Assembly (NCBI RefSeq): GCF_036867195.1
Contig: NZ_JBAJII010000001.1
Coordinates: forward strand, 806,001 to 870,000
Direction: 5' to 3'
Length of the DNA stretch: 64,000 nt
Source of the DNA: Arthrobacter sp. Soc17.1.1.1
GTDB taxonomy: Bacteria > Actinomycetota > Actinomycetes > Actinomycetales > Micrococcaceae
Each line of letters opens with the position of its first letter. Within the stretch, counting starts at the first letter, position 1. The notes beneath the pieces are model-generated. The model saw only the letters and a program-made list of their open reading frames with translations, searched no databases and was not told the DNA's origin. Positions 1 through 64,000 of this stretch are shown here, piece after piece. Both the position numbers and the translations under genes were made by a program.

Positions 1-168
1 GAAAAAGAGGCGGTTGAAGACGATGGCCGCGGCGGTGCCGAAGAGGAAGTAGTCGTACCACTCGAGCGCGGTGCCGACGAACGCGGCGCGGGCGATTTTG
101 CCGGCGTCCGCACCGCTGACTTTCGGGACGTCGGACGGGGTGGTGGGTGTTGCCTCGGAGGGTTGCAT
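1..168 (-). CDS. MHS-family MFS transporter, N-terminal fragment
   Basis: The gene is cut by the left edge, leaving 56 N-terminal residues read leftward from an ATG at 168. After a polar Pro/Thr-rich tail, the motif GTALEWYDYFLFG appears at about residues 32-44. That motif marks TM1 of metabolite:H+ symporters (MHS subfamily of the major facilitator superfamily: sugar acids, dicarboxylates, betaines). It starts 2 nt after the stop of the upstream amidohydrolase, so the two are almost certainly co-transcribed and the transporter probably imports that enzyme's substrate. The substrate itself cannot be read from this fragment. Confidence 0.85.
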   Translation of the reverse strand, partial: MQPSEATPTTPSDVPKVSGADAGKIARAAFVGTALEWYDYFLFGTAAAIVFNRLFF

Positions 169-170
169 GG

Positions 171-1856
171 TCAGGCTTCCTGGTCGGAGGGGTGCGTTGC
201 GGTGGCAGGGACGGGGACGGCCGTCCGGGAATCGAGGAACGCGTCGCCGAAGACGCACGCGCCGCCGAGGACGGTGGCGAGGACCTCGATGGCGCCGATG
301 CGCTCCGGGTCCACGTGGGCGGGGTGGTCGGAGAGGACGACGAAGTCGGCGAGCTTGCCGGGCTCGAGGGTGCCGCGGCGCTGCTCGTCCCCGGCGGCCC
401 ACGCCGCGTCGACGGTGTAGGCGCGGAGGGCCGCCTCAGCATCGACGCGTTCGTCGGGGCCGATCACGGCGCCCGAGGAGGTGCGGCGCTGAACCATGGA
501 CTGCATGCCGAGCAGGGGAGCGCCGCTGGCGACGGGGCGGTCCGAACTGCCGGGCACGCGTACGCCGGAGGCGAGGAACGAGCGGTGGCGGTAGACCCAC
601 GGTTCGCGGTCCGGGCCGACGGCGGCGGCCATCGTGTCGCCCACCTCGTACAGGAAGTGCGGCTGCGGGACGGGCGTGATCCCGAGCTCCGCGAACCGGT
701 CCAGCTGGTCGGGGCGCACCATGCCCGCGTGCTCGATCCGATGGCGGACGTCCGGCCGGGGCAGTTCCTGCTGCGCCGCCGCGAACGCGTCGAGGGCGAC
801 GTCGACGGCGGAGTCGCCGATGGCGTGTGCCGCGACGGTCCAGCCCGAGTGGTGCGCCGCGATGATGCGGCGGGTCAGCTCCTCGATGGAGAGCTGGAAG
901 GCGCCGGTCCCGTGGGCGTGGTCGCAGAACGGTTCGGTGACGGCCGCGGTACGCCCGATCAGCGAACCGTCCACGAAGATCTTCATCGCGCCGATCCGCA
1001 CGGCGTCGTCGCCGAACCCCGTGGAGATCCCGAGGTCCAGGCCGAAGTCGATGCGGTCGTCGCCGTGCGACGTGACCGGGTGCAGGGCGTCGCTGGCGAC
1101 CATGAGCTGCACGCGCGTCTTCAGCGCGCCCTGCCGGCGGGCGAGCGTGTAGGCGGCGAGTTCGACGGGGCTGCGTCCGATCAGCCCGCCGCCGATGCCC
1201 GCTTCCACCACATGCGTCAGGCCCTCGGACGCGTACACCTCGCTGGCCGCTGCGATGGCGTCCGCCAGGTCCGCGACGGGATAGGGCAGGACGAGGGCGG
1301 TGACGAGCTGCTGGGCCCGTTCCTCCAGCAGGCCCGTTGGGCCGTCGGTGTCCGTCACCACCTTCCCGCCCTCCGGCGTCGCGGCCGTGCCGTCGAGGAT
1401 GCCGGCCAGCTCGAGGGCGAGGGAGTTCACCGAGCACATGTGGCCGGAACGGTGCTTCAGCCAGACCGGGCGTCCCGGGGCTGCGGCGTCCAGCAGCGTG
1501 CGGTGCGGGTGGGCGCCGAGGACGGTGTCGTCGTACCCGGAACCGACGAGCCACTGGCCCTCGTCGAGGACCGCCGCGAAATCCCGCACTGCTGCGGACA
1601 CCTCGTCGAGGGTGCGGCAGCCGCTGAGGTCGAGCTCCTGCAGCGACTGCCCGAACCACGCCATGTGGTTGTGGGAATCTCCAAACCCAGGGACGACGAC
1701 GGCCTGATCCAGGTCGATCGTGCGCCGGGCCGGGAGGTCGGAGACGTCGTCGTCGAACCCGACGATGCTGCCGTTGAGGATGCCCATCGCGTGGGCCGTG
1801 GGCCGGTCCTCGTTCACGGTGGAGAGTCGGGCGTTCGTGATCAGGAGATCGAGCAT
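171..1856 (-). CDS. YtcJ-like metal-dependent amidohydrolase (Amidohydro_3)
   Basis: The 561-residue protein starts at the ATG at 1856; an in-frame extension further upstream lacks family similarity. It begins LDLLITNARL and carries the beta-strand metal motif GFGDSHNHM near residue 65. Later come HAIGD, RHRIEHAGM and a final EPGKLADFVVLSDHP, all typical of the Amidohydro_3/YtcJ group of cytosolic hydrolases with a TIM-barrel amidohydrolase fold. Family members cleave N-formyl, cyclic amide or unknown C-N bonds; the substrate is not predictable. It is followed after 2 nt by an MHS transporter and is divergent from a PucR-type regulator at 1969, so an inducible uptake-and-hydrolysis unit is likely. 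Confidence 0.88.
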   Translation of the reverse strand: MLDLLITNARLSTVNEDRPTAHAMGILNGSIVGFDDDVSDLPARRTIDLDQAVVVPGFGDSHNHMAWFGQSLQELDLSGCRTLDEVSAAVRDFAAVLDEGQWLVGSGYDDTVLGAHPHRTLLDAAAPGRPVWLKHRSGHMCSVNSLALELAGILDGTAATPEGGKVVTDTDGPTGLLEERAQQLVTALVLPYPVADLADAIAAASEVYASEGLTHVVEAGIGGGLIGRSPVELAAYTLARRQGALKTRVQLMVASDALHPVTSHGDDRIDFGLDLGISTGFGDDAVRIGAMKIFVDGSLIGRTAAVTEPFCDHAHGTGAFQLSIEELTRRIIAAHHSGWTVAAHAIGDSAVDVALDAFAAAQQELPRPDVRHRIEHAGMVRPDQLDRFAELGITPVPQPHFLYEVGDTMAAAVGPDREPWVYRHRSFLASGVRVPGSSDRPVASGAPLLGMQSMVQRRTSSGAVIGPDERVDAEAALRAYTVDAAWAAGDEQRRGTLEPGKLADFVVLSDHPAHVDPERIGAIEVLATVLGGACVFGDAFLDSRTAVPVPATATHPSDQEA

Positions 1857-1956
1857 GGAGGTCCCTGGGGTGGAGAGGCGGCCGTGGTGACGAGTCCTAC
1901 CAGTGTGGTCCCCGTCACCTGCGCCCACAATGGGAGGATGGCACCGCCTCCAGCCG

Positions 1957-1962
1957 TAGAAT
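1957..1962 (+). promoter_or_regulatory. -10 element of a probable leaderless promoter for the PucR-type gene
   Basis: TAGAAT lies 6 nt before the ATG at 1969, so transcription would begin at or next to the A of the start codon. No Shine-Dalgarno sequence lies in the usual window; the nearest purine run, GGGAGG at 1932-1937, is more than 30 nt upstream. No convincing -35 is visible. Confidence 0.5.
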
Positions 1963-1968
1963 GGGCAT

Positions 1969-3177
1969 ATGCCCAACGAGGTCGAACAGTCGCAGAATGG
2001 CCCCTCTCGATCGGTCCTCTCCGAGGTCGTCACACGCTGCCTCGCGGACATCGACGGCATCACCGAGCGGTTCCTCATCGATGTGCAGGACATCGACGGC
2101 TACGCGGGCTCGTCGGTGCAGGACAAGGACCTGCGGGAGACGGCCGTCGCCTCGATGGAGCTGCTCCTGCGGATCGTGGGCGACCTGCCCGTCCCCGAAC
2201 GTCTTGCAGGGATCTCGGAGGCGCTGGGCCACCGCCGCGCCAACCAGGGTGTCCCGCTGGAATCCCTGCTGCGGGCCGTCCGCATGGACTTCCGGATCCT
2301 CTGGACGGACATGCTGGCCCGGGTCCCGGCCGAATCCCTGTCCGACTTCACGCAGGACGCCGTCCGCGTATGGGAGGCCGTGGAGTTCCACACCACCCGG
2401 GTACATGCCGGCTACATGGACGAACTGGCGTCCATGGCCCACGAGAAGGAGCAGCAGCGCGCATTCCTCCTGTCGAGGCTCCTGTCCTCGGACGGGCGGG
2501 ACTCGCAGTTGCTCGGTCAGGCCGCTCGGGCGTTGGGAGTGACCTCCTCGGGTGCGTTCGTCGTGGCCGTCGGTGCGGAGAGCGCGCGCAAGGAGTTCCG
2601 GGCCGGCGTCGCCCGCGCGCAGGCCGAGGACTACCTGCACGAGCGCGACGGTGCCCTGATCCTCATCCTCGAGGACCGGCGTCCGCCGTCCGGCAGGGCG
2701 GGTTCGGCGGTGCCGGCCTGGCTGACCAGACTCCGGTGCTTCGTGGCTCCCGTGGCGGAGTCCCTGGCGGAGGTCCCGAAGATGGTCCGTGTGGCGCTCG
2801 AGGCGGTGGCCGTCCTCGACCTGGCCGCACCCGGGCACCAGACGGTCCGCCAGGCCTGGGGTCCGGTGGCGGCCGAACGGCTCGGTGAGTTCGGCGAGGT
2901 GCTCGCGGAGGCAGTGCTCGCACCGTTGGCACGCATCCCGGCCGCGGAGCAGGACCGTCTCGTGGAGACCGTCCTCGCCTACGCGCGGACCGGGTCGGTC
3001 TCCCTCGCCGCGCAGCAGCTGTACTGCCACCGGAACACGGTGCTCAACCGGCTGGCCCGCGTGCACCAGCTCACCGGATACGACCCGGCCGTCCACACGG
3101 ATGCCGCCACGCTCATGACGGCGCTGCAGTGCAGAGCGCAGCAGCAGCAGCAGCCGGGGGACCTGTTCGGCCGGTGA
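1969..3177 (+). CDS. PucR/CdaR-type transcriptional regulator
   Basis: The 402-residue protein has a helical N-terminal sensory region (about 1-170), a central alpha/beta region (about 180-300) and a C-terminal helix-turn-helix at about 325-375 containing LAAQQLYCHRNTVLNRL. This is the HTH_30 signature of PucR/CdaR regulators, where the DNA-binding domain is C-terminal. Such proteins commonly control purine, amino-acid or sugar-acid catabolic genes next to them. It is divergent from the amidohydrolase/MHS pair at 1856, its most likely target. The tail is a short glutamine run (about 393-397) from a CAG repeat at 3140-3154. The start is supported by a -10 box placed for leaderless transcription. 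Confidence 0.85.
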   Translation: MPNEVEQSQNGPSRSVLSEVVTRCLADIDGITERFLIDVQDIDGYAGSSVQDKDLRETAVASMELLLRIVGDLPVPERLAGISEALGHRRANQGVPLESLLRAVRMDFRILWTDMLARVPAESLSDFTQDAVRVWEAVEFHTTRVHAGYMDELASMAHEKEQQRAFLLSRLLSSDGRDSQLLGQAARALGVTSSGAFVVAVGAESARKEFRAGVARAQAEDYLHERDGALILILEDRRPPSGRAGSAVPAWLTRLRCFVAPVAESLAEVPKMVRVALEAVAVLDLAAPGHQTVRQAWGPVAAERLGEFGEVLAEAVLAPLARIPAAEQDRLVETVLAYARTGSVSLAAQQLYCHRNTVLNRLARVHQLTGYDPAVHTDAATLMTALQCRAQQQQQPGDLFGR

Positions 3178-3201
3178 CGCTCCGCCGTCGCTCGCTGCTG
3201 C

Positions 3202-4329
3202 CTAGCGGGCCACGAGTTCGAACGGCGACGACGGCGCCCCGGTCCACCGGAACAGGTCGAGAACCGCGGTCTGCCGGGTGACGCCGTCCTCGACAGCGCG
3301 GCCCTGGGTGGCGATGTAGAAGTAGCCGTTGCCGAGGGACTCCAGGCCGACGTCGGCGGTGAAGTTCCAGCCGCGGATGCCGGTGGGCTCGTGGTGCAGG
3401 CCCTGCTCGAGCAGCGGCAGCAGGAGGCCTTCCTCATAGGCGGGCTGGCCCTCGATGGCGCCGCGGACGGGACGGGAGGAGCCATCGATGGCGAAGAGCG
3501 AGTAGTTGGGGAACTGCGGTTTCACGCCCTTGTAGACGCCGAGGAGCCAGGTGTGGGTGAAGGCGTCGTAGTCGAGGTTCTGCACCCCGTAGGTGGTGTT
3601 GCCGGTGCGGACGAAGTACTTGCCGTCGGGGGTTGCCGGTCCGCTGGTGTGCGGGGCTTCCTGGGTGAGGGGCTGCTCGTACTTCCTCCAGCGCGTGACG
3701 TCGTACTGCAGGAGCACCTGGTGGTCGTTGTCCGTGCGCTCGGTGTTGGAGTAGATGCCGTAGGCGACCGTGAGGAGCTGCTTGCCGTTCTTCCAACCGA
3801 ACGCGGGGCCGAAGGTGACGCCGTCGATCCCGCTGCTGCCGTACCGGTGGTCCGGGGTGTCGGCGATGGTGCCGTCGAAGACGCCGTCGCCGTCCATGTC
3901 CGCGGTGAAGTCCTGCACCACCTCGTCGAGGTGGACGGCGGTGACGATGCCGTCCGTCTCGGCGTCCATGTCCATGCCGGTGATGCGGTCGACGTCGAAG
4001 ATGGCGATGTAGAAGGACTCGGCCTCCTTGTACTCGAGGGACCCGTAGACGCGACCGTCCTTCTCGTTGAAGTCGAGGTCGCCGAGGTGCCCGGTGAAAC
4101 CGGTGACGGTGCCGAGCACGGTTCCCTCGAGGTCGGTCTTCACGAGCATCGTGGTGAAGGAGTAGTAGACCACCTCGTTCGCGGCGTCCACGGCGATGCC
4201 CTGCACGTGCCCGGCGGGCCAGGCGCCGCCGTTCACCGTGGCGGGGAAGTCCTCTACGGCGGGTTTTGCGGAGCCGGTCACGAGGACTGCGGACAGGAGG
4301 ACGGACAGGACGCGGACGATGGCCTTCAT
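3202..4329 (-). CDS. Secreted protein of unknown function, beta-propeller-like
   Basis: The 375-residue protein begins with a signal peptide (about residues 1-21: basic start, hydrophobic core, small residues near GSA) and has no lipobox cysteine, so export to the cell surface or medium is likely. The mature part is rich in repeating beta-strand motifs such as HVQGIAVDAANEVVYYSFTT and LGNGYFYIATQGR, resembling WD/NHL-like propellers, plus an Asp-rich stretch ADMDGDGVFDGT near residue 145 that could bind calcium. I do not recognise a named family. The start has AGGAGC 5 nt upstream. It is convergent with the PucR-type gene and lies downstream of a LacI gene on the same strand. Confidence 0.7.
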   Translation of the reverse strand: MKAIVRVLSVLLSAVLVTGSAKPAVEDFPATVNGGAWPAGHVQGIAVDAANEVVYYSFTTMLVKTDLEGTVLGTVTGFTGHLGDLDFNEKDGRVYGSLEYKEAESFYIAIFDVDRITGMDMDAETDGIVTAVHLDEVVQDFTADMDGDGVFDGTIADTPDHRYGSSGIDGVTFGPAFGWKNGKQLLTVAYGIYSNTERTDNDHQVLLQYDVTRWRKYEQPLTQEAPHTSGPATPDGKYFVRTGNTTYGVQNLDYDAFTHTWLLGVYKGVKPQFPNYSLFAIDGSSRPVRGAIEGQPAYEEGLLLPLLEQGLHHEPTGIRGWNFTADVGLESLGNGYFYIATQGRAVEDGVTRQTAVLDLFRWTGAPSSPFELVAR

Positions 4330-4436
4330 GGAAGCTCCTGGTCAGGCAGCGGTGGTGTCACCTCCACGCTGTCGACGCCGGGCCACGGGGGCGTGGCGCG
4401 GATGGAACCGGAAGGTGAACAGCCCGCGAAGTCGCG

Positions 4437-5471
4437 CTAGGCCCGCAGGGCAGGGGTGGTCGCCCGCACCACGAGTTCCGGCGGCAGCAGCACGTCCTGC
4501 GTGGCTTCACCCCTCAGGGTCCTCAGGAGGGCATCCACGCTCAGTGCTCCCATCGCCCTGAGATCACTCCGCACGGAGGTGAGGGGGACGGGAAGCGTGG
4601 CAGCCAGGTCGAGATCGTTGTATCCGATGAGCGCCACGTCCTCGCCGACCCGCTTCCCGGCGTCGCGGATGGCCCCCATGGCGCCGAGGGCTAGGAGGTC
4701 GTGGACGGCGAAGACGGCCGTCGGTGGATCGGGTAGCCGCATGAGCTGGTTGCCCGCCTCCAGCCCCGAGGGCGTGCTGAACGTCGACTGTACGACGGAG
4801 GAATCGGGCAGGGGGTGGCCGGCGGCTTCGAAGGCCCGGCGGAAACCGAGGGTGCGCTCGCGGCCCGTACTCGCCAGCTGGTCCCCGGCGATGACGCCGA
4901 CCCGACGGTGTCCGAGGCCGAGCAGGTGCTCGGCGGCGAGCTGCCCGCCACGGTAGTCGTCCGTGGTGACGGACAGGTGCCCCTCGAGCTTGCGCATGAC
5001 GAGCACGTAGGGGACGCCGCGGGCCCGGAGCTCATGGGCGGCGGTGTCCCCGATGTGGGAATCGCCGATGATGACGCCGTCGATCCGCCGCGAGAGCATC
5101 GCGTCCAGGCGCACACGGCGGTGCTCCGGGTCGTCCAGGGTGTTGGCGACGACGGTCCCGTAGCCGGCAGCACCGGCCGCGGCGTCGATGCTCTCGTAGA
5201 TCGACGCGAGCACGAGGTCGGTCAGGCGGGGCACGAGGACCCCGATCAACCGGGACGACCCGGTCCGGAGCCCCGCCGCACCGACATCGCGCCGGTAGCC
5301 GAGGGCAGCCGCGAGGTCGCGTACCCGCCGCACGGTGTCGGTGCTGATACCGGCCGGGTCGTCACTCAGCGCGCGCGACGCCGTGGAGACATGGACCTGC
5401 GCGTGGCGTGCGACGGTCGTGAGCGTCACGCGGGGTGCCCGTGCCGGCTGCCCGCTGGGATCTTCCTTCAT
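4437..5471 (-). CDS. LacI-family transcriptional regulator (amide cassette)
   Basis: The 344-residue protein has an N-terminal LacI helix-turn-helix (about residues 14-40, VTLTTVARHAQVHVSTASRAL) followed by a periplasmic-binding-protein-like effector domain (about 70-340). An ATG at 5471 is chosen because it places the HTH at the usual distance from the N terminus; the frame stays open upstream to 5546 without family similarity. The gene is divergent from the carbamoylase/DUF5058 cassette starting at 5687. The region between them holds two CG- or GG-centred palindromes typical of LacI operators, so it probably represses that cassette and itself. The effector is unknown; a small ureido or amide compound would fit the context. 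Confidence 0.88.
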   Translation of the reverse strand: MKEDPSGQPARAPRVTLTTVARHAQVHVSTASRALSDDPAGISTDTVRRVRDLAAALGYRRDVGAAGLRTGSSRLIGVLVPRLTDLVLASIYESIDAAAGAAGYGTVVANTLDDPEHRRVRLDAMLSRRIDGVIIGDSHIGDTAAHELRARGVPYVLVMRKLEGHLSVTTDDYRGGQLAAEHLLGLGHRRVGVIAGDQLASTGRERTLGFRRAFEAAGHPLPDSSVVQSTFSTPSGLEAGNQLMRLPDPPTAVFAVHDLLALGAMGAIRDAGKRVGEDVALIGYNDLDLAATLPVPLTSVRSDLRAMGALSVDALLRTLRGEATQDVLLPPELVVRATTPALRA

Positions 5472-5524
5472 CGCCCTGAGTCTAGGACTGCAACGGCTCC
5501 GCGTGTCGCCCTTCGCCGGATCTT

Positions 5525-5538
5525 CGCAAAGGTTTGCG
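5525..5538. promoter_or_regulatory. LacI-type operator, lacI-proximal site
   Basis: CGCAAAGGTTTGCG is an inverted repeat of 6-bp arms around GG. Its half site CGCAAA is shared with the second palindrome at 5656-5671. It lies 54 nt upstream of the LacI start codon, suited to autoregulation. The palindrome is direct observation; assignment to this regulator is inference. Confidence 0.6.
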
Positions 5539-5549
5539 CCGGGCACAGC

Positions 5550-5574
5550 GTGAAAGGCGCGGTGCAGCTTTCAC
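5550..5574. promoter_or_regulatory. Spaced inverted repeat GTGAAAG-N11-CTTTCAC
   Basis: Two perfect 7-bp arms are separated by 11 bp, giving an 18-bp centre-to-centre spacing that would put both arms on nearly the same DNA face. It lies just upstream of the promoter candidate of the carbamoylase cassette. It differs from the LacI-type sites and could bind a second, perhaps global, regulator. Confidence 0.4.
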
Positions 5575-5586
5575 CTCGCGGAAACA

Positions 5587-5615
5587 TTGACGAAACCCGG
5601 CGCCTGTAGTGTGAT
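5587..5615 (+). promoter_or_regulatory. Candidate sigma-70 promoter of the carbamoylase cassette
   Basis: TTGACG (5587-5592) and TGTGAT (5610-5615) are separated by 17 bp. Transcription would start near 5622, so the LacI-type palindrome at 5656-5671 would lie downstream of the start site, where a repressor could block elongation. The -10 is weak. Confidence 0.45.
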
Positions 5616-5655
5616 GAGCACCACATCCGCCCCGCTGATCTTCCTGCAGCGGAGT

Positions 5656-5671
5656 GCGCAAACGATTGCAC
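5656..5671. promoter_or_regulatory. LacI-type operator, hydrolase-proximal site
   Basis: GCGCAAACGATTGCAC is a CG-centred imperfect palindrome, with 6 of 8 half-site positions matching, ending 15 nt before the hydrolase start codon. Its centre is 132 bp from that of the related palindrome at 5525-5538. A pair of sites at such a distance is compatible with repression by looping. Confidence 0.6.
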
Positions 5672-5686
5672 GAAGGACTGATGTTC

Positions 5687-6940
5687 ATGTCCCAGACGAT
5701 CTTCTCCGAGACCCTCGACCGGATCCGTACCGGCGTGGCGGAGCTCTCCTCCTTCCGCGCCGGCGACCGTCCGGGCTGGACCCGGGAGGTGTTCAGCGAG
5801 CCGTACAGGGCGTCGCGGGACTGGACAGTCGCCCGCATGCGTGAAGCAGGACTCGAGGTCGGGACGGACGCCGCCGGCAACATCGTGGGCCGCCTGGCGG
5901 GTCGCACGCCGTCCGCTCCGGCGCTCGTCACCGGGTCGCATACCGACACGGTGGACGGCGGCGGGCGTTTCGACGGCATCGTCGGCGTCCTCGGATCCAT
6001 CGAGGCCGCCCGGCTACTACAGGAATCCGGGAGGCAGCTCGAACGGGACCTGCTGGTGGTCGACTTCCTCGGCGAGGAATCGAACGTCTTCGGCCTCAGC
6101 TGCCTCGGGAGCCGCTCCGCGGCGCAGGAACTGACGCCGTCGGACCTCGACCGGCGCGACTACCGCGGCATCACGCTCGGACAGGCGTACACCGACTACG
6201 GGCTCGACCCCTCCCGGCTGCTGGACGTCCCCTGGGCGAAGGACCCCCTGCACGCCTTCGTGGAGCTGCACATCGAGCAGGGCCCCACCCTCGAGAAGCG
6301 GGGTCTTCCACTGGGCGTCGTCACCGCCATCACCGGGATCGAGCGCTTCATCGCCACCTTCGCCGGGTCTGCCGATCATGCGGGAACCACCTCGATGGAG
6401 GACCGCCGGGACGCCATGATCGCCGCCGCCGAGGCCGTCCTCGCGGTGCGCGCCGAAGGCTGCGGGGCGCCCACACACGGCGTCGCGACATCGACCCGCG
6501 TGGAATCGGAATCCCGGTCACCGAACGTGGTGCCGTCCCTCGTCCGCATGTACAGCGAGGTCCGCAGCGTCGACTCCTCCTGGCTGTCCGGCGTCAAGGG
6601 ACGCCTCACGGCGGAGATCGCCGCGAAGGCGACCGATCTCGGCGTCGACGTCGGCTTCGAGTGGTCGACGGACAACACCGTGGTCCAGGCGGACCGGGGC
6701 GTGCAGGATGTCGCGGGCGCAGCCGCCGACGCCCTCGGGCTGCCGTGGATGCCGATCCCCAGCGGGGCCACGCACGACGCCGTGCACATGGCCTCCCTCG
6801 CACCCATGGGCATGATCTTCATCCCCTCCAAGAACGGCAAGAGCCATTGCCCCGAGGAGTGGAGCAGTACGGAGGACATCGCCACCGGCGTGAGCGCGCT
6901 CGTCGCGACCCTCCGACGGCTCGACGGCACCGATACCTGA
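5687..6940 (+). CDS. M20 hydantoinase/carbamoylase-family amidase (AllC/HyuC-like)
   Basis: The 417-residue Zn-dependent hydrolase belongs to the group that removes carbamoyl or ureido groups (N-carbamoyl-L-amino acid hydrolase, allantoate amidohydrolase, beta-ureidopropionase). Visible motifs are GSHTDTV followed by GGGRFDGIVGV, the metal-binding EES in FLGEESNVFG, LHIEQGP, and the terminal IFIPSKNGKSHCPEEW. The ATG at 5687 is preferred because AAGGA ends about 9 nt before it; an ATG at 5681 is too close. It opens a cassette with two membrane proteins and two more amide hydrolases. The exact substrate is not determinable. LacI-type palindromes upstream suggest induction by substrate. Confidence 0.88.
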   Translation: MSQTIFSETLDRIRTGVAELSSFRAGDRPGWTREVFSEPYRASRDWTVARMREAGLEVGTDAAGNIVGRLAGRTPSAPALVTGSHTDTVDGGGRFDGIVGVLGSIEAARLLQESGRQLERDLLVVDFLGEESNVFGLSCLGSRSAAQELTPSDLDRRDYRGITLGQAYTDYGLDPSRLLDVPWAKDPLHAFVELHIEQGPTLEKRGLPLGVVTAITGIERFIATFAGSADHAGTTSMEDRRDAMIAAAEAVLAVRAEGCGAPTHGVATSTRVESESRSPNVVPSLVRMYSEVRSVDSSWLSGVKGRLTAEIAAKATDLGVDVGFEWSTDNTVVQADRGVQDVAGAAADALGLPWMPIPSGATHDAVHMASLAPMGMIFIPSKNGKSHCPEEWSSTEDIATGVSALVATLRRLDGTDT

Positions 6941-6995
6941 CCGACCGACTGACCGGCTCTTCGACCCCCACCCGCCCCTGCCGACCGGAGTTCCC

Positions 6996-7751
6996 ATGAA
7001 AACTGCACTGACTCCCGAGGGACTGTCCACGGACATCCTTGCGATCGCCAACCTGCCCGTCCTCTGGATCCTCGCCCTCGGGGTCTTCGGCGCCATCATC
7101 GTCCAGTCGCTGATCTACATGAAGGCCGCGAAGAAGGCCGGACCCGCGGCGGACATCTCACCGGAGGAGCTGCGGACGTCCTTCCGCGCAGGTGCCATCG
7201 CCGCGATCGGGCCGTCGCTGGCCGTGGTGCTGGTCAGCATCGCCCTCCTCACGCTGTTCGGCACGCCGGCCGTGCTGGTGCGGATCGGCCTCGTCGGCTC
7301 GGCCGCCACCGAATCGGCCTCCGCGAGCCTCGCTGCCGGCACCATGGGCGCCACCCTCGGCGGACCCGACTACACGCAGGCGGTGTTCGTGGTCGCCTTC
7401 ATGGCCATGAGCCTCTCCGGCGCCGGCTGGATGCTCGCGACGCTCGTGCTGACACCGATTCTGCGCAGGGGCGACACGAAGCTGCGGCGCGTCAATCCCG
7501 CCCTGATGGCCATCGTGCCGGCTGCCGCCCTCATCGGGGCCTTCGCAAGCCTCGGTATCGCCGAGCTCGGCAAGACACCGGTCCACATCCTCTCGGTCAT
7601 CGTCTCGGCCGTCACCATGGCCGTGTGCATCGTCCTCGCGAACAGGACCTCCGCGACCTGGCTGAGGGAGTGGGGCCTCGGCATCTCGATCATCGTCGGG
7701 CTGTTCGCCGCCTACATCGCCCACACCTCCGGCATGGCCCCCGCCGCCTAG
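6996..7751 (+). CDS. DUF5058 integral membrane protein
   Basis: The 251-residue protein has about seven hydrophobic segments, roughly at 20-42, 66-92, 96-120, 128-155, 170-192, 197-216 and 226-245. A conserved-looking small-residue stretch (GSAATESASASLAAGTMG, about 105-122) lies inside the membrane region. I recognise it as DUF5058, a family without an assigned function as far as I know. It sits between two M20 hydrolases and directly before a second unnamed membrane protein, so the pair is plausibly a two-subunit transporter for an amide or ureido substrate. The start has GGAG about 6 nt upstream. The transporter role is inference from context only. Confidence 0.8.
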   Translation: MKTALTPEGLSTDILAIANLPVLWILALGVFGAIIVQSLIYMKAAKKAGPAADISPEELRTSFRAGAIAAIGPSLAVVLVSIALLTLFGTPAVLVRIGLVGSAATESASASLAAGTMGATLGGPDYTQAVFVVAFMAMSLSGAGWMLATLVLTPILRRGDTKLRRVNPALMAIVPAAALIGAFASLGIAELGKTPVHILSVIVSAVTMAVCIVLANRTSATWLREWGLGISIIVGLFAAYIAHTSGMAPAA

Positions 7752-7778
7752 GCAGTACCTCACCCGAAAGGAACCACC

Positions 7779-8507
7779 ATGTCTGCTGCAGATACTGCCG
7801 TCACCTCCTCCGCATCGCTCGCCGAATTCGACCGCACCACCTCCCGCTGGGGCCAGCTCACCATGGGCACCGCCCTCCTCCTCTCCCTCGCCGCGCCCCT
7901 GTACCTCGTCTTCTTCACGGACCTGGGCATCACCGCCGGGATGATCTGGACGGCCTATCTCGCCGTCGCCGCAGCGTTCTTCGTGCTCTGGTTCGTGGAA
8001 CCCATCACCTACTACCCGGTGCTCGGCCCCGCCGCGATGTACCAGGCGTTCATGATCGGCAACATCGCCAACAAACTCCTGCCCTCGGCCCTCGTGGCAC
8101 AGGCGGCCGTCGGAGCGAAAGCCGGCACCAAGCGCGGCGAGTTCGCGGCCCTCATGGCCATCTGCGGCGCGGCGATGGTCCACGTCGTCTCGATGCTCGT
8201 GTTCGTCGGGGTCCTCGGGACCTGGCTGGTCAGCATCATCCCCACCGACATCGTCGACGTGGCGCGGCTCTACATCTTCCCGGCGATCATCGGCGGCGTC
8301 CTCGTCCAGCTGATCGTCACCATGAAGCAGCCCCGCGTGACCGTGATCGCCGTCGTCGTCGCCGTGGTGGTGCTCTTCGTCCTGGTGCCGGCGGTTCCCG
8401 CACTCGCCAAGCCGGCCACCGGCGTCGTCGTCCTGATCACCGCCGTGCTGGCCTGGTTCCTCCGCTCGCGCAAGGCGACCGCCACGCCCACCACCCTCGT
8501 CAACTAG
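7779..8507 (+). CDS. Uncharacterised multi-pass membrane protein, DUF5058 partner
   Basis: The 242-residue protein has six to seven hydrophobic segments after a polar N-terminal tail of about 25 residues. A distinctive stretch EPITYYPVLGPAAMYQAF (about 74-91) contains Pro, Tyr and Gly that could line a substrate path. I do not recognise a named family. AAAGGAACC lies just before the ATG, and the gene follows the DUF5058 gene after 27 nt, so the two proteins are probably made together. Together they give about 13-14 membrane segments, comparable with a complete secondary transporter. A channel or a membrane-bound enzyme are alternatives. Confidence 0.75.
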   Translation: MSAADTAVTSSASLAEFDRTTSRWGQLTMGTALLLSLAAPLYLVFFTDLGITAGMIWTAYLAVAAAFFVLWFVEPITYYPVLGPAAMYQAFMIGNIANKLLPSALVAQAAVGAKAGTKRGEFAALMAICGAAMVHVVSMLVFVGVLGTWLVSIIPTDIVDVARLYIFPAIIGGVLVQLIVTMKQPRVTVIAVVVAVVVLFVLVPAVPALAKPATGVVVLITAVLAWFLRSRKATATPTTLVN

Positions 8508-8538
8508 GCTCCCAGACAGACCCGCCCGAAAGGACACC

Positions 8539-9774
8539 ATGACCATCGACACCGCCGTCTTCGACCTCTCCGACGCCGACACCACCGCCATGCATGAGCT
8601 GTACCAGCACCTCCACGCCCACCCCGAGCTCTCCATGCAGGAGACGCACACGGCGGCGTTCATCCTCGAGAAACTGAACCACCTCGGCCTGGAGACCTTT
8701 CTGTGCGGGGGGACCGGCGTCGTCGGGATCCTGCGCAACGGTGACGGCCCGGTGGTCGGCTACCGCGCCGACACGGATGGCCTGCCCATCGCGGAGGACA
8801 CCGGCCTCGCCTACGCCAGCACGACGGCGGGCAATCTCGCCGACGGCACCGACGTCCCCGTGATGCACGGCTGCGGCCACGACACCCACATGACCGTGGG
8901 CCTCACCGCCGCCCAGCTGCTGGCAGAGAGCCGCGAGGCATGGTCCGGCACGGTGGTCTTCATCTTCCAGCCCGGCGAGGAGACCGGCGAGGGCGCGGAG
9001 GCGATGGTCGAGGACGGCCTGTGGGACAAGGCGCCGAAGCCGTCGATCATCTACGGGCAGCACGTGTGGCCGGGACTCGCCGGCACCGTGAACATCAGCA
9101 AGGGCACCGCCATGGCGATGGCCGACTCCTGGAAGGTGACCGTGCACGGCAAGCAGGCGCACGGCTCGCAGCCGGAGCAGTCGATCGACCCGATCGTGCT
9201 CGGCGCCCACATGGTGGTCCGCATCCAGACGATCGTCTCGCGCGAGGTGCACCCCATGAAGTCCGCTGTCGTCACGATCGGCACCTTCCACGGCGGGCTG
9301 AAGGAGAACATCATCCCGGCGTCGGCGGAGTTCACGCTCAACGTGCGGACGTTCGACGTCGACGTGCGCGAGCGCGTCCTCGGCTCGCTGCGGCGGATCA
9401 TCAGCGCGGAAGCCGCGGCGTCGGGAGCGCCGGAGCCGGTGATCGAGCAGATCACGAATTTCCCCCAGTGCTACAACGACCCTGCCTCGACGGAGGATCT
9501 GATGGCGGTTCTCGGCGAGGTGCTGGGGGAGGATGCCGTCATCGAGTCCCCGCCGGTGATGGGCAGCGAGGACTTCGGTCTCCTTGCCGAGGCCATCGGT
9601 GTACCGAGCGTCTACTGGTTCTTCGGTGGACACCCGCAGGAACTGCTCGACGGCGACGACCCCGTACCGGGAAACCACTCGCCGTACTTCGCGCCGGCGA
9701 TCGAGCCGACGCTCTCCACCGGAGTCCGGGCCGCCATGACGGCCCTGCTGTCGAAGGTCGGGACCACCGCGTGA
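8539..9774 (+). CDS. M20D-family amidohydrolase (hippurate / N-acyl amino acid hydrolase-like)
   Basis: The 411-residue cytosolic metallohydrolase carries MHGCGHDTHM (about residues 112-121), which supplies metal ligands, then QPGEETGEGAEAM (about 146-158) and NHSPYFAPAIEP near the C terminus. These are standard for peptidase M20D / IAA-amino-acid, hippurate or N-acetyl-amino-acid hydrolases. It has an AAAGGA ribosome-binding site and follows the membrane protein pair after 31 nt. Its stop overlaps the GTG start of the amidase gene by 4 nt, so translation is coupled. It may complete the breakdown of acylated or carbamoylated amino acids taken up by the cassette; the acyl group is unknown. Confidence 0.9.
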   Translation: MTIDTAVFDLSDADTTAMHELYQHLHAHPELSMQETHTAAFILEKLNHLGLETFLCGGTGVVGILRNGDGPVVGYRADTDGLPIAEDTGLAYASTTAGNLADGTDVPVMHGCGHDTHMTVGLTAAQLLAESREAWSGTVVFIFQPGEETGEGAEAMVEDGLWDKAPKPSIIYGQHVWPGLAGTVNISKGTAMAMADSWKVTVHGKQAHGSQPEQSIDPIVLGAHMVVRIQTIVSREVHPMKSAVVTIGTFHGGLKENIIPASAEFTLNVRTFDVDVRERVLGSLRRIISAEAAASGAPEPVIEQITNFPQCYNDPASTEDLMAVLGEVLGEDAVIESPPVMGSEDFGLLAEAIGVPSVYWFFGGHPQELLDGDDPVPGNHSPYFAPAIEPTLSTGVRAAMTALLSKVGTTA

Positions 9775-11192
9775 CCGGTGCGCTCTCCGACCTGTCCGCC
9801 GTCGAACTGACGGGGGCCATCCGCCGTCGGGAGGTGTCCGCACGGGAGGCACTCGAGGCGCACTTCGACCGCATCGACGCCGTCAACGGCCCGATCAACG
9901 CCGTCGTCACCGAGGACCGCGAGGGCGCCGCAGCGCTCGCAGATGCGGCCGACGAGTTGACGGCGTCGAGCGCCGACCTCCCGCCGCTGCACGGTCTGCC
10001 GATGACGCATAAGGACACGCACAACACCAGGGGACTGCGCACCACGCAGGGATCGACGGTGTTCAAGGACTTCGTGCCGACGTTCGACGACCTGATCATC
10101 GGCCGCCTGAAGAGCGCCGGAGTGGTGACGACGGGCAAGACGAACGTGCCTGAGTTCGCCGCCGGCTCGCACACCTTCAACGAGGTGTTCGGGACGACGG
10201 TCAATCCGTACGACACCACGCGCAGTGCCGGCGGCAGCAGCGGGGGAGTGGCGGCATCGATCGCCGCCCGCATCCAGCCGCTGGGCGACGGCAGCGACAT
10301 GGGCGGCTCGCTGCGCATCCCCGCGTCGTTCTGCAACGTGGTCGGGTACCGGCCGTCGATCGGCGTCGTCCCCGCCGTGCCGACGCGCAACGCCTGGGCG
10401 TGGCTCGGCCGGAACGGGCTGATGGCGCGTGATGTCGAGGACATCGCGCTGGGGATGACGGCGATCGCCGGTGCCGACCCGGCGGTTCCGTACGCCTACC
10501 CCGTGCCGGGCTCGTTCGCAGCCCCGCTGCAGCGGGACCTGACCGGGATGCGCATCGGCTGGTCACCCGATTTCGGGGTGGGCGTGCCGGTGGACCGTGA
10601 GGTACTGCGGGTCCTCGAGGGACAGCTGCAGGTCTTCGCCGACCTCGGTGCGATCGTCGAGGAGGCCGCGCCGGACCTGCGCGACGCCGACCAGGTGTTC
10701 GGTACGACGCGCGCCTTCGACTTCGTGCTGGGCCTCGGCGAGCTCGTGCGGAAGCACGGCGATGCGATCAAACCCGAGATCCGCTGGAACGTGGAGCAGG
10801 GTCTGCAGCTCACGGCGCAGGACATGGTCGACGCCGCCCTCGCCCGGACGCGGCTCGACACCAGCGTGCGGCGCTACTTCGGGACCTACGACGTCTTCGC
10901 GAGCCCGACGGCGCAGGTTCTCCCGTTCGACGCCACCGAGCGGTATCCGACGTCGGTCAACGGCGTGGAGTTCGAGACGTACCTGGACTGGATGCGTTCC
11001 GCCTGCCTGATCTCGGCGACCGGGCTGCCTGCCGTCTCGGTGCCGGCCGGCTTCAGCGAGGGTGGCCTGCCGGTCGGGCTGCAGCTCGCGATGCCGCACG
11101 GCAGCGACGTCGAACTCCTGCAGGTCGCGTATGCGTTCGAGCAGGCGACGGGGTGGGCGAAGCGGGCGCCGGAGCTGGAGGGCTTCCGCTAG
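9771..11192 (+). CDS. Amidase signature family hydrolase
   Basis: The 473-residue enzyme starts at a GTG overlapping the previous stop. It has the Ser-cisSer-Lys triad of the amidase signature family: Lys81 in MTHKDTHN, Ser156 in SAGGSSGG and Ser180 in GSDMGGSLRIPA. The spacings (75 and 24) match those in GatA. No gatB or gatC is adjacent, so it is a catabolic amidase rather than the tRNA amidotransferase subunit. It would hydrolyse a carboxamide to acid plus ammonia, fitting with the two M20 hydrolases of the same cassette. Its end overlaps by 4 nt the convergent Lrp-type gene. Confidence 0.9.
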   Translation: MTGALSDLSAVELTGAIRRREVSAREALEAHFDRIDAVNGPINAVVTEDREGAAALADAADELTASSADLPPLHGLPMTHKDTHNTRGLRTTQGSTVFKDFVPTFDDLIIGRLKSAGVVTTGKTNVPEFAAGSHTFNEVFGTTVNPYDTTRSAGGSSGGVAASIAARIQPLGDGSDMGGSLRIPASFCNVVGYRPSIGVVPAVPTRNAWAWLGRNGLMARDVEDIALGMTAIAGADPAVPYAYPVPGSFAAPLQRDLTGMRIGWSPDFGVGVPVDREVLRVLEGQLQVFADLGAIVEEAAPDLRDADQVFGTTRAFDFVLGLGELVRKHGDAIKPEIRWNVEQGLQLTAQDMVDAALARTRLDTSVRRYFGTYDVFASPTAQVLPFDATERYPTSVNGVEFETYLDWMRSACLISATGLPAVSVPAGFSEGGLPVGLQLAMPHGSDVELLQVAYAFEQATGWAKRAPELEGFR

Positions 11193-12238
11193 CGCCGGAG
11201 CAGACCCTCGACCTGGTTCCCGATCAGCACCCCGTCCCGGTCCATCCAGTAACGCCGCAGGACACTCAGTCCCACGCAGGTATCCATGGACTGGACTCCC
11301 GGCAGTGCCCCGATCTCCTCGGTGATGAAGTGGGCCAGTTCTGCAGGCCCGGAGAAGACGCCGTTGTAGATGACCGATGCCTTGCCGGTGACCATCGACA
11401 CCATGCGGGCCGATTTCTGCGTGCTCAGCTCGTCCAGCACGGTGGCGATGGATCGGGGCTTGAGCTGGAGGGAGATGATGGCGTTGAGGGGGAACCCGGC
11501 AGCTGCGGGTTCGACTTCGACACGTGGTGACACGGCGCCGCTGCCCAGCAGAAGCTGCATCCCCCGGTAGGCCGACGAGTTGCTGATGCCGAGCTGTCGA
11601 GCGGCCTCGGCCGCGGAGATCCGGGCATTCCCGCCAAGCTCCGCCATGATCCGCACTTCCACGTCGCTCAGGTCCTCGAGCCCGCCGATCGGTGGCCTGT
11701 TCACGGGGACGACGTACGTCTGTAGCGCAGCCTGCTGCTCGCTGGACAGGCGCTGCAGGCGCCATGACTGTCCCACCCGCTGGGATTCGAGGACCAGCTG
11801 GCTCTCCGTCGAGGCCACCCCGGGGATCGACGGAATGGTCCGGGTGAGGAGCTCGTCGATATCGGTCCCGTGCAGGGGGAAGAGATCCGCATAGATGTCG
11901 GCACTCCCGGTCGTGAGCAGGAGGAACTGGATCTCCGGGATCGCTTTCAGCGCCACGGCGACGTCGCGCGCCCTGCCGGGGGTGCACCTGAACCACAGCT
12001 GCCGGGGATTCCCCGAGGTGACGAGCGGCCAGGCGAAGCGCCCGATGACCCTCACCAGTCGGTCGCGCTGGAGGCGGTTGAGCCGACGCGTGATGGTGCT
12101 CGTGGGTTCGTCGAGTATCTCGGCGAGGGCGTTCGCCGGCACCCGGGGTGCGTGCTGCAAGGCGGCAACGATATCGAGATCGGTCTCGTCCATCGCGGCG
12201 GGGCGGCTCGAGGGCTGCAGGGTGGGTGCTGCGGTCAT
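11189..12238 (-). CDS. Tandem-module Lrp/AsnC-family regulator
   Basis: The 349-residue protein is about twice the normal Lrp length and contains two HTH modules: one at about 16-60 (DLDIVAALQHAPRVPANALA) and one at about 188-235 (AELGGNARISAAEAARQLGI). Each is followed by a region resembling the Lrp ligand-binding (RAM) domain. The ATG at 12238 places HTH1 at the N terminus; the upstream in-frame extension enters the AT-rich promoter region and is not coding-like. It is divergent from the imidase-like operon at 12426, with a 30-bp AT-rich palindrome between them, so it very likely regulates that operon in response to an amino-acid-like ligand. Confidence 0.88.
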   Translation of the reverse strand: MTAAPTLQPSSRPAAMDETDLDIVAALQHAPRVPANALAEILDEPTSTITRRLNRLQRDRLVRVIGRFAWPLVTSGNPRQLWFRCTPGRARDVAVALKAIPEIQFLLLTTGSADIYADLFPLHGTDIDELLTRTIPSIPGVASTESQLVLESQRVGQSWRLQRLSSEQQAALQTYVVPVNRPPIGGLEDLSDVEVRIMAELGGNARISAAEAARQLGISNSSAYRGMQLLLGSGAVSPRVEVEPAAAGFPLNAIISLQLKPRSIATVLDELSTQKSARMVSMVTGKASVIYNGVFSGPAELAHFITEEIGALPGVQSMDTCVGLSVLRRYWMDRDGVLIGNQVEGLLRR

Positions 12239-12306
12239 GATGTCGAGACTACAGGCGGGTTGCTCAATCCTCAGCAGTTGCGCGCAAGCTTTCCTCAGTT
12301 GCTCGG

Positions 12307-12336
12307 ACATATTTGAACGAATTGTTCGAAATATGT
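12307..12336. promoter_or_regulatory. AT-rich Lrp-type operator
   Basis: The 30-bp element has perfect 8-bp arms ACATATTT (12307-12314) and AAATATGT (12329-12336), with nested GAAC/GTTC and a central AATT. It is a conspicuous AT island in GC-rich DNA and abuts the -35 of the neighbouring promoter. AT-rich palindromes in divergent promoters are the usual binding sites of Lrp/AsnC proteins. Confidence 0.65.
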
Positions 12337-12364
12337 TGCCTACTTGAATGAACAGGCCTAAGTT
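12336..12364 (+). promoter_or_regulatory. Candidate promoter of the imidase-like operon
   Basis: TTGCCT (12336-12341) and TAAGTT (12359-12364) are separated by 17 bp. Transcription would begin about 55 nt before the ATG at 12426. The upstream palindrome overlaps the first base of the -35, compatible with activation or repression by the divergent Lrp-type protein. Confidence 0.5.
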
Positions 12365-12425
12365 GGTCGTGAGACGCACGCCACACGGACCGTTGCGCGG
12401 TGCCTCTACCATCACGGGAGAAGAG

Positions 12426-13349
12426 ATGACCATGACTGTTGCAGAACCCTGGCGCTGGCCCGAGGAGACGTGGAGGAGCCACGTCGAACAGGTTCGTGCA
12501 GGACGATCGCTCGTCGATGCCGATCAGGCACGACGCTGGAAGGACGGAGCGAAAGCAGCCGTCCTGTTCTCCTTCGACTCCGACCACGAGACTCCCTCAC
12601 TGCGCGACGGCGAGACCTCGCCGGGGCGAATGGCGCAGGGTGAGTACGGTGCGCGGGTAGCCGTACCGCGTATCCTCGATCTGCTCGGGCGGTACGAGGT
12701 GCCGTCGTCCTTCTACATCCCGGCCGTCTGCGCACTCCTGCGGCCGGACGAGGTGCCCGCCTATGTCGACGCCGGCCACGAGGTGGCCGTCCACGGCTGG
12801 ATCCACGAACGGAACACCCAGCTCACGTACGAGCAGGAACTGGATCTGCTGGGCAGGGCCCTCGGGGTCCTCGAGGAACAATCCGGGCAACGGCCGGTCG
12901 GCATCCGCACGCCGTCCTGGGACTTCTCCGACTCGACCCTGCGGGTCATCCGCGAGCTCGGGTTCCTGTACGACTCCTCCTTGATGGCCGATGACGAACC
13001 CTACGAGCTCCTGGCCGAGGGGGAGCCCACCGGCATCATCGAGATCCCGGTGGAGTGGATCCGCGATGATGCGCCGTATCTCATGATGGACCGCTTCGCG
13101 TCGCTGCGGCCGTACATGGCGCCACGCCAGCTCGTCCAGATCTGGAAGGACGAGTTCGACGCCGCCTATGCCGCGGGAGGTGTCTTCCAGCTGACGCTGC
13201 ACCCCCACATCATCGGGCACCGATCACGCCTCGTGGTACTCGAGGAGCTCCTCCAGCACATCCGCACGCACGATGACGTCTGGGTCACTACGCACGCCGA
13301 GCTCGCCCACCATCTCCGTCCCGCACTGACCTCCGAGGAAGCCCGATGA
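12426..13349 (+). CDS. NodB-like polysaccharide deacetylase family protein, probable imidase/allantoinase-type hydrolase
   Basis: The 307-residue cytosolic protein has no signal peptide and a NodB-type fold. FSFDSDHE (about 42-49) gives a putative metal-binding Asp pair, PSSFYIPAV is the second strand motif, and HEVAVHGWIHE (about 118-128) supplies histidines. The HGW-x-H pattern resembles the cytosolic PuuE/HpPgdA/imidase branch, which opens cyclic amides, more than cell-wall deacetylases. GGGAGAAG precedes the ATG at 12426; a second ATG at 12432 is possible. It starts a five-gene operon with a transporter and dehydrogenases, supporting a role in uptake and ring opening of a cyclic imide or ureide. 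The substrate is inference. Confidence 0.8.
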   Translation: MTMTVAEPWRWPEETWRSHVEQVRAGRSLVDADQARRWKDGAKAAVLFSFDSDHETPSLRDGETSPGRMAQGEYGARVAVPRILDLLGRYEVPSSFYIPAVCALLRPDEVPAYVDAGHEVAVHGWIHERNTQLTYEQELDLLGRALGVLEEQSGQRPVGIRTPSWDFSDSTLRVIRELGFLYDSSLMADDEPYELLAEGEPTGIIEIPVEWIRDDAPYLMMDRFASLRPYMAPRQLVQIWKDEFDAAYAAGGVFQLTLHPHIIGHRSRLVVLEELLQHIRTHDDVWVTTHAELAHHLRPALTSEEAR

Positions 13350-14659
13350 GCACAGAAACCACCGCCACGGCGGTTCACGAGACGAAACTCAGCGCCCGCG
13401 GGCGGAAGGCCATCATCGCGGGCGGTATCGGCAACGCCGTCGAGTGGGTCGACTGGGCCGTCTACACGACGTTCTCGTCGATCTTCGCGCACCACTTCTT
13501 CCCGCCGGGCGACCCGGTGGCGGCGCTGCTCGCCACCCTTGCGATCTTCGCCGTCGGATTCGTCATGCGCCCCGTCGGTGCCGCGGTCATGGGAACCTAT
13601 GCCGACCGCCACGGCCGCAAGAAGGGCCTGGTTCTCACCATCGGCATGATGGCGGGAGCCACCGCCATCATCGGCTTCGCGCCGACGTACGAGTCGGTAG
13701 GGATCCTCGCCCCGATCATCCTGGTGATCGCCCGGATGATCCAGGGCTTCTCGGCCGGTGGGGAATTCGGCTCGTCCTCCGCGTTCCTGGTCGAGTCGGC
13801 AGCCCCCAAACGCCGGGCGTTCGCCGGTTCGTGGCAGCAGGTCTCTGTCGGCGCCGGCGTGCTCATCGCCTCCGGGATGGGCGCGATCATCACCTCCACC
13901 CTGTCTCCCGAGGCGCTGGACAGCTGGGGCTGGCGCCTCGCCTTCATCGTCGCCGCCCTGCTGGGTCTCGTCGGGCTGTGGCTGCGCTCGTCGGTCGAGG
14001 AGACCGATTCGTTCACCACGGCCAAGGCGCAGGCGGAGGCATCCACCGAACAGCGCCGCAACTCGCTCTTCACGATGTTCGTGAAACACCCGAAGGCGGC
14101 GCTCAGGGTCTTCGGCATCACCATCGCCGGCACACTCCTCTACTACATGTGGGTGTCCTACATGCCCACGTACGCCGCCGTCGCGACGGGGATCCCGCTC
14201 AATCAGGCGCTCACCGCCAACTTCATCGCCGTCGGAGTGTTCCTGGTGCTCCTGCCGTTCGCCGGGATCCTGTCCGACAGGATCGGACGCAAGCCCACCA
14301 TGAGCGCCTTCGCGGGCGGATTCCTCCTGTTCTCCTGGCCGGCTTTCGCCCTGCTGAACGGCAACTTCTGGATGCTGCTCCTCATCGAGCTGATCGGAAT
14401 CGTCCTGCTGCTGGGCTACTCCGCGAATTGCGCCGTCATCATGGCCGAGCAGTTTCCACCCGAGGTCCGGGCCACGGGTATCGGTTTGCCCTACGCCCTC
14501 GCCGTCGCGATCTTCGGTGGGACGGCGCCCTACATCACGACCTGGATGAACACGAACGGGTATGGCGGGCTCGTGTGGGTCTATTGCGCCGTCGCCGCCG
14601 CGATCGGTCTGGTCGTGTATCTGACGATGCCCGAGACGAAGGGGAAGGCACTCGATTGA
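13346..14659 (+). CDS. MHS-family MFS transporter (metabolite:H+ symporter)
   Basis: The 437-residue protein has 12 hydrophobic segments. Hallmarks of the MHS subfamily are GGIGNAVEWVDWAVYTTFSS in TM1 and the loop 2-3 motif GTYADRHGRKKG (about residues 82-93), with a matching DRIGRKPTMS in the second half. It overlaps the imidase-like gene by 4 nt (ATGA), showing translational coupling. Members import organic acids, betaines or amino-acid-like solutes with protons. Here it probably carries the substrate of the first enzyme or a downstream acid. It resembles the transporter fragment at the left edge of the window but lies in an independent operon. Confidence 0.9.
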   Translation: MSTETTATAVHETKLSARGRKAIIAGGIGNAVEWVDWAVYTTFSSIFAHHFFPPGDPVAALLATLAIFAVGFVMRPVGAAVMGTYADRHGRKKGLVLTIGMMAGATAIIGFAPTYESVGILAPIILVIARMIQGFSAGGEFGSSSAFLVESAAPKRRAFAGSWQQVSVGAGVLIASGMGAIITSTLSPEALDSWGWRLAFIVAALLGLVGLWLRSSVEETDSFTTAKAQAEASTEQRRNSLFTMFVKHPKAALRVFGITIAGTLLYYMWVSYMPTYAAVATGIPLNQALTANFIAVGVFLVLLPFAGILSDRIGRKPTMSAFAGGFLLFSWPAFALLNGNFWMLLLIELIGIVLLLGYSANCAVIMAEQFPPEVRATGIGLPYALAVAIFGGTAPYITTWMNTNGYGGLVWVYCAVAAAIGLVVYLTMPETKGKALD

Positions 14660-15450
14660 TACGCCACGTCGTCGTGACAGGAGCGGCAAGCGGGATCGGC
14701 CGGCAGACGGCACTCCGCTTCGCGGCGCTGGGGGACCGGCTCACTCTGGTCGATGTCCAGCAGGATCGCCTCGACGCCGTTGCATCCGAATGCAGGGCAG
14801 CAGGTGCCCCCGACGTCCGTACCGCCGTGCATGACCTCCGATCAGGCACAGCACCGCAGTCGATGATCGAGGAGGCCTGGGATGTCGCGCCTGTCGACGT
14901 CCTCGTGAACTCGGCGGGCGTCTACCCGGCCACACCCTTCCGCAGCCTCGATGCGGACACGTGGGATGCGGTCCTGCACCTGAATACGAGGGCGCCGCTC
15001 CTGGCGACCGTGGCGCTCGCCAACAAGGCGGTGGATGCAGGACGCCGGGCGAACGTCGTCAACATCTCCTCGGGCGCCGCCCTCCGCGCTCGTCCCGGCG
15101 CGGCACCCTACTCGACGTCGAAGGCCGCCCTCGAGATGGCGACGAGGGCCTCCGCACTCGAACTCGGCCCGCTGGGCATCCGGGTCAATGCCGTCGCACC
15201 GGGATTCGTGACCGTCGACAGTGCGGCCAATCCGGTGACGGAGGACTACGCCGCAGCAGTGTCCGGGAACCCGCTCGGTCGCAGGGGAGTACCCGATGAC
15301 ATCGCACGGGCCGTCGTCTGGCTCACAGGCGACGAGGCGGAATGGATCACAGGGGAGATCCTGAGGGTCGACGGCGGGTCCTCCACCGGCGCCCTGAACC
15401 TGCCCCTGCACTGGCCCACCGACCTCACCAAGAAGGAGCAGAATGACTGA
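14656..15450 (+). CDS. Short-chain dehydrogenase/reductase (classical SDR)
   Basis: The 264-residue protein starts at a TTG that overlaps the transporter stop by 4 nt. This is the only start that keeps the complete first Rossmann strand, VVVTGAASGIG (TGxxxGIG). Other SDR features are NSAG, the catalytic Ser in NISSG, YSTSK (YxxxK) and the C-terminal LRVDGGSS. It should oxidise or reduce an alcohol/ketone with NAD(P), acting in the cytosol on a product of the preceding hydrolase. It overlaps the next gene by 8 nt. Confidence 0.88.
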   Translation: MIRHVVVTGAASGIGRQTALRFAALGDRLTLVDVQQDRLDAVASECRAAGAPDVRTAVHDLRSGTAPQSMIEEAWDVAPVDVLVNSAGVYPATPFRSLDADTWDAVLHLNTRAPLLATVALANKAVDAGRRANVVNISSGAALRARPGAAPYSTSKAALEMATRASALELGPLGIRVNAVAPGFVTVDSAANPVTEDYAAAVSGNPLGRRGVPDDIARAVVWLTGDEAEWITGEILRVDGGSSTGALNLPLHWPTDLTKKEQND

Positions 15451-16465
15451 CCATCCCTACACGATCGTCGGCGCGGGTGCCATCGGCGGCACCCTGGCAG
15501 TGCATCTCCACGCCCAGGGGGTACCCGTCCAGCTGATCGACGCCGACCATGAACACATCGCGGCGATCCGGGCCGGAGGGCTGCGGGTCGACAGCCCGCA
15601 GGGAACGATCACCGCAGACCTGCCGGCGTTCACACTCGACGACGCCCCTCAGGAGCTGGAGCGGGTGCTGCTCGCGGTGAAAGCACAGGCCACCGCGAGC
15701 GCCGCGGCGTGGATCGCTCCGCGCCTCGGCGCCGACGGCTACGTCGCCTCCCTGCAGAACGGCCTCAACGAGGCGACGATCGCGCACCATGTGGGGGTCG
15801 AGAGGACCGTCGCCGCGTTCGTCGACCTCTTCGCGGACGTCGTAGGGCCCGGAGTCATCAAGGACGGCGGGTCCGGGGGGATGGCGCTCGGCGAATACGG
15901 CGGCGGCACCAGCGCCCGGACCCGCCGCCTCGCGGAGGATCTGCGGCACTGGGGCACGCCGAAGGTGACGGGCAACGTGCAAGGGTATCTGTGGTCGAAG
16001 CTCGGCTTCGGCGCGATGCTCACGGCAACGGCACTCGCGGATCAGGACATGAGCGAGCTGATCGATCGTCATCGTCCCGCCATGAACGGCCTCGCCGCCG
16101 AGGTCTTCGATGTCGCTGCGGTCGAGTCCGTGGAGCTCGAACCCTTCGATGCGTTCGATCCGGAGAGTTATCGCCGGGGAGCTGACCCTGATCGGAACAC
16201 GGCGGCGACCGATGCCCTCGTCGCCTGGCTTGCGACGCAGAGCAAGACCCGCTCCGGGATCTGGCGTGACATCGTGGTCCGCAAACGGCCCACCGAGGTC
16301 CCGACGCAGTACCTCCCGGTGCTCGCCCTGGCCGAACGCCACGGCATCGCGACGCCCCTGCTCCGGGATCTGCTGACCCTGATCCAGCAGCGTGAAGCGA
16401 ACACCATCGACATGAGCGAGGACCACCTCGCGGCCCTCGACCGGAAGGCGGCATCCCGAGCATGA
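15443..16465 (+). CDS. Ketopantoate reductase-like oxidoreductase (ApbA/PanE family)
   Basis: The 340-residue protein starts with YTIVGAGAIGGTLAVHL (GxGxxG dinucleotide motif, about 6-22), then VKAQAT and SLQNGLNE, the latter a signature of 2-dehydropantoate 2-reductase-like enzymes. A conserved Lys in LWSKLGF (about 180-186) would be catalytic. It is slightly longer than PanE, and its operon context (imidase, SDR, M20 peptidase) argues for a 2-keto-acid or hydroxyacid step in catabolism rather than pantothenate synthesis. AAGGAG ends 5 nt before the ATG. It overlaps its neighbours on both sides. Confidence 0.85.
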   Translation: MTDHPYTIVGAGAIGGTLAVHLHAQGVPVQLIDADHEHIAAIRAGGLRVDSPQGTITADLPAFTLDDAPQELERVLLAVKAQATASAAAWIAPRLGADGYVASLQNGLNEATIAHHVGVERTVAAFVDLFADVVGPGVIKDGGSGGMALGEYGGGTSARTRRLAEDLRHWGTPKVTGNVQGYLWSKLGFGAMLTATALADQDMSELIDRHRPAMNGLAAEVFDVAAVESVELEPFDAFDPESYRRGADPDRNTAATDALVAWLATQSKTRSGIWRDIVVRKRPTEVPTQYLPVLALAERHGIATPLLRDLLTLIQQREANTIDMSEDHLAALDRKAASRA

Positions 16466-17655
16466 CCCCGACATCCCAGCTCCGCTCCTGGATGGAGTCG
16501 CACCGCGACGACATGGTGCAGGACCTCAAGGACTACGCCGCGTTGGAGACACCGTCCGACGACAAGGAACTCCTCGACACCGGCCTCGGCTGGCTCGAAC
16601 GTTGGCTGCACGAACGGCTCGGTGCACCGGCCTCCCGCCGTGTGGTCGACGGCGGCCGGTACGGGGACATGGCGATCGCGGATTATCCGGCGGAGCGTCA
16701 CGACGGCGAGTGGCTGACAGCGCTGTGCCACTACGACACCGTGTGGTCGAAGGGGACGGTGGACGACTGGCCGCCGAGCATCGAGGGAGACCGGCTGACA
16801 GGTCCCGGGGTCTTCGACATGAAGGCCGGTCTGGTGCAGCTGGTCTGGGCCCTGAAGGCCGCCGCAGCACTCGATCTCCCGCGGCCACATGTCCGACTGG
16901 TGCTCAACGGTGACGAGGAGATCGGCAGTCCGGTATCCCGCCCGGTCATCGAGGAAGCGGTCTCCCGCGGCGGCCCGGTCTTCGTGTTCGAAGCGAGCGC
17001 GGAGGGAGCGATCAAGACGGCACGGAAGGGTGTCGGCATCTTCCGCGTCGAGGCGCAGGGCCTAGAGGCCCACGCAGGGCTCGATCCCGAGGTGGGGGTC
17101 AGTGCCATCGACGAGATCGCGCGCGTCGTCGTCCGGCTGCATGACGCGGCCGACCTCGCGGCGGGGACATCGATCAATGTCGGGCTCCTGACGGGCGGCA
17201 CCCGGACGAACGTCACGGCCGGCATCGCGATCGCGGACGTCGACGTCCGGGTGTCGTCGGCCGCCGAGGCGGCGCGCGTCGATGCCGTTCTCGCAGACCT
17301 GGTACCCAGGGACCCCCGCGCGTCCCTCACAGTGAGTGGGGGATGGAACCGCCCCGTGATGACCCGCTCGGCGGGCACCGCAGATCTCTTCTCCAGGGCG
17401 GTCGAGGTGGCCGGGAACCTCGGGTTCACGCTGACGGAGACGTCGGTGGGCGGCGCCAGCGACGGCAATTTCGCTGCAGCCCTGGGACATCCGGTGCTGG
17501 ACGGTCTCGGTGCCGTGGGAGCGGGAGCCCACGCGCGCAACGAGTGGGTCAGCCTCGACGGGCTCGTCGAGCGTGCCTGCCTGGCGGCGGGTCTGCTGGA
17601 GTCCGTCGCCCGTGACGCGACCGTGCGGGGCGTGGACGACCGCGTGGGGGTCTAG
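16462..17655 (+). CDS. M20 metallopeptidase, carboxypeptidase G2 / ArgE-DapE type
   Basis: The 397-residue cytosolic enzyme carries CHYDTVW (about residues 93-99) and GPGVFDMKAG (about 115-124), with His and the bridging Asp as metal ligands. NGDEEIGS (about 151-158) provides the general base and a ligand. These are typical of CPG2-type M20 hydrolases, which release glutamate, aspartate or similar acids from amides. It overlaps the previous gene by 4 nt and closes the operon. In this setting it probably cleaves the half-amide produced by ring opening of a cyclic substrate. It is the third M20 enzyme within 12 kb. Confidence 0.88.
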   Translation: MTPTSQLRSWMESHRDDMVQDLKDYAALETPSDDKELLDTGLGWLERWLHERLGAPASRRVVDGGRYGDMAIADYPAERHDGEWLTALCHYDTVWSKGTVDDWPPSIEGDRLTGPGVFDMKAGLVQLVWALKAAAALDLPRPHVRLVLNGDEEIGSPVSRPVIEEAVSRGGPVFVFEASAEGAIKTARKGVGIFRVEAQGLEAHAGLDPEVGVSAIDEIARVVVRLHDAADLAAGTSINVGLLTGGTRTNVTAGIAIADVDVRVSSAAEAARVDAVLADLVPRDPRASLTVSGGWNRPVMTRSAGTADLFSRAVEVAGNLGFTLTETSVGGASDGNFAAALGHPVLDGLGAVGAGAHARNEWVSLDGLVERACLAAGLLESVARDATVRGVDDRVGV

Positions 17656-17742
17656 ACGCCGCAGGTGATCCTGGGCGCCCGCCGCCGGCGGCTAGGCTGT
17701 TGGGGGCCGTAGGAACGTGCGGCCGGGTCTTCAGGGGGAACA

Positions 17743-18303
17743 GTGCACGGTCTCAATTTCACGGCGATCGACTTCGAGACCGCGAACAGCAAGCGCGGTT
17801 CGGTCTGCGCCGTCGGCCTCGCGAAGGTCCAGGACGGCGTCGTCGTCGGCTCCGCGTCCTGGCTCATCAAGCCTCCGCGCTCGGTGGGTGAGTTCGCGCC
17901 GCGGAACATCGAGGTCCACGGCATCCGGCCCGCCGATGTCCGGACGGCTCCCCGGTGGCCCGAGAGCCTGCAGCGCATCCAGGCCTTCGCAGGCTCGGAC
18001 CCGTTCGTGGCGCACAACGCCTCCTTCGACCGATCGGTGCTGCGGGGCGCCTGCGCGGAGTCGGGTCTCCCCGTACCCGGGACCGCATTCCACTGCTCGG
18101 TCCAGCTGGCGCGGCGGCTCCTCGGCCTCGGGTCGAACAGGCTCCCGGACGTCGCGAGGGCCCTCGGCCTGGGCGGGTTCCGTCACCACGACGCAGGGAG
18201 CGACGCCGAGATGTGCGCGGCGGCCGTCGTCGCCATCGCACGCAGGCATGTGCTGCACTCACTGGACGTGCTGTGGCCCACGGCCGGACCGGCGGCCGTG
18301 TGA
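17743..18303 (+). CDS. DEDDh 3'-5' exonuclease (DnaQ-like, small)
   Basis: The 186-residue protein is a stand-alone RNase T/DnaQ-type exonuclease domain. ExoI is FTAIDFETAN (Asp and Glu metal ligands, about 6-15), ExoII is HNASFDRSVL (Asp near 91) and ExoIII is HHDAGSDAEMCA (His and Asp near 147-153), completing the DEDDh set. It starts at a GTG behind AGGGGG. Such small proteins act in DNA repair or proofreading or in RNA processing. It is preceded by an 87-nt gap with no clear link to the upstream operon and is convergent with the GntR gene. Confidence 0.9.
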   Translation: MHGLNFTAIDFETANSKRGSVCAVGLAKVQDGVVVGSASWLIKPPRSVGEFAPRNIEVHGIRPADVRTAPRWPESLQRIQAFAGSDPFVAHNASFDRSVLRGACAESGLPVPGTAFHCSVQLARRLLGLGSNRLPDVARALGLGGFRHHDAGSDAEMCAAAVVAIARRHVLHSLDVLWPTAGPAAV

Positions 18304-18312
18304 GGTAGGGGA

Positions 18313-19050
18313 CTAGGAAGCGCTCTTGTGCGCTTCCTCGTTCCACAGCGTGCTCATCTCGGTCATCGCCCGGGTCATGATGGCCAGCATCGCCGCGTGC
18401 GCGTCGGAGGAATCGCCGCGCTGGATGGCGCTGGCCACATCGACGTGCATCTGCAGCGCCTCCTCGTGGGGGTGCTGCGGCATCAGGCCGTAGTGGGTGC
18501 GGCCGGTGAGGACCTCCGCGACGAGCGAGTCCAGCATCCCGAACATCTCGTTGCCCGAGCTCGAGAGCACGAGGCGGTGGAACTGGATGTCGAGCGTGAG
18601 GAACAGCTCGGTGTCCCCGCTGCGGCCCGCCTCCCACAGCTTCCCGGACAGCCCCATCAGCTCGCTGGCACTGGCCAGGGGTGCGCGCATGGCGGCCAGC
18701 GCCGCGGCCTGGGGCTCGACGGCGGTGCGGAGCTCGGAGAGCGACCGCAGCTGGGCCACGCGGCCGTGCGACGCCAGTCGCCACCGGATGACCTGCGGAT
18801 CGTAGAGGTTCCACTCCGTGGCGGGCCGTACCTGCACGCCCACCCGTCGGCGGGATGCCACCATGCCCATGGATGCGAGGACCCGGAGGGCTTCGCGCAC
18901 CACGGAGCGTGACACCCCGAACCGCTCCTCGAGCTCGTCGATCCGCACGATCGAGCCGGACGCCATCTCCCCGCGGCACACGGCGAGGCCCAGCCGGTCC
19001 ACCGTCGACGCGTGCAGGTCCGCTGCCGGCGCGAGCTGGGTCTGGAGCAT
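18313..19050 (-). CDS. GntR-family regulator (FadR/FCD subfamily), probable galactonate regulator
   Basis: The 245-residue protein has an N-terminal winged HTH (about 15-80, with EERFGVSRSVVREALRVL) and a C-terminal FCD domain (about 100-235) whose D, H and H residues (for example LDIQFHRLVL) would bind a metal and an acidic ligand. It is divergent from a galactonate transport and breakdown operon. E. coli DgoR belongs to the same subfamily, so repression relieved by galactonate is the likely mode. The operator in the 154-bp intergenic region is not obvious to me. Confidence 0.87.
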   Translation of the reverse strand: MLQTQLAPAADLHASTVDRLGLAVCRGEMASGSIVRIDELEERFGVSRSVVREALRVLASMGMVASRRRVGVQVRPATEWNLYDPQVIRWRLASHGRVAQLRSLSELRTAVEPQAAALAAMRAPLASASELMGLSGKLWEAGRSGDTELFLTLDIQFHRLVLSSSGNEMFGMLDSLVAEVLTGRTHYGLMPQHPHEEALQMHVDVASAIQRGDSSDAHAAMLAIMTRAMTEMSTLWNEEAHKSAS

Positions 19051-19204
19051 GGGGAGAGCCTAACAAAGTCCGATCACTGGCTCCTGAGGGGTTCAAAAGT
19101 ATGATCTGTCGGTCTACTGTGAGGGCTTACAGCAGATGTAACGCGCATCTACTCCCAGCACCGCTGACTGCAGGTGCTCCTCAATGAAGAGAAGTGGAGA
19201 AACC

Positions 19205-20512
19205 GTGGAACGCAGGAATTCGCGCGCCCTCGCAATGACAGTGCTGACGTCGGTCCTGGCCGCAGCGTCGCTCTCGGCCTGCAGCGGCGGAGGCGGAGGC
19301 GGGGAGGGTGATGCAGGTTCCGACACGGTCCGCGTCACGCTGGCCAACCATGTCTGGACGGACGCCATCGTGGAGGCCATCCCCGAGTTCGAGGAGGAGA
19401 CCGGCCTGACGGTCGAGGTGACCCAGCTCGGCGAGGACCAGCTCTCGGCGCAGTACAACGTGCAGCTCAATGCCGGCACCGACGAGATCGACGTCATGAT
19501 GTACCGCCCGCTGCAGGAGGGCAAGCTCTTCGCCCAGAACGGCTACCTCGCGGATCTCACGGAGCGCGTCAGCTCCAACGCGGACTGGGAATGGGACGAC
19601 TTCCAGGAAGGTCCGGTGGACTCCACCACCTTCGAGGAGCAGGTGGTCGGTGTCCCCACGATCACCGAGCGGGAGGTCCTCTACTACCGCAAGGACCTCC
19701 TCGAGAAGGCCGGGCTCGAGGTGCCCACGACGCTCGAGGAACTGGAAGCGGCCGCCAAGCAGATCAAGGAGCAGAACCCCGACATCGCCGGGTTCGTGGC
19801 CCGCACCGGCAAGTCGCCCGCCGTCACCCAGTTCTCCAGCTTCCTCTACGGCTTCGGCGGCGAGTTCATCGACGACGAGGGCAACTCCGCCGTCGACTCG
19901 CCCGAGGCCAAGGAGGCCTACGCCTACTACGGCCGGATGATCAACGAGTACGGCCCCGCCAACGTGAGCACCGACATGAGTTGGCCCGAGGCGATGGCCA
20001 TCTTCACGCAGGGCGGTTCGGCGTTCTACACCGAGGCGGACAGCCTCTACCAGAACGCCACGGACCCCGCGAACTCGCAGGTGGCGGAGACCGTCGGCTT
20101 CGCGCCGATGCCTGCCGGGCCCGCCGGCTCCAAGCCCTACAACGTGCCCTCGTGGGGCCTCGGGATCAACGAGGCCTCGGGGAACCAGGACAACGCGTGG
20201 AAGTTCATCGAATGGGCGACCAGCAAGGACATGGTCATGCAGATCCAGCAGGAGGGCGTCCCGGGCCCCCGCAACTCGGTGTGGCAGGATCCCGCCGGGA
20301 CCGAGACCTACCCAGAAGACCTGGCGGCTGCGATCGAGGTCAGCGCCGAGAACGGCGTGGGCGCCGACCGTCCGCTCGTGATCAACGTCGGCGAGGCGCG
20401 TGAGATCGTCGGCGACCCGATCGTCGTCGGCATCACGGACGGCGACGTCGACGCGGCCGCCGACGCGGCGGACGAGGCGTTCCAGCAGTTCCTCGACGAC
20501 GAGCGCGAATAG
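19205..20512 (+). CDS. ABC sugar-acid transporter substrate-binding lipoprotein
   Basis: The 435-residue extracytoplasmic solute-binding protein (family 1 type) has a signal peptide ending in the lipobox LSAC, with the lipid-modified cysteine at residue 26 followed by a Gly-rich linker. The GTG at 19205 has GGAG 5 nt upstream and gives a normal-length signal peptide; an ATG at 19184 lacks a good ribosome-binding site. It heads an operon with two permeases but no ATPase, so a shared MsiK-like ATPase elsewhere is expected. Linkage to DgoD and DgoA suggests galactonate or a galactonate-containing glycoside as ligand. A strong hairpin follows the gene at 20524-20563. Confidence 0.88.
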   Translation: MERRNSRALAMTVLTSVLAAASLSACSGGGGGGEGDAGSDTVRVTLANHVWTDAIVEAIPEFEEETGLTVEVTQLGEDQLSAQYNVQLNAGTDEIDVMMYRPLQEGKLFAQNGYLADLTERVSSNADWEWDDFQEGPVDSTTFEEQVVGVPTITEREVLYYRKDLLEKAGLEVPTTLEELEAAAKQIKEQNPDIAGFVARTGKSPAVTQFSSFLYGFGGEFIDDEGNSAVDSPEAKEAYAYYGRMINEYGPANVSTDMSWPEAMAIFTQGGSAFYTEADSLYQNATDPANSQVAETVGFAPMPAGPAGSKPYNVPSWGLGINEASGNQDNAWKFIEWATSKDMVMQIQQEGVPGPRNSVWQDPAGTETYPEDLAAAIEVSAENGVGADRPLVINVGEAREIVGDPIVVGITDGDVDAAADAADEAFQQFLDDERE

Positions 20513-20523
20513 CACTCCCTGCC

Positions 20524-20563
20524 GGCCGTCGCCGTCGTCCTGACCGGGACGACGGCGACGGCC
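20524..20563 (+). promoter_or_regulatory. Intercistronic 17-bp hairpin between binding-protein and permease genes
   Basis: A perfect 17-bp inverted repeat (20524-20540 and 20547-20563) with a 6-nt loop lies 11 nt after the stop of the binding-protein gene and 41 nt before the permease start. No T tract follows. Such stems typically protect the 3' end of the upstream message or partly terminate, giving more binding protein than permease. Confidence 0.75.
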
Positions 20564-20604
20564 ACCGCACAGCCCCTAAGCTCCCCGCCGCCGATAGGAC
20601 GTGG

Positions 20605-21549
20605 ATGATGGCAGTCGCCGCACTTCCCCCCAAGAGACTCCCGCAGAAGCAGACCGCCTGGAAGTCGTACTCCGACTGGGCCAACGAGCACCGCAAATGG
20701 CTGTTCGCCGCCCCGGCCATGATCTTCGTCGCGGTCCTCATCGCGTTCCCGCTGGGCTGGACGCTCTATCTCAGCCTGACCGACGCCTCCGGGTCCGTCC
20801 GGGCCGAGTCCGAGTTCATCGGCTTCGAGAACTATGCCGACGTCCTCACGGACACCGAACGCTTCTGGCCGGCGGTCGCCCGGACGTTCGTCTTCACGGC
20901 GGTGGCCCTGACCGTGCAGCTGGTCCTGGGCATGGCAATCGCCCTGCTGCTCTGGCGGCCGTTCAAGGGCGAGAAGTGGGTGCGCGTCGCGATCCTGCTC
21001 CCGCTCGTCGCCACCCCGGTGGCCGTCGGCATGATGTGGCGGCTCATCTTCGACCCGAACATCGGCTTCGCCAACCAGCTGCTCGGCTTCGTGGGGATCG
21101 GCCCCCAGCCCTGGCTGTCCGGCCAGTACTCGGCCCTGCCGACCGTCATCTTCATCGACATCTGGCAGTGGACCCCCATGGTGGTCATCATCCTGCTCGC
21201 CGGCCTGACGTCGCTGTCGGACGAGCCGGACGAGGCCGCGAGGATCGACGGCGCCAGCGCCTGGCAGCGCTTCCGCTTCGTCACCGTCCCGCTGCTCATG
21301 CCCACGATCATCGTGGCGATCCTGCTGCGCAGCATCGACGCGCTGAAGACCTTCGACCTCCTGTACGCCACCAAGGGCCGCGGCGGCGGATCCTTCCACG
21401 AGGTGGAGACGCTGAACGTCTACGCCTACGGGCTCAGCTTCGACTACAACGACTACGGCGTGTCCTCGACGGTGCTGATCATCTTCTTCATCATCATCGT
21501 CGCCGTGATGTTCCTGCTGACCCGCCGCCGGAAGGAAGTGCAGAAATGA
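20605..21549 (+). CDS. ABC sugar transporter permease 1 (UgpA/MalF type)
   Basis: The 314-residue inner-membrane protein has six predicted membrane segments and the cytoplasmic EAA loop (EPDEAARIDGASAWQRFRF, about 211-229) that docks to the ATPase. A tandem ATG (20605 and 20608) leaves the start uncertain by one codon; AGGACGTGG is the likely ribosome-binding site. The gene is separated from the binding-protein gene by a strong hairpin, and its stop overlaps the next permease start by 4 nt. Together with 21546-22442 it would form the heterodimeric channel for import of a galactonate-type substrate. Confidence 0.9.
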   Translation: MMAVAALPPKRLPQKQTAWKSYSDWANEHRKWLFAAPAMIFVAVLIAFPLGWTLYLSLTDASGSVRAESEFIGFENYADVLTDTERFWPAVARTFVFTAVALTVQLVLGMAIALLLWRPFKGEKWVRVAILLPLVATPVAVGMMWRLIFDPNIGFANQLLGFVGIGPQPWLSGQYSALPTVIFIDIWQWTPMVVIILLAGLTSLSDEPDEAARIDGASAWQRFRFVTVPLLMPTIIVAILLRSIDALKTFDLLYATKGRGGGSFHEVETLNVYAYGLSFDYNDYGVSSTVLIIFFIIIVAVMFLLTRRRKEVQK

Positions 21550-22442
21550 GCCTCGCCGAACCGAAGCTGATCAGGCCGGGTTCCGACCGGGCAGCCCTGT
21601 CCGGAGCGCCCGCCCGGCGCAGGAAGCCGTTCCGCACGCGTGCCTACAAGGTGTTCCGCGCGGTGGCGCTCATCGTCGTGGTCGCCGCGTTCATCGCGCC
21701 GCTCGTCTGGATGTTCCTCGCCTCGCTGAAGACGAACGTGGACATCTACGACGCGTCCAAGACGCTCGTGTTCACGCCCACCACGGCCAACTACGAGACC
21801 GTGCTCGGGCGGAACAACTACCTCTCCTTCGTGTTCAACAGCTTCTGGGTGGCGTTCGCCTCCACCGTCCTGTCCCTGATCATCGGCATCCCCGCCGCCT
21901 ACTCGATGAGCCGGTTCGCCATGCGGCGCTCGGCACTCGTGGTCCTGATGGCCCGCATCATCCCCGGTGTCAGCCTGCTGGTGCCCTGGTACTACGTGTT
22001 CTCGAACCTGTCGATGGTCGGCGGCTACAGCGTGCTGATCCTCTCGCACATGTTCGTGGCGCTCCCGCTGATCGTGTACATCCTCATGTCCTACTACGAT
22101 TCGATGCCCCTGGAACTGGAGGAGGCCGCCCGGGTGGACGGCCTGACGCACATCGGCGCCTTCCTCAAGGTCACGCTGCCGCTGTCCGTCGGCGGGATCG
22201 CGACGGCGAGCATCCTGGCGTTCATCTTCTCCTGGAACAACTTCATGTTCGCGCTGGTCCTGTCCGGAGCCGACACGAAGACCCTGCCTGTGGCCATCTT
22301 CAACTTCGTGGCCTACGCGAGCATCGACTGGGGAGGACTCATGGCGGCCTCCGTCGTCGTGACCATCCCCATCATGGTCATCGCCCTGTTCACCCAGAAG
22401 TACATCGTCTCCGGGCTGACCGCCGGCGCGACGAAGGGTTAG
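21546..22442 (+). CDS. ABC sugar transporter permease 2 (UgpE/MalG type)
   Basis: The 298-residue permease starts at an ATG overlapping the upstream stop (ATGA). It has a long polar N-terminal tail, six membrane segments and the EAA loop (LELEEAARVDGLTHIGAF, about 187-204), and ends with the FTQKYIVSGLTAGATKG tail usual for MalG-type subunits. The gene is followed after 3 nt by gluconokinase, so transport and catabolism are in one transcript. No ATPase gene lies in the operon. Confidence 0.9.
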   Translation: MSLAEPKLIRPGSDRAALSGAPARRRKPFRTRAYKVFRAVALIVVVAAFIAPLVWMFLASLKTNVDIYDASKTLVFTPTTANYETVLGRNNYLSFVFNSFWVAFASTVLSLIIGIPAAYSMSRFAMRRSALVVLMARIIPGVSLLVPWYYVFSNLSMVGGYSVLILSHMFVALPLIVYILMSYYDSMPLELEEAARVDGLTHIGAFLKVTLPLSVGGIATASILAFIFSWNNFMFALVLSGADTKTLPVAIFNFVAYASIDWGGLMAASVVVTIPIMVIALFTQKYIVSGLTAGATKG

Positions 22443-22445
22443 GCC

Positions 22446-22976
22446 ATGGATCCCGATTCCACGCCCGTGGTGGTGGTGATGGGCGTGCAGGGCTGCGGCA
22501 AGAGCACCCTCGGCTCGCTCCTCGCCGGCGCGCTCGGCGTCCCGTTCGTCGACGGCGATGACCTGCACCCCCAGCGCAACCGGACCCTCATGGCAGCCGG
22601 CACACCCCTGTCCGACGACGACCGCCTGCCCTGGCTCGCGGCCGTCGGGCAGCGGCTGGCTGACGGCGGCGCGGGTGTCGTGGTGGCGTGCTCGGCGCTC
22701 AAGCGGGCGTACCGCGACCTGCTGAGGGACATGGCCCCCGACGTCGTCTTCGTCCACCCCTACGGGTCCAAGGACCTCGTGGCTGCCCGGATCTCCCTGC
22801 GGGAACACGAGTACATGCCGCCGTCACTGCTCGACTCGCAGTACGCCACGCTCGAGCACCTCGACGCTGCGGAAGCCGGGATCACCCTCGACCTCGCGTC
22901 CCCGCCCTTGGAGCTCGTCTCCTCCGCCGCGGCGTTCATCACCGGAAGCAGGGTCCGTGCGCATCAGCAGGGTTGA
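22446..22976 (+). CDS. gntK: Gluconokinase
   Basis: The 176-residue protein shows the P-loop GVQGCGKST (residues 13-21), the acceptor-site motif FVDGDDLHPQRN (about 36-47) and VACSALKRAYRD, all diagnostic of GntK-type gluconokinase (gluconate plus ATP to 6-phosphogluconate). Its presence beside a galactonate dehydratase is unusual, since the classical galactonate route does not need it; it may serve gluconate entering by the same transporter or act promiscuously. Its 3' end overlaps the DgoD start by 20 nt, so translation is coupled. Confidence 0.9.
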   Translation: MDPDSTPVVVVMGVQGCGKSTLGSLLAGALGVPFVDGDDLHPQRNRTLMAAGTPLSDDDRLPWLAAVGQRLADGGAGVVVACSALKRAYRDLLRDMAPDVVFVHPYGSKDLVAARISLREHEYMPPSLLDSQYATLEHLDAAEAGITLDLASPPLELVSSAAAFITGSRVRAHQQG

Positions 22977-24102
22977 GACCTTCCTCGTCCCGCCCCGGTG
23001 GCTGTTCGTCCGCGTGGAGACCGACAGCGGGATCGTCGGCTGGGGCGAGCCCGTCGTGGAGGGACGCTCCGAGACCGTCCGCACCGCCGTCGAACAGCTG
23101 TCCGAACTGCTCATCGGCGCGGACCCGCTCCGCATCGAGGACCTCTGGCAGGTCATGACCAAGGGATCCTTCTACCGCGGCGGGCCGATCCTGGCCAGCG
23201 CGGTCGCGGGCCTCGACCAGGCGCTCTGGGACATCCACGGCAAGTCCCTGGGCGTCCCCGTACACCAGCTGCTCGGCGGCCACGTGCGCGACCGCATCCG
23301 GATGTACGGGTGGATCGGCGGTGACGAGCCCGCCGCGATCGCCGACGCCGTCGCCGCCCAGCTGGCCGTGGGACTCACCGCGGTCAAGATGAACGCCAGC
23401 GGACGCATGAGCCCCATCGCCAGCGTCGCCGAGATCGACGACGTCGTGCAGCGCGTCGCCGCCGCGCGCGAGGTCCTCGGTCCGCACCGCGACGTCGCCG
23501 TCGATTTCCACGGCCGCTTCACCCTCGCCAACACCCGCCGCGTGGCCCCGCTCCTCGAACAGTTCCACCCCCTGTTCTTGGAGGAGCCCACCGTGCCGGA
23601 GAACTCACACCTGATCGGCGGCCTCACGGCATCGACCACCATCCCCGTGGCCACGGGGGAGCGGCTCTACAGCCGGCAGGAGTTCCTCCCGGTCCTCCAG
23701 GCGGGCATCGCCGTCGCGCAGCCGGACCTCTCGCACGCCGGCGGCATCACGGAGGTACGGAAGATCGCCTCCCTCGCCGAGATCTACGACGTCCAGCTGG
23801 CCCCGCACTGCCCGCTCGGGCCGCTGGCGCTCGCGGCCTGCCTGCAGGTGGGCTTCGCCACCCCCAACTTCCTCATCCAGGAGCAGAGCATCGGCATCCA
23901 CTACAACCAGGGCGCCGAGGTGCTCGACTACGTGCTCGACAAGACACCGCTGAAGTTCGTCGACGGCTTCGTGGAACGGCTCACCGCGCCCGGCCTGGGC
24001 ATCGAGATCGACGAGGCCGCCGTCCGCCGCGCCGACAGGAGCGGCCACGCCTGGCGCTCGCCCGTCTGGCGGCACGACGACGGCGCGTACGCCGAATGGT
24101 AG
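22957..24102 (+). CDS. dgoD: D-galactonate dehydratase
   Basis: The 381-residue enolase-superfamily enzyme converts D-galactonate to 2-keto-3-deoxy-D-galactonate. The sequence parallels E. coli DgoD along its full length (PPRW near the start, VGWGEPV, LWQVM, FYRGGPIL, LAPHCPLGP, QEQSIGIHYN and a terminal EW). Metal ligands Asp183, Glu209 and Glu235 and the general acid/base residues His185 and His285 fall at the DgoD positions. It starts at a GTG inside the gluconokinase gene. The neighbouring aldolase and kinase complete a DeLey-Doudoroff pathway. Confidence 0.93.
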   Translation: MRISRVETFLVPPRWLFVRVETDSGIVGWGEPVVEGRSETVRTAVEQLSELLIGADPLRIEDLWQVMTKGSFYRGGPILASAVAGLDQALWDIHGKSLGVPVHQLLGGHVRDRIRMYGWIGGDEPAAIADAVAAQLAVGLTAVKMNASGRMSPIASVAEIDDVVQRVAAAREVLGPHRDVAVDFHGRFTLANTRRVAPLLEQFHPLFLEEPTVPENSHLIGGLTASTTIPVATGERLYSRQEFLPVLQAGIAVAQPDLSHAGGITEVRKIASLAEIYDVQLAPHCPLGPLALAACLQVGFATPNFLIQEQSIGIHYNQGAEVLDYVLDKTPLKFVDGFVERLTAPGLGIEIDEAAVRRADRSGHAWRSPVWRHDDGAYAEW

Positions 24103-24113
24103 GGAGAGGACCC

Positions 24114-24752
24114 ATGGACCCGCAGACCCTGATGGCAGGACTCGGCTCGGCCCGGCTGCTGGCGATCATCCGCGGCGCCGACGAGGAGGCGTGCTTCCGG
24201 ACGGCCATCACGCTCATCGACGAGGGCGTGGCGTATCTCGAGGTGTCGCTGAATTCCGCCAACGCCCCCGCCGTGATCGCGCGCATCCGGCGCGAGGCGG
24301 GCGATGACGCCGGCATCGGGGCCGGCACCGTCCTCACGGCCGACGACGTCGCGCGGGTGGCCGACGCCGGGGCCGGGTTCGTCGTGACGCCGGCGTTCGG
24401 TCCGTCGCTCGAGGCCGCGGTCGCCGTCGGGCTGCCCGTCCTGGCCGGTGCGCTCACGCCGTCCGAGGCCTACGCCGCGATGACCGGCGGCGCATCGGCG
24501 ATCAAGCTGTTTCCCGCATCCCTCGGCGGTCCTGCCTATCTGAAGGCGCTGCGCGACCCGTTCCCGGACGTCCCCTTCGTCCCGGTGGGCGGTGTGGACC
24601 TCGACGCCGCGGCGGAATACCTCCGGAGGGGCGCCTTCGCGGTCGGCGTCGGATCACCGCTGATCGGCGATGCCGCCGCCGGAGGGGACATCGATGCCCT
24701 GCGGACTCGCGCACGGGACTTCCTGGCCGTCGTCCGGGACGCGCCGCAGTGA
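24114..24752 (+). CDS. dgoA: 2-dehydro-3-deoxy-6-phosphogalactonate aldolase
   Basis: The 212-residue class I aldolase cleaves KDPGal (or KDPG) to pyruvate and glyceraldehyde 3-phosphate. The active-site features are Glu43 in YLEVSLNS, GAGTVLT (phosphate side), TPAF and the Schiff-base Lys131 in SAIKLFPAS. LEVSLNS resembles DgoA more than KDPG aldolase Eda, which agrees with adjacency to dgoD. An ATG at 24114 after GGAGAGGACCC is chosen over an upstream in-frame start. Its stop overlaps the kinase GTG by 4 nt. Confidence 0.9.
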   Translation: MDPQTLMAGLGSARLLAIIRGADEEACFRTAITLIDEGVAYLEVSLNSANAPAVIARIRREAGDDAGIGAGTVLTADDVARVADAGAGFVVTPAFGPSLEAAVAVGLPVLAGALTPSEAYAAMTGGASAIKLFPASLGGPAYLKALRDPFPDVPFVPVGGVDLDAAAEYLRRGAFAVGVGSPLIGDAAAGGDIDALRTRARDFLAVVRDAPQ

Positions 24753-25720
24753 CCGTCCTGCCACCCGTGGAGGTGCTGACCTTCGGGGAGACCATGGGCT
24801 CGATCCGCACCCCGAGACCGCTGCGGATGGGCGGGGCGATGTCCATGTCGCTCGGTGGCGCGGAGACGAACGTGGCGATCGCGCTCTCCCGCCTCGGCCA
24901 CACTGTGCGCTGGGCGGGCCGGGTCGGTGACGACGGGATCGGCGCCTTCGCGGTACGGACCCTGCGGGCGGAGGCGGTGCTGACGGACGCCGTCACCGTC
25001 GACGGGACCCGCCCCACCGGGATGATGCTGCTCGAGAGCCATGGCATGGGGTTCTCCCGCGTCGCCTACTACCGCGCGGCGTCGGCCGGGTCCGCGCTGC
25101 GCACCGAGGACCTGTCGACGGCGCTGGAGGCCGGCGCGAGGATCCTGCACCTCACCGGCATCACCCCCGCCCTGTCGCCCGGCGCGGCCGAGGCCACACT
25201 GGCCGCTGCCGTCCGGGCCAGGGCGGCCGGCATCCTCGTGTCCTTCGACGTGAACTACCGCTCCACGCTGTGGTCCGAGGAGCACGCTGCTGCGGTCCTG
25301 TCCGGCCTGGCCGCGCAGGCGGACGTCGTCGTCGCATCCGAGGACGAACTCCGCCTGGTGTGCCCGGCGGACCTCGGCGAGGACGACGCGGTGCGGCACC
25401 TGGCCGGCCTCGGCGTCCGCGAGGTGGTCATCAAGCGGGGCGGGCAGGGTGCGACGGCGTGGTCCTTCGGGCCGGGGGACGCCGCCACCGAGCACCGGGA
25501 CGCACTGGTCGTGCCGGTCGTCGACACGGTCGGCGCCGGTGACGCCTTCTCCGCCGGGTACCTGTCGGCGACGCTGGACGGCCTGCCGCTGGGGCGTCGC
25601 CTCGAGCGCGGCGTCGCCCTCGGTGCGTTCGCCGTCGCCGATGCCACGGACTGGGAGGGCCTGCCCACGCGGCAGGACCTGGCCCTGATCGGGCAGCCGG
25701 CCGGTACCACCGTCCGGTAG
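24749..25720 (+). CDS. kdgK: PfkB-family 2-keto-3-deoxy-gluconate/galactonate kinase
   Basis: The 323-residue ribokinase-fold enzyme has an N-terminal substrate region with GGAETNVAIALSRLG (about 31-45), a YYRAASAGSAL segment typical of KdgK-type enzymes, and the anion hole/catalytic base motif DTVGAGDAFSAG with Asp265. It would phosphorylate the dehydratase product before aldol cleavage. E. coli uses the unrelated DgoK for this step, so a PfkB kinase has taken over the role here. It is the last gene of the operon and is convergent with an ABC permease gene only 3 nt away. Confidence 0.87.
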   Translation: MTVLPPVEVLTFGETMGSIRTPRPLRMGGAMSMSLGGAETNVAIALSRLGHTVRWAGRVGDDGIGAFAVRTLRAEAVLTDAVTVDGTRPTGMMLLESHGMGFSRVAYYRAASAGSALRTEDLSTALEAGARILHLTGITPALSPGAAEATLAAAVRARAAGILVSFDVNYRSTLWSEEHAAAVLSGLAAQADVVVASEDELRLVCPADLGEDDAVRHLAGLGVREVVIKRGGQGATAWSFGPGDAATEHRDALVVPVVDTVGAGDAFSAGYLSATLDGLPLGRRLERGVALGAFAVADATDWEGLPTRQDLALIGQPAGTTVR

Positions 25721-25723
25721 GGC

Positions 25724-26560
25724 CTAACTCAGGATGTCCTTCGTGCTGAACCGCCCATAGGCCAGCGTCCCGAACACGGCGATGTAGCCGAGCTGCAGCA
25801 GCGCGTTGTCCGCGAACGAGTTCCACACGATCGGCTGGCGCAGCAGGTCCGCGAACCCCAGCCAGTAGTTGGTGAACAGCCAGGGGTGCAGCCATTCGAG
25901 CTGGGGGAGCGCGCCGAGGATCTGTGACACGGCGGCCAGCGCGGCCGTCGCGGCCATCGCCCCGACCGGGATGGTCGTCAGCGTCGAGATGAACAGGCCG
26001 ATGGCGCTGAGGCCCATGAGCGACACCGTCACGTACAGGGCGAGCAGCAGCAGCCGCCCGAAATAGCCGGGGATGCCGACGGTGTCCCCGGACAGCAGTG
26101 TCACGGGTCCCACCGGGAAGAGCAGCGCGCCGATGATCGCTCCCGTGACCACGACGGTGAGCGTCGCCACGAAACAGAACAGCGCCGCCCCCGCGTACTT
26201 CACGAGCAGCAGGCGCACGCGCCCGGCCGGCGCCACCAGCAGATAGCGCAGCGTCCCGAGGTTGGCCTCGCCGGCGATCGTGTCACCGGCCACGACGCCG
26301 ATGGTCAGCGGCAGGAACAGCGGGATGGCGACGGTCAGCGCGGTCAATGAGACGAACAGGCCGTTCTGCGTGATGCTGTTGAGGAACGCCGGGCCGCGAC
26401 CGCTCGCCGCACCGTCGGAGGACACGCGCACGACGACGGCGATGAGGATCGGGATCAGCGCGAGTGCCCCGATCATCGCCCACGTGCGGAGCCTGCGGAA
26501 CAGCACGGTGATCTCGGAGACCACGAGCTCCAGCCCGAGCGACCGTTCAGCCTGCAACAT
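25724..26560 (-). CDS. ABC-2 type transporter permease
   Basis: The 278-residue membrane protein has six hydrophobic segments, including SITQNGLFVSLTALTVAIPL and VTVSLMGLSAIGLFISTL, with a cytoplasmic N terminus, typical of ABC-2 export permeases. It overlaps the upstream ATPase gene by 14 nt, so the two form one exporter. The substrate (lipid, peptide or drug) is not indicated. It ends 3 nt from the convergent kinase gene with no room for a separate terminator. Confidence 0.87.
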   Translation of the reverse strand: MLQAERSLGLELVVSEITVLFRRLRTWAMIGALALIPILIAVVVRVSSDGAASGRGPAFLNSITQNGLFVSLTALTVAIPLFLPLTIGVVAGDTIAGEANLGTLRYLLVAPAGRVRLLLVKYAGAALFCFVATLTVVVTGAIIGALLFPVGPVTLLSGDTVGIPGYFGRLLLLALYVTVSLMGLSAIGLFISTLTTIPVGAMAATAALAAVSQILGALPQLEWLHPWLFTNYWLGFADLLRQPIVWNSFADNALLQLGYIAVFGTLAYGRFSTKDILS

Positions 26561-27494
26561 CGAAGCCTTCTCCCGTGAGTGCGACGAACCGGTCCTCGAG
26601 GGAGGCCCCGCTCGCCTCGAAGCCCCGCACGCGCACGTCGGCGCGCACCAGGGCGGCGTTCACCGTCTCCGGTTGCAGCCCCGGCACCGAGAGCTCGGCG
26701 GTGATGACGTCGTCGCGCCCGTGGATCTCGGGCAGCAGTCCGAGCCCGGTGAGGACACGGTGGGCGTCGGCGTGGTCGGGTGTGGTGATGCGGACCCGGG
26801 CGGTGCCCGCGGACCGCAGCTCGTCGAGCGTCCCCTGGGCCACGAGCCGGCCTGCGCTCATCACCGCGATCCTGGTGCACATCTGCTCCACCTCGGCGAG
26901 CAGGTGGCTGGAGACGAAGATGGTGGTGCCGTCGTCGGACAGGGACCGGATGAGGTTGCGGACCTCGCGGGTGCCCTGCGGGTCGAGACCGTTGGTGGGC
27001 TCGTCGAGGATCAGCAGGTCGCGCGGCGCCAGCAGCGCATTGGCGATCCCGAGGCGCTGCTTCATGCCCAGCGAGTAGGCGTGGGCACGCTTCTTCGCCG
27101 CATGGCCGAGACCGACGCGCTCGAGGGCGGCGTCCACGCGCGCGTCGCGGGTGGCCGGTGAGGTGTGGCGGTCGGCGGCGTCGAACCGCTGGAGATTCGC
27201 ACGCCCCGAGAGGAACGGATAGATGGCCGGCCCTTCGACGAGTGCCCCCACCCGCGGGAGGACGGCCCGGGCGTCCTTCGGCATGGCGCCGTCGAGCAGC
27301 CGGATCTCCCCGCTGGTCGCGGCGGCGAGGCCGAGGAGCATGCGGATGGTGGTGGTCTTGCCCGACCCGTTGGGACCGAGGAAGCCGAACACCGTGCCGC
27401 GGGGGACGGCGAGGTCGATGCCGTCGACGGCGCGCTGACGGTTGAAGATCTTCGTCAGGCCGCGCGTCTCGATCGCGAAGTCACCGGCGCTCAC
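26547..27494 (-). CDS. ABC exporter ATP-binding protein
   Basis: The 315-residue protein has Walker A GPNGSGKTTT (about 38-47), signature YSLGMKQRL (about 141-149), Walker B LLILDEPTNGLDP (about 160-172) and a switch His in VSSHLL, followed by a C-terminal accessory domain of about 90 residues seen in CcmA/NatA-type drug or lipid exporters. It starts at a GTG at 27494. It pairs with the ABC-2 permease that overlaps its 3' end. Upstream by 46 nt is a LolA/RseB-like secreted protein on the same strand, which may share the transcript. Confidence 0.9.
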   Translation of the reverse strand: MSAGDFAIETRGLTKIFNRQRAVDGIDLAVPRGTVFGFLGPNGSGKTTTIRMLLGLAAATSGEIRLLDGAMPKDARAVLPRVGALVEGPAIYPFLSGRANLQRFDAADRHTSPATRDARVDAALERVGLGHAAKKRAHAYSLGMKQRLGIANALLAPRDLLILDEPTNGLDPQGTREVRNLIRSLSDDGTTIFVSSHLLAEVEQMCTRIAVMSAGRLVAQGTLDELRSAGTARVRITTPDHADAHRVLTGLGLLPEIHGRDDVITAELSVPGLQPETVNAALVRADVRVRGFEASGASLEDRFVALTGEGFDVAG

Positions 27495-27540
27495 CCGCGG
27501 GCCCGCACTGTTCGTGCGGACTCCGCGGGTACTCCTGCGG

Positions 27541-28749
27541 TCACTTCCGGGAAGCGGCGACGAGCTGGTCGACGCCGACGGCGCCTGCGAGGATCCGGCC
27601 GTCGTCGGTGATCAGCACCGAGACGAGGGACGTCTGGAGCGCCTGGCCGCCCTCGACCTCGGTGAGTGCCTGCTCCAGCATCGCCTGGGCGCCTGCGACC
27701 TCGTCGGGATCCATCCCCGGCTTGATCTCCATGATCTCGCCCATCCCGGCGGCGTCGCCGGCCGCCGGGGTCATGCCCAGCGTGCCCGCGGTCCCGGCGG
27801 GGAGCTCCACGATGGTGCTCCAGCCCTGGCCGATGACCGTCGGCTGCTGCTGCGCCTCGGCGGGAGCCTGCTTGAGCTGCTGCTTGGCCTCGAGTTCCGC
27901 CTTCAGCTCGTCCGCGGTCGGGGCCTCCGTGACGGTGGCACCGGCCGGGGGAGTGAACGCGAACACGTCGGCGTCGGGGGCGCTGAAGTCCACCGAGCTG
28001 AAGCCGGCGGAGAACGCGGCCTCCTCCTGGCCCCTGGCCAGGACGGTGACGTTCAGCGGGACGCCGGTCTCGGAGTCGACGCTCACGGAGACCGACCCGA
28101 TCAGCGTGGCGTCGTCGTCGGGGGTGAGCACGAGCTCGTAGGCGCTGCGGCCGGCGACGCGGCTGGTCCCGTCGACCGTCACGTCGGTGCTGGGGTCGAT
28201 CCGGGCGAGGAACACCTCGGCGACCTCGGCGGGCGTGCGGGGGAGGTCCTGGAGCTCGGGGTACTCGGCGGTCCTCTTCTGCAGCTCGGCCTCGAGGTCC
28301 GCCTTCACGGTGTCCTTGTCGGGAAGGGCGGCGTGCACGGCCTCGTTGGACGCGGAGTCGTAGTACCAGGCGTCGGTCCCGTTGACGATGACGTCGCGCT
28401 GCGCCAGCTGGTCGAGCACCTGGACGCGGTCCTTCTCGGTGCCGTCCACGTACACCTGGGCGGTGTGGTCGCCGGTCAGGAGCTCGAGGGCGGTGGAGGT
28501 GGGGTCGGAACTGGAGGTGCGGCCCGGGGGAGTGGCCATGCTGATATCGGGGAGGCCGAGGTCGGAGGACTGCTCCACGGTGCCGGAGTAGGCGTCGTCG
28601 GCGCTGGTCGCGACGAATTCGAGGAGCTCCTGCGCCGTCTTGGCGGGCAGTTGCGGTTGGGCTTCGGCGACGGCGGAGCCGCTCACGGCAGCAGTGACGA
28701 TGACAACCGGGACGATGCCGGCAGGAAGCCAGCGCCAGTTCTTGTTCAT
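27541..28749 (-). CDS. Secreted LolA/RseB-like protein
   Basis: The 402-residue protein begins with a signal peptide (about 1-28, cleavage near AVA/EA) and no lipobox. The mature region has the half-barrel type strands expected for LolA/LppX/RseB-like domains, for example AYELVLTPDDDATLIGSVSV and VDSETGVPLNVTVLARG. It also has a Gln/Ala-rich segment (about 300-325) and a C-terminal region of about 80 residues. Such proteins carry lipids or sense envelope state in actinobacteria. AAGG precedes the ATG at 28749. Adjacency to an ABC-2 exporter suggests a lipid or cell-envelope job, but this is inference. Confidence 0.75.
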   Translation of the reverse strand: MNKNWRWLPAGIVPVVIVTAAVSGSAVAEAQPQLPAKTAQELLEFVATSADDAYSGTVEQSSDLGLPDISMATPPGRTSSSDPTSTALELLTGDHTAQVYVDGTEKDRVQVLDQLAQRDVIVNGTDAWYYDSASNEAVHAALPDKDTVKADLEAELQKRTAEYPELQDLPRTPAEVAEVFLARIDPSTDVTVDGTSRVAGRSAYELVLTPDDDATLIGSVSVSVDSETGVPLNVTVLARGQEEAAFSAGFSSVDFSAPDADVFAFTPPAGATVTEAPTADELKAELEAKQQLKQAPAEAQQQPTVIGQGWSTIVELPAGTAGTLGMTPAAGDAAGMGEIMEIKPGMDPDEVAGAQAMLEQALTEVEGGQALQTSLVSVLITDDGRILAGAVGVDQLVAASRK

Positions 28750-28870
28750 GATTGAGCCTTCCGAACGGATCTGTGCCCCATCTGGCGCCAAGGCTACACC
28801 TGCAAGCTGGACGTTGGGCACATGTACTTCGGTGAACGAGCGGGGGCGCCGGGGAGTGCCCTGAAACGCA

Positions 28871-28898
28871 GGAAGGGGCGGCCGGAGCCGCCCCTTCC
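28871..28898 (-). terminator. Rho-independent terminator of the GlsB-like gene
   Basis: A perfect 12-bp GC-rich stem (28871-28882 with 28887-28898) with loop CGGA lies 17 nt after the stop of the leftward gene ending at 28916. On the minus strand it is followed by TGCGTTTC, a modest T run. Confidence 0.85.
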
Positions 28899-28915
28899 CG
28901 TCGTGCCTGAAAGCC

Positions 28916-29176
28916 CTAGCGCGTGACGCGGCGGCGGCCGGCGACCGTCTCGGCGACGCCGATCAGCAGCACGGCGGCGATGACGGACACGATGAAGCCG
29001 AGGACGTTCAGCTCGAAGATGTCGCCCGTTCCGAGGAGGCTCGCGATCGACCCGCCGATGACGGATCCGACGAGGCCGAGCAGCAGCGTGGCGATCAGCC
29101 CGAGGTTCTGCTTGCCGGGCTTGACGAGGCGTGCCAGGGCTCCGATGATGAGCCCCGCGATGATGAAACCGATCAT
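28916..29176 (-). CDS. GlsB/YeaQ/YmgE-family stress membrane protein
   Basis: The 86-residue protein is almost entirely three hydrophobic helices with Gly-rich turns (IGFIIAGLIIGALARL, GLIATLLLGLVGSVIGG and a third ending in TVAGRRR). This is the transglycosylase-associated / GlsB family of small membrane proteins linked to general stress. The ATG at 29176 has a strong AAGGAG ribosome-binding site. It is monocistronic, with its own terminator immediately downstream. Molecular function is not established for the family. Confidence 0.9.
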   Translation of the reverse strand: MIGFIIAGLIIGALARLVKPGKQNLGLIATLLLGLVGSVIGGSIASLLGTGDIFELNVLGFIVSVIAAVLLIGVAETVAGRRRVTR

Positions 29177-29324
29177 GATGAATCTCCTTCTCGTGGACCC
29201 GCTCTGGGCGGGAAGCCTATGGTCCTCGTCGTGGCAAGCGAGCAGCTTTTCGCGCATCGGGCGTTGCCATGACCGTCGATCAGTTCGACGATAGAGGAAT
29301 GCTAAGCCTACTGCGGGATTGTTG

Positions 29325-29807
29325 ATGGCGCGACTCGACCGGCCCGATCGCCCGCGGGGTGCCCGGTTCGCCGGGCGCACCAGGCCCCACGGCGCCAGCC
29401 GCGTCATCGGGCTGGTGGTCGGCTGGCTGCTGGTGCTCATCGGGCTGGCGGCCCTCGTCCTCCCGGGGCCCGGCCTGCTGGCCCTGGTGGCCGGCCTCGC
29501 GGTCCTCGCGCAGCAGTACGAGTGGGCGCGGCGCTGGCTCCAGCCGGTCAAGCGGAAGGCCTTCGCCGCCGCCGCGCAGGGCGTGAGGACCACGCGGAAC
29601 ATCGTCCTCAGCTTCACCGGCGCCCTCGTCCTGGTGCTGCTCGGTGTGCTGTGGGGCGTCCACCCTCCGACGCCGTCCTGGTGGCCGCTGGCCGAGCGGT
29701 GGTGGCTGCCCGGCGGCTGGAGCGTGGGCTCCGGGTTCGTCGTCTCCGGTCTCCTCGCAGCCGCCTTCATCGTCTACAGCATCCGGCGCTTCCGGCCCAC
29801 CACCTGA
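29325..29807 (+). CDS. PGPGW-domain transmembrane protein
   Basis: The 160-residue protein has a basic N-terminal tail and two hydrophobic helices flanking LPGPGLLALVAGLAVLAQQY (about 45-65), the core of the PGPGW (TIGR02611-like) family of actinobacterial membrane proteins. Two further hydrophobic segments follow near 90-110 and 125-150. Start choice: ATG at 29325; two preceding in-frame TTG codons are alternatives, and no clear ribosome-binding site is visible. It is divergent from the GlsB-like gene. Function unknown. Confidence 0.75.
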   Translation: MARLDRPDRPRGARFAGRTRPHGASRVIGLVVGWLLVLIGLAALVLPGPGLLALVAGLAVLAQQYEWARRWLQPVKRKAFAAAAQGVRTTRNIVLSFTGALVLVLLGVLWGVHPPTPSWWPLAERWWLPGGWSVGSGFVVSGLLAAAFIVYSIRRFRPTT

Positions 29808-29858
29808 TCCCACCCGATCCCACCACCCGATCCCGCCCGACCGACACGAGGAGCACCC

Positions 29859-30266
29859 ATGGCCCACGCCCGCACCATGCTCGACACCTACCCCCGCGAT
29901 CGCGACGGATTCGACAGCGACCTGCTCGCCGAGTGCATCGAGGCGTGCTTCGACTGCGCGCAGACCTGCACGGCCTGCGCGGATGCGTGCCTGGCGGAGG
30001 AGATGGTGGCCGAGCTGCGCACGTGCATCCGCACCGACCTCGACTGCGCGGACATCTGCGCCACGACGGGGAAGGTGCTGTCCCGCCAGACGGGCTACGC
30101 CGCGGAGCTGACGCGCTCGGTCCTCGAGGCCTGCCGCACGGCGTGCAGGATCTGCGGCGACGAGTGCTCCGGGCACGCCGCCATGCACGAGCACTGCCGG
30201 GTGTGCGCGGAGGCCTGCCGGCGCTGCGAGCAGGCGTGTGACGCGCTGCTCGCATCGATGGGGTAG
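29859..30266 (+). CDS. Four-helix bundle copper-storage protein (Csp/DUF326-like)
   Basis: The 135-residue protein has 18 cysteines arranged in helix-compatible CxxxC patterns (for example ECIEACFDCAQTC, CADICATTG, CRVCAEACRRCEQAC), matching the cysteine-lined four-helix bundles that store Cu(I). There is no Tat or Sec signal, so it is the cytosolic (Csp3-like) type rather than the exported Csp1 type. GGAG lies about 7 nt before the ATG. No copper ATPase or CsoR/CueR is adjacent. A strong hairpin follows at 30301-30340. Confidence 0.9.
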   Translation: MAHARTMLDTYPRDRDGFDSDLLAECIEACFDCAQTCTACADACLAEEMVAELRTCIRTDLDCADICATTGKVLSRQTGYAAELTRSVLEACRTACRICGDECSGHAAMHEHCRVCAEACRRCEQACDALLASMG

Positions 30267-30300
30267 GTGCAGGGCCCGCCTGCTCGCAGCGCCCGGCCGC

Positions 30301-30340
30301 ACGGCGGCGCCGCACCCCGACCGGGATGCGGCGCCGTCGT
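30301..30340. terminator. Bidirectional terminator hairpin between convergent genes
   Basis: A 14-bp stem with one G-T pair (30301-30314 and 30327-30340) and a 12-nt loop lies between the stop codons of the copper-storage gene (30266) and the leftward ScyD-like gene (30363). No long T tract is present on either strand. Confidence 0.75.
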
Positions 30341-30362
30341 CGGTACCGCTGATCCTTCCGCG

Positions 30363-31532
30363 CTAGTCCTTCCCGTAGTCCTCGCCGTAGTCCAGGCGCG
30401 TGCGCACCAGCGTGCCGCTCGGTGCGCCCTCGCCCGGCAGGGCGTTCCGGGTGGAGTACAGGTACCCGCCCCTGACCTCGACGTCCGCCGGCTGGGTCGC
30501 GTCCGTGAACAGCTCCGCCTCGTCGCTCCCCGCCGGGACGATCGAGATCCGGTTGGCGAACAGCTCGGTGACGAAGAGGTTGCCGTAGCGGTCGAATGCC
30601 AGCCCGGTGGGTGACGTCAGGCCGGAGACGACGATCTCGATGTCACCCGAGTCCGGATCGAAGCTCCGCACGGAGCCGAGCGTGGGATCCTCCGGGATTC
30701 CCGGCAGCGACGTCAGGTACAGCAGCCCGTCGGGCCCGAGCTCGATGTCCGTGGGGACGGGCTCCGAGTTGAAGGTGTAACCGAGGACGCATTCGGGCAG
30801 CGCGATGCCCTGGGCCGCGAGGGAGTCGCGGAGTTCCGCCGTGGCCAGGGTGGGCACGGGGTCCAGGACCGTCGCGTCGACGTCGTCGTCCCAGGTGTCC
30901 ACCGTCCAGACGGCATTGGCCCCGGCGTCCGCCACGTACACGTACCGTCCCGATTCGGACACCGCCGTGGCGAACGGGTGCGAGTAGACCTCGCCGCCGC
31001 GCGGCAGCAGGAACTCGCGGAGGTCCGCGGGCAGCTCGGCCACGCAGTCCTCGGGCAGGTCCTGGAACCCGTACTCGTTGTCGGCGTCGTAGTTGTTCTC
31101 CGTCTCGAGTGCTGCGAAGTCGGCGAGCACGCGGGTCTCGCCGTCCTCGAGGACACTGACGTTCGCGACGAACGGATCGGGACTGCCGGGCCCGCCGGCG
31201 CTCTCGGTGTAGTAGACGTCGCCGCGCCGGGTGGCCACCCCGCCGATCTCGATGCCGGCGCGCTCCACCAGCGTCGACGTCGCGCCGTCGGCGCCCACGC
31301 GGGTCAGCAGGCCGGCGAAGTTCTGGGAGACGTAGGCGGTGTCGTCGCGGCCGACGGCGACGCGGAGCGGTGACAGGAGGCCGGTGGCGAGATCGGTGGA
31401 GTCGCCCGCGGTGACCTCCCAGTCATCGTGTCCATCGGTGGACGCGGGTGGCCCTGCGGTCGCCGTGCCGGCGGAGGAGGTGAGGGCGACGGCGAGTGCC
31501 GCCGCCGCAATGGACGTGCGTGTACCTTTCAT
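30363..31532 (-). CDS. Secreted ScyD/ScyE-like beta-propeller protein
   Basis: The 389-residue protein has a signal peptide (about 1-27, ending ATA/G) and repeating propeller-like strands such as LLSPLRVAVGRDDTAYVSQN, GLTSPTGLAFDRYGNLFVTE and VPTDIELGPDGLLYLTSLPG. This is the pattern of the ScyD/ScyE family, named from cyanobacterial scytonemin clusters but widespread in actinobacteria, where its role is unknown. Two cysteines in the mature part could form a disulfide. It stands alone between a terminator and the XRE gene. Confidence 0.8.
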   Translation of the reverse strand: MKGTRTSIAAAALAVALTSSAGTATAGPPASTDGHDDWEVTAGDSTDLATGLLSPLRVAVGRDDTAYVSQNFAGLLTRVGADGATSTLVERAGIEIGGVATRRGDVYYTESAGGPGSPDPFVANVSVLEDGETRVLADFAALETENNYDADNEYGFQDLPEDCVAELPADLREFLLPRGGEVYSHPFATAVSESGRYVYVADAGANAVWTVDTWDDDVDATVLDPVPTLATAELRDSLAAQGIALPECVLGYTFNSEPVPTDIELGPDGLLYLTSLPGIPEDPTLGSVRSFDPDSGDIEIVVSGLTSPTGLAFDRYGNLFVTELFANRISIVPAGSDEAELFTDATQPADVEVRGGYLYSTRNALPGEGAPSGTLVRTRLDYGEDYGKD

Positions 31533-31726
31533 GGTGCCTGTCCTTGGATGCGAGGAGTTGTCGAGACGCTCAGACCGGCCCAGCACCGAGCAGCGGCACC
31601 GCCGCTGTCCTGACCGCACGGCCCTCCGATGCCCCCCGGGTCGTCGTGCGGCTTCAAGCGTAGGACTGCCGCCGGAGGGTGTCCATGGTCCCGGCGCGAT
31701 ATCGACGTCATCCGGGACGGAACGGT

Positions 31727-32953
31727 TCATCCCGTCAGCGCGCCGGCCTGCTCCTGCAGCTCGCGGGCCTTCTCCTCAGCGCCGGCCTCGGAGTGCAGGC
31801 GTGCTGCCTCGGCGAGGTGGCGGGCCGCCTGGCGCGGCGCGTTGCTCGCGGCGTGGTACTGGCCGAGGCATTCCTCGAGCTCGGCGACCGATTCGGCATC
31901 GAGGACGGCGCGGTGCCCGTCGACGTGGTCCAGCAGTTCCTTCCCCCGGCGCAGGTCCGAGGTGAGAAGGGCGTAGCGGGCCTGGACGAGGCCGAGTTCG
32001 AGCCGCTGGAGCTGCGAGCCGACGAGCGCGAAACCGCGTTCGGCGTTGAGGACTGATGCGCGGACGGAGTCGTCCACGATGCCGGCCTGCAGTTTGAAGC
32101 GCGCGCTGGCCTTGTGGAACTCGGCCCAGGTCTCGAGGTCGGCCTGCGGCAGCAGCAGCCTGGCCGCCAGGGCGTGCTGCTCCTGGCCTATCTCCACCTC
32201 CCCGCGGCGGAAGGCGACGTTGCCGATGGCCCAGGCACCGCGGGCGACCTGGAGGGACGGCACGGAGGGGGCGCCCTCGGTGAGATCGAGGGCCGTCGCC
32301 ACCTCCCAGGCCTCGTCGAGATCGCCCCTGACCGCCAGCGCGGCGATGAGGACGAAGGCGGCCTGCAGGCGGGCCGGGGCGAGTTCCGGCAGTTCGGCCG
32401 CGGACGCGACGGACCGGTGCGCGAGGTCGACGGCTTCGGCCAGGCGCCCCGTGCTGCGCGCGACCATGGACAGCCGGCCCTGCACGATGGAGCGCAGCTC
32501 GGCCGAGGCGATCATCAGCGACGACGACTCCATCTGCAGCAGGACGGACTCCGCCTCCTCCATGCGCCGCAGGGCGATCAGTGACTGCGCCTGGAGCATG
32601 GACATGTCCCACCAGGCTGGCGCATTGCGCTGCTGGTAGGCGATGTTGGCCGCGTGCTCGGCCTCCGATGCCACCAGGGCGTTGTCGTGCAGGTCGCGGG
32701 CATGGTTCGCGGCGAACATCGCGCCGGCCAGGGCCGGGTGATCCTCGAGGTCCGGCGGCTCCACCCACCAGTTCAGCGTCTGCACGTCCATGCCGAGCCG
32801 CGAGGCGAAGTGCTGCACCATGTCCCGTGTCGGCTGACGCAGCCCGCGCTCGAGCAGGGAGATGAAGTGGGTGGAGTACACCCCCGCACCCAGCTCGACC
32901 TGCGTGAGCCCCTTGGCAGTGCGCGCATGGCGCAGCATCTCCCCGAATCGCAT
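31727..32953 (-). CDS. XRE-family regulator with tetratricopeptide-like C-terminal region
   Basis: The 408-residue protein has an N-terminal HTH_3 domain (about 1-60, RTAKGLTQVELGAGVYSTHF) followed by an all-helical region (about 80-408) of TPR-like repeats rich in Ala/Leu/Glu, for example AEAVDLAHRSVASAAELPEL. The ATG at 32953 puts the HTH at the N terminus. This layout resembles peptide-responsive or PlcR/Rgg-like regulators, and is also frequent in stand-alone actinobacterial regulators. No obvious target is adjacent except the ScyD-like gene 194 nt downstream on the same strand. Confidence 0.85.
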   Translation of the reverse strand: MRFGEMLRHARTAKGLTQVELGAGVYSTHFISLLERGLRQPTRDMVQHFASRLGMDVQTLNWWVEPPDLEDHPALAGAMFAANHARDLHDNALVASEAEHAANIAYQQRNAPAWWDMSMLQAQSLIALRRMEEAESVLLQMESSSLMIASAELRSIVQGRLSMVARSTGRLAEAVDLAHRSVASAAELPELAPARLQAAFVLIAALAVRGDLDEAWEVATALDLTEGAPSVPSLQVARGAWAIGNVAFRRGEVEIGQEQHALAARLLLPQADLETWAEFHKASARFKLQAGIVDDSVRASVLNAERGFALVGSQLQRLELGLVQARYALLTSDLRRGKELLDHVDGHRAVLDAESVAELEECLGQYHAASNAPRQAARHLAEAARLHSEAGAEEKARELQEQAGALTG

Positions 32954-33061
32954 GTGTTTCCGTCCCCCAGATGTGCCGTCACAGCGACCCGCACCGCAGG
33001 GTCCGACGAGTGATCCTCCCTGTCTAGCAGATCCTCCGGACATTCGGGAACGGCTGGAGCC

Positions 33062-34291
33062 TCAGAGGTGCCGGACCGGGACCCGCCTGGGGAGGACGGG
33101 GGAGGCCAGCAGCGTCAGGATGCCGGCGAGGGGCACCACGATCAGCCCGACCCGCAGCGAGGAGGCATCGGCGACGGCGCCGACGATCGGCGGCGAGAAC
33201 AGGAATCCGAGGCGCAGCAGCCAGCTGATCACGGTGAGCCCCGTCCCGGCACGGAGCCCGGGCAGTTCGTCCGCGGAGTGCATGGCGGCGGGTACGAGCG
33301 TGGCGACGCCGAGTCCCGCCAGGCCGAAGCCGAGGATGGTCAGCGGGACCGACGGGAACAGCAGGGCCACGCCCATGCCGATGGCCGCCAGCGCGCCGCC
33401 CGCCTGTGCCACGGCCCGCTGGCCGAACCGGTCCACGAGGCGGTCCCCGAAGAGGCGGCCCGCGAACTGGAAGGCGACGAGGGCGACGAAGCCGAGACCC
33501 GCGATGGTGGGCGTCGCTCCGAGGGAGCCGGACAGGTAGACGGCCGCCCACGTGCTGCCGGCGTCCTCGACGAGGGCCCCGGCGATGCCGATCACCACGA
33601 GCGCGGCGAGGATGCCGACCGTGACGAGCACCTTCGGGCCGGCGCTCCTGCTGCCCGCTGCGGTGGACGCGTCGTCGGGCTGCGGCGCGGTCGGCTCGGG
33701 ACCGGGGAGGAGGAAGCGGTAGCACACGAGGGTGAGCGCGCTGAAGAGGACGAAGGACACCGACAGGTGCAGTCCGCGCGGGATCTCGAGACCTGCCGCC
33801 GTCGCGCCCATCAGGCCACCCAGCACGGCGCCGATGCTCCACACCGCGTGGAACGAGTTGAGGATGGAGCGCCGGTAGAGCTTCTGGACCCGCAGCCCGT
33901 GCGAGTTCTGCGCCACGTCCGTGATGGCGTCCATGGCACCCGCGAGGAACAGGGTGCCCGTGAGGACGGCCCAGGACGGCGCGATACCGGCCAGGAGGAT
34001 CGACAGTCCGATGAGCCACGTGCCGACCGTCGCGACCCGCGAGGACCGGAAGCGGCGCACGAGGAAGCCGGAGGCGAGTCCCGCCGTGATCGCCCCGAGC
34101 GGGAACGCCGCGACGGAGACGCCGAATGCGGCGTTGCTGAGCTCCAGCCCGTCCTTGATGGCAGGGTAGTGCGGGAGGATGTTCGCGAACATCGCCCCGT
34201 TGGTCAGGAACAGCGCACTCACGGCGAAGCGCGCCCTGCCCAGCCGCTGCGCGGTGTACTCCACGGGCTGCGTCGGCGCGGGAAGAGTCAT
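33062..34291 (-). CDS. MFS efflux transporter
   Basis: The 409-residue protein has 12 hydrophobic segments and an MFS loop motif at GLASGFLVRRFRSSRV (about 68-83). FLTNGAMFANILPHYPAIKD near the N terminus resembles the FsrR/YbjJ-like inner-membrane MFS group. It overlaps the upstream TetR gene by 4 nt and is therefore part of a TetR-controlled pair, typical of drug or metabolite exporters. The substrate is unknown. Confidence 0.88.
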   Translation of the reverse strand: MTLPAPTQPVEYTAQRLGRARFAVSALFLTNGAMFANILPHYPAIKDGLELSNAAFGVSVAAFPLGAITAGLASGFLVRRFRSSRVATVGTWLIGLSILLAGIAPSWAVLTGTLFLAGAMDAITDVAQNSHGLRVQKLYRRSILNSFHAVWSIGAVLGGLMGATAAGLEIPRGLHLSVSFVLFSALTLVCYRFLLPGPEPTAPQPDDASTAAGSRSAGPKVLVTVGILAALVVIGIAGALVEDAGSTWAAVYLSGSLGATPTIAGLGFVALVAFQFAGRLFGDRLVDRFGQRAVAQAGGALAAIGMGVALLFPSVPLTILGFGLAGLGVATLVPAAMHSADELPGLRAGTGLTVISWLLRLGFLFSPPIVGAVADASSLRVGLIVVPLAGILTLLASPVLPRRVPVRHL

Positions 34292-34860
34292 GGTCGGACG
34301 ATCCTTTCGACGGCCGCTCGGACCGTGCTCACGGGCATGGGGTCGAGCGACAGCGCGCGGTGCAGTGTGGTGCCCTCGATCAGCGCGTCGAGCATGAGAG
34401 CGGTCTCCGGGTCGAAATGCCTGTGCAGCGCCTCGCGGCTGCGTGCCATCCATGCGTCGGTGATCGCGCGGAACTCCGGCCGCCGTGCCGCCAGGGCGTA
34501 GAGCTCCAGGCTGGCGAGCATGGTCTCCGGGTCGTTGAGCGTCGGCCCGGCGATCAGGCCGACGACGGCGTCGCCCGCCGCCTGGGCGGTCCCGGCCTCC
34601 GTCAGGGCCTGGTCGAAGGCGTCCGCCGTGCGCTCGGCCAGCCGCGTGAAGGCGGCGTGCAGGAGGTCGTCCATGCTGCCGAAGTGGTACGTCATGGAGC
34701 CGAGGGGCACGTCCGCGGCGGCAGCGACACGGCGATGCGTGGTGCCGGCGACACCGTGCTCCGCGAGGACCCCGAGGGCGACGTCGATCAGCCGGTCGCG
34801 CCGGCCGGGATCATGGCGACGAGACCGGGCCTCGGGATCGCGGTTCCCCGCGACGGTCAT
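34288..34860 (-). CDS. TetR-family repressor of the adjacent MFS gene
   Basis: The 190-residue protein has a TetR HTH (about 22-66; EHGVAGTTHRRVAAAADVPLGSMTYHF, shown here only by its key residues T-H-R-R, A-A-D-V-P and T-Y-H-F) and a helical ligand domain. The ATG at 34860 is the start that gives normal TetR length. The leader of about 65 nt to the operator is free of other genes. A 37-bp nested palindrome at 34926-34962 is the likely operator, so the repressor probably controls itself and the coupled exporter. Confidence 0.9.
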   Translation of the reverse strand: MTVAGNRDPEARSRRHDPGRRDRLIDVALGVLAEHGVAGTTHRRVAAAADVPLGSMTYHFGSMDDLLHAAFTRLAERTADAFDQALTEAGTAQAAGDAVVGLIAGPTLNDPETMLASLELYALAARRPEFRAITDAWMARSREALHRHFDPETALMLDALIEGTTLHRALSLDPMPVSTVRAAVERIVRP

Positions 34861-34925
34861 GATCCGACCCCGCCCTGGAGGTTCTCCCCGTGCATCCACC
34901 GCTCCCCGCATCCGCCGTCATCGTC

Positions 34926-34962
34926 GTGTACAAGTGTACGCATAGTACGTACACCTGTACAC
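34926..34962. promoter_or_regulatory. 37-bp nested palindromic operator, probable TetR binding region
   Basis: Two 15-bp arms (34926-34940 and 34948-34962) match at 14 of 15 positions around a 7-bp spacer. Each arm contains two GTGTAC units 8 bp apart, giving four half sites in all. ATAGTA in the centre reads TACTAT on the minus strand, a plausible -10 for the TetR gene, so two dimers could cover the promoter. Confidence 0.75.
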
Positions 34963-34994
34963 AACCGATGATCGCGTGCCGCGGGAGCGGAGGC

Positions 34995-35444
34995 TCAGGC
35001 CTCGGGCGGCAGGGCCTCGTGGTGCTTCCTGCCCTTGGACCGGCGGTCCTCCTTCATCTCCGCCTCGAAGAGATGGCGCTTGCCGTCGACGAGCGCATCG
35101 CGGGCCTCCTTCTCGAAGGCCTTGAACTCGGCGTAGTAGTGGTCGTCGTAGTCCTCCACGATCTGGAACGTCCACCGCCCCTCGATCACGTTCCGGCCGA
35201 TGATCTCCTCAGCCAGCCTGTCGGCGATCCCGGTGTGGCCTGCCTTGCGGAACAGCTCCTCCGCGTCGGAGAGGTTCAGGTCGGCCTTGCCGGTGAGGCG
35301 GTGGAAGCCGTAGAGGTAGCCGCGGGCCTGTTCCAGGACCTCGAGGGCCTCGGAGAGTTTGCCGAGGGCTTCGACGGTGATGTCGGAGACCCCGTCGGGG
35401 CGCTGGTGGTGTGCATCGGGACCGGGGGTGTCGAGGGTAGCCAT
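34995..35444 (-). CDS. Conserved-looking hypothetical protein
   Basis: The 149-residue cytosolic protein is charged and largely helical, with ITVEALGKLSEALEVLEQAR (about 22-41), RLAEEIIGRNVIEGRWTFQI (about 76-95) and a basic C terminus KGRKHHEALPPEA. I do not recognise the family. There is no signal peptide or membrane segment. It is read toward the TetR gene, but the operator region between them suggests separate transcription. Coding character is supported by codon usage and a clean ATG at 35444. Confidence 0.65.
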   Translation of the reverse strand: MATLDTPGPDAHHQRPDGVSDITVEALGKLSEALEVLEQARGYLYGFHRLTGKADLNLSDAEELFRKAGHTGIADRLAEEIIGRNVIEGRWTFQIVEDYDDHYYAEFKAFEKEARDALVDGKRHLFEAEMKEDRRSKGRKHHEALPPEA

Positions 35445-35512
35445 ACTTCGTACCGTACCCAGACTGCCCGGTGTCCAGACAGCCGCATGCCAGGCCTGAC
35501 CCAGAAGTCCGC

Positions 35513-36358
35513 TCAGCCCAGTTCGGGCTTCGCGATCACCGCGATGTCGTCGTCGCCCGAGCCCGCACGCTGCGCGTCGGTGAGGGACTGCAGCACGGCG
35601 GTCACGGCGGGCAGCGGATCGGGGGTGGAGCGCAGCATGAGGCGCGCATCCTTGGCGAGGAGGTCCGCCGAGAACTGGGTGTCCCCGAACGTCCCGCCGG
35701 TGATGACGGGCCCCTTCATGCCGGCGATGACGCCGAGGCCGGTGCCCTCGAGGAGGTCCAGGGTGCCCGCGGCGTCGAGGCCGTTGGCGCGGCCGAGCCG
35801 CAGTGCCTCCACGAGTCCCTGCAGGGTGACGCCGAGCGCGAGGTTGGCGAGCAGCTTGCCGGTCGCCGCGTCCGACGGCGTGGCGACCCGCCGGAGCCGT
35901 TCGGCGTCGGCCCACAGCGCGGCCAGCGGCTCGACGACGTCGACGTCCTCCGGCGCACCGCCGAGCAGCACGCCCAGCCGGCCCGCCCGCGCCGGGGCGA
36001 GGCTACCGACCATGGGTCCGTGCACGTAGCGGACGCCGGCCGCCGTGGCGTAGTCGGCGAACTCGCGGGCGTCCTCGGGGGAGACCGTGGTGACATCCAG
36101 CCACACCGCCTCGGCGGGGATCTCCAGCCCGGAGAGCACCACGGCGCGCACGGTGTCCGGTCCGAAGAGGACGGTCATCACCACGTCGGCGTCGCGGACG
36201 GCGTCCTCGGGCGAACCGGCCGGCGTCGCCCCCGCGTCGCGCAGCCGGTCGACGGCGGCCGCCGTCCGGTTCCAGGCGGTCACCTCGTGGCCGGCGGCGA
36301 GGAGGTGCACGCCGAGTTCGTATCCCATGCGTCCGACGCCGAGCAGTGCGATCTTCAT
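35513..36358 (-). CDS. Beta-hydroxyacid dehydrogenase-like oxidoreductase (HIBADH family)
   Basis: The 281-residue protein has the N-terminal NAD(P) motif LGVGRMGYELGVHL (GxGxMG, about 5-18) and the C-terminal helical domain with ATGKLLANLALG, whose Lys and Asn match the catalytic K-x-x-x-N of 3-hydroxyisobutyrate/tartronate semialdehyde/6-phosphogluconate-type dehydrogenases. The substrate motif GPMVGS replaces the usual GAPVSGG, so the substrate may be unusual; imine-reductase-like activity is an alternative. It is divergent from an FAD oxidoreductase, and a TGAGACC palindrome lies between them, so joint regulation is possible. Confidence 0.85.
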   Translation of the reverse strand: MKIALLGVGRMGYELGVHLLAAGHEVTAWNRTAAAVDRLRDAGATPAGSPEDAVRDADVVMTVLFGPDTVRAVVLSGLEIPAEAVWLDVTTVSPEDAREFADYATAAGVRYVHGPMVGSLAPARAGRLGVLLGGAPEDVDVVEPLAALWADAERLRRVATPSDAATGKLLANLALGVTLQGLVEALRLGRANGLDAAGTLDLLEGTGLGVIAGMKGPVITGGTFGDTQFSADLLAKDARLMLRSTPDPLPAVTAVLQSLTDAQRAGSGDDDIAVIAKPELG

Positions 36359-36388
36359 GAATCCTCCGGTTGCTGGTCGATGTGCCCA

Positions 36389-36417
36389 TTGTCCCGGACG
36401 CGGGCCCGGGATAGATT
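36389..36417 (+). promoter_or_regulatory. Candidate promoter of the FAD oxidoreductase gene
   Basis: TTGTCC (36389-36394) and TAGATT (36412-36417) are separated by 17 bp. The predicted start near 36424 lies just ahead of the palindrome at 36429-36444, the classical position for a repressor site. Confidence 0.55.
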
Positions 36418-36428
36418 CGTCGAGAGGA

Positions 36429-36444
36429 GTGAGACCGGTCTCAC
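36429..36444. promoter_or_regulatory. 16-bp palindromic operator, CCGG-centred
   Basis: GTGAGACCGGTCTCAC is a perfect palindrome. Its 14-bp core TGAGACCGGTCTCA differs from the palindrome at 40742-40755 only at the symmetric fourth position. It sits 12 bp downstream of the -10 of the FAD oxidoreductase promoter. Binding by the LacI-type protein encoded at 37600-38697 is inferred. Confidence 0.65.
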
Positions 36445-36482
36445 ATCGACCCGGCGAGATCACCGAGAGAAGGAGCCCGACC

Positions 36483-37643
36483 ATGAGTACGGCCCCTGCA
36501 GCACGCCGCGTCGCAGTCCTCGGCGGCGGCATCCTCGGAGTCTCGACGGCGGTGCACCTCCTGCGGGAGGGCGCATCCGTCGTCCTGGTCACGGAGGCGG
36601 ACCTCGCGAGCGGGGCCTCGGGCAGGTCGCTGTCCTGGCTCAACAGTGCCGGCGAGCGGCCCACTCCGTACCACCGGCTGCGCCTCGCGGGGATCGACCG
36701 GTACCGGACGCTGTTCGCCGCCGATCCGACCCGCGACTGGCTCCGCTTCGACGGCGGACTGCACTGGGCGGGGACCGGCTCGGACGAGGACACGGTGGCA
36801 CGCCATGAGTACGAGACGGCGCATGCCTACGACTCGGTCCTCGTGGCGCCCGCCACGGTGGGGGATCACACCCCGGGTATCAGTCCCGAGGCCGTCGGGG
36901 CCGTCGCGATCTTCAACCCCGGCGAGGGCTGGGTGAGCCTGCCGCACCTGATCGAGTTCCTGATGGGGGAGTTCACGGCGCGTGGCGGCGAACTCGTGAC
37001 GAACGCCGGCGCAGCCCGCGTCCTGGTCGAGCACGGGCGCGCCGCCGGTGTCGCCACCGCCGCCGGAGCCGTCGCCGCGGACGCCGTCGTCGTCGCCTGC
37101 GGACCGCAGACCCCCGCCGTCGTCGCCGAACTGGGGGTGGAGATCCCCGACGCCTCACCGGTGTCCATGCTCGTGACGACCGCTCCCGTGGAGCACCCCG
37201 TCCGCGCGGTCCTCAACACGCCGCGCGCGGCCGTCCGGCCGAACCCGGGCAACACCCTCGCGCTCGACCACGACTGGTACGAGGAGAGCATCACGCAGGA
37301 CGCGGACGGCACCTACTCGATCCCCGAGGAGGTCGTGGACGAACTGGCCGCCGAAGCGGCCGCACTGCTCGAGGGTCGTCCGCATCTCACGGCGGCGTCA
37401 TGGAAGATCGGGCGCAAGCCCATCCCCGGTGACGGCGAGCCCGTGCTCGGCGAGCTCGACACCGTTCCCGGCTGCTTCGTGGCCTTCACGCACTCTGGCG
37501 CGACGCTCGGGCTGATCGCGGGCGAACTGCTGGCGGGCGAGATCATGACGGGCCGCAGGCACCCGATGCTGGAGACCTTCCGCCCGGGCCGATTCGCGGT
37601 CAGGGCTTCCGCGGAGGCGGGCCGATGGACGAGCGGATCCTGA
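36483..37643 (+). CDS. FAD-dependent oxidoreductase (DAO superfamily)
   Basis: The 386-residue protein begins with the FAD motif VAVLGGGILGVSTAVHLL (GxGxxG, about 9-26) and SGASGRSLSWLNS, characteristic of the D-amino-acid/glycine/sarcosine oxidase group, and ends with a second FAD contact region (FTHSGATLGLIAGELLAGEI, about 337-356). AAGGAG precedes the ATG. It would oxidise a C-N bond in the cytosol. Its promoter shares an operator type with the FrlB/FrlD locus, so a role on Amadori products or the amine they release is attractive but unproven. The last 44 nt overlap the convergent LacI gene. Confidence 0.85.
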   Translation: MSTAPAARRVAVLGGGILGVSTAVHLLREGASVVLVTEADLASGASGRSLSWLNSAGERPTPYHRLRLAGIDRYRTLFAADPTRDWLRFDGGLHWAGTGSDEDTVARHEYETAHAYDSVLVAPATVGDHTPGISPEAVGAVAIFNPGEGWVSLPHLIEFLMGEFTARGGELVTNAGAARVLVEHGRAAGVATAAGAVAADAVVVACGPQTPAVVAELGVEIPDASPVSMLVTTAPVEHPVRAVLNTPRAAVRPNPGNTLALDHDWYEESITQDADGTYSIPEEVVDELAAEAAALLEGRPHLTAASWKIGRKPIPGDGEPVLGELDTVPGCFVAFTHSGATLGLIAGELLAGEIMTGRRHPMLETFRPGRFAVRASAEAGRWTSGS

Positions 37644-38697
37644 GCTCTGCCGGGAGCATGTGCAGGCGCGGCTCGTACTCGGACGCGCCGATGCGCGACA
37701 CCACCTGGTCGACCGCGAGCCGTCCCATCTCGTCCACGGGCTGGGCGACCATGGTCAGCGGCGGCTGCATGACCGTCGCCCAGCTGGTGTCGTCGAAGCC
37801 CACGAGGGAGACGTCCCCCGGGTAGGACAGGCCCAGGCCCTGGACCGCGTGCAGCGCGCCGATGAGCGCCTCCGCCTCCGACGCGAAGAGGGCGGTGGGA
37901 GGGTCTTCCGACTGGAGCATCGCATGGGCGGCCTTCGCCGCGGACTCCTCCGTCTTCGCCCCCGTGGTGACCAGGGCCGGCGCATAGGGGATCCCCGCAT
38001 CCTGGAGCGCATCCAGGTACCCGCGCAACCGCTCGGCATCGCTCCACAGGCTCCGCGTGTTGACGGTCAGGAGGTCGTCCAGGGTCTCGATGCCGGCGTC
38101 GGTGGTGGGACCCCACAGGAACCCGATGCGGCGATGGCCGGCCTCGATGAGCGCGCGGGTCACACGCCGCGCCTCCGCCCGGTTGTCGACGACCACGGCG
38201 TCGAGGTGCAGCCCGGGGATCAGCCGGTCGATGAGCACCACCGGCGTGCCGCGCCGGGTCGCCTCGGTGAGGTGCTCCGCCTCGGGTGCGCCGACCGCCG
38301 CGGAGGACACCACGATGCCGTCCACCTGCTTGTCGAGCAGGACACCCACGGCGTGCCGCTCGGCCGCCAGGTCCTCGTAGGTGCTGATGACGATCACGTC
38401 GAGGTTCCGCGCGCTCGCCGCGTCCGACGCGCCGCGGATCAGGCCGGAGAAGAAGGTGTTGCCGATGTCCGCGACGACGATCCCGAGGGAGTTCGTGACG
38501 CCGGTGGTCATGCTCCGCGCCAGGATGTTGGACCGGTACCCGAGGCGCTCGGCCGCGGCGAGCACGCGCTCGCGGGCCACGGCGCTGACCGACCCGTAGC
38601 CGCCCAGCGTGCGCGCCGCCGTCGCCCGCCCGACGCCGGCCTCCGCCGCGACGTCGGAGATGGTGGGCGCGCTGCTGGAAGGATGCTCGGACGCCAT
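37600..38697 (-). CDS. LacI-family regulator of the Amadori-product locus
   Basis: The 365-residue protein has an N-terminal LacI HTH (about 11-40, TISDVAAEAGVGRATAARTL) and a sugar-binding-like effector domain (about 70-340, with FDDTSWATVMQPPLT). It follows the FrlD-like kinase gene by 3 nt and is probably in the same transcript. Three related CCGG-centred palindromes in nearby promoters are its likely operators. The C-terminal coding end overlaps the convergent FAD oxidoreductase gene by 44 nt. Confidence 0.88.
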   Translation of the reverse strand: MASEHPSSSAPTISDVAAEAGVGRATAARTLGGYGSVSAVARERVLAAAERLGYRSNILARSMTTGVTNSLGIVVADIGNTFFSGLIRGASDAASARNLDVIVISTYEDLAAERHAVGVLLDKQVDGIVVSSAAVGAPEAEHLTEATRRGTPVVLIDRLIPGLHLDAVVVDNRAEARRVTRALIEAGHRRIGFLWGPTTDAGIETLDDLLTVNTRSLWSDAERLRGYLDALQDAGIPYAPALVTTGAKTEESAAKAAHAMLQSEDPPTALFASEAEALIGALHAVQGLGLSYPGDVSLVGFDDTSWATVMQPPLTMVAQPVDEMGRLAVDQVVSRIGASEYEPRLHMLPAELRIRSSIGPPPRKP

Positions 38698-38700
38698 GGG

Positions 38701-39630
38701 CTAATGGTAGCGAGGGAGCGGGGCGCCGGAGTCGGCCAGCGCGGCCCGCGCGCCGTCCGGGTCCGCCTCGGAGAACGGCCAGCCGCGCCCGAACGCCCCC
38801 TCCACGGTGCACTGCCGCGCGGAGTAGAGCGCCGCCGTCCGCATCGCGGCCGCCACGGCCCCGGCATCCACCCGCCGGTCCCGGGACCACCCGGCCCTCA
38901 CCAGGTCGAGGAGGAAGGCCGTCAGGTACGCGTCCCCGCAGCCCATCGTGTCGACGATCGACGACGGCGGGACGAACTCCGCGCCGCCCTCGTGGAACAC
39001 GCCCCCGTCGAGGAAGAGGGCGCCGTCGGTGCCCCGCGTCGCGAGCGCGGCGCCGGCGCCGTGGCGGACCGCCGTCAGGAGGAGCTCGCGCGACTCGCGG
39101 TCACTGAGGTCGGCGCAGGAGAACTGGCCCAGATCCACGGAGGGGCACACGGCGGCAAGATAGGCATCCGAGCGCCGGTCGTCGTCGGCGGAGAAGTCGA
39201 AACTCACGCGGGGGACGGCAGTCCGGACGGCCGGGAGGTGCTCCTCGATGCCGGAGTAGACGCTCGAGTGCACGACGTCGAACCGGCCGATGTAGTCGAG
39301 GTCCTCCGGGGAGGGCCGGAAGGGCTCGCTCAGGGTGATCCCTCCGCCGTTCCAGTCCAGGAACCTCCGTTCGCCCTCCTCGAGCCGGATGTTGGTCCAG
39401 CCGCTCGGCCCGTCGCGGGTGACGGCATGCGAGATGTCGACGGACTCGGCCAGCAGGGCCGCCTTCAGGAGGCCACCGAACCGGTCGGCGCCGAACACGC
39501 CGACATACGCCGACTCCGCCCCGAGGCGGCGCGCGAAGACGGAGAAGTTGACGCTGTTGCCGCCCGGGTAGGACGTGCGGCGGTCGATGAAGCGGTCGAC
39601 GATGTTGTCGCCGAGGCCGAGAACGCGCAT
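38701..39630 (-). CDS. frlD: PfkB-family kinase, fructoselysine 6-kinase (FrlD)-like
   Basis: The 309-residue ribokinase-fold protein has GDNIVDRFIDRR at the start, PGGNSVNFSVFARRLG (about 22-37) and the catalytic VDTMGCGDAYLTAF (about 225-240). DNIVD and YPGGN are features of the FrlD group, which phosphorylates Amadori products such as fructoselysine at C6. The adjacent deglycase supports this. The start has AAGG 5 nt upstream and is separated from the deglycase gene by a strong hairpin. Another sugar kinase role cannot be excluded from sequence alone. Confidence 0.8.
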   Translation of the reverse strand: MRVLGLGDNIVDRFIDRRTSYPGGNSVNFSVFARRLGAESAYVGVFGADRFGGLLKAALLAESVDISHAVTRDGPSGWTNIRLEEGERRFLDWNGGGITLSEPFRPSPEDLDYIGRFDVVHSSVYSGIEEHLPAVRTAVPRVSFDFSADDDRRSDAYLAAVCPSVDLGQFSCADLSDRESRELLLTAVRHGAGAALATRGTDGALFLDGGVFHEGGAEFVPPSSIVDTMGCGDAYLTAFLLDLVRAGWSRDRRVDAGAVAAAMRTAALYSARQCTVEGAFGRGWPFSEADPDGARAALADSGAPLPRYH

Positions 39631-39656
39631 GGGTACCTTGCTGCTCGAAGGAGGGA

Positions 39657-39689
39657 CCATCGGCCGGGTGCCGTGCACCCGGCCGATGG
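39657..39689 (-). promoter_or_regulatory. Intercistronic 15-bp hairpin between deglycase and kinase genes
   Basis: Perfect 15-bp arms (39657-39671 and 39675-39689) surround a 3-nt loop, 23 nt after the deglycase stop and 27 nt before the kinase start on the minus strand. No T tract follows, so partial termination or mRNA stabilisation is more likely than full termination. Confidence 0.75.
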
Positions 39690-39711
39690 CGGGATCATGC
39701 CGGAGGTCGGC

Positions 39712-40707
39712 TCAGTACTCCACGACCCGGTAGTACCGGCGCAGGTCGAGCGAGTGGTCGCGCTGCTTCTCGAGGTGCTTGCTGATCCGGCTCGTGATCG
39801 TGTCCATGACCAGCGGGCCGAGCAGCCCCCGGAACTCGTCGTCGATGCCTTCCAGCGGGTAGTCCGCCGTATCGAGGACGGTGGTGGCGTTCGAGTACTT
39901 CTCGGAGAACGCGACGACGCGCTCCATGAGGGGCCGCGTCTCGTCCTCGCCGACGAAGAGCAGGACGCTGGTGTCCTGCTCGATCAGCTCCAGGGAGCCG
40001 TGGAAGAACTCCGCTCCGTGCACCCTCGTGGTGTGCAGCCACTGCATCTCCTCGAGGATGCACATGGAGTACAGGTACGCGTGGCCCCACAGGTTCCCGC
40101 TGCCCACCACGAAGTGGAAGTCGGTGTCCCTGTGGCGCTCCGCGAAGGCCTCCGCCATCGGTTCGGCCTGGCGGGCCACGGCGACCAGGGCCTTCGGTAC
40201 GGCCGGCAGCTGGTCGACCAGCTTGTCGTAGCCGGCGAACTCGCCGCGCTCCGACAGGAAGCGCGTGGTGAACAGCAGCAGGCCGAGATCGAACGGCCAG
40301 GCGTCCGGCTCGGTGATGAGCGCGTGATCCACCGCCCGCGCGATAGGGCTGTCCGCGATCCCCGTGAAGCCGACGGTGCGGACACCGCGGTCCCGGCAGT
40401 ACTCGATGCAGCGGACGACGTCCTCGGTGGTGCCCGACGCCGAGGTGAAGACGGCCACCGCGCGCTCGTTCAGCAGGGCGTCGCCGGAGAGGACCAGTTC
40501 CGCGGCGATGGCCGAGCGGACGGGGACGGTGGTGCTGCGGCGCATCAGGTGCTCGTAGGGCCACATGGCGGCGTAGGTTCCTCCCGACCCGACGAGGAAG
40601 ACCGCCTCGATGCCGGCGAGGCCGCCGACGACGTCCTCGATCTGTGGCTGGAGGGCGAGGAAACTCTGGGCGCGTGCGAGGAACTGGTCCTCATCGAACT
40701 TCAGCAT
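39712..40707 (-). CDS. frlB: SIS-domain fructosamine-6-phosphate deglycase (FrlB-like)
   Basis: The 331-residue protein has two SIS domains. FLVGSGGTYAAMWPYEHL (about 37-54) binds the sugar phosphate, FTSASGTTEDVV (about 87-98) is the second phosphate loop, and the C terminus is DHSLDLRRYYRVVEY. These match FrlB/FraB deglycases, which split fructoselysine 6-phosphate or related compounds into glucose 6-phosphate and the free amine. Glu220 and His236 are 16 residues apart, the spacing of the catalytic pair reported for FraB. It is the first gene of the leftward operon, with a palindromic operator 35 nt upstream. Confidence 0.85.
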   Translation of the reverse strand: MLKFDEDQFLARAQSFLALQPQIEDVVGGLAGIEAVFLVGSGGTYAAMWPYEHLMRRSTTVPVRSAIAAELVLSGDALLNERAVAVFTSASGTTEDVVRCIEYCRDRGVRTVGFTGIADSPIARAVDHALITEPDAWPFDLGLLLFTTRFLSERGEFAGYDKLVDQLPAVPKALVAVARQAEPMAEAFAERHRDTDFHFVVGSGNLWGHAYLYSMCILEEMQWLHTTRVHGAEFFHGSLELIEQDTSVLLFVGEDETRPLMERVVAFSEKYSNATTVLDTADYPLEGIDDEFRGLLGPLVMDTITSRISKHLEKQRDHSLDLRRYYRVVEY

Positions 40708-40741
40708 GGTGATCCCTTCGAAAGAGGCGAGAGTGACCAGT

Positions 40742-40755
40742 TGATACCGGTATCA
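40742..40755. promoter_or_regulatory. LacI-type operator, deglycase side
   Basis: TGATACCGGTATCA is a perfect 14-bp palindrome with a CCGG centre, 35 nt upstream of the deglycase start. A near-identical site lies 111 bp away at 40853-40866, and a third at 36430-36443. The palindromes are direct observation; binding by the local LacI-type protein is inference. Confidence 0.75.
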
Positions 40756-40852
40756 CCGGCACATCGTTGCACGGGAAATTCCCGAGCGTCAACCATTCCG
40801 GGCAGCATTCGAGCGTCCAAAGGCTGGCGGACAAACTTTGTGCCCACTGCTC

Positions 40853-40866
40853 TGGTACCGGTATCA
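40853..40866. promoter_or_regulatory. LacI-type operator, transporter side
   Basis: TGGTACCGGTATCA matches the 40742-40755 palindrome at 13 of 14 positions. It covers the expected -35 region of a promoter with -10 TACTGT at 40876-40881, so binding would block transcription of the ABC importer. Confidence 0.7.
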
Positions 40867-40975
40867 AACTTGCGCTACTGTGATCCGCACCACGTGGAAA
40901 GGGCGGGCCGATCGGGCAGCCGCCGTCCGCGGGGAAGCTTCCGGGGAGGTCCCGGTCCATGAAGGAGGCTCGGCC

Positions 40976-42292
40976 ATGAACAACGTCCGACTGAGAGTGT
41001 GTGCGGTGTCCGCCGCGGTATTGATCGGCCTCACGGCCTGCGGAGGGGGGATCGACGTCGAGGCGGCCGACCTCACGGCCGAGCCCGAGTACGAGGGCAC
41101 CCTCTCGATCCTCACGAAGTTCGGCGGCGAGCCGCTCTCGCCGTACTTCGAGGACCTGGCCGCCGAGTACACGTCCATGCACCCCGAGGTCGATTTCGAG
41201 ATCATCCAGGAGACCGACCAGAGCATCAAGGACAAGACGAAGACGCTCGTCGCCTCCTCCGCACTGCCGGACATCTACTTCTCGTGGACCGGCGACTACG
41301 CGGACAAGTTCATCGAGGGCGGCCTGGCCACGGACCTCACCTCCGTGCTGGCGCCCGACTCCGAGTGGGGGAGCACCTTCGGGGCCGCGTCACTGGATGC
41401 CTTCGCGAAGGACGGGAAGTACTTCGCCGTCCCCCTCTACAACAACGGCAAGTTCATGGGCTACAACAAGGCGGTCTTCGACGCCGCGGGCGTCGCCGTC
41501 CCCACGACGTTCGAGGAGCTCATCGCAGCCTGCCCCGCGCTCGAGGCGCAGGGCGTGGAGCCGCTGGCGTTCGGGAACAAGGACGGCTGGCCCGGGCTGC
41601 ACTTCCTCCAGCAGCTCTTCGCCTACAACGTCCCGCAGGACGTGCTCGAGAAGGACTTCGAGCCGGCCACGGCCGCCTGGGACCACCCGGGATACCTGAA
41701 GTCGCTCGAGGAGTTCCAGACGGTGGTGCAGGAGTGCACCGGCACGGGCTCCGACTCCAACGGCGTGCTGTACTCGACGGCGCAGCAGGCGCAGTCGTCC
41801 GGCCAGGCCGCCATGTACTTCCAGGAGATCCTCGAGTTCGACTCGGTGGTCACCGAGTCCTCCGCGATCACGGCCGAGGACTTCGGGATCTTCGCGCTGC
41901 CGGCCCCCGAGGGAGCCGAGGGTGACCCCGCCGCGCTCGAGGGCTCACCCGAGGGCATGATGGTCAACGCCAGGTCCCCGCGGCAGGCGCTCGCCGTCGA
42001 CTTCCTCCGGTTCGTCACCAGCAAGGACAACGCCGAGAGGCTCGCCGGTGCTCCCTACAGCCAGCCGAGCACGATCATCGGCGCCGTGTCGGATACGACG
42101 GCGAGCCCCGCTGTCGTCGAGGGTGTCACCGAGCTGAACGAGGCCAGCTATATCCTCGGGTGGCTCGACGCCGTCACCGTGCCCGATGTCGCCGACGCAT
42201 GGCTCGCCGGCGGCGAGGCCCTCGTGTCCGGATCCGAAACCCCCGAAGAGGTCCTGAGCAATGTCCGCGCCGCTTCGGACAGCGCCGAATAG
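40976..42292 (+). CDS. ABC sugar transporter substrate-binding lipoprotein (Amadori locus)
   Basis: The 438-residue family-1 solute-binding protein has a signal peptide ending in the lipobox LTAC with the modified cysteine at residue 22. Typical features are an early FGGEPLSPYFEDLAAEY segment and AVPLYNNGKFMGYNKAVFDA (about 146-165). The ATG at 40976 follows AAGGAGG. It is divergent from the deglycase/kinase/LacI operon with paired operators between, so it probably binds a glycated amine. Its 3' end overlaps the first permease gene by 32 nt. Confidence 0.87.
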   Translation: MNNVRLRVCAVSAAVLIGLTACGGGIDVEAADLTAEPEYEGTLSILTKFGGEPLSPYFEDLAAEYTSMHPEVDFEIIQETDQSIKDKTKTLVASSALPDIYFSWTGDYADKFIEGGLATDLTSVLAPDSEWGSTFGAASLDAFAKDGKYFAVPLYNNGKFMGYNKAVFDAAGVAVPTTFEELIAACPALEAQGVEPLAFGNKDGWPGLHFLQQLFAYNVPQDVLEKDFEPATAAWDHPGYLKSLEEFQTVVQECTGTGSDSNGVLYSTAQQAQSSGQAAMYFQEILEFDSVVTESSAITAEDFGIFALPAPEGAEGDPAALEGSPEGMMVNARSPRQALAVDFLRFVTSKDNAERLAGAPYSQPSTIIGAVSDTTASPAVVEGVTELNEASYILGWLDAVTVPDVADAWLAGGEALVSGSETPEEVLSNVRAASDSAE

Positions 42293-43220
42293 GACGGCCG
42301 CCGCACCACTGCCTCTCCACGCCGTGGAGGCAGCGGTGCGGCGCCGCCGCAGGCCCCGCGGCTGGGCATGGGTCGCACCGGCACTCCTGCTGCTGGGCGT
42401 GTTCGTGTACCTCCCGCTGCTGCAGAACCTGCAGTACAGCGTCATGAAGTGGGACATCTACGCAGGGGGCTCCACCTTCGTCGGGCTGGCGAACTACGAG
42501 AAGCTCGTCGACGACCCGGTGTTCTGGCGCGCACTGTTCAACAACTCGGCCTATGCCGCCGTCTCCCTGGTCTGCCAGGTCTTCGGCGCGCTGCTCCTGG
42601 CCGCGCTGGTCGAGGGCCTGCGGTCCGAGCGGTGGCGGCGGGCGCTCCGGGCCATTTACTTCGTCCCGTCCGCGATCTCCCTGACGGTCGCAGGGCTGCT
42701 GTTCTACTTCGTCTACGAACCGGAACTGGGGATCCTCAACGCGCTCCTGAGGGGCGTGGGGCTGGACACCCTGACGCAGGCGTGGCTGGGACAGGAGGGC
42801 ACGGCGATCTGGGCCGTGATCGCGATGAGCCAGTGGCAGGGCTTCGGCTACTCCACGCTGCTGTTCGCGATCGCCATCCAGCGGATCCCGCAGGACCTCT
42901 TCGACGCGGCGTCGCTCGACGGCGTCGGCCCGATCCGGCGGTTCTTCCAGGTCACCGTCCCCCTCACCCGCGAGATGACCGGACTGATGATCATCGTCAC
43001 GCTCTCCGGGGCGTTCCAGGTGTTCAACGAGGTCATGGTCATGACCAGCGGCGGTCCCAACAACTCGAGCCAGGTCCTGGTGACATGGCTCTACCGCATG
43101 GGGTTCGGCCGGAACGACTTCGGCTACGCGGCGGCCATCGCCACGGTGATCTTCGTGCTGACGCTCGGCATCGCACTGCTGCAACTGGCCATCACACGCA
43201 AGAGGAGAGTCGAATGGTGA
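42261..43220 (+). CDS. ABC sugar transporter permease 1 (Amadori locus)
   Basis: The 319-residue protein has six membrane segments and an EAA-like loop (DLFDAASLDGVGPIRRFF, about 212-229). The ATG at 42261 lies inside the binding-protein gene, and a long basic N-terminal tail rich in Arg/Pro precedes TM1. It is of the UgpA/MalF type and pairs with the following permease. The ATPase must be supplied from elsewhere. Confidence 0.88.
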   Translation: MSAPLRTAPNRTAAAPLPLHAVEAAVRRRRRPRGWAWVAPALLLLGVFVYLPLLQNLQYSVMKWDIYAGGSTFVGLANYEKLVDDPVFWRALFNNSAYAAVSLVCQVFGALLLAALVEGLRSERWRRALRAIYFVPSAISLTVAGLLFYFVYEPELGILNALLRGVGLDTLTQAWLGQEGTAIWAVIAMSQWQGFGYSTLLFAIAIQRIPQDLFDAASLDGVGPIRRFFQVTVPLTREMTGLMIIVTLSGAFQVFNEVMVMTSGGPNNSSQVLVTWLYRMGFGRNDFGYAAAIATVIFVLTLGIALLQLAITRKRRVEW

Positions 43221-44050
43221 CCCGAACGGGTGTCCTGGGCGTGATCGTGCGGACCTTCGTCGCGTCCTTCCTGCTCGCCCTGGCCGTCGTCGTGATCTAT
43301 CCGCTGCTGTGGATGGTCCTCAACGGCTTCAAGACCAACAGCGAGCTCTTCGGGAACCCCTTCGCGCTGCCGCTCCAGGTCACCTGGGAGAACTACGCGA
43401 AGGCGTGGAACCGCGGTGTGAGCAGCTACCTGATGACCAGCATCCTCGTGACCGTGACGTCGACGATCGCCACCGTCTTCATCAGCGCCTGGGCCGCGTA
43501 CGGGCTCACGCGGCTGCAGATCCCCTTCAGCCGGACGGTCCTCGCGCTCATCCTCGGCGGCCTGATGCTCGCCCCGGCCGTCGCACTGATCCCGCTCGTC
43601 CGGATGTTCCAGGCGCTCGGGCTCTACAACACGTTCTGGGCGCTCCTGATCCTCTACGTGGCGTTCCGGATCCCGTTCACCACGTTCCTGATCCGCGCCT
43701 ACATGGTGGACCTTCCGGTCGAGATCGACGAGGCGGCGGCCGTGGACGGGGCCGGCAAGGCCAGGGCCTTCTGGAGCATCGTGCTGCCCATGTGCAGGCC
43801 GATCCTCGTCTCCAGCGTGATCCTGAACATCCTCTTCACCTGGAACGAGTACCTGTTCGCCATGGTGTTCACCAGCGGGGGAGACCTGCAGACACTGCCC
43901 ATCGGGCTGACGAACCTGATGAGCAAGCACGGCACCGAGTACCCGGTGGTCTTCGCCGGCATGACCATCGCCGCCGTCCCGGTGATCCTGCTCTTCTTCC
44001 TCACGCAGAAGTACTTCGTCAAGGGGCTCGCCGACGGCGTCGGGAAGTAG
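43214..44050 (+). CDS. ABC sugar transporter permease 2 (Amadori locus)
   Basis: The 278-residue MalG-type permease starts at an ATG 7 nt inside the previous gene, behind AGGAGAG. It has six membrane segments, the EAA loop VEIDEAAAVDGAGKARAF (about 171-188) and the terminal TQKYFVKGLADGVGK. It closes the rightward operon and is convergent with an SDR-like gene 11 nt away. Confidence 0.9.
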   Translation: MVTRTGVLGVIVRTFVASFLLALAVVVIYPLLWMVLNGFKTNSELFGNPFALPLQVTWENYAKAWNRGVSSYLMTSILVTVTSTIATVFISAWAAYGLTRLQIPFSRTVLALILGGLMLAPAVALIPLVRMFQALGLYNTFWALLILYVAFRIPFTTFLIRAYMVDLPVEIDEAAAVDGAGKARAFWSIVLPMCRPILVSSVILNILFTWNEYLFAMVFTSGGDLQTLPIGLTNLMSKHGTEYPVVFAGMTIAAVPVILLFFLTQKYFVKGLADGVGK

Positions 44051-44061
44051 CGCGAGGGCTG

Positions 44062-44727
44062 TCAGTCGGCGCTGACCTGGTGGCGGAAGATGTCCCGCCG
44101 GGCGTGCAGGCCCCAGAGGAGGTCGGCGAGGACGTTCGGGTCCTTCTCCGGGTCTCCCTCGATGATCCGGCCGCCGATGATGAGCTGCGACACCTGGATG
44201 CCCTCTTCGCCGAGCACCTCGTGGAGGAGCTGGGCGTAGGCGGCCTGGCCGGCGAACGCCACCGACGTCCCCGTGACGGACCGTCCGGGCTTCACGGCGG
44301 ATCCACCGTTGACGAAGAGGATGGTGCCACGGTTCGCACCGAGGAACCGCATGCCGGGCAGCACCTGGTGGACGGCGGCGACGGGTCCGTAGATGGAGAA
44401 CTCGATGGGACCGCGAAGATCGGCGGGTGTCGTCTCGAGGACGGGCCGCATGAAGTCCTTCTGGGGGAGGGGGCTGTACTGCAGCACCTCGATGGGGCCG
44501 AGGGTCTCGGTGGCCGCCTCGAGGGCGGCCGTGATGGATGCGGGGTCCCGGACGTCCGCCGTGAAGCCGCGGGCGTGGATGCCTTCCCTGCCGAGGTCCT
44601 CCGCGAGGGCGTCGAGCTTGCCCTGGTTGCGCGAGATGAGCGCGACGGAAAATCCTTCGGCTCCGAAACGCCGTGCCACTGCGGCTCCGAGGCCGCGTCC
44701 TGCTCCGATGATCGCGAGAGTTGTCAT
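44062..44727 (-). CDS. SDR-fold protein lacking the catalytic YxxxK
   Basis: The 221-residue protein keeps the SDR dinucleotide motif AIIGAGRGLGAAVARRFG (about 5-22) and the overall Rossmann length. The NNAG segment is LQYSPLP, and the Tyr-x-x-x-Lys site reads as a Phe with no Lys (VAFAGQAAY, about 158-166). It may therefore bind NAD(P) without classical dehydrogenase activity, or use other residues. It lies between the ABC operon and the ROK gene and is convergent with the former. Substrate unknown. Confidence 0.8.
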   Translation of the reverse strand: MTTLAIIGAGRGLGAAVARRFGAEGFSVALISRNQGKLDALAEDLGREGIHARGFTADVRDPASITAALEAATETLGPIEVLQYSPLPQKDFMRPVLETTPADLRGPIEFSIYGPVAAVHQVLPGMRFLGANRGTILFVNGGSAVKPGRSVTGTSVAFAGQAAYAQLLHEVLGEEGIQVSQLIIGGRIIEGDPEKDPNVLADLLWGLHARRDIFRHQVSAD

Positions 44728-44784
44728 ATCCGGTTCAAGAGCATCCGGGCCGTCGGCATTCCATGGCCCGGCGAGGGCCCCGTC

Positions 44785-45924
44785 CTAGTGCAGCGTCCCG
44801 AGGATGATGCGCTGGATGACGACGGCCGCGGCACCGCGCGCCCACTGGGCGAAGTCCGAGGGCTGGCGGCTCAGGCGCAGGGGTGCCGCCTCGGGATCGC
44901 GGTGGTAGGCGATCGAGTCCCGGAGGGCGGTCTCCGCGACGTCCGCGAGGTCCATGCCCTCACCCGAGAGGACCACGAGGTCCACCATCGTCAGGTTCGC
45001 GACCGCCGAGACCAGCAGGCCCAGTGACTGGCCGGCCGCCTCGACGACGGCACCCGCCACGGGATGGCCCGTTGCCGCGAGGTCGAGGATCTCCGCGTAG
45101 GGCAGCTGCTCCCCGGTGGTCGCGGCGAACTGGGAGCGGATGGCGGGGATGGTGAGCACCGCCGAGGAGCACCCGCGGTGCCCCTCCATGCAGCGGGGCC
45201 CGGACGGGTCGAGGGGATAGTGGCCCACGAGGCCCAGGCCGGCGTCGGGCGGGGCGATGACGGCGTCGTTGATGACGAGGCCGTAGCCCACACCCGCACC
45301 CACCGTCAGGACGGCGAAGTTCCTCTCCCCACGCCCGGCGCCGAACCACTGTTCGGCGACCGTGAGGGCCACGACGTCGTTCTCCACGGCGACGGCCAGC
45401 CCGGTCCGCTGCTGCAGGAGCTCGGCGAGGGGGACGTCGCGCCACCCGAGGAAGGGGGCCCGCAGCACCATCCCGCCGGGACCCACCTTGCCGCCGATGC
45501 TGATGCCGATGCCGCTGAGGCCGTCGAGGGGGCCGAGGTCCGCGACGGCGTCGAGGATGGCCCCGAGGACGTCCTGCACGTCGTGGCCGGGCAGCGCCCG
45601 TTCGCTCGCACCGACGACGTCGGACTTCAGGTTGGTGGCGACGGCGGCGGCGGTGTCCCCGGTGAGCTTGACGCCGACGAACCGGTGCGAGTCGGGGCTG
45701 ATCTCCAGGGGGCGGATGGGCCGCCCGATCGAGGCGACGGCGGCTCCGTCCGCTTCGCGGAGCATGCCGGAGTCGAGCAGGGGCTTGCTGAGGCGCGTGA
45801 GGCTCGCGACCGACAGGCCGAGGCGTGCCGCGAGGTCGCCGCGCGAGATGGGGCCGCGGATGAGGACTTCGCGCGCGAGCGCCCGGGCGGGGCTGGAGGG
45901 GGCGAGCGAGGTGACCGCGTCCAT
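44785..45924 (-). CDS. ROK-family transcriptional regulator
   Basis: The 379-residue protein has an N-terminal winged HTH (about 20-60, GDLAARLGLSVASLTRLSKP) and a C-terminal ROK domain with VENDVVALTVAEQWFG (sugar-binding Asp region) and the Zn segment RCMEGHRGCSS. The latter keeps C-x2-G-x2-G-C but lacks the usual second cysteine (CxCGxxGCxE), so zinc binding may be altered. It is divergent from an ABC importer and alpha-glucosidase operon, which it most likely represses, with an alpha-glucoside or its product as ligand. Confidence 0.88.
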   Translation of the reverse strand: MDAVTSLAPSSPARALAREVLIRGPISRGDLAARLGLSVASLTRLSKPLLDSGMLREADGAAVASIGRPIRPLEISPDSHRFVGVKLTGDTAAAVATNLKSDVVGASERALPGHDVQDVLGAILDAVADLGPLDGLSGIGISIGGKVGPGGMVLRAPFLGWRDVPLAELLQQRTGLAVAVENDVVALTVAEQWFGAGRGERNFAVLTVGAGVGYGLVINDAVIAPPDAGLGLVGHYPLDPSGPRCMEGHRGCSSAVLTIPAIRSQFAATTGEQLPYAEILDLAATGHPVAGAVVEAAGQSLGLLVSAVANLTMVDLVVLSGEGMDLADVAETALRDSIAYHRDPEAAPLRLSRQPSDFAQWARGAAAVVIQRIILGTLH

Positions 45925-45948
45925 GGGTTTCCGTTCACACGAGGGGAC

Positions 45949-46074
45949 TTATTTTCAGAATAGCGCTAATCCGTGCTCTTCCGGAGCTTCTGATGCTGCT
46001 GCGGCGCTCTCGGCGTGAAATTTCCCTCAAAGATGTGACGGTTGACACCGCTGTTAATTCTGTCGTAAAAATAA
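45949..46074. promoter_or_regulatory. ROK/ABC divergent control region with inverted AT-rich elements
   Basis: TTATTTTCAGAAT (45949-45961) and, in opposite orientation, ATTCTG (46057-46062) followed by AAAAATAA (46067-46074) form an interrupted inverted pair about 110 bp apart. Both are AT-rich in GC-rich surroundings, as expected for ROK operators. The right element overlaps the -10 region of the ABC promoter. Confidence 0.45.
46042..46071 (+). promoter_or_regulatory. Sigma-70 promoter of the alpha-glucoside ABC operon
   Basis: A consensus TTGACA (46042-46047) is followed after 18 bp by TAAAAA (46066-46071). The leader to the GTG at 46140 would be about 60 nt. Confidence 0.6.
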
Positions 46075-46139
46075 ACCCTGCCCTCGTCGGAGACCGGCGC
46101 CGGCGGCACGCCATCACACTGCACGAAGGAGAGCCTGTT

Positions 46140-47426
46140 GTGAAGCTTCCCCCCGGACCCGCGAGGCGGGCCCTCCGATGCGTGGCAGGAGGTGCGTCGC
46201 TGGCCCTGGTCCTCTCGGGATGCAGTGCCTCCGAGGACGTCGTCACCCTCGATTTCTTCCAGTTCAAGCCCGAGGCCGTGGCGAACTTCAGCGCCATCAT
46301 CGACGAGTTCGAGGCAGAGAACCCGGGCATCAGGGTGGTGCAGAACCACGTGCCGGACGCCGACACCGCCATCCGCACCCTCCTGGTGAAGGACAAGACG
46401 CCCGACGTCCTGACGCTCAACACCAACGGGCGCTACGGCGAGCTCGCCCAGGCCTGCGTCTTCGCGGACCTCTCCGACCTCCCCGTCGTGGAGCAGGTCC
46501 GGCCCGCCGTCAGCGGGATCGTCGAGGACCTCGGCTCCTGCGCCGACGGCGAGGTGAACGCCGTCCCGTTCTCGAGCAACGCGAGCGGCATCCTCTACAA
46601 CAGGGACATCTTCGCGCAGTACGGCGTCGAGGTGCCCACCACGTGGGACGAGCTGATCGCCGCGGCCGAGACCTTCGAGGCAGCCGGCGTGACGCCCTTC
46701 TACACCACCATCAAGGACGCCTGGACCATGGGCCCGGCGTTCGTGAACCTCGGGGGAGCGCTGCAGCCCGAGGACTTCTTCGACCGCCTGCGCGCCGAGG
46801 GCCCGGACGTCGCCTCGGGCGAGGTGTCCTTCTCGAAGGACTACCCGGAGGCGATGGAGAAGCTCACCACGCTGTACGGATACGGCCAGGACGGCGCCGC
46901 GGGCCGTGACTACAACGCGGGCAACGCGGCCTTCGCCTCGGGGGAGTCGGCGATGTACCTGCAGGGCAGCTACGCCATCCCGGCGATCCGCGCCGTGAAT
47001 CCCGACGTGAACATCGGCTCCTTCCCCTACCCGGCCACCAACTCGCCCGAGAAGACCGTCGTCGTGTCCGGCGTCGACGTCGGAGTTTCGATCGGGCGCG
47101 ACACCGAGCACCCCGAGGAGGCGAGGAGGTTCGTGGAGTTCCTGATGTCCCCCGACGTCGTGGAGCGCTACGCCCAGGAGCAGAGCGCGTTCTCGCCGCT
47201 GGCGACGGGCGCGGACACCACGGACCCGGCCCTCGCCGGCCTCGCGCCGTACTTCGAGGACAACCGGATCATCGGCTTCATCGACCACCAGCTGCCCGCG
47301 AGCCTGCCTCTGCCGCAGTACCTGCAGGCCCTGGTACTCGGCGGACGCACCGAGGACTTCCTGGCCACCATGGACCGCGAGTGGAGCAAGATCGCCGCGC
47401 GCACCATCCCGAACGAGAAGGACTGA
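46140..47426 (+). CDS. ABC alpha-glucoside transporter substrate-binding lipoprotein
   Basis: The 428-residue family-1 binding protein starts at a GTG with GAAGGAG about 9 nt upstream. The signal peptide ends at lipobox LSGC with Cys28. The mature part has the FNEY/FEAENPGIRV-type opening and a terminal region with LPQYLQALVLGG. It is the first gene of an operon with two permeases and an alpha-glucosidase, so maltose, trehalose, sucrose or a related oligosaccharide is the likely ligand. No ATPase is encoded nearby. Confidence 0.88.
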   Translation: MKLPPGPARRALRCVAGGASLALVLSGCSASEDVVTLDFFQFKPEAVANFSAIIDEFEAENPGIRVVQNHVPDADTAIRTLLVKDKTPDVLTLNTNGRYGELAQACVFADLSDLPVVEQVRPAVSGIVEDLGSCADGEVNAVPFSSNASGILYNRDIFAQYGVEVPTTWDELIAAAETFEAAGVTPFYTTIKDAWTMGPAFVNLGGALQPEDFFDRLRAEGPDVASGEVSFSKDYPEAMEKLTTLYGYGQDGAAGRDYNAGNAAFASGESAMYLQGSYAIPAIRAVNPDVNIGSFPYPATNSPEKTVVVSGVDVGVSIGRDTEHPEEARRFVEFLMSPDVVERYAQEQSAFSPLATGADTTDPALAGLAPYFEDNRIIGFIDHQLPASLPLPQYLQALVLGGRTEDFLATMDREWSKIAARTIPNEKD

Positions 47427-47427
47427 C

Positions 47428-48333
47428 ATGAGCACCCACGTGAGCGGGCCCCGGACGAGGATGCGTCCGGAACGGCGCGCACCGCGCGTCTTCTACCTGA
47501 TGGTGCTCCCGGCCCTCGCCCTGTTCGCCGTCTTCCACACGGTGCCGCTGCTGACCGGCATGTTCTTCAGCCTGACCAACTACGCCGGGTACGGCGAGTG
47601 GTCCTTCGTGGGCCTGCGGAACTACGTGAACCTCTTCGGCGACGACCGCATCTACGGGGCGTACGGTTTCACGTTCCTCTTCGCGATCGTGTCCACCGTG
47701 GCGGTGAACATCATCGCCCTGTCCATCGCGATCGCCCTGAACGGACGCATCCGCTTCAAGACGGGGTTCCGGGGGATCTTCTTCATCCCGAACATCCTGT
47801 CGATCCTGATCGTCGGGTACGTGTTCAACTACCTGTTCTCCAACTCGGTGCCGGCGATCGCCGACGCCCTGGGCATCACGTCGCTGACCACCAGCATCCT
47901 GGCGAGCGCCGACACGGCGTGGATCGGCGTCGTCATCCTGTCCGTGTGGCAGGCGGCCGCCTTCAACATCATCATCTACCTCGCCGGGCTGCAGACCATC
48001 CCGACGGAGCTCTACGAGGCGGCGGCCCTGGACGGCGCCTCGCCGTGGAAGCAGTTCACGTCCATCACGTTCCCGATGATCGGCGCCTTCTTCACCATCA
48101 ATATGGTGCTCAGCCTCAAGAACTTCCTGCAGGTGTTCGACCAGATCGTCTCACTGACGGCCGGCGGTCCCGGCACGTCGACGGAGTCGATCTCGCTGCT
48201 CATCTACCGCGGCGGCTTCCAGGGCGGGGAGTACGGCTACCAGACGGCGAACGCCGTCATCTACCTCTTCGTGATCATCGCCATCTCATTCATCCAGCTG
48301 CGCGTCCTGCAGCGCAGGGAGGCCTCGTTCTGA
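47428..48333 (+). CDS. ABC alpha-glucoside transporter permease 1
   Basis: The 301-residue membrane protein has six hydrophobic segments (first at about 18-40, FYLMVLPALALFAVFHTVPL) and the EAA loop LYEAAALDGASPWKQFTS (about 194-211). It begins 1 nt after the binding-protein stop and overlaps the next permease by 1 nt (TGATG). Confidence 0.9.
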   Translation: MSTHVSGPRTRMRPERRAPRVFYLMVLPALALFAVFHTVPLLTGMFFSLTNYAGYGEWSFVGLRNYVNLFGDDRIYGAYGFTFLFAIVSTVAVNIIALSIAIALNGRIRFKTGFRGIFFIPNILSILIVGYVFNYLFSNSVPAIADALGITSLTTSILASADTAWIGVVILSVWQAAAFNIIIYLAGLQTIPTELYEAAALDGASPWKQFTSITFPMIGAFFTINMVLSLKNFLQVFDQIVSLTAGGPGTSTESISLLIYRGGFQGGEYGYQTANAVIYLFVIIAISFIQLRVLQRREASF

Positions 48334-49232
48334 TGACCGCTACATCGCACTCCGCCGAGCGCCGCGTCGTCGCGGACCGGCCCGTCGCCGACGCCGACCG
48401 CCCCTTCCGTCCCGACCGCCGCCGCGTGAACTGGTGGCTGACGGCGCTCGTCGCCGTCTGCGCGCTGACGGTGCTGATCCCGCTCTACCTCACGGTGGTG
48501 ACGGCGCTGAAGACACCGGACCAGCTGGGCGGGACCGGCTTCGGGCTGCCGACGTCGGCCCGCTGGGAGAACTTCGCCGAGGCGTGGACGCTCACGAGCT
48601 TCCCGCGGGCCCTGCTCAACACCGGCCTGGTCACCGTGGGCACCGTCCTGCTGACCCTCGTCACCAACTCGATGGTCGCCTACGCGATCGCACGGAACAT
48701 GCACCGCCGGTTCTTCAAGGGGCTGTACTTCTACTTCATCGCGGCCCTGTTCGTGCCGTTCCCCATCATCATGCTGCCCGTCGTGAAGCAGACCGCCATC
48801 CTCGGGCTCGACAACCAGCTCGGCCTGATCCTGCTGTACACGGTGTACGGGCTCTCGTTCAACATCTTCGTGTACGTGGCCTTCATCCGGTCCATCCCGC
48901 TGGAGCTCGAGGAGGCCGCGCTGACCGACGGCGCCACCACCTGGACCGTCTTCTGGCGGATCATCTTCCCGCTGCTCGGCCCGATGAACGCGACCGTCGG
49001 CATCCTCACCTGCCTCTGGGCGTGGAACGACTTCATGCTGCCGCTGGTGGTCCTCTCGGATCCCTCGGCCCAGACACTGCCGCTGGCACAGTTCATCTTC
49101 CAGGGGCAATTCAATACCAACTACCCGGTGGCATTCGCGTCGTACCTCATGGCGATGGCACCGTTGTTGGTGGTGTACCTGTTCGCACAGCGCTGGGTGA
49201 TCTCGGGCGTCATGCGCGGATCGTCCAAGTAG
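48333..49232 (+). CDS. ABC alpha-glucoside transporter permease 2
   Basis: The 299-residue MalG-type permease has a polar tail of about 35 residues, six membrane segments and the EAA loop LELEEAALTDGATTWTVF (about 190-207), and ends QRWVISGVMRGSSK. Its ATG shares one base with the upstream stop. The gene is followed after 49 nt by the alpha-glucosidase gene. Confidence 0.9.
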   Translation: MTATSHSAERRVVADRPVADADRPFRPDRRRVNWWLTALVAVCALTVLIPLYLTVVTALKTPDQLGGTGFGLPTSARWENFAEAWTLTSFPRALLNTGLVTVGTVLLTLVTNSMVAYAIARNMHRRFFKGLYFYFIAALFVPFPIIMLPVVKQTAILGLDNQLGLILLYTVYGLSFNIFVYVAFIRSIPLELEEAALTDGATTWTVFWRIIFPLLGPMNATVGILTCLWAWNDFMLPLVVLSDPSAQTLPLAQFIFQGQFNTNYPVAFASYLMAMAPLLVVYLFAQRWVISGVMRGSSK

Positions 49233-49281
49233 CACCCCTTCCCCGACCGTCCTCCGAACCACCCTCGAAAGGCCCGCCCCC

Positions 49282-50997
49282 GTGACTTCCACCGTCAATC
49301 CCGACGTCGAACCCGCCGTCGACGCCACCGCGGAACTCTCCGCCGATGCTCTCGCCGAGCGCATGCAGGACCCGCACTGGTGGCGGCAGGCGGCCGTGTA
49401 CCAGATCTACCCGCGCAGCTTCGCCGACTCCAACGGTGACGGCATCGGCGACCTGAAGGGCATCACCTCCCGGATCCCGTACCTCGCGTCGCTCGGCGTG
49501 GACGCCGTCTGGCTGAGCCCGTTCTACCCGTCGGCTCTCGCCGACGGCGGGTACGACGTCGACGACTACCGCGACGTGGACCCGAAGCTCGGCACGCTCG
49601 ATGACTTCGACGCCATGATCGCCGCGCTGCACGCGGCCGGCATCAAGCTCGTCGCGGACATCGTGCCCAACCACACCTCCGACCGCCACGCATGGTTCCG
49701 GGAGGCGCTGGCCTCCCCCCGGGGATCGGCGGCCCGCGAGCGGTACATCTTCCGTGACGGGCTCGGCCCCGACGGCGCAGAGCCGCCCTCGGACTGGGAC
49801 TCCGTGTTCGGCGGCCCGGCCTGGGAGCGCACGGAGGACGGCCAGTGGTACATGCACATCTTCGCCCGCGAGCAGCCGGACCTGAACTGGGACAACCGGG
49901 AGGTCCGCGACGACTTCCTGAAGACCCTGCGCTTCTGGTCCGACCGCGGCGTGGACGGGTTCCGCGTGGACGTGGCCCATGCCCTGACGAAGGACATGAG
50001 CGAGCCGCTGCCGTCCAAGGCGGAGCTCGGCCCCGAGGGCGGCAACAACCGCGGGAAGCACCCCTTCTGGGACCGCGACGAGGTGCACGAGGTGTTCGCC
50101 GAGTGGCGCACCGTGTTCAACGAGTACACGCCGCCGCGCACCGCGGTGGCCGAGGCGTGGGTGCACGCCGACCGCCGTGCCCGCTACGCCAGCCCCGAAG
50201 GGCTCGGCCAGGCGTTCAACTTCGACCTCCTCAAGGCCGACTGGAACCCCCGCCAGTTCCGCGAGATCATCACGAAGAACCTCGTCGAGGCCACGTCCTC
50301 CGGCGCGTCGTCCACGTGGGTCTTCTCCAACCACGACGTCGTCCGGCATGCCACGCGCTACGGCCTGCCGCCCGCCGGCCCCGGGAGCGAGGACGGCCAG
50401 GACGGCGCGGCGTGGCTCATGAGCGGCGGCACGGAGCCGCAGCTGGACCGCGGGCTCGGCGAACGCCGCGCGCGCGCCGTCTCGCAGCTCATGCTCGCCC
50501 TGCCCGGCTCCGCCTACCTGTACCAGGGCGAGGAACTGGGCCTGCACGAGGTCGCGGACATCGCCGACGAGGACCGCCAGGACCCCACGTTCTTCCGCAA
50601 CAAGGGCGTCGACGTGGGCCGGGACGGCTGCCGGGTGCCGCTGCCGTGGACGCGCGACGGCAGCTCCTTCGGCTTCGGCTTCGGCGGCGCGCACCTGCCG
50701 CAGCCCGCATGGTTCGGCGAGTACGCCGTCGAGGTGCAGGAGGAGGACCCGTCCTCCCACCTCAGCTTCTACCGCCGGGCGCTCGCGCTGCGGCGTGAAC
50801 TGCAGGGCGAGGAGGACTTCGCGTGGGTCGACGAGCCCTCCGACGACGTCCTGCACTTCACGCGTCCGAACGGCTGGCACAGCATCACCAACTTCGGCTC
50901 CGCGCCGGTGGACCTGCCCGAGGGGACGGTGCTGCTGAGCAGCTCGCCGCTCGAGGACGGCAGGCTGCCGGGCGGCACGACGGCCTGGCTGGTCTAG
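49282..50997 (+). CDS. GH13 alpha-glucosidase
   Basis: The 571-residue cytosolic enzyme has the GH13 catalytic set: nucleophile Asp230 in GFRVDVAH, acid/base Glu291 in AVAEAWVH and stabilising Asp352 in FSNHDVVRH. It begins with WWRQAAVYQIYPRSFADSNG and carries QGEELGL, typical of the oligo-1,6-/alpha-1,4-glucosidase subfamilies. It starts at a GTG after GAAAGG. Hydrolysis of imported alpha-glucosides to glucose completes the ABC operon's task. Specificity (maltose, isomaltose, sucrose) is not resolved. A 10-bp hairpin follows. Confidence 0.92.
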   Translation: MTSTVNPDVEPAVDATAELSADALAERMQDPHWWRQAAVYQIYPRSFADSNGDGIGDLKGITSRIPYLASLGVDAVWLSPFYPSALADGGYDVDDYRDVDPKLGTLDDFDAMIAALHAAGIKLVADIVPNHTSDRHAWFREALASPRGSAARERYIFRDGLGPDGAEPPSDWDSVFGGPAWERTEDGQWYMHIFAREQPDLNWDNREVRDDFLKTLRFWSDRGVDGFRVDVAHALTKDMSEPLPSKAELGPEGGNNRGKHPFWDRDEVHEVFAEWRTVFNEYTPPRTAVAEAWVHADRRARYASPEGLGQAFNFDLLKADWNPRQFREIITKNLVEATSSGASSTWVFSNHDVVRHATRYGLPPAGPGSEDGQDGAAWLMSGGTEPQLDRGLGERRARAVSQLMLALPGSAYLYQGEELGLHEVADIADEDRQDPTFFRNKGVDVGRDGCRVPLPWTRDGSSFGFGFGGAHLPQPAWFGEYAVEVQEEDPSSHLSFYRRALALRRELQGEEDFAWVDEPSDDVLHFTRPNGWHSITNFGSAPVDLPEGTVLLSSSPLEDGRLPGGTTAWLV

Positions 50998-51005
50998 CGT
51001 CCGGC

Positions 51006-51030
51006 CCGGCCGGCCGTCGGGGCCGGCCGG
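51006..51030 (+). terminator. Hairpin terminator after the alpha-glucosidase gene
   Basis: Perfect 10-bp arms CCGGCCGGCC (51006-51015) and GGCCGGCCGG (51021-51030) surround a 5-nt loop, beginning 9 nt after the stop. No T tract follows, as is common in high-GC actinobacteria. Confidence 0.7.
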
Positions 51031-51045
51031 TGCCGGGAGAACCGG

Positions 51046-51729
51046 TTGCGGGGCCGCCCGGGACCTCGGGATACTGGGAGGACCGGCAGTACCAGGCGGA
51101 GGGGTAGCGGCATCAGCGGATCTCGGGAGAACGAGGAGAGGCTGCGCAGGGCGGCCCAGTACCGGGCTGCCCGCGGCGCCGGGGACGCCGGCGATGCGCT
51201 GACCGAACTGGAACGGCAGAACGAGGGGGACGCCGCCGACGGCGAGCTGGCCCCGCTGCGGGAGGGCGAGGACGAGGTCAAGCGGGCCCGGCTGATCGTG
51301 GACCGAGCCGTGGCCCGCGGCGACTTCGACAACCTGGCCCTCGCCGGCAAGCCCATCCCCGGACTGGGCGAGGCGCACGACCCCGACTGGTGGGTCAAGG
51401 GCCTCATCCAGCGCGAGAACATCACCGGGCTCGGCCCTGCGGCCATCCTGCTGCGCACGGAGGACGCCGAACTGGACGGCCGCCTCGACCGCCAGTACAC
51501 GGAGCAGCAGGTCCGCGACGTCCTCGAGGACTTCAACTACCGCGTGATCGATGCACGGCGCCAACTCCTCGGCGGGCCGCCCGTCATCACCAAGCTCCGC
51601 GACGTCGACGCCGAGGTGGAGCGCTGGCGCGAGCGCAGGGAAGCGGCCCGCCGGGCGGCCGAGGCGGAGGCCCCGCCCGAGCCTCCGAGGGCGTCATTCT
51701 GGCGGCGGGTCTGGCGCGGCAGGAACTGA
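51046..51729 (+). CDS. DUF1992 protein (DnaJ subfamily C member 28-like domain)
   Basis: The core EVKRARLIVDRAVARGDFDN, followed by LAGKPIPGLGEAHDPDWWVKG-type residues, identifies the DUF1992 domain (about residues 75-150 from this start); the role is unknown. No ATG or GTG fits. The coordinates use a TTG at 51046 with GGGAG 6 nt upstream. However, GGAGGGG at 51098-51104 sits 7 nt before an in-frame ATC at 51112, which would give a 205-residue protein matching better the point where similarity begins. The true start is therefore unresolved. The C terminus is Arg/Ala-rich. Confidence 0.8.
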   Translation: MRGRPGPRDTGRTGSTRRRGSGISGSRENEERLRRAAQYRAARGAGDAGDALTELERQNEGDAADGELAPLREGEDEVKRARLIVDRAVARGDFDNLALAGKPIPGLGEAHDPDWWVKGLIQRENITGLGPAAILLRTEDAELDGRLDRQYTEQQVRDVLEDFNYRVIDARRQLLGGPPVITKLRDVDAEVERWRERREAARRAAEAEAPPEPPRASFWRRVWRGRN

Positions 51730-51734
51730 CGGCG

Positions 51735-52415
51735 CTACAGGTCGGCGTAGCGCCTGGCCTGCGCGAGCGCCTCGCGCATCCCTGCGGCGTCGTGCACCGT
51801 CCCGTACGCGGGGGTGTCGCGCTGGTAGCGCCAGCCCTCGGCGAGGGGACCCACGTCCACGGCGTCGAAGCCGAACTCGTCGAGGAGCTCCACGACGGCC
51901 TGCTTCGCGTCCGAGTCGTCGCCCGCGACGGGCAGCGCCCGGCGGTTCGGCGTGCCGGCGGGTGTGCCGTCGGTGGTCAGCTGGGAGGCGGAGATGTTGT
52001 TGAAGACCTTGACCACGGACGAGCCCGGCAGGTGCCGCTGCACGAGCTCGCTCGTCGTCGTGCTCTCGTCGTCCAGCTCGGCGATCCGGCCGTCCCGGTA
52101 CTCGTAGTAGTTGCAGGTGTCGATCACCAGCTTGCCCACGAGGGGTTCCACCGGCACGGTGTCGAGGGCCTTCAGCGGGATGGTGACGACGACGACGTCG
52201 CCCTCCGCCGCCTCCTGTGAGGTCCCGGCGCGCGCCGCGTCGCCGAGTTCGCCGACGAGGTCGGAGAGGCTGTCCGGGCCCCGGGAGTTGCTCATGACGA
52301 CCTGGTAGCCCCGCGCGACCGCGAGGCGTGCGAGCTGCGAGCCGATGTGGCCGCTGCCGATGAAGCCGATGGTGCTGCGCCGGGCATCCGTCCGGTTCGT
52401 CCTGTTCTCGCTCAT
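51735..52415 (-). CDS. F420H2:NADP oxidoreductase-like / NADP-binding protein
   Basis: The 226-residue protein has STIGFIGSGHIGSQLARLA (GxGxxG, about 13-31) and VVMSNSRGPDSL, where Asn-Ser-Arg after the second strand indicates NADP preference. KVFNNISASQL and LPVAGDDSDAKQAV are typical of the NADPH-dependent F420 reductase / YrxG-like group (pfam F420_oxidored). The ATG at 52415 is chosen over a GTG at 52424, which sits too close to AGGAAGG. Its physiological substrate is unknown. It is convergent with the DUF1992 gene. Confidence 0.85.
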   Translation of the reverse strand: MSENRTNRTDARRSTIGFIGSGHIGSQLARLAVARGYQVVMSNSRGPDSLSDLVGELGDAARAGTSQEAAEGDVVVVTIPLKALDTVPVEPLVGKLVIDTCNYYEYRDGRIAELDDESTTTSELVQRHLPGSSVVKVFNNISASQLTTDGTPAGTPNRRALPVAGDDSDAKQAVVELLDEFGFDAVDVGPLAEGWRYQRDTPAYGTVHDAAGMREALAQARRYADL

Positions 52416-52461
52416 GTGCAGCACAACCTTCCTGAGCGGCAGTTATTCCTCCTGCCCCCGA

Positions 52462-53211
52462 TCACGTCCGGGGGGCGCCGTCCGTCCAGACGTAGAACTT
52501 CTCGGGGCGCCCCGCCGATCCGTACTGCGGGACGATTCGGGCCTGCCCCCGCGCCACGAGGAACTCCAGGTACCGACGGGCGCTCACGCGCGCCATGCCA
52601 AGGCGTTCGGCGACGTCGGACGCCGACGTCCCGCGGCCCTGGCTGCGCAGGTCGAGCATGACGGCGTCGAGCGTCGGCGCGGACAGGCCCTTGGGTGTGG
52701 TGATCGTGGCGGTGGCCGACGGCGCGCCGCCCCCGCGGGGTCCCGTCGTCGCCCGCAGGAGCTGGTCGATCCGGCCCTGGTCGAGGGCCGCCGAGCCGTC
52801 CGCCGCGTGGCGGTCGAGGTCGCGGCGGTACGCCACGTAGGAATCCAGCCGCTGGTTCAGCACCGCGGCGCTGAACGGCTTCACGAGGTAGTGCAGCACC
52901 CCGCCGGCGACGGCCGCGCGGACCGTGTCGAGCTCCCGGGCGGCGGTGATGGCGATGACGTCGAGCGGGTCGCCGGGCCGGTTCCGCAGCGCGCGCAGCA
53001 CGTCGATGCCCGTCATGTCGGGCAGGTGGATGTCCAGCAGCACGAGGCGCGGCCGCAGGGTCTCGGCCAGCTCCAGCGCCCGCGCGCCGGTGTGCGCGGC
53101 GCCGACGACGTCGAACGCACCGTGCGCGAGCAGGAACCCGGTATGGATCCCGGCCACCTCGTGGTCGTCGTCGACCACCAGGGTGGGGATCGGGGCAGGC
53201 GCGGCGGTCAT
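52462..53211 (-). CDS. CitB/DcuR-type response regulator
   Basis: The 249-residue protein has a receiver domain with Asp14 and Asp15, phospho-acceptor Asp60 in LVLLDIHLPDM and Lys111 in LVKPF. The C-terminal DNA-binding region (about 165-235) includes TSASDVAERLGMARVSARRYLEFL, the HTH type of CitB/DcuR/DctR regulators. It overlaps the sensor kinase gene by 4 nt. The divergent TctCBA operon is the evident target, so tricarboxylate-induced transport is the likely output. Confidence 0.9.
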   Translation of the reverse strand: MTAAPAPIPTLVVDDDHEVAGIHTGFLLAHGAFDVVGAAHTGARALELAETLRPRLVLLDIHLPDMTGIDVLRALRNRPGDPLDVIAITAARELDTVRAAVAGGVLHYLVKPFSAAVLNQRLDSYVAYRRDLDRHAADGSAALDQGRIDQLLRATTGPRGGGAPSATATITTPKGLSAPTLDAVMLDLRSQGRGTSASDVAERLGMARVSARRYLEFLVARGQARIVPQYGSAGRPEKFYVWTDGAPRT

Positions 53212-54815
53212 GGCACCTGCAGGTGGGGTCGAGGGGCGTCGACGAGCGACGGCGCGAGCCAGACCGTGAACTCGGCCCCGCCGCGATCGGATTCGTCGAC
53301 GACCACGTGTCCCGACCGGCGGCGGGCGATCCGGTCCACGAGCGCGAGGCCGAAACCGCGCGTCCCGGTGGAGCCGCCGTCCTTGGTGGAATAGCCGGAG
53401 GAGAAGATGCCGTCCACGTCCTCAGGGGCGACGCCGGGACCGTTGTCGGCCACGGTGATGCGGGTGTGGTCGTCGTCGGCGAGGTGCACCGTGATGAGCC
53501 CGTCGGCTCGTCCGCTGCCGGTCACGGCCTCCATCGCGTTGTCGATGAGGATGCCGAGCACGGTGACGACGTCGGTGGTGCCGTCGGGTTCGAGTACCGA
53601 GGTGTCGTCGATGGTCAGGGTGATGCCTTTCTCCGCTGCGATGGTGCTCTTGGTCATGAGCAGGCTCGCGGCGTCCGGATCCTGGATACCGGGCGCGATG
53701 CTCCCCGACACGAGGGATCCGCCGTGCCCGGAGCGGGAGATGAAGTCGACGGCCTGCGCCGTGCGGCCGAGCTCGAGCAACCCGGAGATGGTGTGCATGC
53801 GGTTCGCGAACTCGTGGGCCTGGGCGCGCAGCGCCTGGGTGGCGTCGCGCTCGCCATCGAGATCCGTGAGCAGCTGGTACAGCTCGGTGCGGTCGCGGAG
53901 GATCATGACGCGGCCCACGCGCTTGCCGTCCACGAGGGCGTCCGAGGTACGGGCGAGGAGCACGCGCTCGCCGGACAGGACGGTCTCGTCCGTGTCGGCG
54001 GGATCGGTGAGCACCCGGGCGAGGGCCGGTTCCATGACATCGGCCGCCGGCCGGCCCGTCGCGGTGTCGTCGAGCTCCAGCAGCCTCTTCGCCTCGTCGT
54101 TGAGCAGCGCAATCCGGTGGTGCTCGTCGACGGCGACCACGCCCTCGCTGATGCCGTGGATCATGGCGTCGCGCGTCTCCAGGAGGGACGCGATCTGCTC
54201 CGGTTCCAGGCGGTAGATCCGCCGCCAGACGAGCCGGGAGATCCAGATCGCTCCCGCCGACCCGACGAGTGCGGCCACGATGAGCCATGCCAGCAGGCGG
54301 GGGAGGTCCTCGTAGAGATCGGCGTCGAGCTCGGACTCCAGCGTGCCGACCGACGCCGTGCCGATGATGGTGCCGTCGCTGTCGAAGATGGGGACCTTCA
54401 CCCGCCAGGACTTGCCGAGGGTGCCGGTCTGCGTGCCCACGAAGGTCGCGCCGGAGAGAGGCACCGACGGATCGGTGGAGACGACCTCGCCGATGAGCGC
54501 AGGATTGGGGTGGGAGTAGCGGATGCCGTCCCCGTCCGTGACGACCACGTAGGTGACGCCCGTGGACTGGCGGATGAGGTCGGCGATGGGCTGGATGGTC
54601 GCGCTGGGATTCGCCTCACCGAAAGCGTCGATGACCGAGGGCAGCTGGGCCACCGACTGGGCGACGCCCACCATGCGGTCCTGGTACTGCTCCCGGATCT
54701 GCTGGCGCTGCATGGCGACGGCGGTGGATCCGGCGACGGCGACGATCACGAGCACGATGGCCAGCTGCAGGAAGAACAGCTGTGATCGAAGCGACATCGA
54801 CCTGATCATCTCCAT
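53208..54815 (-). CDS. CitA/DcuS-type sensor histidine kinase
   Basis: The 535-residue membrane kinase has TM1 (about 13-35), an extracytoplasmic PAS-like sensor (about 36-170) with YSHPNPALIGE (100-110), the carboxylate-binding signature of DcuS/CitA, and TM2 (about 172-196). A cytosolic PAS domain (about 205-310) follows, then the phospho-acceptor His334 in AQAHEFANRMHTISGLLELG and an ATPase domain with IDNAMEA, DNGPGV and GFGLALV. It senses an extracellular di- or tricarboxylate. The start could also be the ATG encoding residue 7 (54797). An inverted repeat GTGTGAC-N12-GTCACAC lies directly upstream. Confidence 0.9.
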   Translation of the reverse strand: MEMIRSMSLRSQLFFLQLAIVLVIVAVAGSTAVAMQRQQIREQYQDRMVGVAQSVAQLPSVIDAFGEANPSATIQPIADLIRQSTGVTYVVVTDGDGIRYSHPNPALIGEVVSTDPSVPLSGATFVGTQTGTLGKSWRVKVPIFDSDGTIIGTASVGTLESELDADLYEDLPRLLAWLIVAALVGSAGAIWISRLVWRRIYRLEPEQIASLLETRDAMIHGISEGVVAVDEHHRIALLNDEAKRLLELDDTATGRPAADVMEPALARVLTDPADTDETVLSGERVLLARTSDALVDGKRVGRVMILRDRTELYQLLTDLDGERDATQALRAQAHEFANRMHTISGLLELGRTAQAVDFISRSGHGGSLVSGSIAPGIQDPDAASLLMTKSTIAAEKGITLTIDDTSVLEPDGTTDVVTVLGILIDNAMEAVTGSGRADGLITVHLADDDHTRITVADNGPGVAPEDVDGIFSSGYSTKDGGSTGTRGFGLALVDRIARRRSGHVVVDESDRGGAEFTVWLAPSLVDAPRPHLQVP

Positions 54816-54816
54816 A

Positions 54817-54842
54817 GTGTGACACGCCTGGGCACGTCACAC
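54817..54842. promoter_or_regulatory. Inverted repeat GTGTGAC-N12-GTCACAC upstream of the sensor kinase
   Basis: Perfect 7-bp arms are spaced 19 bp centre to centre, immediately before the kinase start codon in the 173-bp divergent control region. GTGTGA/TCACAC resembles CRP/GlxR-type half sites in actinobacteria, although the N12 spacing is longer than the usual N6; assignment is uncertain. Confidence 0.45.
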
Positions 54843-54988
54843 CGGGTCGCCGTCGGACCCCGCCCCGCCCGTGGGACCACAAAGACCAATACGAGCACTA
54901 CGACCGCATGCTTTACCGCCGGTGAGCCGCGTTCCTAGCCTGAGACCAGCAGTGGTGACCCACATCACATCTCAAGGAAGAGAACACC

Positions 54989-55996
54989 ATGATGATCGAA
55001 CGCACGACGACGCGCCGCTCGGCCCTCACCTCCCTCGCCCTCGTCTCCGCGCTCGCCCTCTCGGCCTGTGGCTCGATGACGGAGAGCACCACCGCCGGGG
55101 ATGCGGAGGGCACCATCGAGAAACTCAACATCGTGGTCCCCGCCGATCCGGGTGGAGGCTGGGACCAGACCGGCCGGGCCATGGAGACGGACCTCAAGGA
55201 GAACGACCTCGTGGGCAACGCCTCCGTGGTCAACGTCGGCGGCGCCGGCGGCACCAACGGTCTCGCCCAGCTCGCCACCGAGACCGACCCCAACACGCTG
55301 ATGGTCATGGGCTACGTCATGGTCGGGGCCGTGGAGACCAACAAGGCCGCCACCCGTATCGAGGACACCACCCCGATCGCCCGGCTCACCGAGGAACCCC
55401 TCGTGATCGTGGTTCCCGCGGACTCGCCGTACCAGACCGTCCAGGACCTCCTCGACGACATCGAGGCCAAGGGCAAGGGCGTCTCCATCACGGGCGGCTC
55501 GGCGGGCGGCGCCGACCACATCCTCGCCGGCTCGGTGCTGAAGGAGGCCGGCATCTCCCCGGACAGCCTCAACTACATCCCCTACTCCGGTGGCGGCGAG
55601 TCGCTCGCGGCACTGCTCGGCAACAAGGTCAACGCCGGCATCTCCGGCGTCGGCGAGTACGCGGAGCAGGTCGAGGCCGGCAAGCTCCGGGCGCTCGCGG
55701 TGTCCGGTGAGGAGGCCGCCCCGCAGCTGCCCGACACCCCGACCCTCACCGAGGAGGGCGTGGACCTCGTGCTCACCAACTGGCGCGGCGTCGTCGCTCC
55801 CGGGAACATCGACGAGGCCCAGGCCGAGAAGCTCACGCAGCTCGTGACCGACCTGCACGCGACCGACACCTGGAAGGCCACGCTCGAGGAGAACAACTGG
55901 TCGGACGCATTCCTGTCCGGCGAGGAGTTCCAGACCTTCCTCGACGAGGACATCACGAGCGTCAAGACGACCCTCACCGACATCGGACTGCTGTAG
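54989..55996 (+). CDS. tctC: Tripartite tricarboxylate transporter substrate-binding lipoprotein
   Basis: The 335-residue extracytoplasmic protein has a signal peptide with lipobox LSAC (Cys27). The Bug/TctC fold motifs are visible as [20 protein letters not shown] (about 51-70) and [18 protein letters not shown] (about 84-101). It captures a tricarboxylate such as citrate for the TctAB membrane proteins. AAGGAAGAG precedes tandem ATGs. It is divergent from the sensor kinase/response regulator pair, its likely regulator, and 3 nt upstream of tctB. Confidence 0.9.
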
Positions 55997-55999
55997 CCC

Positions 56000-56542
56000 A
56001 TGAGTACCTCCATCCAGAGCAACCCCGGGAGCGGCACGACCGCCGCTCCCGGCAAGCCGATCGGTGAGCTGGTCTTCGCGCTCCTGATCGTCAGCATCGG
56101 CGTCGTCGGGTTCGTGGCCGGTGCGGGGATCCAGACCCCCACCTCGGCCAGCGACATCGGACCGCGCGCCTTCCCCTTCGCCGTCTCCGCACTGCTCGTC
56201 GCCGTCGGCGCGGGCCTGGTGATCCAGGTGCTCCGCGGCCACCGCGGCTCCGCGGACGAGGGCGAGGACGTGGACCTCGACGCGAAGACCGACTGGCTGA
56301 CCGTCGGGAAGCTCGCCGGGTTCGTCCTGCTGCACGCGTTCCTCATCGTCCCGCTCGGGTGGCCCCTCGCCGCGGCGATCCTCTTCTTCGGTGCCGCCTG
56401 GTCCCTGGGGGCCCGCCCCTGGTGGCGGAACCTCGTGACCGCGATCGTCCTCGCCCTGGTGCTGCAGTTCGTGTTCGGCGGCCTCCTCGGCGTCTCGCTG
56501 CCTCCCGGCTTCCTGGAAGGGCTGGGTGTCTTCGGTGGATAG
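56000..56542 (+). CDS. tctB: Tripartite tricarboxylate transporter small membrane subunit
   Basis: The 180-residue protein has four hydrophobic segments (about 22-44, 55-75, 100-125 and 135-165) and PTSASDIGPRAFPFAV after the first helix, typical of TctB. It forms the membrane complex with TctA, and its 3' end overlaps the tctA start by 17 nt. Confidence 0.88.
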   Translation: MSTSIQSNPGSGTTAAPGKPIGELVFALLIVSIGVVGFVAGAGIQTPTSASDIGPRAFPFAVSALLVAVGAGLVIQVLRGHRGSADEGEDVDLDAKTDWLTVGKLAGFVLLHAFLIVPLGWPLAAAILFFGAAWSLGARPWWRNLVTAIVLALVLQFVFGGLLGVSLPPGFLEGLGVFGG

Positions 56543-58235
56543 CTTCTTCCTGCTGATGGAGGGCTTCGCCACGGCGATGCAGCCCATGTACCTCCTCTTC
56601 GCGCTCGGCGGGGTGCTCGTCGGCACCGCCGTCGGCGTGCTGCCGGGTATCGGCCCGGCCATGACGGTCGCCCTGCTCATGCCCATCACGTACAGCCTGG
56701 AGCCGACGGCGGCGATCATCGTGTTCGCCGGCATCTACTACGGCGGCATGTACGGCGGGTCCACGACGTCGATCCTGCTCAACACGCCCGGCGAATCGTC
56801 CTCGATCGTCACGGCGCTCGAGGGCAACAAGATGGCCAAGGCCGGCCGGGGAGCGGCAGCGCTCGCGACCGCGGCGGTCGGCTCGTTCGTCGCCGGCACC
56901 ATCGCGACCGTCCTGCTGAGCTTCCTGGCCCCGTACGTCGCCGCCTTCGCCGTGCAGATCGGCCCCGTCGAGTACGTGGCGCTCATGGTGGTGGCCTTCC
57001 TGACGGTCGGTGCACTCCTCGGCTCGTCGGTGCTGCGCGGACTCGCGTCCCTCGGCCTCGGCCTGTTCATCGCCCTCGTGGGCTTCGACGCCCTGACCGC
57101 CCAGCAGCGGTACACCTTCGGCAGCCCGTTCCTGGCCGACGGGATCGACGTCGTCCTCGTGGCGGTGGCGCTCTTCGCCGTCGGTGAGGCGCTCTACGTG
57201 GCCTCGCGGCTGCGGCACGGACCCATCAAGGTGATCCCCGTGACGGGCGGCTGGACGAGCTGGCTCCGCAAGGACGATCTCCGCCGGTCCTGGAAGCCGT
57301 GGCTCCGCGGGACGTTCATCGGCTTCCCGGTGGGTACCATCCCGGCCGGCGGCGCCGACGTCGCGACCTTCCTGTCCTACGCCTCCGAGCGCAAGCTGGC
57401 CAAGGGCGAGAACAAGAAGCAGTTCGGCAAGGGCGCCATCGAGGGTGTCGCCGGTCCGGAGGCCGCGAACAACGCGGCCGCCGCCGGCGTGCTGGTGCCC
57501 CTGCTGACGCTCGGCATCCCCACGACGGCCACGGCCGCCATGATGCTCGTAGCGTTCCAGCGGTACCAGATTCCCGTGGGCCCGCAGCTCTTCGAGTCCA
57601 ACAGCGCCCTCGTGTGGGCGCTCATCGCGAGCCTCTACGTGGGCAACCTGATGCTGCTCGTGCTGAATCTCCCGCTGGTGGGCATCTGGGTCAAGATCCT
57701 CCAGATCCCGCGGCCCTACCTGTACGCGGGCATCCTGGTGTTCGCCGTGCTCGGCGCGTTCTCGGTGAACTTCACGCCGATCGACGTGATCATCCTCCTG
57801 GTGGTCGGCATCCTCGGGTTCTTCATGCGGCGCTTCGGCTATCCGATCGCGCCGATGGTGGTGGGCCTGATCCTCGGCCCGATCTTCGAGAGCCAGCTGC
57901 GCCGGTCGCTCGCGATCTCGCAGGGTGATCCGGTGGCCCTCATCCAGTCGCCGGTCGCTGCGACCATCTACGTGGTCCTGATCGTCATCTTCGCCCTCTC
58001 GTTCCTGCTCAAGCGCCGTCAGCGCCAGTTCGAGGCGATGGTCGCCGCGAATGCCGACGCGTCGGACGTCGTCCGCGGTTCCGTGGCGCCGTCCGAAGGT
58101 GCTCCGACGGACGCGACGGCGGTGGCCACTGCTCCGGCGGCCACCACGACTGCACAGACGACCACGACTGCACCGACGACCACAGCTGCACCGACGACCT
58201 CGGGCACCCCCGACCGGAAGGACACCGACCGATGA
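56526..58235 (+). CDS. tctA: Tripartite tricarboxylate transporter large membrane subunit
   Basis: The 569-residue protein has about 11-12 membrane segments and TctA motifs including [20 protein letters not shown] (about 38-57), [17 protein letters not shown] and, in the second half, [11 protein letters not shown]. It starts at a GTG inside tctB; a second GTG at 56535 is possible. The C terminus carries an unusual extension of about 45 residues made mainly of Ala and Thr (about 520-565), probably a disordered cytoplasmic tail. It overlaps the universal stress protein gene by 4 nt. Confidence 0.9.
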
Positions 58236-58624
58236 GCGCGATCGTGGTGGGCTACGTGCCCAACGCCCTGGGGGAGGCCGCCGTCGCCGAGGCGGTGGAG
58301 GAGGCACGACGCCGAGGGGCCGAGCTGGTGGTCATCAACACCACGCGGGCCGACCGTCTCGTGAACCCGGCCTACGCCGACTCCGAGGACGTCTTGAAGC
58401 TGGAGGGCATGCTCAGTGCCACCGGCGTGCCCTACTCCATCCGTCACAGCATCTCGGAGGCGACCGCCGCGGAGGAGGTCGTCGACACGGCGGAGGAGCT
58501 GTCCGCGGAGCTGATCGTGATCGGGCTGCGGCATCGCACGCCGGTGGGCAAGCTCATCATGGGGTCGACGGCGCAGACCATCCTGCTGTCGGCACCCTGC
58601 AACGTCCTGGCGGTCAAGCTCTGA
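58232..58624 (+). CDS. UspA-family universal stress protein
   Basis: The 130-residue single-domain protein ends with LRHRTPVGKLIMGSTAQTIL, matching the ATP-binding G-x2-G-x9-G-(S/T) type of UspA proteins. It is translationally coupled to tctA by an ATGA overlap, so it may regulate or sense the state of the tricarboxylate transporter; Usp-transporter pairings are known for other transporter families such as TRAP. A strong terminator follows. Confidence 0.9.
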   Translation: MSAIVVGYVPNALGEAAVAEAVEEARRRGAELVVINTTRADRLVNPAYADSEDVLKLEGMLSATGVPYSIRHSISEATAAEEVVDTAEELSAELIVIGLRHRTPVGKLIMGSTAQTILLSAPCNVLAVKL

Positions 58625-58666
58625 CGCAGTGATCGTCCGCGGCGATTGTCCGCGATGGAAGGGTCC

Positions 58667-58706
58667 GCGACCCGGCAGCCGTGCGAAGGCACGACTGCCG
58701 GGTCGC
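58667..58706. terminator. Strong bidirectional terminator hairpin
   Basis: Two 18-nt arms (58667-58684 and 58689-58706) pair with a single C-A mismatch around the loop GAAG. It lies between the convergent universal stress gene (stop 58624) and HNH nuclease gene (stop 58722). Confidence 0.85.
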
Positions 58707-58721
58707 TGCTCTGCCCGGTCC

Positions 58722-60386
58722 CTAGGCGGCGACGGGGTGCACGATGAAGTCGACCACCGAGTGGGTGAACGTCCGCGTCCGCAGGGGCGGAGGCGATCCG
58801 GGCAATGGAGGCGCGGTGGAGACGTAGGTGTGCCCGGTGGGGGTGCGGTACTCGATCGCGTGCTGTGGACCGGGCAGGGGCCGGGCTGACCAGCCGGGCG
58901 CTTCCTTGACGTAGTTGCAGCTCTCGCACAGGCCCTGCCCGCCCTCGGCGTCCGTGGTCCCGGTGACGCGCCACGGGACGATGTGGTCGGCATGCCGGAT
59001 CGGCGCGTCACAGTACGGCGTGCGGCAGGTGGCGTCCCTCGTGGCGATCAGGCGCCGGAGTCCTGGCGGGAACAGCCGGGCACGGGAGTCCATCGCCACC
59101 AGCCGGCCCGTCTCCGGTGCGGTGTACAACCGGCGCAGCCACACCGGAAGGGCTGCGTCGTCGTGTGTGCCGGGACGGTCGGCTCCATCGGCTGTGATGC
59201 CGCTGCCCTCCCTGCCCTTCCTGTGCTCCTGCGCACCGTCCCGGACGAGATCCCGGGCCACCTGCGCCGGGACGGTGCCGTAGCCGGGGAGATGGGCCGG
59301 CTCGCTGTCGCCCTGGAGCAGGGTGCGGTCGGTCATGATCAGCTGGACCTCCGTCCGCACGGTTCCTGCGGGCGAGCCGGTGAGACGCTCCACGAGGGCG
59401 TCGGCCATCACCTGGCCGCGGCTGCGCCCGTGGCTGCCGCCCTCGCCGATCTCGGCGTCGGCGTGGCGGGACAGGGCGGAGTACGCGCTGATGGCTTCGG
59501 CGGCAGGAAGCAGGGCGGTCAGGTAGGCCATGGTGTCCGGGGCGGGCCTGCAACTGACGTAGCGCTCACCGACGGCCCTGCGGGCTCGGGCCACGGCGGC
59601 CTCGGGCTCGAGCCGGTAGGCGATGCTGCGGGTCCTGTTCGTCAGGCTCCGGGTGCCGACGCCGTCGAGTGCGCCGGTGTCGGCCGCCAGCTCCGTATCC
59701 ACAGCGTGCCTGTTCGCGGTGCTGAGGCAGACGGTCTCGCGGACGATCAGCGTGGCGCGCCACTCGGTCAGGACACCGGTCTGCAGGGCCCTGAGGGTGC
59801 GGGGCATGTCGGTCACCAGGATCCGGGCGAGGCCCAGCAGCCGGGAGCCCTGGTGCGGGGACTCGCGCCGTGCCAGCGCGACCTCGGTGCCCACGCCCCG
59901 CCCGCGCTGATCGGCCGGCACGCCGGCGGCTGCCTCCGCTCGTCGCCGGGCGGTGTCCAGCGCCAGGGCCGCGCGGGCCTGGTCGGCCGCAATCGCACTC
60001 TTCAGGTCCTCGAGCGCCCTCAGGTGCGAGATGAGCGCCTCCTCGTACCCCTCGGGGATCGCCTCGGGGAGGGTAGTCGGGATCGCATCAGGGAGGGCAT
60101 CCGGGACCGAGCCTCGAAGGTCAGCGGCGGTCGGCCTGCCGCAGGAGGCGCAGGCGCCGTCGGCATCGGGGGCGGCATTGCTGGCCCGGGTACCAGCGGG
60201 ACGCTGCGCCGAGAGACTCCTCGGGGCTATGGCATCTCTCGACGGGGTACCAGCGGGCCGCGGCGTCGAGGGACTCCTCGGGGATGCGAGGCTCGCGGTC
60301 CACCCGCGCAACACCGACAGATCCACGGCCGGCGTGTAGGAGCCGGAGGGGTGTCCGTCCTGAGTGCGTCCGCCGTTGTCGAACAT
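58722..60386 (-). CDS. DUF222 and HNH endonuclease domain protein (13E12-like)
   Basis: The 554-residue protein combines a long DUF222 region (about 95-420, with the AYLTALLPAAEAISAY segment) and a C-terminal HNH nuclease at about 460-500 (HADHIVPW followed by GLCESCNYVKEAPGW). This architecture is a multicopy actinobacterial family with unknown biological role, possibly mobile. Residues about 28-100 are a low-complexity linker including two copies of a 19-residue repeat (PRSPS/PRSLS units). The ATG at 60386 has no ribosome-binding site but is placed 7 nt after a -10 box, suggesting leaderless translation. The promoter DNA is AT-rich and unlike its surroundings. Confidence 0.9.
   Translation of the reverse strand: MFDNGGRTQDGHPSGSYTPAVDLSVLRGWTASLASPRSPSTPRPAGTPSRDAIAPRSLSAQRPAGTRASNAAPDADGACASCGRPTAADLRGSVPDALPDAIPTTLPEAIPEGYEEALISHLRALEDLKSAIAADQARAALALDTARRRAEAAAGVPADQRGRGVGTEVALARRESPHQGSRLLGLARILVTDMPRTLRALQTGVLTEWRATLIVRETVCLSTANRHAVDTELAADTGALDGVGTRSLTNRTRSIAYRLEPEAAVARARRAVGERYVSCRPAPDTMAYLTALLPAAEAISAYSALSRHADAEIGEGGSHGRSRGQVMADALVERLTGSPAGTVRTEVQLIMTDRTLLQGDSEPAHLPGYGTVPAQVARDLVRDGAQEHRKGREGSGITADGADRPGTHDDAALPVWLRRLYTAPETGRLVAMDSRARLFPPGLRRLIATRDATCRTPYCDAPIRHADHIVPWRVTGTTDAEGGQGLCESCNYVKEAPGWSARPLPGPQHAIEYRTPTGHTYVSTAPPLPGSPPPLRTRTFTHSVVDFIVHPVAA
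60191..60283. repeat. Two 36-bp direct repeats with 57-bp period inside the HNH gene
   Basis: The copies at 60191-60226 and 60248-60283 agree at 32 of 36 positions and are in the same reading frame (57 bp is 19 codons). They encode the Pro/Arg/Ser-rich linker of the DUF222/HNH protein, so repeat number could vary between strains without a frameshift. Confidence 0.8.
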
Positions 60387-60393
60387 GTATTCT

Positions 60394-60421
60394 ATTGTAC
60401 TATCTGTGATGTAGAACACAA
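60394..60421 (-). promoter_or_regulatory. Leaderless promoter of the HNH gene
   Basis: On the minus strand TTGTGT (60421-60416) and TACAAT (60399-60394) are separated by 16 bp, and the ATG at 60386 begins 7 nt after the -10. Perfect 7-bp inverted arms CTATTGT (60392-60398) and ACAATAG (60418-60424) overlap both hexamers and could be a control site. Confidence 0.65.
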
Positions 60422-60468
60422 TAGCTAATAGTGACGTGGGAGGGAACGTCCGAGTGCAAGCGTCGGTC

Positions 60469-60885
60469 CTAGGCCTTCGGCGCGAACAGCTCGAGTGCGA
60501 TGTTGTCCGGGTCACGGAACTCCAGGATGTAGCCCGCACCGATGTCCTTGATCCCGGAGTGCCGGATGCCGCGTTCCTCGAGCTGCCCCACGGCGTCGTC
60601 GAGCACGTCGCGGCCTTCGACCGTGAACGCGAGATGGTCGAGGCCCACCCTGTTCTCGCTGAAGACGTCGTCCGCTACCGGCCGCAGGCCGAGCAGCGTG
60701 GCCCCGAGCCGGTAGATCACCCCGCCGTACAGGAAGCCGAGCTGCTCGCGCGTCTCCTCGTCGGCACCCTCGGGCACCTCGAACGCGACGGGCAACCCGA
60801 AGACGGCGTCGTAGAACGCACGGGACGCAGCGATGTCCGTCACGGTGAGGCGGACATGGGCATAGGCCTTGATGGGGATGGTCAT
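60469..60885 (-). CDS. VOC/glyoxalase-family protein
   Basis: The 138-residue protein has paired beta-alpha-beta-beta-beta modules of the vicinal oxygen chelate fold: HVRLTVTDIAASRAFYDAVFG (about 10-30, described by its His10 and FYDAVFG end) and LDHLAFTVEGRDVLDDAV in the second half, ending RDPDNIALELFAP. His10, His in LDHLAF and Glu in ALELF are likely metal ligands. Family members include glyoxalase I, dioxygenases and antibiotic-binding proteins; the activity is not predictable. It is a single gene behind the HNH gene and divergent from the FetB-like gene. Confidence 0.85.
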   Translation of the reverse strand: MTIPIKAYAHVRLTVTDIAASRAFYDAVFGLPVAFEVPEGADEETREQLGFLYGGVIYRLGATLLGLRPVADDVFSENRVGLDHLAFTVEGRDVLDDAVGQLEERGIRHSGIKDIGAGYILEFRDPDNIALELFAPKA

Positions 60886-60960
60886 GACCGCAGTGTTGCA
60901 CGCCCCACCGGTCCGTGGGGCGGAACCGGGGACGCCCCGGACGCTCGATAGTCTGGCGGG

Positions 60961-61722
60961 ATGACCGCCCTCGGGGAAGCCTCCTCAGCCCTCGTCCCGA
61001 CAGCGGGTGCCGTCGTGCTGCTCATGGCCGTCACCGTGGGAGTCCTCGCCTGGTCCCGCTCGCCCCACCACTGGGCTCCCGCGCTGGCCGTGCTGCGCGG
61101 TGCGGTGCAGCTGGGGCTCATCAGCCTGATCCTCGGCGGGGTGATCACCAGTGCCCTGTGGGTGGCCTGTGCGCTGCTGGTGATGTTCACGGTGGCTGCG
61201 GCGACGGCGACCCGCCGCATCGGCTCCACCCGGCGCCATGTCCTGCTGATAACGCTGGGGATGGGATCGGGCGTCGTCGTGACCCTCGCCGTCGTATTCC
61301 TCACGGGTGCGATCGAGGCCGAACCGCGCTACCTGCTGGCCCTCGGCGGGATCGTCATCGGCAACACCATGTCCATCGCGACGCTCGCCGGGCGCCGCCT
61401 CCACGAGGCCACCCTGGAGCGATGGGACGAGGTGGAGGGCTGGCTCGCGCTCGGGGCGACGCGCCGCCGGGCGACCCTCGACATGGCACGGACCACCGTC
61501 CACTCGGCACTCATCCCGTCCACCGATCAGACGAGGACCACCGGGCTGGTCACACTGCCCGGTGCCTTCGTGGGCGCGATCTTCGGCGGGATCTCCCCGC
61601 TCGAGGCGGGCCGCTTCCAGATCGTGGTCCTCGCGTCGATCATGGCGGCAGGCGCGGTCACCGCCGTCGTGCTGGTGCGCGGGCTCGCGCCCGCAGGGGT
61701 GCGGCCCGACCCGCTGCCGTAG
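60961..61722 (+). CDS. fetB: FetB/YbbM-like ABC permease (UPF0014)
   Basis: The 253-residue protein has seven hydrophobic segments and the UPF0014 motifs LRGAVQLGLISLILGGVI (about 43-60), GGIVIGNTMSIATLAGRRL (about 129-147) and TTGLVTLPGAFVGAIFGG near residue 200. E. coli FetAB is an iron exporter acting in oxidative stress. The partner ATPase FetA, usually adjacent, is absent here; neighbours are a VOC protein and a luciferase-like enzyme. Start at the ATG at 60961. Confidence 0.85.
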   Translation: MTALGEASSALVPTAGAVVLLMAVTVGVLAWSRSPHHWAPALAVLRGAVQLGLISLILGGVITSALWVACALLVMFTVAAATATRRIGSTRRHVLLITLGMGSGVVVTLAVVFLTGAIEAEPRYLLALGGIVIGNTMSIATLAGRRLHEATLERWDEVEGWLALGATRRRATLDMARTTVHSALIPSTDQTRTTGLVTLPGAFVGAIFGGISPLEAGRFQIVVLASIMAAGAVTAVVLVRGLAPAGVRPDPLP

Positions 61723-61773
61723 CGCGACGCCGGTCCCGGGAATGGGGACACGCTCCCCAGCGCTACAGGGGGC

Positions 61774-62793
61774 ATGAAGAAGATCGGATTCCTGTCCTTC
61801 GGCCACTACCAGGACGTGCGCGGCTCGCTCGTCCCCACGGCCCGCGAGGCCCTCGTCCAGGCCGTGGAACTCGCCGTGGCCGCGGAGGAGCTCGGCGTCG
61901 ACGGTGCCTACATGCGCGTGCACCACTTCGCCCCGCAGTACTCGGCGCCCTTCCCGCTGCTGGCGGCCATGGCCGCACGGACGACGACGATCGAGCTGGG
62001 CACCGGCGTGATCGACATGCGGTACGAGAACCCGCTGTACATGGCCGAGGAAGCCGCGGTCACCGACCTCATCAGCAACAGGCGGCTGCAGCTCGGGATC
62101 AGCCGCGGCTCGCCCGAGACCGCCCTCGACGGCTTCCGCAGCTTCGGCTACGTGCCCGGGGACGGCTCCACCGACGCCGATCTCGCACGTGACAAGACGG
62201 CCCTGTTCCGTGCGGCGATCGCCGGGCACGGCATCGCCGACGCCAACCCGCGCATGACGGGCAGCACGGGGAAGCTGCCCATCGACCCGCTCTCACCCGG
62301 ACTCTCCGAGCGCATTTGGTGGGGCTCGGGCACCAGGGCGACGGCGCGGTGGGCGGGGGAGCAGGGCATGAACCTGATGAGCTCCACGCTGCTGACCGAG
62401 GACACGGGCGTGCCGTTCGACGAACTGCAGGCGGAGCAGATCGACGTCTTCCGGAAGGCCTGGGCGCAGGCGGGCCACGAGGGGACGGGGCGGGTCTCCG
62501 TGAGCCGCAGCATCCTGCCCATCGTCAGCGAGGCGGACGAGTACTACTTCGGCGTCCGTGCCCAGCGGGAGTCGACGGACCAGGTGGGCATCCTCGACGG
62601 CGCACGGTCCCGCTTCGGGCGCAGCTACATCGGGCCGCCCGATGTCATCGCCGAACAGCTCGCGGCCGACGCGGCGGTGCAGGCCGCCGACACGCTGCTG
62701 GTGACGATCCCCAACCAGCTCGGCGTCGAGTTCAACGCAGCGCTCCTCGGCAACATCGTCAGGCTGGTGGGCCCCGCAGCCGGTCTGCGCTGA
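61774..62793 (+). CDS. LLM-class flavin-dependent oxidoreductase
   Basis: The 339-residue TIM-barrel protein resembles bacterial luciferase-like monooxygenases: IGFLSFGHY at the start, DGAYMRVHHFAPQ (about 46-58), LGTGVIDMRYENPLYMAEEA and LGISRGSPE. It would use FMNH2 or F420 to oxidise an organic substrate that cannot be read from the sequence. AGGGGGC lies directly before the ATG. It follows the FetB-like gene after 51 nt and ends before a perfect terminator hairpin. Confidence 0.9.
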   Translation: MKKIGFLSFGHYQDVRGSLVPTAREALVQAVELAVAAEELGVDGAYMRVHHFAPQYSAPFPLLAAMAARTTTIELGTGVIDMRYENPLYMAEEAAVTDLISNRRLQLGISRGSPETALDGFRSFGYVPGDGSTDADLARDKTALFRAAIAGHGIADANPRMTGSTGKLPIDPLSPGLSERIWWGSGTRATARWAGEQGMNLMSSTLLTEDTGVPFDELQAEQIDVFRKAWAQAGHEGTGRVSVSRSILPIVSEADEYYFGVRAQRESTDQVGILDGARSRFGRSYIGPPDVIAEQLAADAAVQAADTLLVTIPNQLGVEFNAALLGNIVRLVGPAAGLR

Positions 62794-62796
62794 CGC

Positions 62797-62826
62797 CACC
62801 CGGCCCGCCGCGAGGCGGGCCGGGTG
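62797..62826. terminator. Perfect 13-bp terminator hairpin with GCGA tetraloop
   Basis: Arms 62797-62809 and 62814-62826 pair completely around GCGA, a GNRA-type loop. It lies between the convergent luciferase-like gene (stop 62793) and the leftward GAF/ANTAR gene (stop 62836). Confidence 0.87.
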
Positions 62827-62835
62827 TCCGGGTGC

Positions 62836-63555
62836 CTAGGACGCGGAGGAGTCCACGCCGCCGGTCAGTTCCAGAGCGACGTCCGCCACGGTGCGCCTGC
62901 CCTCCTGCGCACGGGCGACGAGTTCCCGCAGGGCGGCGCGTTCGTCGATGCCGCGCTGCGCCATCAGGATGCCCTTGGCCATGCCGATCCGGTCCCGCGT
63001 CTGCAGGGCGCCGGCCAGTTCGGCCCGGATGCGCAGGGGCGTCTCCGTGGTCTGTACATGGCCGAGCAGGGCGGCGGCGGAGGCTGCGAAGCGCGTCAGC
63101 GCGTGCTCGGTCGCCTCGTCGAAGGCATGCGCCTCCGTGGAGTAGACCTTCATGGCGCCGATGGCGGCCTGTCCCTGGACCAGCGGCACGCTCTGGCAGG
63201 AGCGCACCGACATCCCGGCGGCCGCCGCAGCCCATCGGGGCCAGCGCTGGCCGGGGGTGGTGGTGTCGTCGACCCGTGCGGGGCTGCTCGTGGCCCACGC
63301 GTCGAGGCAGGGCCCCTCGGAGAGTTCGTACTGCAGTTCGTCGGCCCGCAGGACCGATGCGTCGGTCGCGCCGCTGCTGGTCCGTCGACCGTGGTGGATG
63401 AGGGAGACGCCCGCGCCGGTGGCGCCGGGGATGAGGTCCCGTGCCGCTTCGGCGAGGAGGTCCACGGCGTGCTGGACGGTCTCCTCGGTGAGGAGCAACC
63501 CGCGGATACGGCCGAAAGCCGCGGCGAGTTCGTTGAGAGTGGGTTCGGAGTTCAT
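62836..63555 (-). CDS. GAF and ANTAR domain RNA-binding regulator
   Basis: The 239-residue protein has an N-terminal GAF sensor (about 20-165; VSLIHHGRRTSSGATDASVL region and SVPLVQGQAAIGAMKVYS) and a C-terminal ANTAR domain (about 175-232; LQTRDRIGMAKGILMAQRGI) that binds paired hairpins in nascent mRNA to prevent termination. Such proteins are abundant in Arthrobacter and mycobacteria. It faces a second GAF-type gene read rightward from 63758. No target transcript is identifiable in the window. Confidence 0.9.
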   Translation of the reverse strand: MNSEPTLNELAAAFGRIRGLLLTEETVQHAVDLLAEAARDLIPGATGAGVSLIHHGRRTSSGATDASVLRADELQYELSEGPCLDAWATSSPARVDDTTTPGQRWPRWAAAAAGMSVRSCQSVPLVQGQAAIGAMKVYSTEAHAFDEATEHALTRFAASAAALLGHVQTTETPLRIRAELAGALQTRDRIGMAKGILMAQRGIDERAALRELVARAQEGRRTVADVALELTGGVDSSAS

Positions 63556-63699
63556 GGAGTGCCTTCAGAAATCCTGTGCCGGTCGGAACCGACGGTAGAT
63601 CCAGCCCACTACTGGACCGGTTCCAAGATAGCCCCCGGGCCCGCGCCGGGCAAATCTCCTCATCGGGCCTCCAGGGTGCGCACCATGGCCGGACCGGAG

Positions 63700-63715
63700 C
63701 ATGGTTTGTACCATG
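63700..63715. promoter_or_regulatory. Palindrome CATGGT-TTGT-ACCATG between two GAF genes
   Basis: Perfect 6-bp arms around a 4-nt spacer lie 42 nt before the rightward start at 63758. ACCATGG also occurs at 63682-63688, so the element may be one of a pair of regulatory sites or an RNA hairpin in the leader. Confidence 0.4.
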
Positions 63716-63757
63716 GGTGCAGTTGTCACGTCGGCGTCTTGCCCGAAGGGATCTGCG

Positions 63758-64000
63758 ATGAACGAAAGGCCCGCTCTGCACTCCCCGGAGCACACGCAGC
63801 ACCTCCTGCAGGATCTGGTGATGACCTGTACCGGGCTGGACGACTTCCTCCAACGGCTCGTCGAGGTCGCCTCCGGGGCGCTCGCCGAGGACCCCGGGCA
63901 GGTCATGGTCGGCGTCACCGTCCTCCGGCAGCGCGCGAAGGCCGCGATCACGGGCACCTGCCCGGCGGCACACACCCTCACCGCCATCCAGTACCGGTTC
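63758..64000 (+). CDS. GAF-type protein, N-terminal fragment
   Basis: The gene runs off the right edge, leaving 81 residues. The start MNERPALHS follows GAAGGG with 7 nt spacing. The visible part (LLQDLVMTCTGLDDFLQRLVEVAS, described by LDDFLQRL, then VGVTVLRQRAKAAITGTCPA) resembles the opening of GAF domains in GAF-ANTAR proteins. It could be a second ANTAR-type regulator paired with the leftward gene; the C-terminal domain is outside the window. Confidence 0.75.
   Translation, partial: MNERPALHSPEHTQHLLQDLVMTCTGLDDFLQRLVEVASGALAEDPGQVMVGVTVLRQRAKAAITGTCPAAHTLTAIQYRF

Follow-up and report, generated by a model that had tools for sequence, protein, structure and literature searches.

The DUF5058 membrane protein and the unnamed multi-pass membrane protein encoded directly after it (hereafter denoted the partner) form a near-obligate pair that behaves as one unit. 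Since the pair adjoins an aminoacylase-type enzyme, the two proteins probably make up, one half each, a new N-acyl amino acid uptake system. On the basis of gene neighbourhoods and protein family assignments, we estimate a probability of about one half that they constitute a two-subunit complex, which imports N-substituted amino acids with a free carboxylate by secondary transport and feeds the adjacent M20D hydrolase. The cassette that encodes them in the window (the whole 64,000-nucleotide stretch analysed here) comprises five plus-strand structural genes, for a carbamoylase-type M20 enzyme, DUF5058, the partner, M20D and an amidase, flanked by a LacI gene on one side and an Lrp/AsnC gene on the other (Table 1).

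Table 1. Features of the cassette and its flanks (window positions; scores in bits).
Feature	Position	Strand	Evidence and remarks
LacI-family regulator	4437..5546	-	PF13377 122.7, PF00356 29.1, both above cut-off; divergent
Likely LacI operator GCAAAGGTTTGC	5526..5537		Overlaps called 5′ end of LacI gene
Second likely LacI operator GCAAACGATTGC	5658..5669		Just 5′ of carbamoylase start
M20 hydantoinase/carbamoylase-family hydrolase	~5690..6940	+	TIGR01879 320.1, cut-off 204, passed; start uncertain, ORF opens at 5654
DUF5058 membrane protein	6996..7751	+	PF16481 205.4, cut-off 28.2
Unnamed multi-pass membrane protein (partner)	7779..8507	+	No Pfam family
M20D aminoacylase-type hydrolase	8539..9774	+	TIGR01891 (M20D amidohydrolases) 278.1, curated cut-off 153.75, passed
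Amidase-signature enzyme	9771..11192	+	PF01425 315.6; NF005686 468.7, curated cut-off 465, passed
Two-module Lrp/AsnC-type regulator, convergent neighbour	11189..12433	-	PF01037 and PF13412, each matching twice within 11189-12256

The initial annotation had described a LacI gene opposite a five-gene cassette, and all six genes were confirmed where it placed them, together with the overlap of the last two, which amounts to four bases (GTGA, 9771-9774); the other intergenic gaps within the cassette span 27-55 bases. The arrangement is more than chance, because the same gene order is kept in close relatives and the series DUF5058-partner-M20D recurs well beyond them (135/147 loci). The convergent Lrp/AsnC-type regulator probably serves the next gene set, not the cassette. 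The earlier statement that no known transporter is present holds for the cassette itself but not for its vicinity, where an MFS carrier is encoded at 13346-14659, in a separate gene set 2.2 kb past the cassette.

Within the family, DUF5058 and the partner are each present in 88 of 295 genomes, the two sets being identical, and at 113/113 places the partner lies directly 3′ of DUF5058 on the same strand. Across the phylum (n = 396 genomes), DUF5058 exceeds the cut-off in three, leaving out one sub-cut-off match (G046), and the partner occurs in the same three and in no other. The best 80 of 182 genome-contig loci contain the pair in 79 cases, the exception ending with its contig. Other phyla were sampled via plasmid records only; here the pair was found at 9/9 loci examined of 12 matched (H4, H5 and H8 being left out), five of the nine being haloarchaeal, and it is also retained in Paracoccus. 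Apparent in-frame stops in the partner genes of G414, G466 and G486 were artefacts of a profile match that overran the true stop; the check covered these three genomes, and not G442:C16 of the same genus. Co-occurrence of the pair and its association with M20 enzymes across genera, proposed earlier as a test, were thus both found, and extend across domains.

For the analysis of gene neighbours, 80 of the 113 family places (covering all 19 genera and many multi-copy genomes), the best 80 of the 182 genome-contig loci and L096 were combined, and the resulting 161 loci reduced to 147 at 99% identity. Genes in the fetched loci were called by a crude script; the neighbour counts are tblastn matches (E ≤ 1e-15) anywhere in flanks reaching as far as 9 kb to either side, and include distant homologues. 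M20D is the most constant enzyme, its gene immediately following that of the partner on the 3′ side in 135 of the 147 non-redundant loci; together with the pairing at all 113 family places, this rules out chance neighbours. For the 12 loci lacking an adjacent M20D, an amidase is nearby in six and a contig end cuts off three. An amide hydrolase was not found at three of the 147 loci, L119, L112 and L163; L112 has an early stop in its partner gene, and in L163 the DUF5058 match is only partial.

The DUF5058 protein is a full-length member of its Pfam family (PF16481 profile positions 1-222 of 222), which we take from the Pfam title to be a family of unknown function; the partner lies outside any Pfam family. 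In A. agilis (L008), the DUF5058 protein is 99% identical. Among 8000 candidates scored in each case, 579 relatives of DUF5058 and 740 of the partner were recovered at E ≤ 0.001. The partner has a conserved core, EPxTYxPxLG..YQAFMIGNIxNKLLP, in Actinobacteria, which is looser in other groups. The Pfam search matched no known transporter family, and that of NCBIfam gave no match for DUF5058 and only a sub-threshold one for the partner. Comparison of the two proteins by hhalign, with shallow profiles of 14 rows each, detected no homology, which argues against their being the halves of a duplicated protein. Both are hydrophobic and all-helical, and no soluble domain was found in either; the predicted DUF5058 model is likewise all-helical (pLDDT 72.2, pTM 0.58). 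Fold searches with both models, which are of modest confidence, gave no usable match to a solved fold or known carrier; a new fold is not thereby established. The lack of a recognisable carrier fold would suit a role in the membrane as a sensor, scaffold or enzyme working with the hydrolases, as would the case of one relative in which a single deletion took most of the DUF5058 and partner genes and left the hydrolases intact. We nonetheless regard such a non-transporter role as very unlikely, since for two hydrophobic, all-helical proteins encoded beside a catabolic enzyme in bacteria as well as archaea, a permease is the simplest explanation.

The M20D enzyme informs on the likely substrate. 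Its nearest solved relative is the N-alpha-acyl-glutamine aminoacylase N-AGA (6slf; 308.3 bits, the next scoring 172). The residues assigned as zinc ligands (C105, H107, E141, H168 and H370) and as carboxylate contacts (R264 and N251) in the N-AGA paper, which also gives the glutamine contacts (PMC7209930), are shared without exception by the window enzyme and the 138 M20D rows aligned to 6slf; E140 and D340 are also kept in the window enzyme. In contrast, N191 and D301, which contact the glutamine side chain, are replaced by Ser and Thr, respectively, and these two pocket differences rule out that the window M20D is the glutamine-specific N-AGA proper. Ten of 16 DUF5058-negative genomes of the same genus have M20D and the amidase without the pair, and the pair is therefore not indispensable to the enzymes; the earlier view that the coupled gene ends indicate one function was, in this light, too strong.

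The carbamoylase is a more variable companion. Its nearest solved structure is an N-carbamoyl-L-amino acid hydrolase (3n5f), and it scores 492.5 bits against the ErtE N-carbamyl-L-glutamate amidohydrolase model (NF058540), below the equivalog cut-off of 520. Homologues occur within the fetched stretches of 26/147 loci, seven of the 26 being only 32-44% identical. The initial annotation proposed a bipartite permease for ureido or carbamoyl compounds, in line with the near-ErtE score and with the position of the carbamoylase directly 5′ of DUF5058 in the window and at 19/147 loci. The bipartite part of that proposal is borne out by the near-obligate pair and its M20 enzymes, with uptake itself an inference; ureido and carbamoyl compounds as the general substrate are not, since the remaining loci have no carbamoylase directly 5′ of the pair and it is the M20D aminoacylase type that is constant. 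A permease of this kind appears, if anything, a shade less probable than a non-transporter role.

Glycine catabolism provides a further clue for a subset of loci. GcvP lies within 9/147 non-redundant loci and 4/5 haloarchaeal loci examined; in the family set it is near DUF5058 at 6/80 loci, versus approximately 0.5% per locus by chance, a rate worked out by hand on the assumption of roughly one GcvP in each genome of some 3.9 Mb, which takes no account of shared ancestry. The run sdaA-glyA-gcvH-gcvT-gcvP-M20D is present at L215, in a genome without the pair. In a quick DUF5058 tree with long branches, to be used as a guide only, glycine linkage changes seven times among 12 rows, and twice when set against the 24 carbamoylase rows alone. 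As the loci in question adjoin glycine cleavage genes, these gene neighbours suggest N-acylglycines (hippurate, for example) as the substrate of the glycine-linked branch. The link fails for the window's own cassette, because the GcvP gene of that genome is far off (3.72 Mb, with the cassette at 0.81 Mb).

The adjacency of glycine cleavage genes in both bacteria and haloarchaea would also fit transport of free amino acids through a carrier or channel, with glycine being moved in the glycine-linked branch and the hydrolases releasing further amounts of the transported amino acid. We consider this distinctly unlikely, as the constant neighbour of the pair is a hydrolase and not glycine cleavage; moreover, three of the five haloarchaeal loci examined have a TRIC/UPF0126 gene beside the pair. 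Glycine uptake by this family has been predicted from mutant fitness (PMC12173739), and the glycine role at those loci may therefore be filled. Like the pair, TRIC/UPF0126 is a membrane protein encoded near glycine catabolism genes in haloarchaea, but its gene is separate and neither member of the pair has a profile match to that family.

The direction of transport also merits consideration. AzlCD and BrnFE are two-part amino acid exporters, and on their model the pair would expel a product of M20D cleavage, either the amino acid released or the remaining acid. A two-gene layout with a constant hydrolase suits product efflux as well as uptake, and the genomes that have M20D and the amidase without the pair suggest another entry route for the substrate. 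Set against this, no profile of a known exporter, whether from Pfam or from NCBIfam, matched either protein, and the glycine-linked loci can feed the released amino acid to glycine cleavage, so that its expulsion would be wasteful; export is thus unlikely in our view.

Returning to the import reading, DUF5058 and the partner would form one membrane complex that takes up N-substituted amino acids with a free carboxylate, and M20D would cleave the N-acyl amide inside the cell to the free amino acid and an acid, the amino acid most likely being glycine in the glycine-cleavage branch. By the same chemistry, the carbamoylase and amidase of the window would handle N-carbamoyl amino acids and amides. 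The complex, the transport, its direction and its substrate are all inferred.

Expression of the cassette may be controlled by LacI, which would switch it on from two candidate operators in the gap. The pattern GCAAANSNTTGC occurs within the window at 5526 and 5658 only (mean 0.00 in 100 shuffles). The site at 5526-5537 has a counterpart in six of seven aligned relatives, one of the six with one base changed, and a similar site to that at 5658-5669 is present in several, most relatives' stretches ending there. LacI presumably binds at both sites, and the true start of its gene is probably further in than the called 5′ end.

Carriers encoded beside M20-type or dipeptidase genes have precedents in AbgT (with AbgA/AbgB) and YjiG/YjiH (with IadA), and AzlCD is a two-gene membrane system. 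In Pfam, the present pair is set apart from these by matching just DUF5058. Our literature searches found no mention of DUF5058 or PF16481 by name, no hippurate transporter, and no report of hippurate together with the glycine cleavage system and an amidohydrolase; neither these nor the profile searches yielded a different proven role for either protein. A 2020 review regards active uptake as necessary for the related N-AGA and describes its transport protein as unknown (PMC7209930), as does a 2025 review (PMC12609316) for the protein.

More tentatively, the pair may represent a new two-subunit carrier family, common to Bacteria and Archaea and with no relationship to carriers already known, which imports N-acyl amino acids (N-acylglycines in the glycine-linked branch) for intracellular aminoacylases. 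Natural variants exist among the relatives: some have the whole cassette, one has lost the pair from it through a single deletion, and others have M20D and the amidase alone. If correct, the proposal would assign a role to two membrane proteins that are widespread but unnamed, and would offer a candidate protein type for the uptake step that intracellular aminoacylases such as N-AGA still lack.

Five same-direction genes of the window, bounded by LacI (divergent) and Lrp/AsnC (convergent) regulator genes, encode in order a carbamoylase-type M20 enzyme, DUF5058 (PF16481), an unnamed multi-pass membrane protein (hereafter the partner), an M20D aminoacylase-type hydrolase and an amidase; the M20D and amidase genes overlap by GTGA. 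Among the best 80 of 182 named-genome loci, the nearest relative of this DUF5058 is that of Arthrobacter agilis UMCV2 (99%). Two copies of the putative operator GCAAANSNTTGC, and no others in the window, lie around the LacI–carbamoylase gap (mean in 100 shuffles: 0.00). Six of seven aligned relatives show a counterpart of the first site, one of these six with one base changed; since the 5′ end called for LacI overlaps this site, the true LacI start probably lies further in. The adjoining gene set encodes a two-module Lrp/AsnC regulator, a PuuE-like polysaccharide deacetylase and an MFS metabolite:H+ symporter; among the fetched loci screened, homologues of the latter two occur jointly near the cassette only in L104.

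Coordinates of features in the window and in three fetched loci
Feature	Source	Positions	Strand
LacI gene	window	4437-5546	-
GCAAANSNTTGC, first site	window	5526-5537	
GCAAANSNTTGC, second site	window	5658-5669	
Carbamoylase-type M20 gene	window	~5690-6940	+
DUF5058 gene	window	6996-7751	+
Partner gene	window	7779-8507	+
M20D gene	window	8539-9774	+
Amidase gene	window	9771-11192	+
Next gene set	window	11189-14659	
DUF5058 and broken partner	L088	6681-7958	
DUF5058 relative and partner	L095	8001-9441	
Partner copy with TGA	L125	~8249-8938	

DUF5058 and the partner behave as a unit. DUF5058 scores over the cut-off in three of the 396 genomes of the phylum set, and the partner in the same three; in the family set (295 genomes) both are found in the identical 88. 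At all 113 DUF5058 places of the family set (fragments merged) the partner lies directly 3′ on the same strand, with 43–177 bases separating the two profile matches; the single extra partner fragment is at a contig start. In named genomes the partner adjoins DUF5058 in 79 of the best 80 of 182 loci, the contig ending at the 80th. A tblastn search of plasmids with DUF5058 matched 12 records, and the partner was adjacent in all nine loci fetched (five from haloarchaea and one each from Paracoccus, Vibrio, Paenarthrobacter and Arthrobacter). Distances within DUF5058 parallel those within the partner (r = 0.93 over 132 loci; 0.87 for Actinobacteria alone), which demonstrates joint inheritance but not contact, because DUF5058 and M20D distances are equally parallel (0.94 and 0.86, respectively).

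In one genome (G451, locus L212) both pair genes have been lost together and the remaining cassette retained. LacI, carbamoylase, M20D and amidase are kept at 82–87%, and the carbamoylase–M20D interval is reduced to a scar; relative to A. echini (L013) there is a single deletion of ~1.38 kb, with flanks 94% identical on both sides, running from about codon 30 of DUF5058 into the last dozen or so partner codons.

Several other copies are damaged or doubtful. The mobilizable plasmid pADNL2 of Paenarthrobacter ureafaciens (L088) carries DUF5058 beside a partner gene that is broken and of which a 79-aa piece is annotated; M20D was not found in the fetched stretch, and the module looks to be decaying. 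A Vibrio diabolicus plasmid (L095) has a DUF5058 relative with an internal stop (codon 94 of the stretch translated), which appears decayed from its sequence; beside it is an annotated partner gene, with relatives including that of Rubrivivax gelatinosus, and insertion sequences lie around. One of two partner copies in genome G506 (L125) has a single TGA at a position where relatives conserve Cys; this is probably a nonsense mutation of a redundant copy. Record WNZI01000006.1 (L011), titled Vibrio cholerae strain 35D, holds a cassette of Arthrobacter type, whose DUF5058 shares 93% identity with that of the window; the record looks mislabelled or contaminated.

In 135 of 147 non-redundant loci (reduced from 161) the gene immediately 3′ of the partner is M20D. 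Homologues of the amidase (76/147), AsnC-type regulator (80/147), carbamoylase (26/147; directly 5′ of DUF5058 in 19) and LacI (24/147) were counted anywhere in the fetched stretch; by these counts the carbamoylase is a local extra of the window, and the constant theme is amino acid release from an amide. Three of the 12 loci without M20D end at a contig edge (L017, L073, L079), an amidase is present in L045, L054, L064, L066 (and its near-copy L115), L118 and L142, and in L112, L119 and L163 an amide hydrolase was sought in the locus and none found. The DUF5058–partner–M20 order is kept in all five haloarchaeal loci fetched; in Paracoccus the M20 enzyme precedes the pair. Hydrolases of a fourth type, C45 acyltransferase, lie near the pair in L042, L059 and L089 (PF03417) and, by homology, L078. 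Family III CoA-transferase (31/147) and carboxyltransferase (26/147) genes also recur (for example L033, L034, L038), perhaps for use of the freed acid.

By sequence, the solved structure nearest to M20D is N-alpha-acyl-glutamine aminoacylase (6slf; 308 bits, next 172), for which PMC7209930 describes zinc ligands C105, H107, E141, H168 and H370, carboxylate contacts R264 and N251, and Gln side-chain contacts including N191 and D301. The ligands, both carboxylate contacts, E140 and D340 are identical in 138/138 aligned M20D rows, window included; no row keeps N191, and only the Paracoccus row keeps D301. The likeliest substrates of the M20D enzymes are therefore N-acyl amino acids whose carboxylate is free, and side-chain preference would vary among the enzymes.

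For one branch the neighbours suggest a substrate. GcvP lies within the fetched stretch of 9/147 loci, upstream or downstream and in either orientation; since it occurs in 293/295 family genomes, mostly as a single copy, chance proximity to the pair should be rare. The pair adjoins glyA-gcvH-gcvT-gcvP in A. subterraneus (L071), gcvP with lipA and lpdA is near it in Rhodococcus jostii (L063), and G619 and G653 have two GcvP each, one adjoining the pair. Of the five loci fetched from haloarchaea, four contain gcv, lpdA, lipA or glyA genes; none of these was found in the fifth (L094). On the weak DUF5058 tree the 12 glycine-linked rows, four of them haloarchaeal, need seven changes, a figure with no shuffled-label baseline. 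A family genome without DUF5058 (L215) has sdaA, glyA, gcvH, gcvT, gcvP and M20D in one run, this M20D being 70% identical to that of the window. Three haloarchaeal loci include a TRIC/UPF0126 gene; PMC12173739 predicts this family to be glycine transporters and reports its importance to glycine utilisation in 11 bacteria. N-acylglycines are thus our best guess for the glycine-linked branch; the window cassette falls outside it, with GcvP elsewhere in its genome.

The initial annotation had proposed the two membrane proteins as a bipartite permease. Against this reading, ten of 16 same-genus DUF5058-negative genomes have M20D (85–93%) and amidase without the pair, meaning that both enzymes can function in its absence. 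Fold searches of both predicted structures (DUF5058: pLDDT 72.2, pTM 0.58; partner: pLDDT 70.6, pTM 0.42) against solved structures matched nothing; single-chain models of the pair may be poor. No mention of DUF5058 or PF16481 was found in the literature searched. According to PMC7209930 (2020), the intracellular N-alpha-acyl-glutamine aminoacylase depends on uptake of its substrate by a transport protein described there as unknown, and PMC12609316 (2025) still so describes the Corynebacterium transporter. The DUF5058–partner pair is thus a two-part membrane system not described before and, judged from its neighbours, plausibly of a known kind, a carrier.
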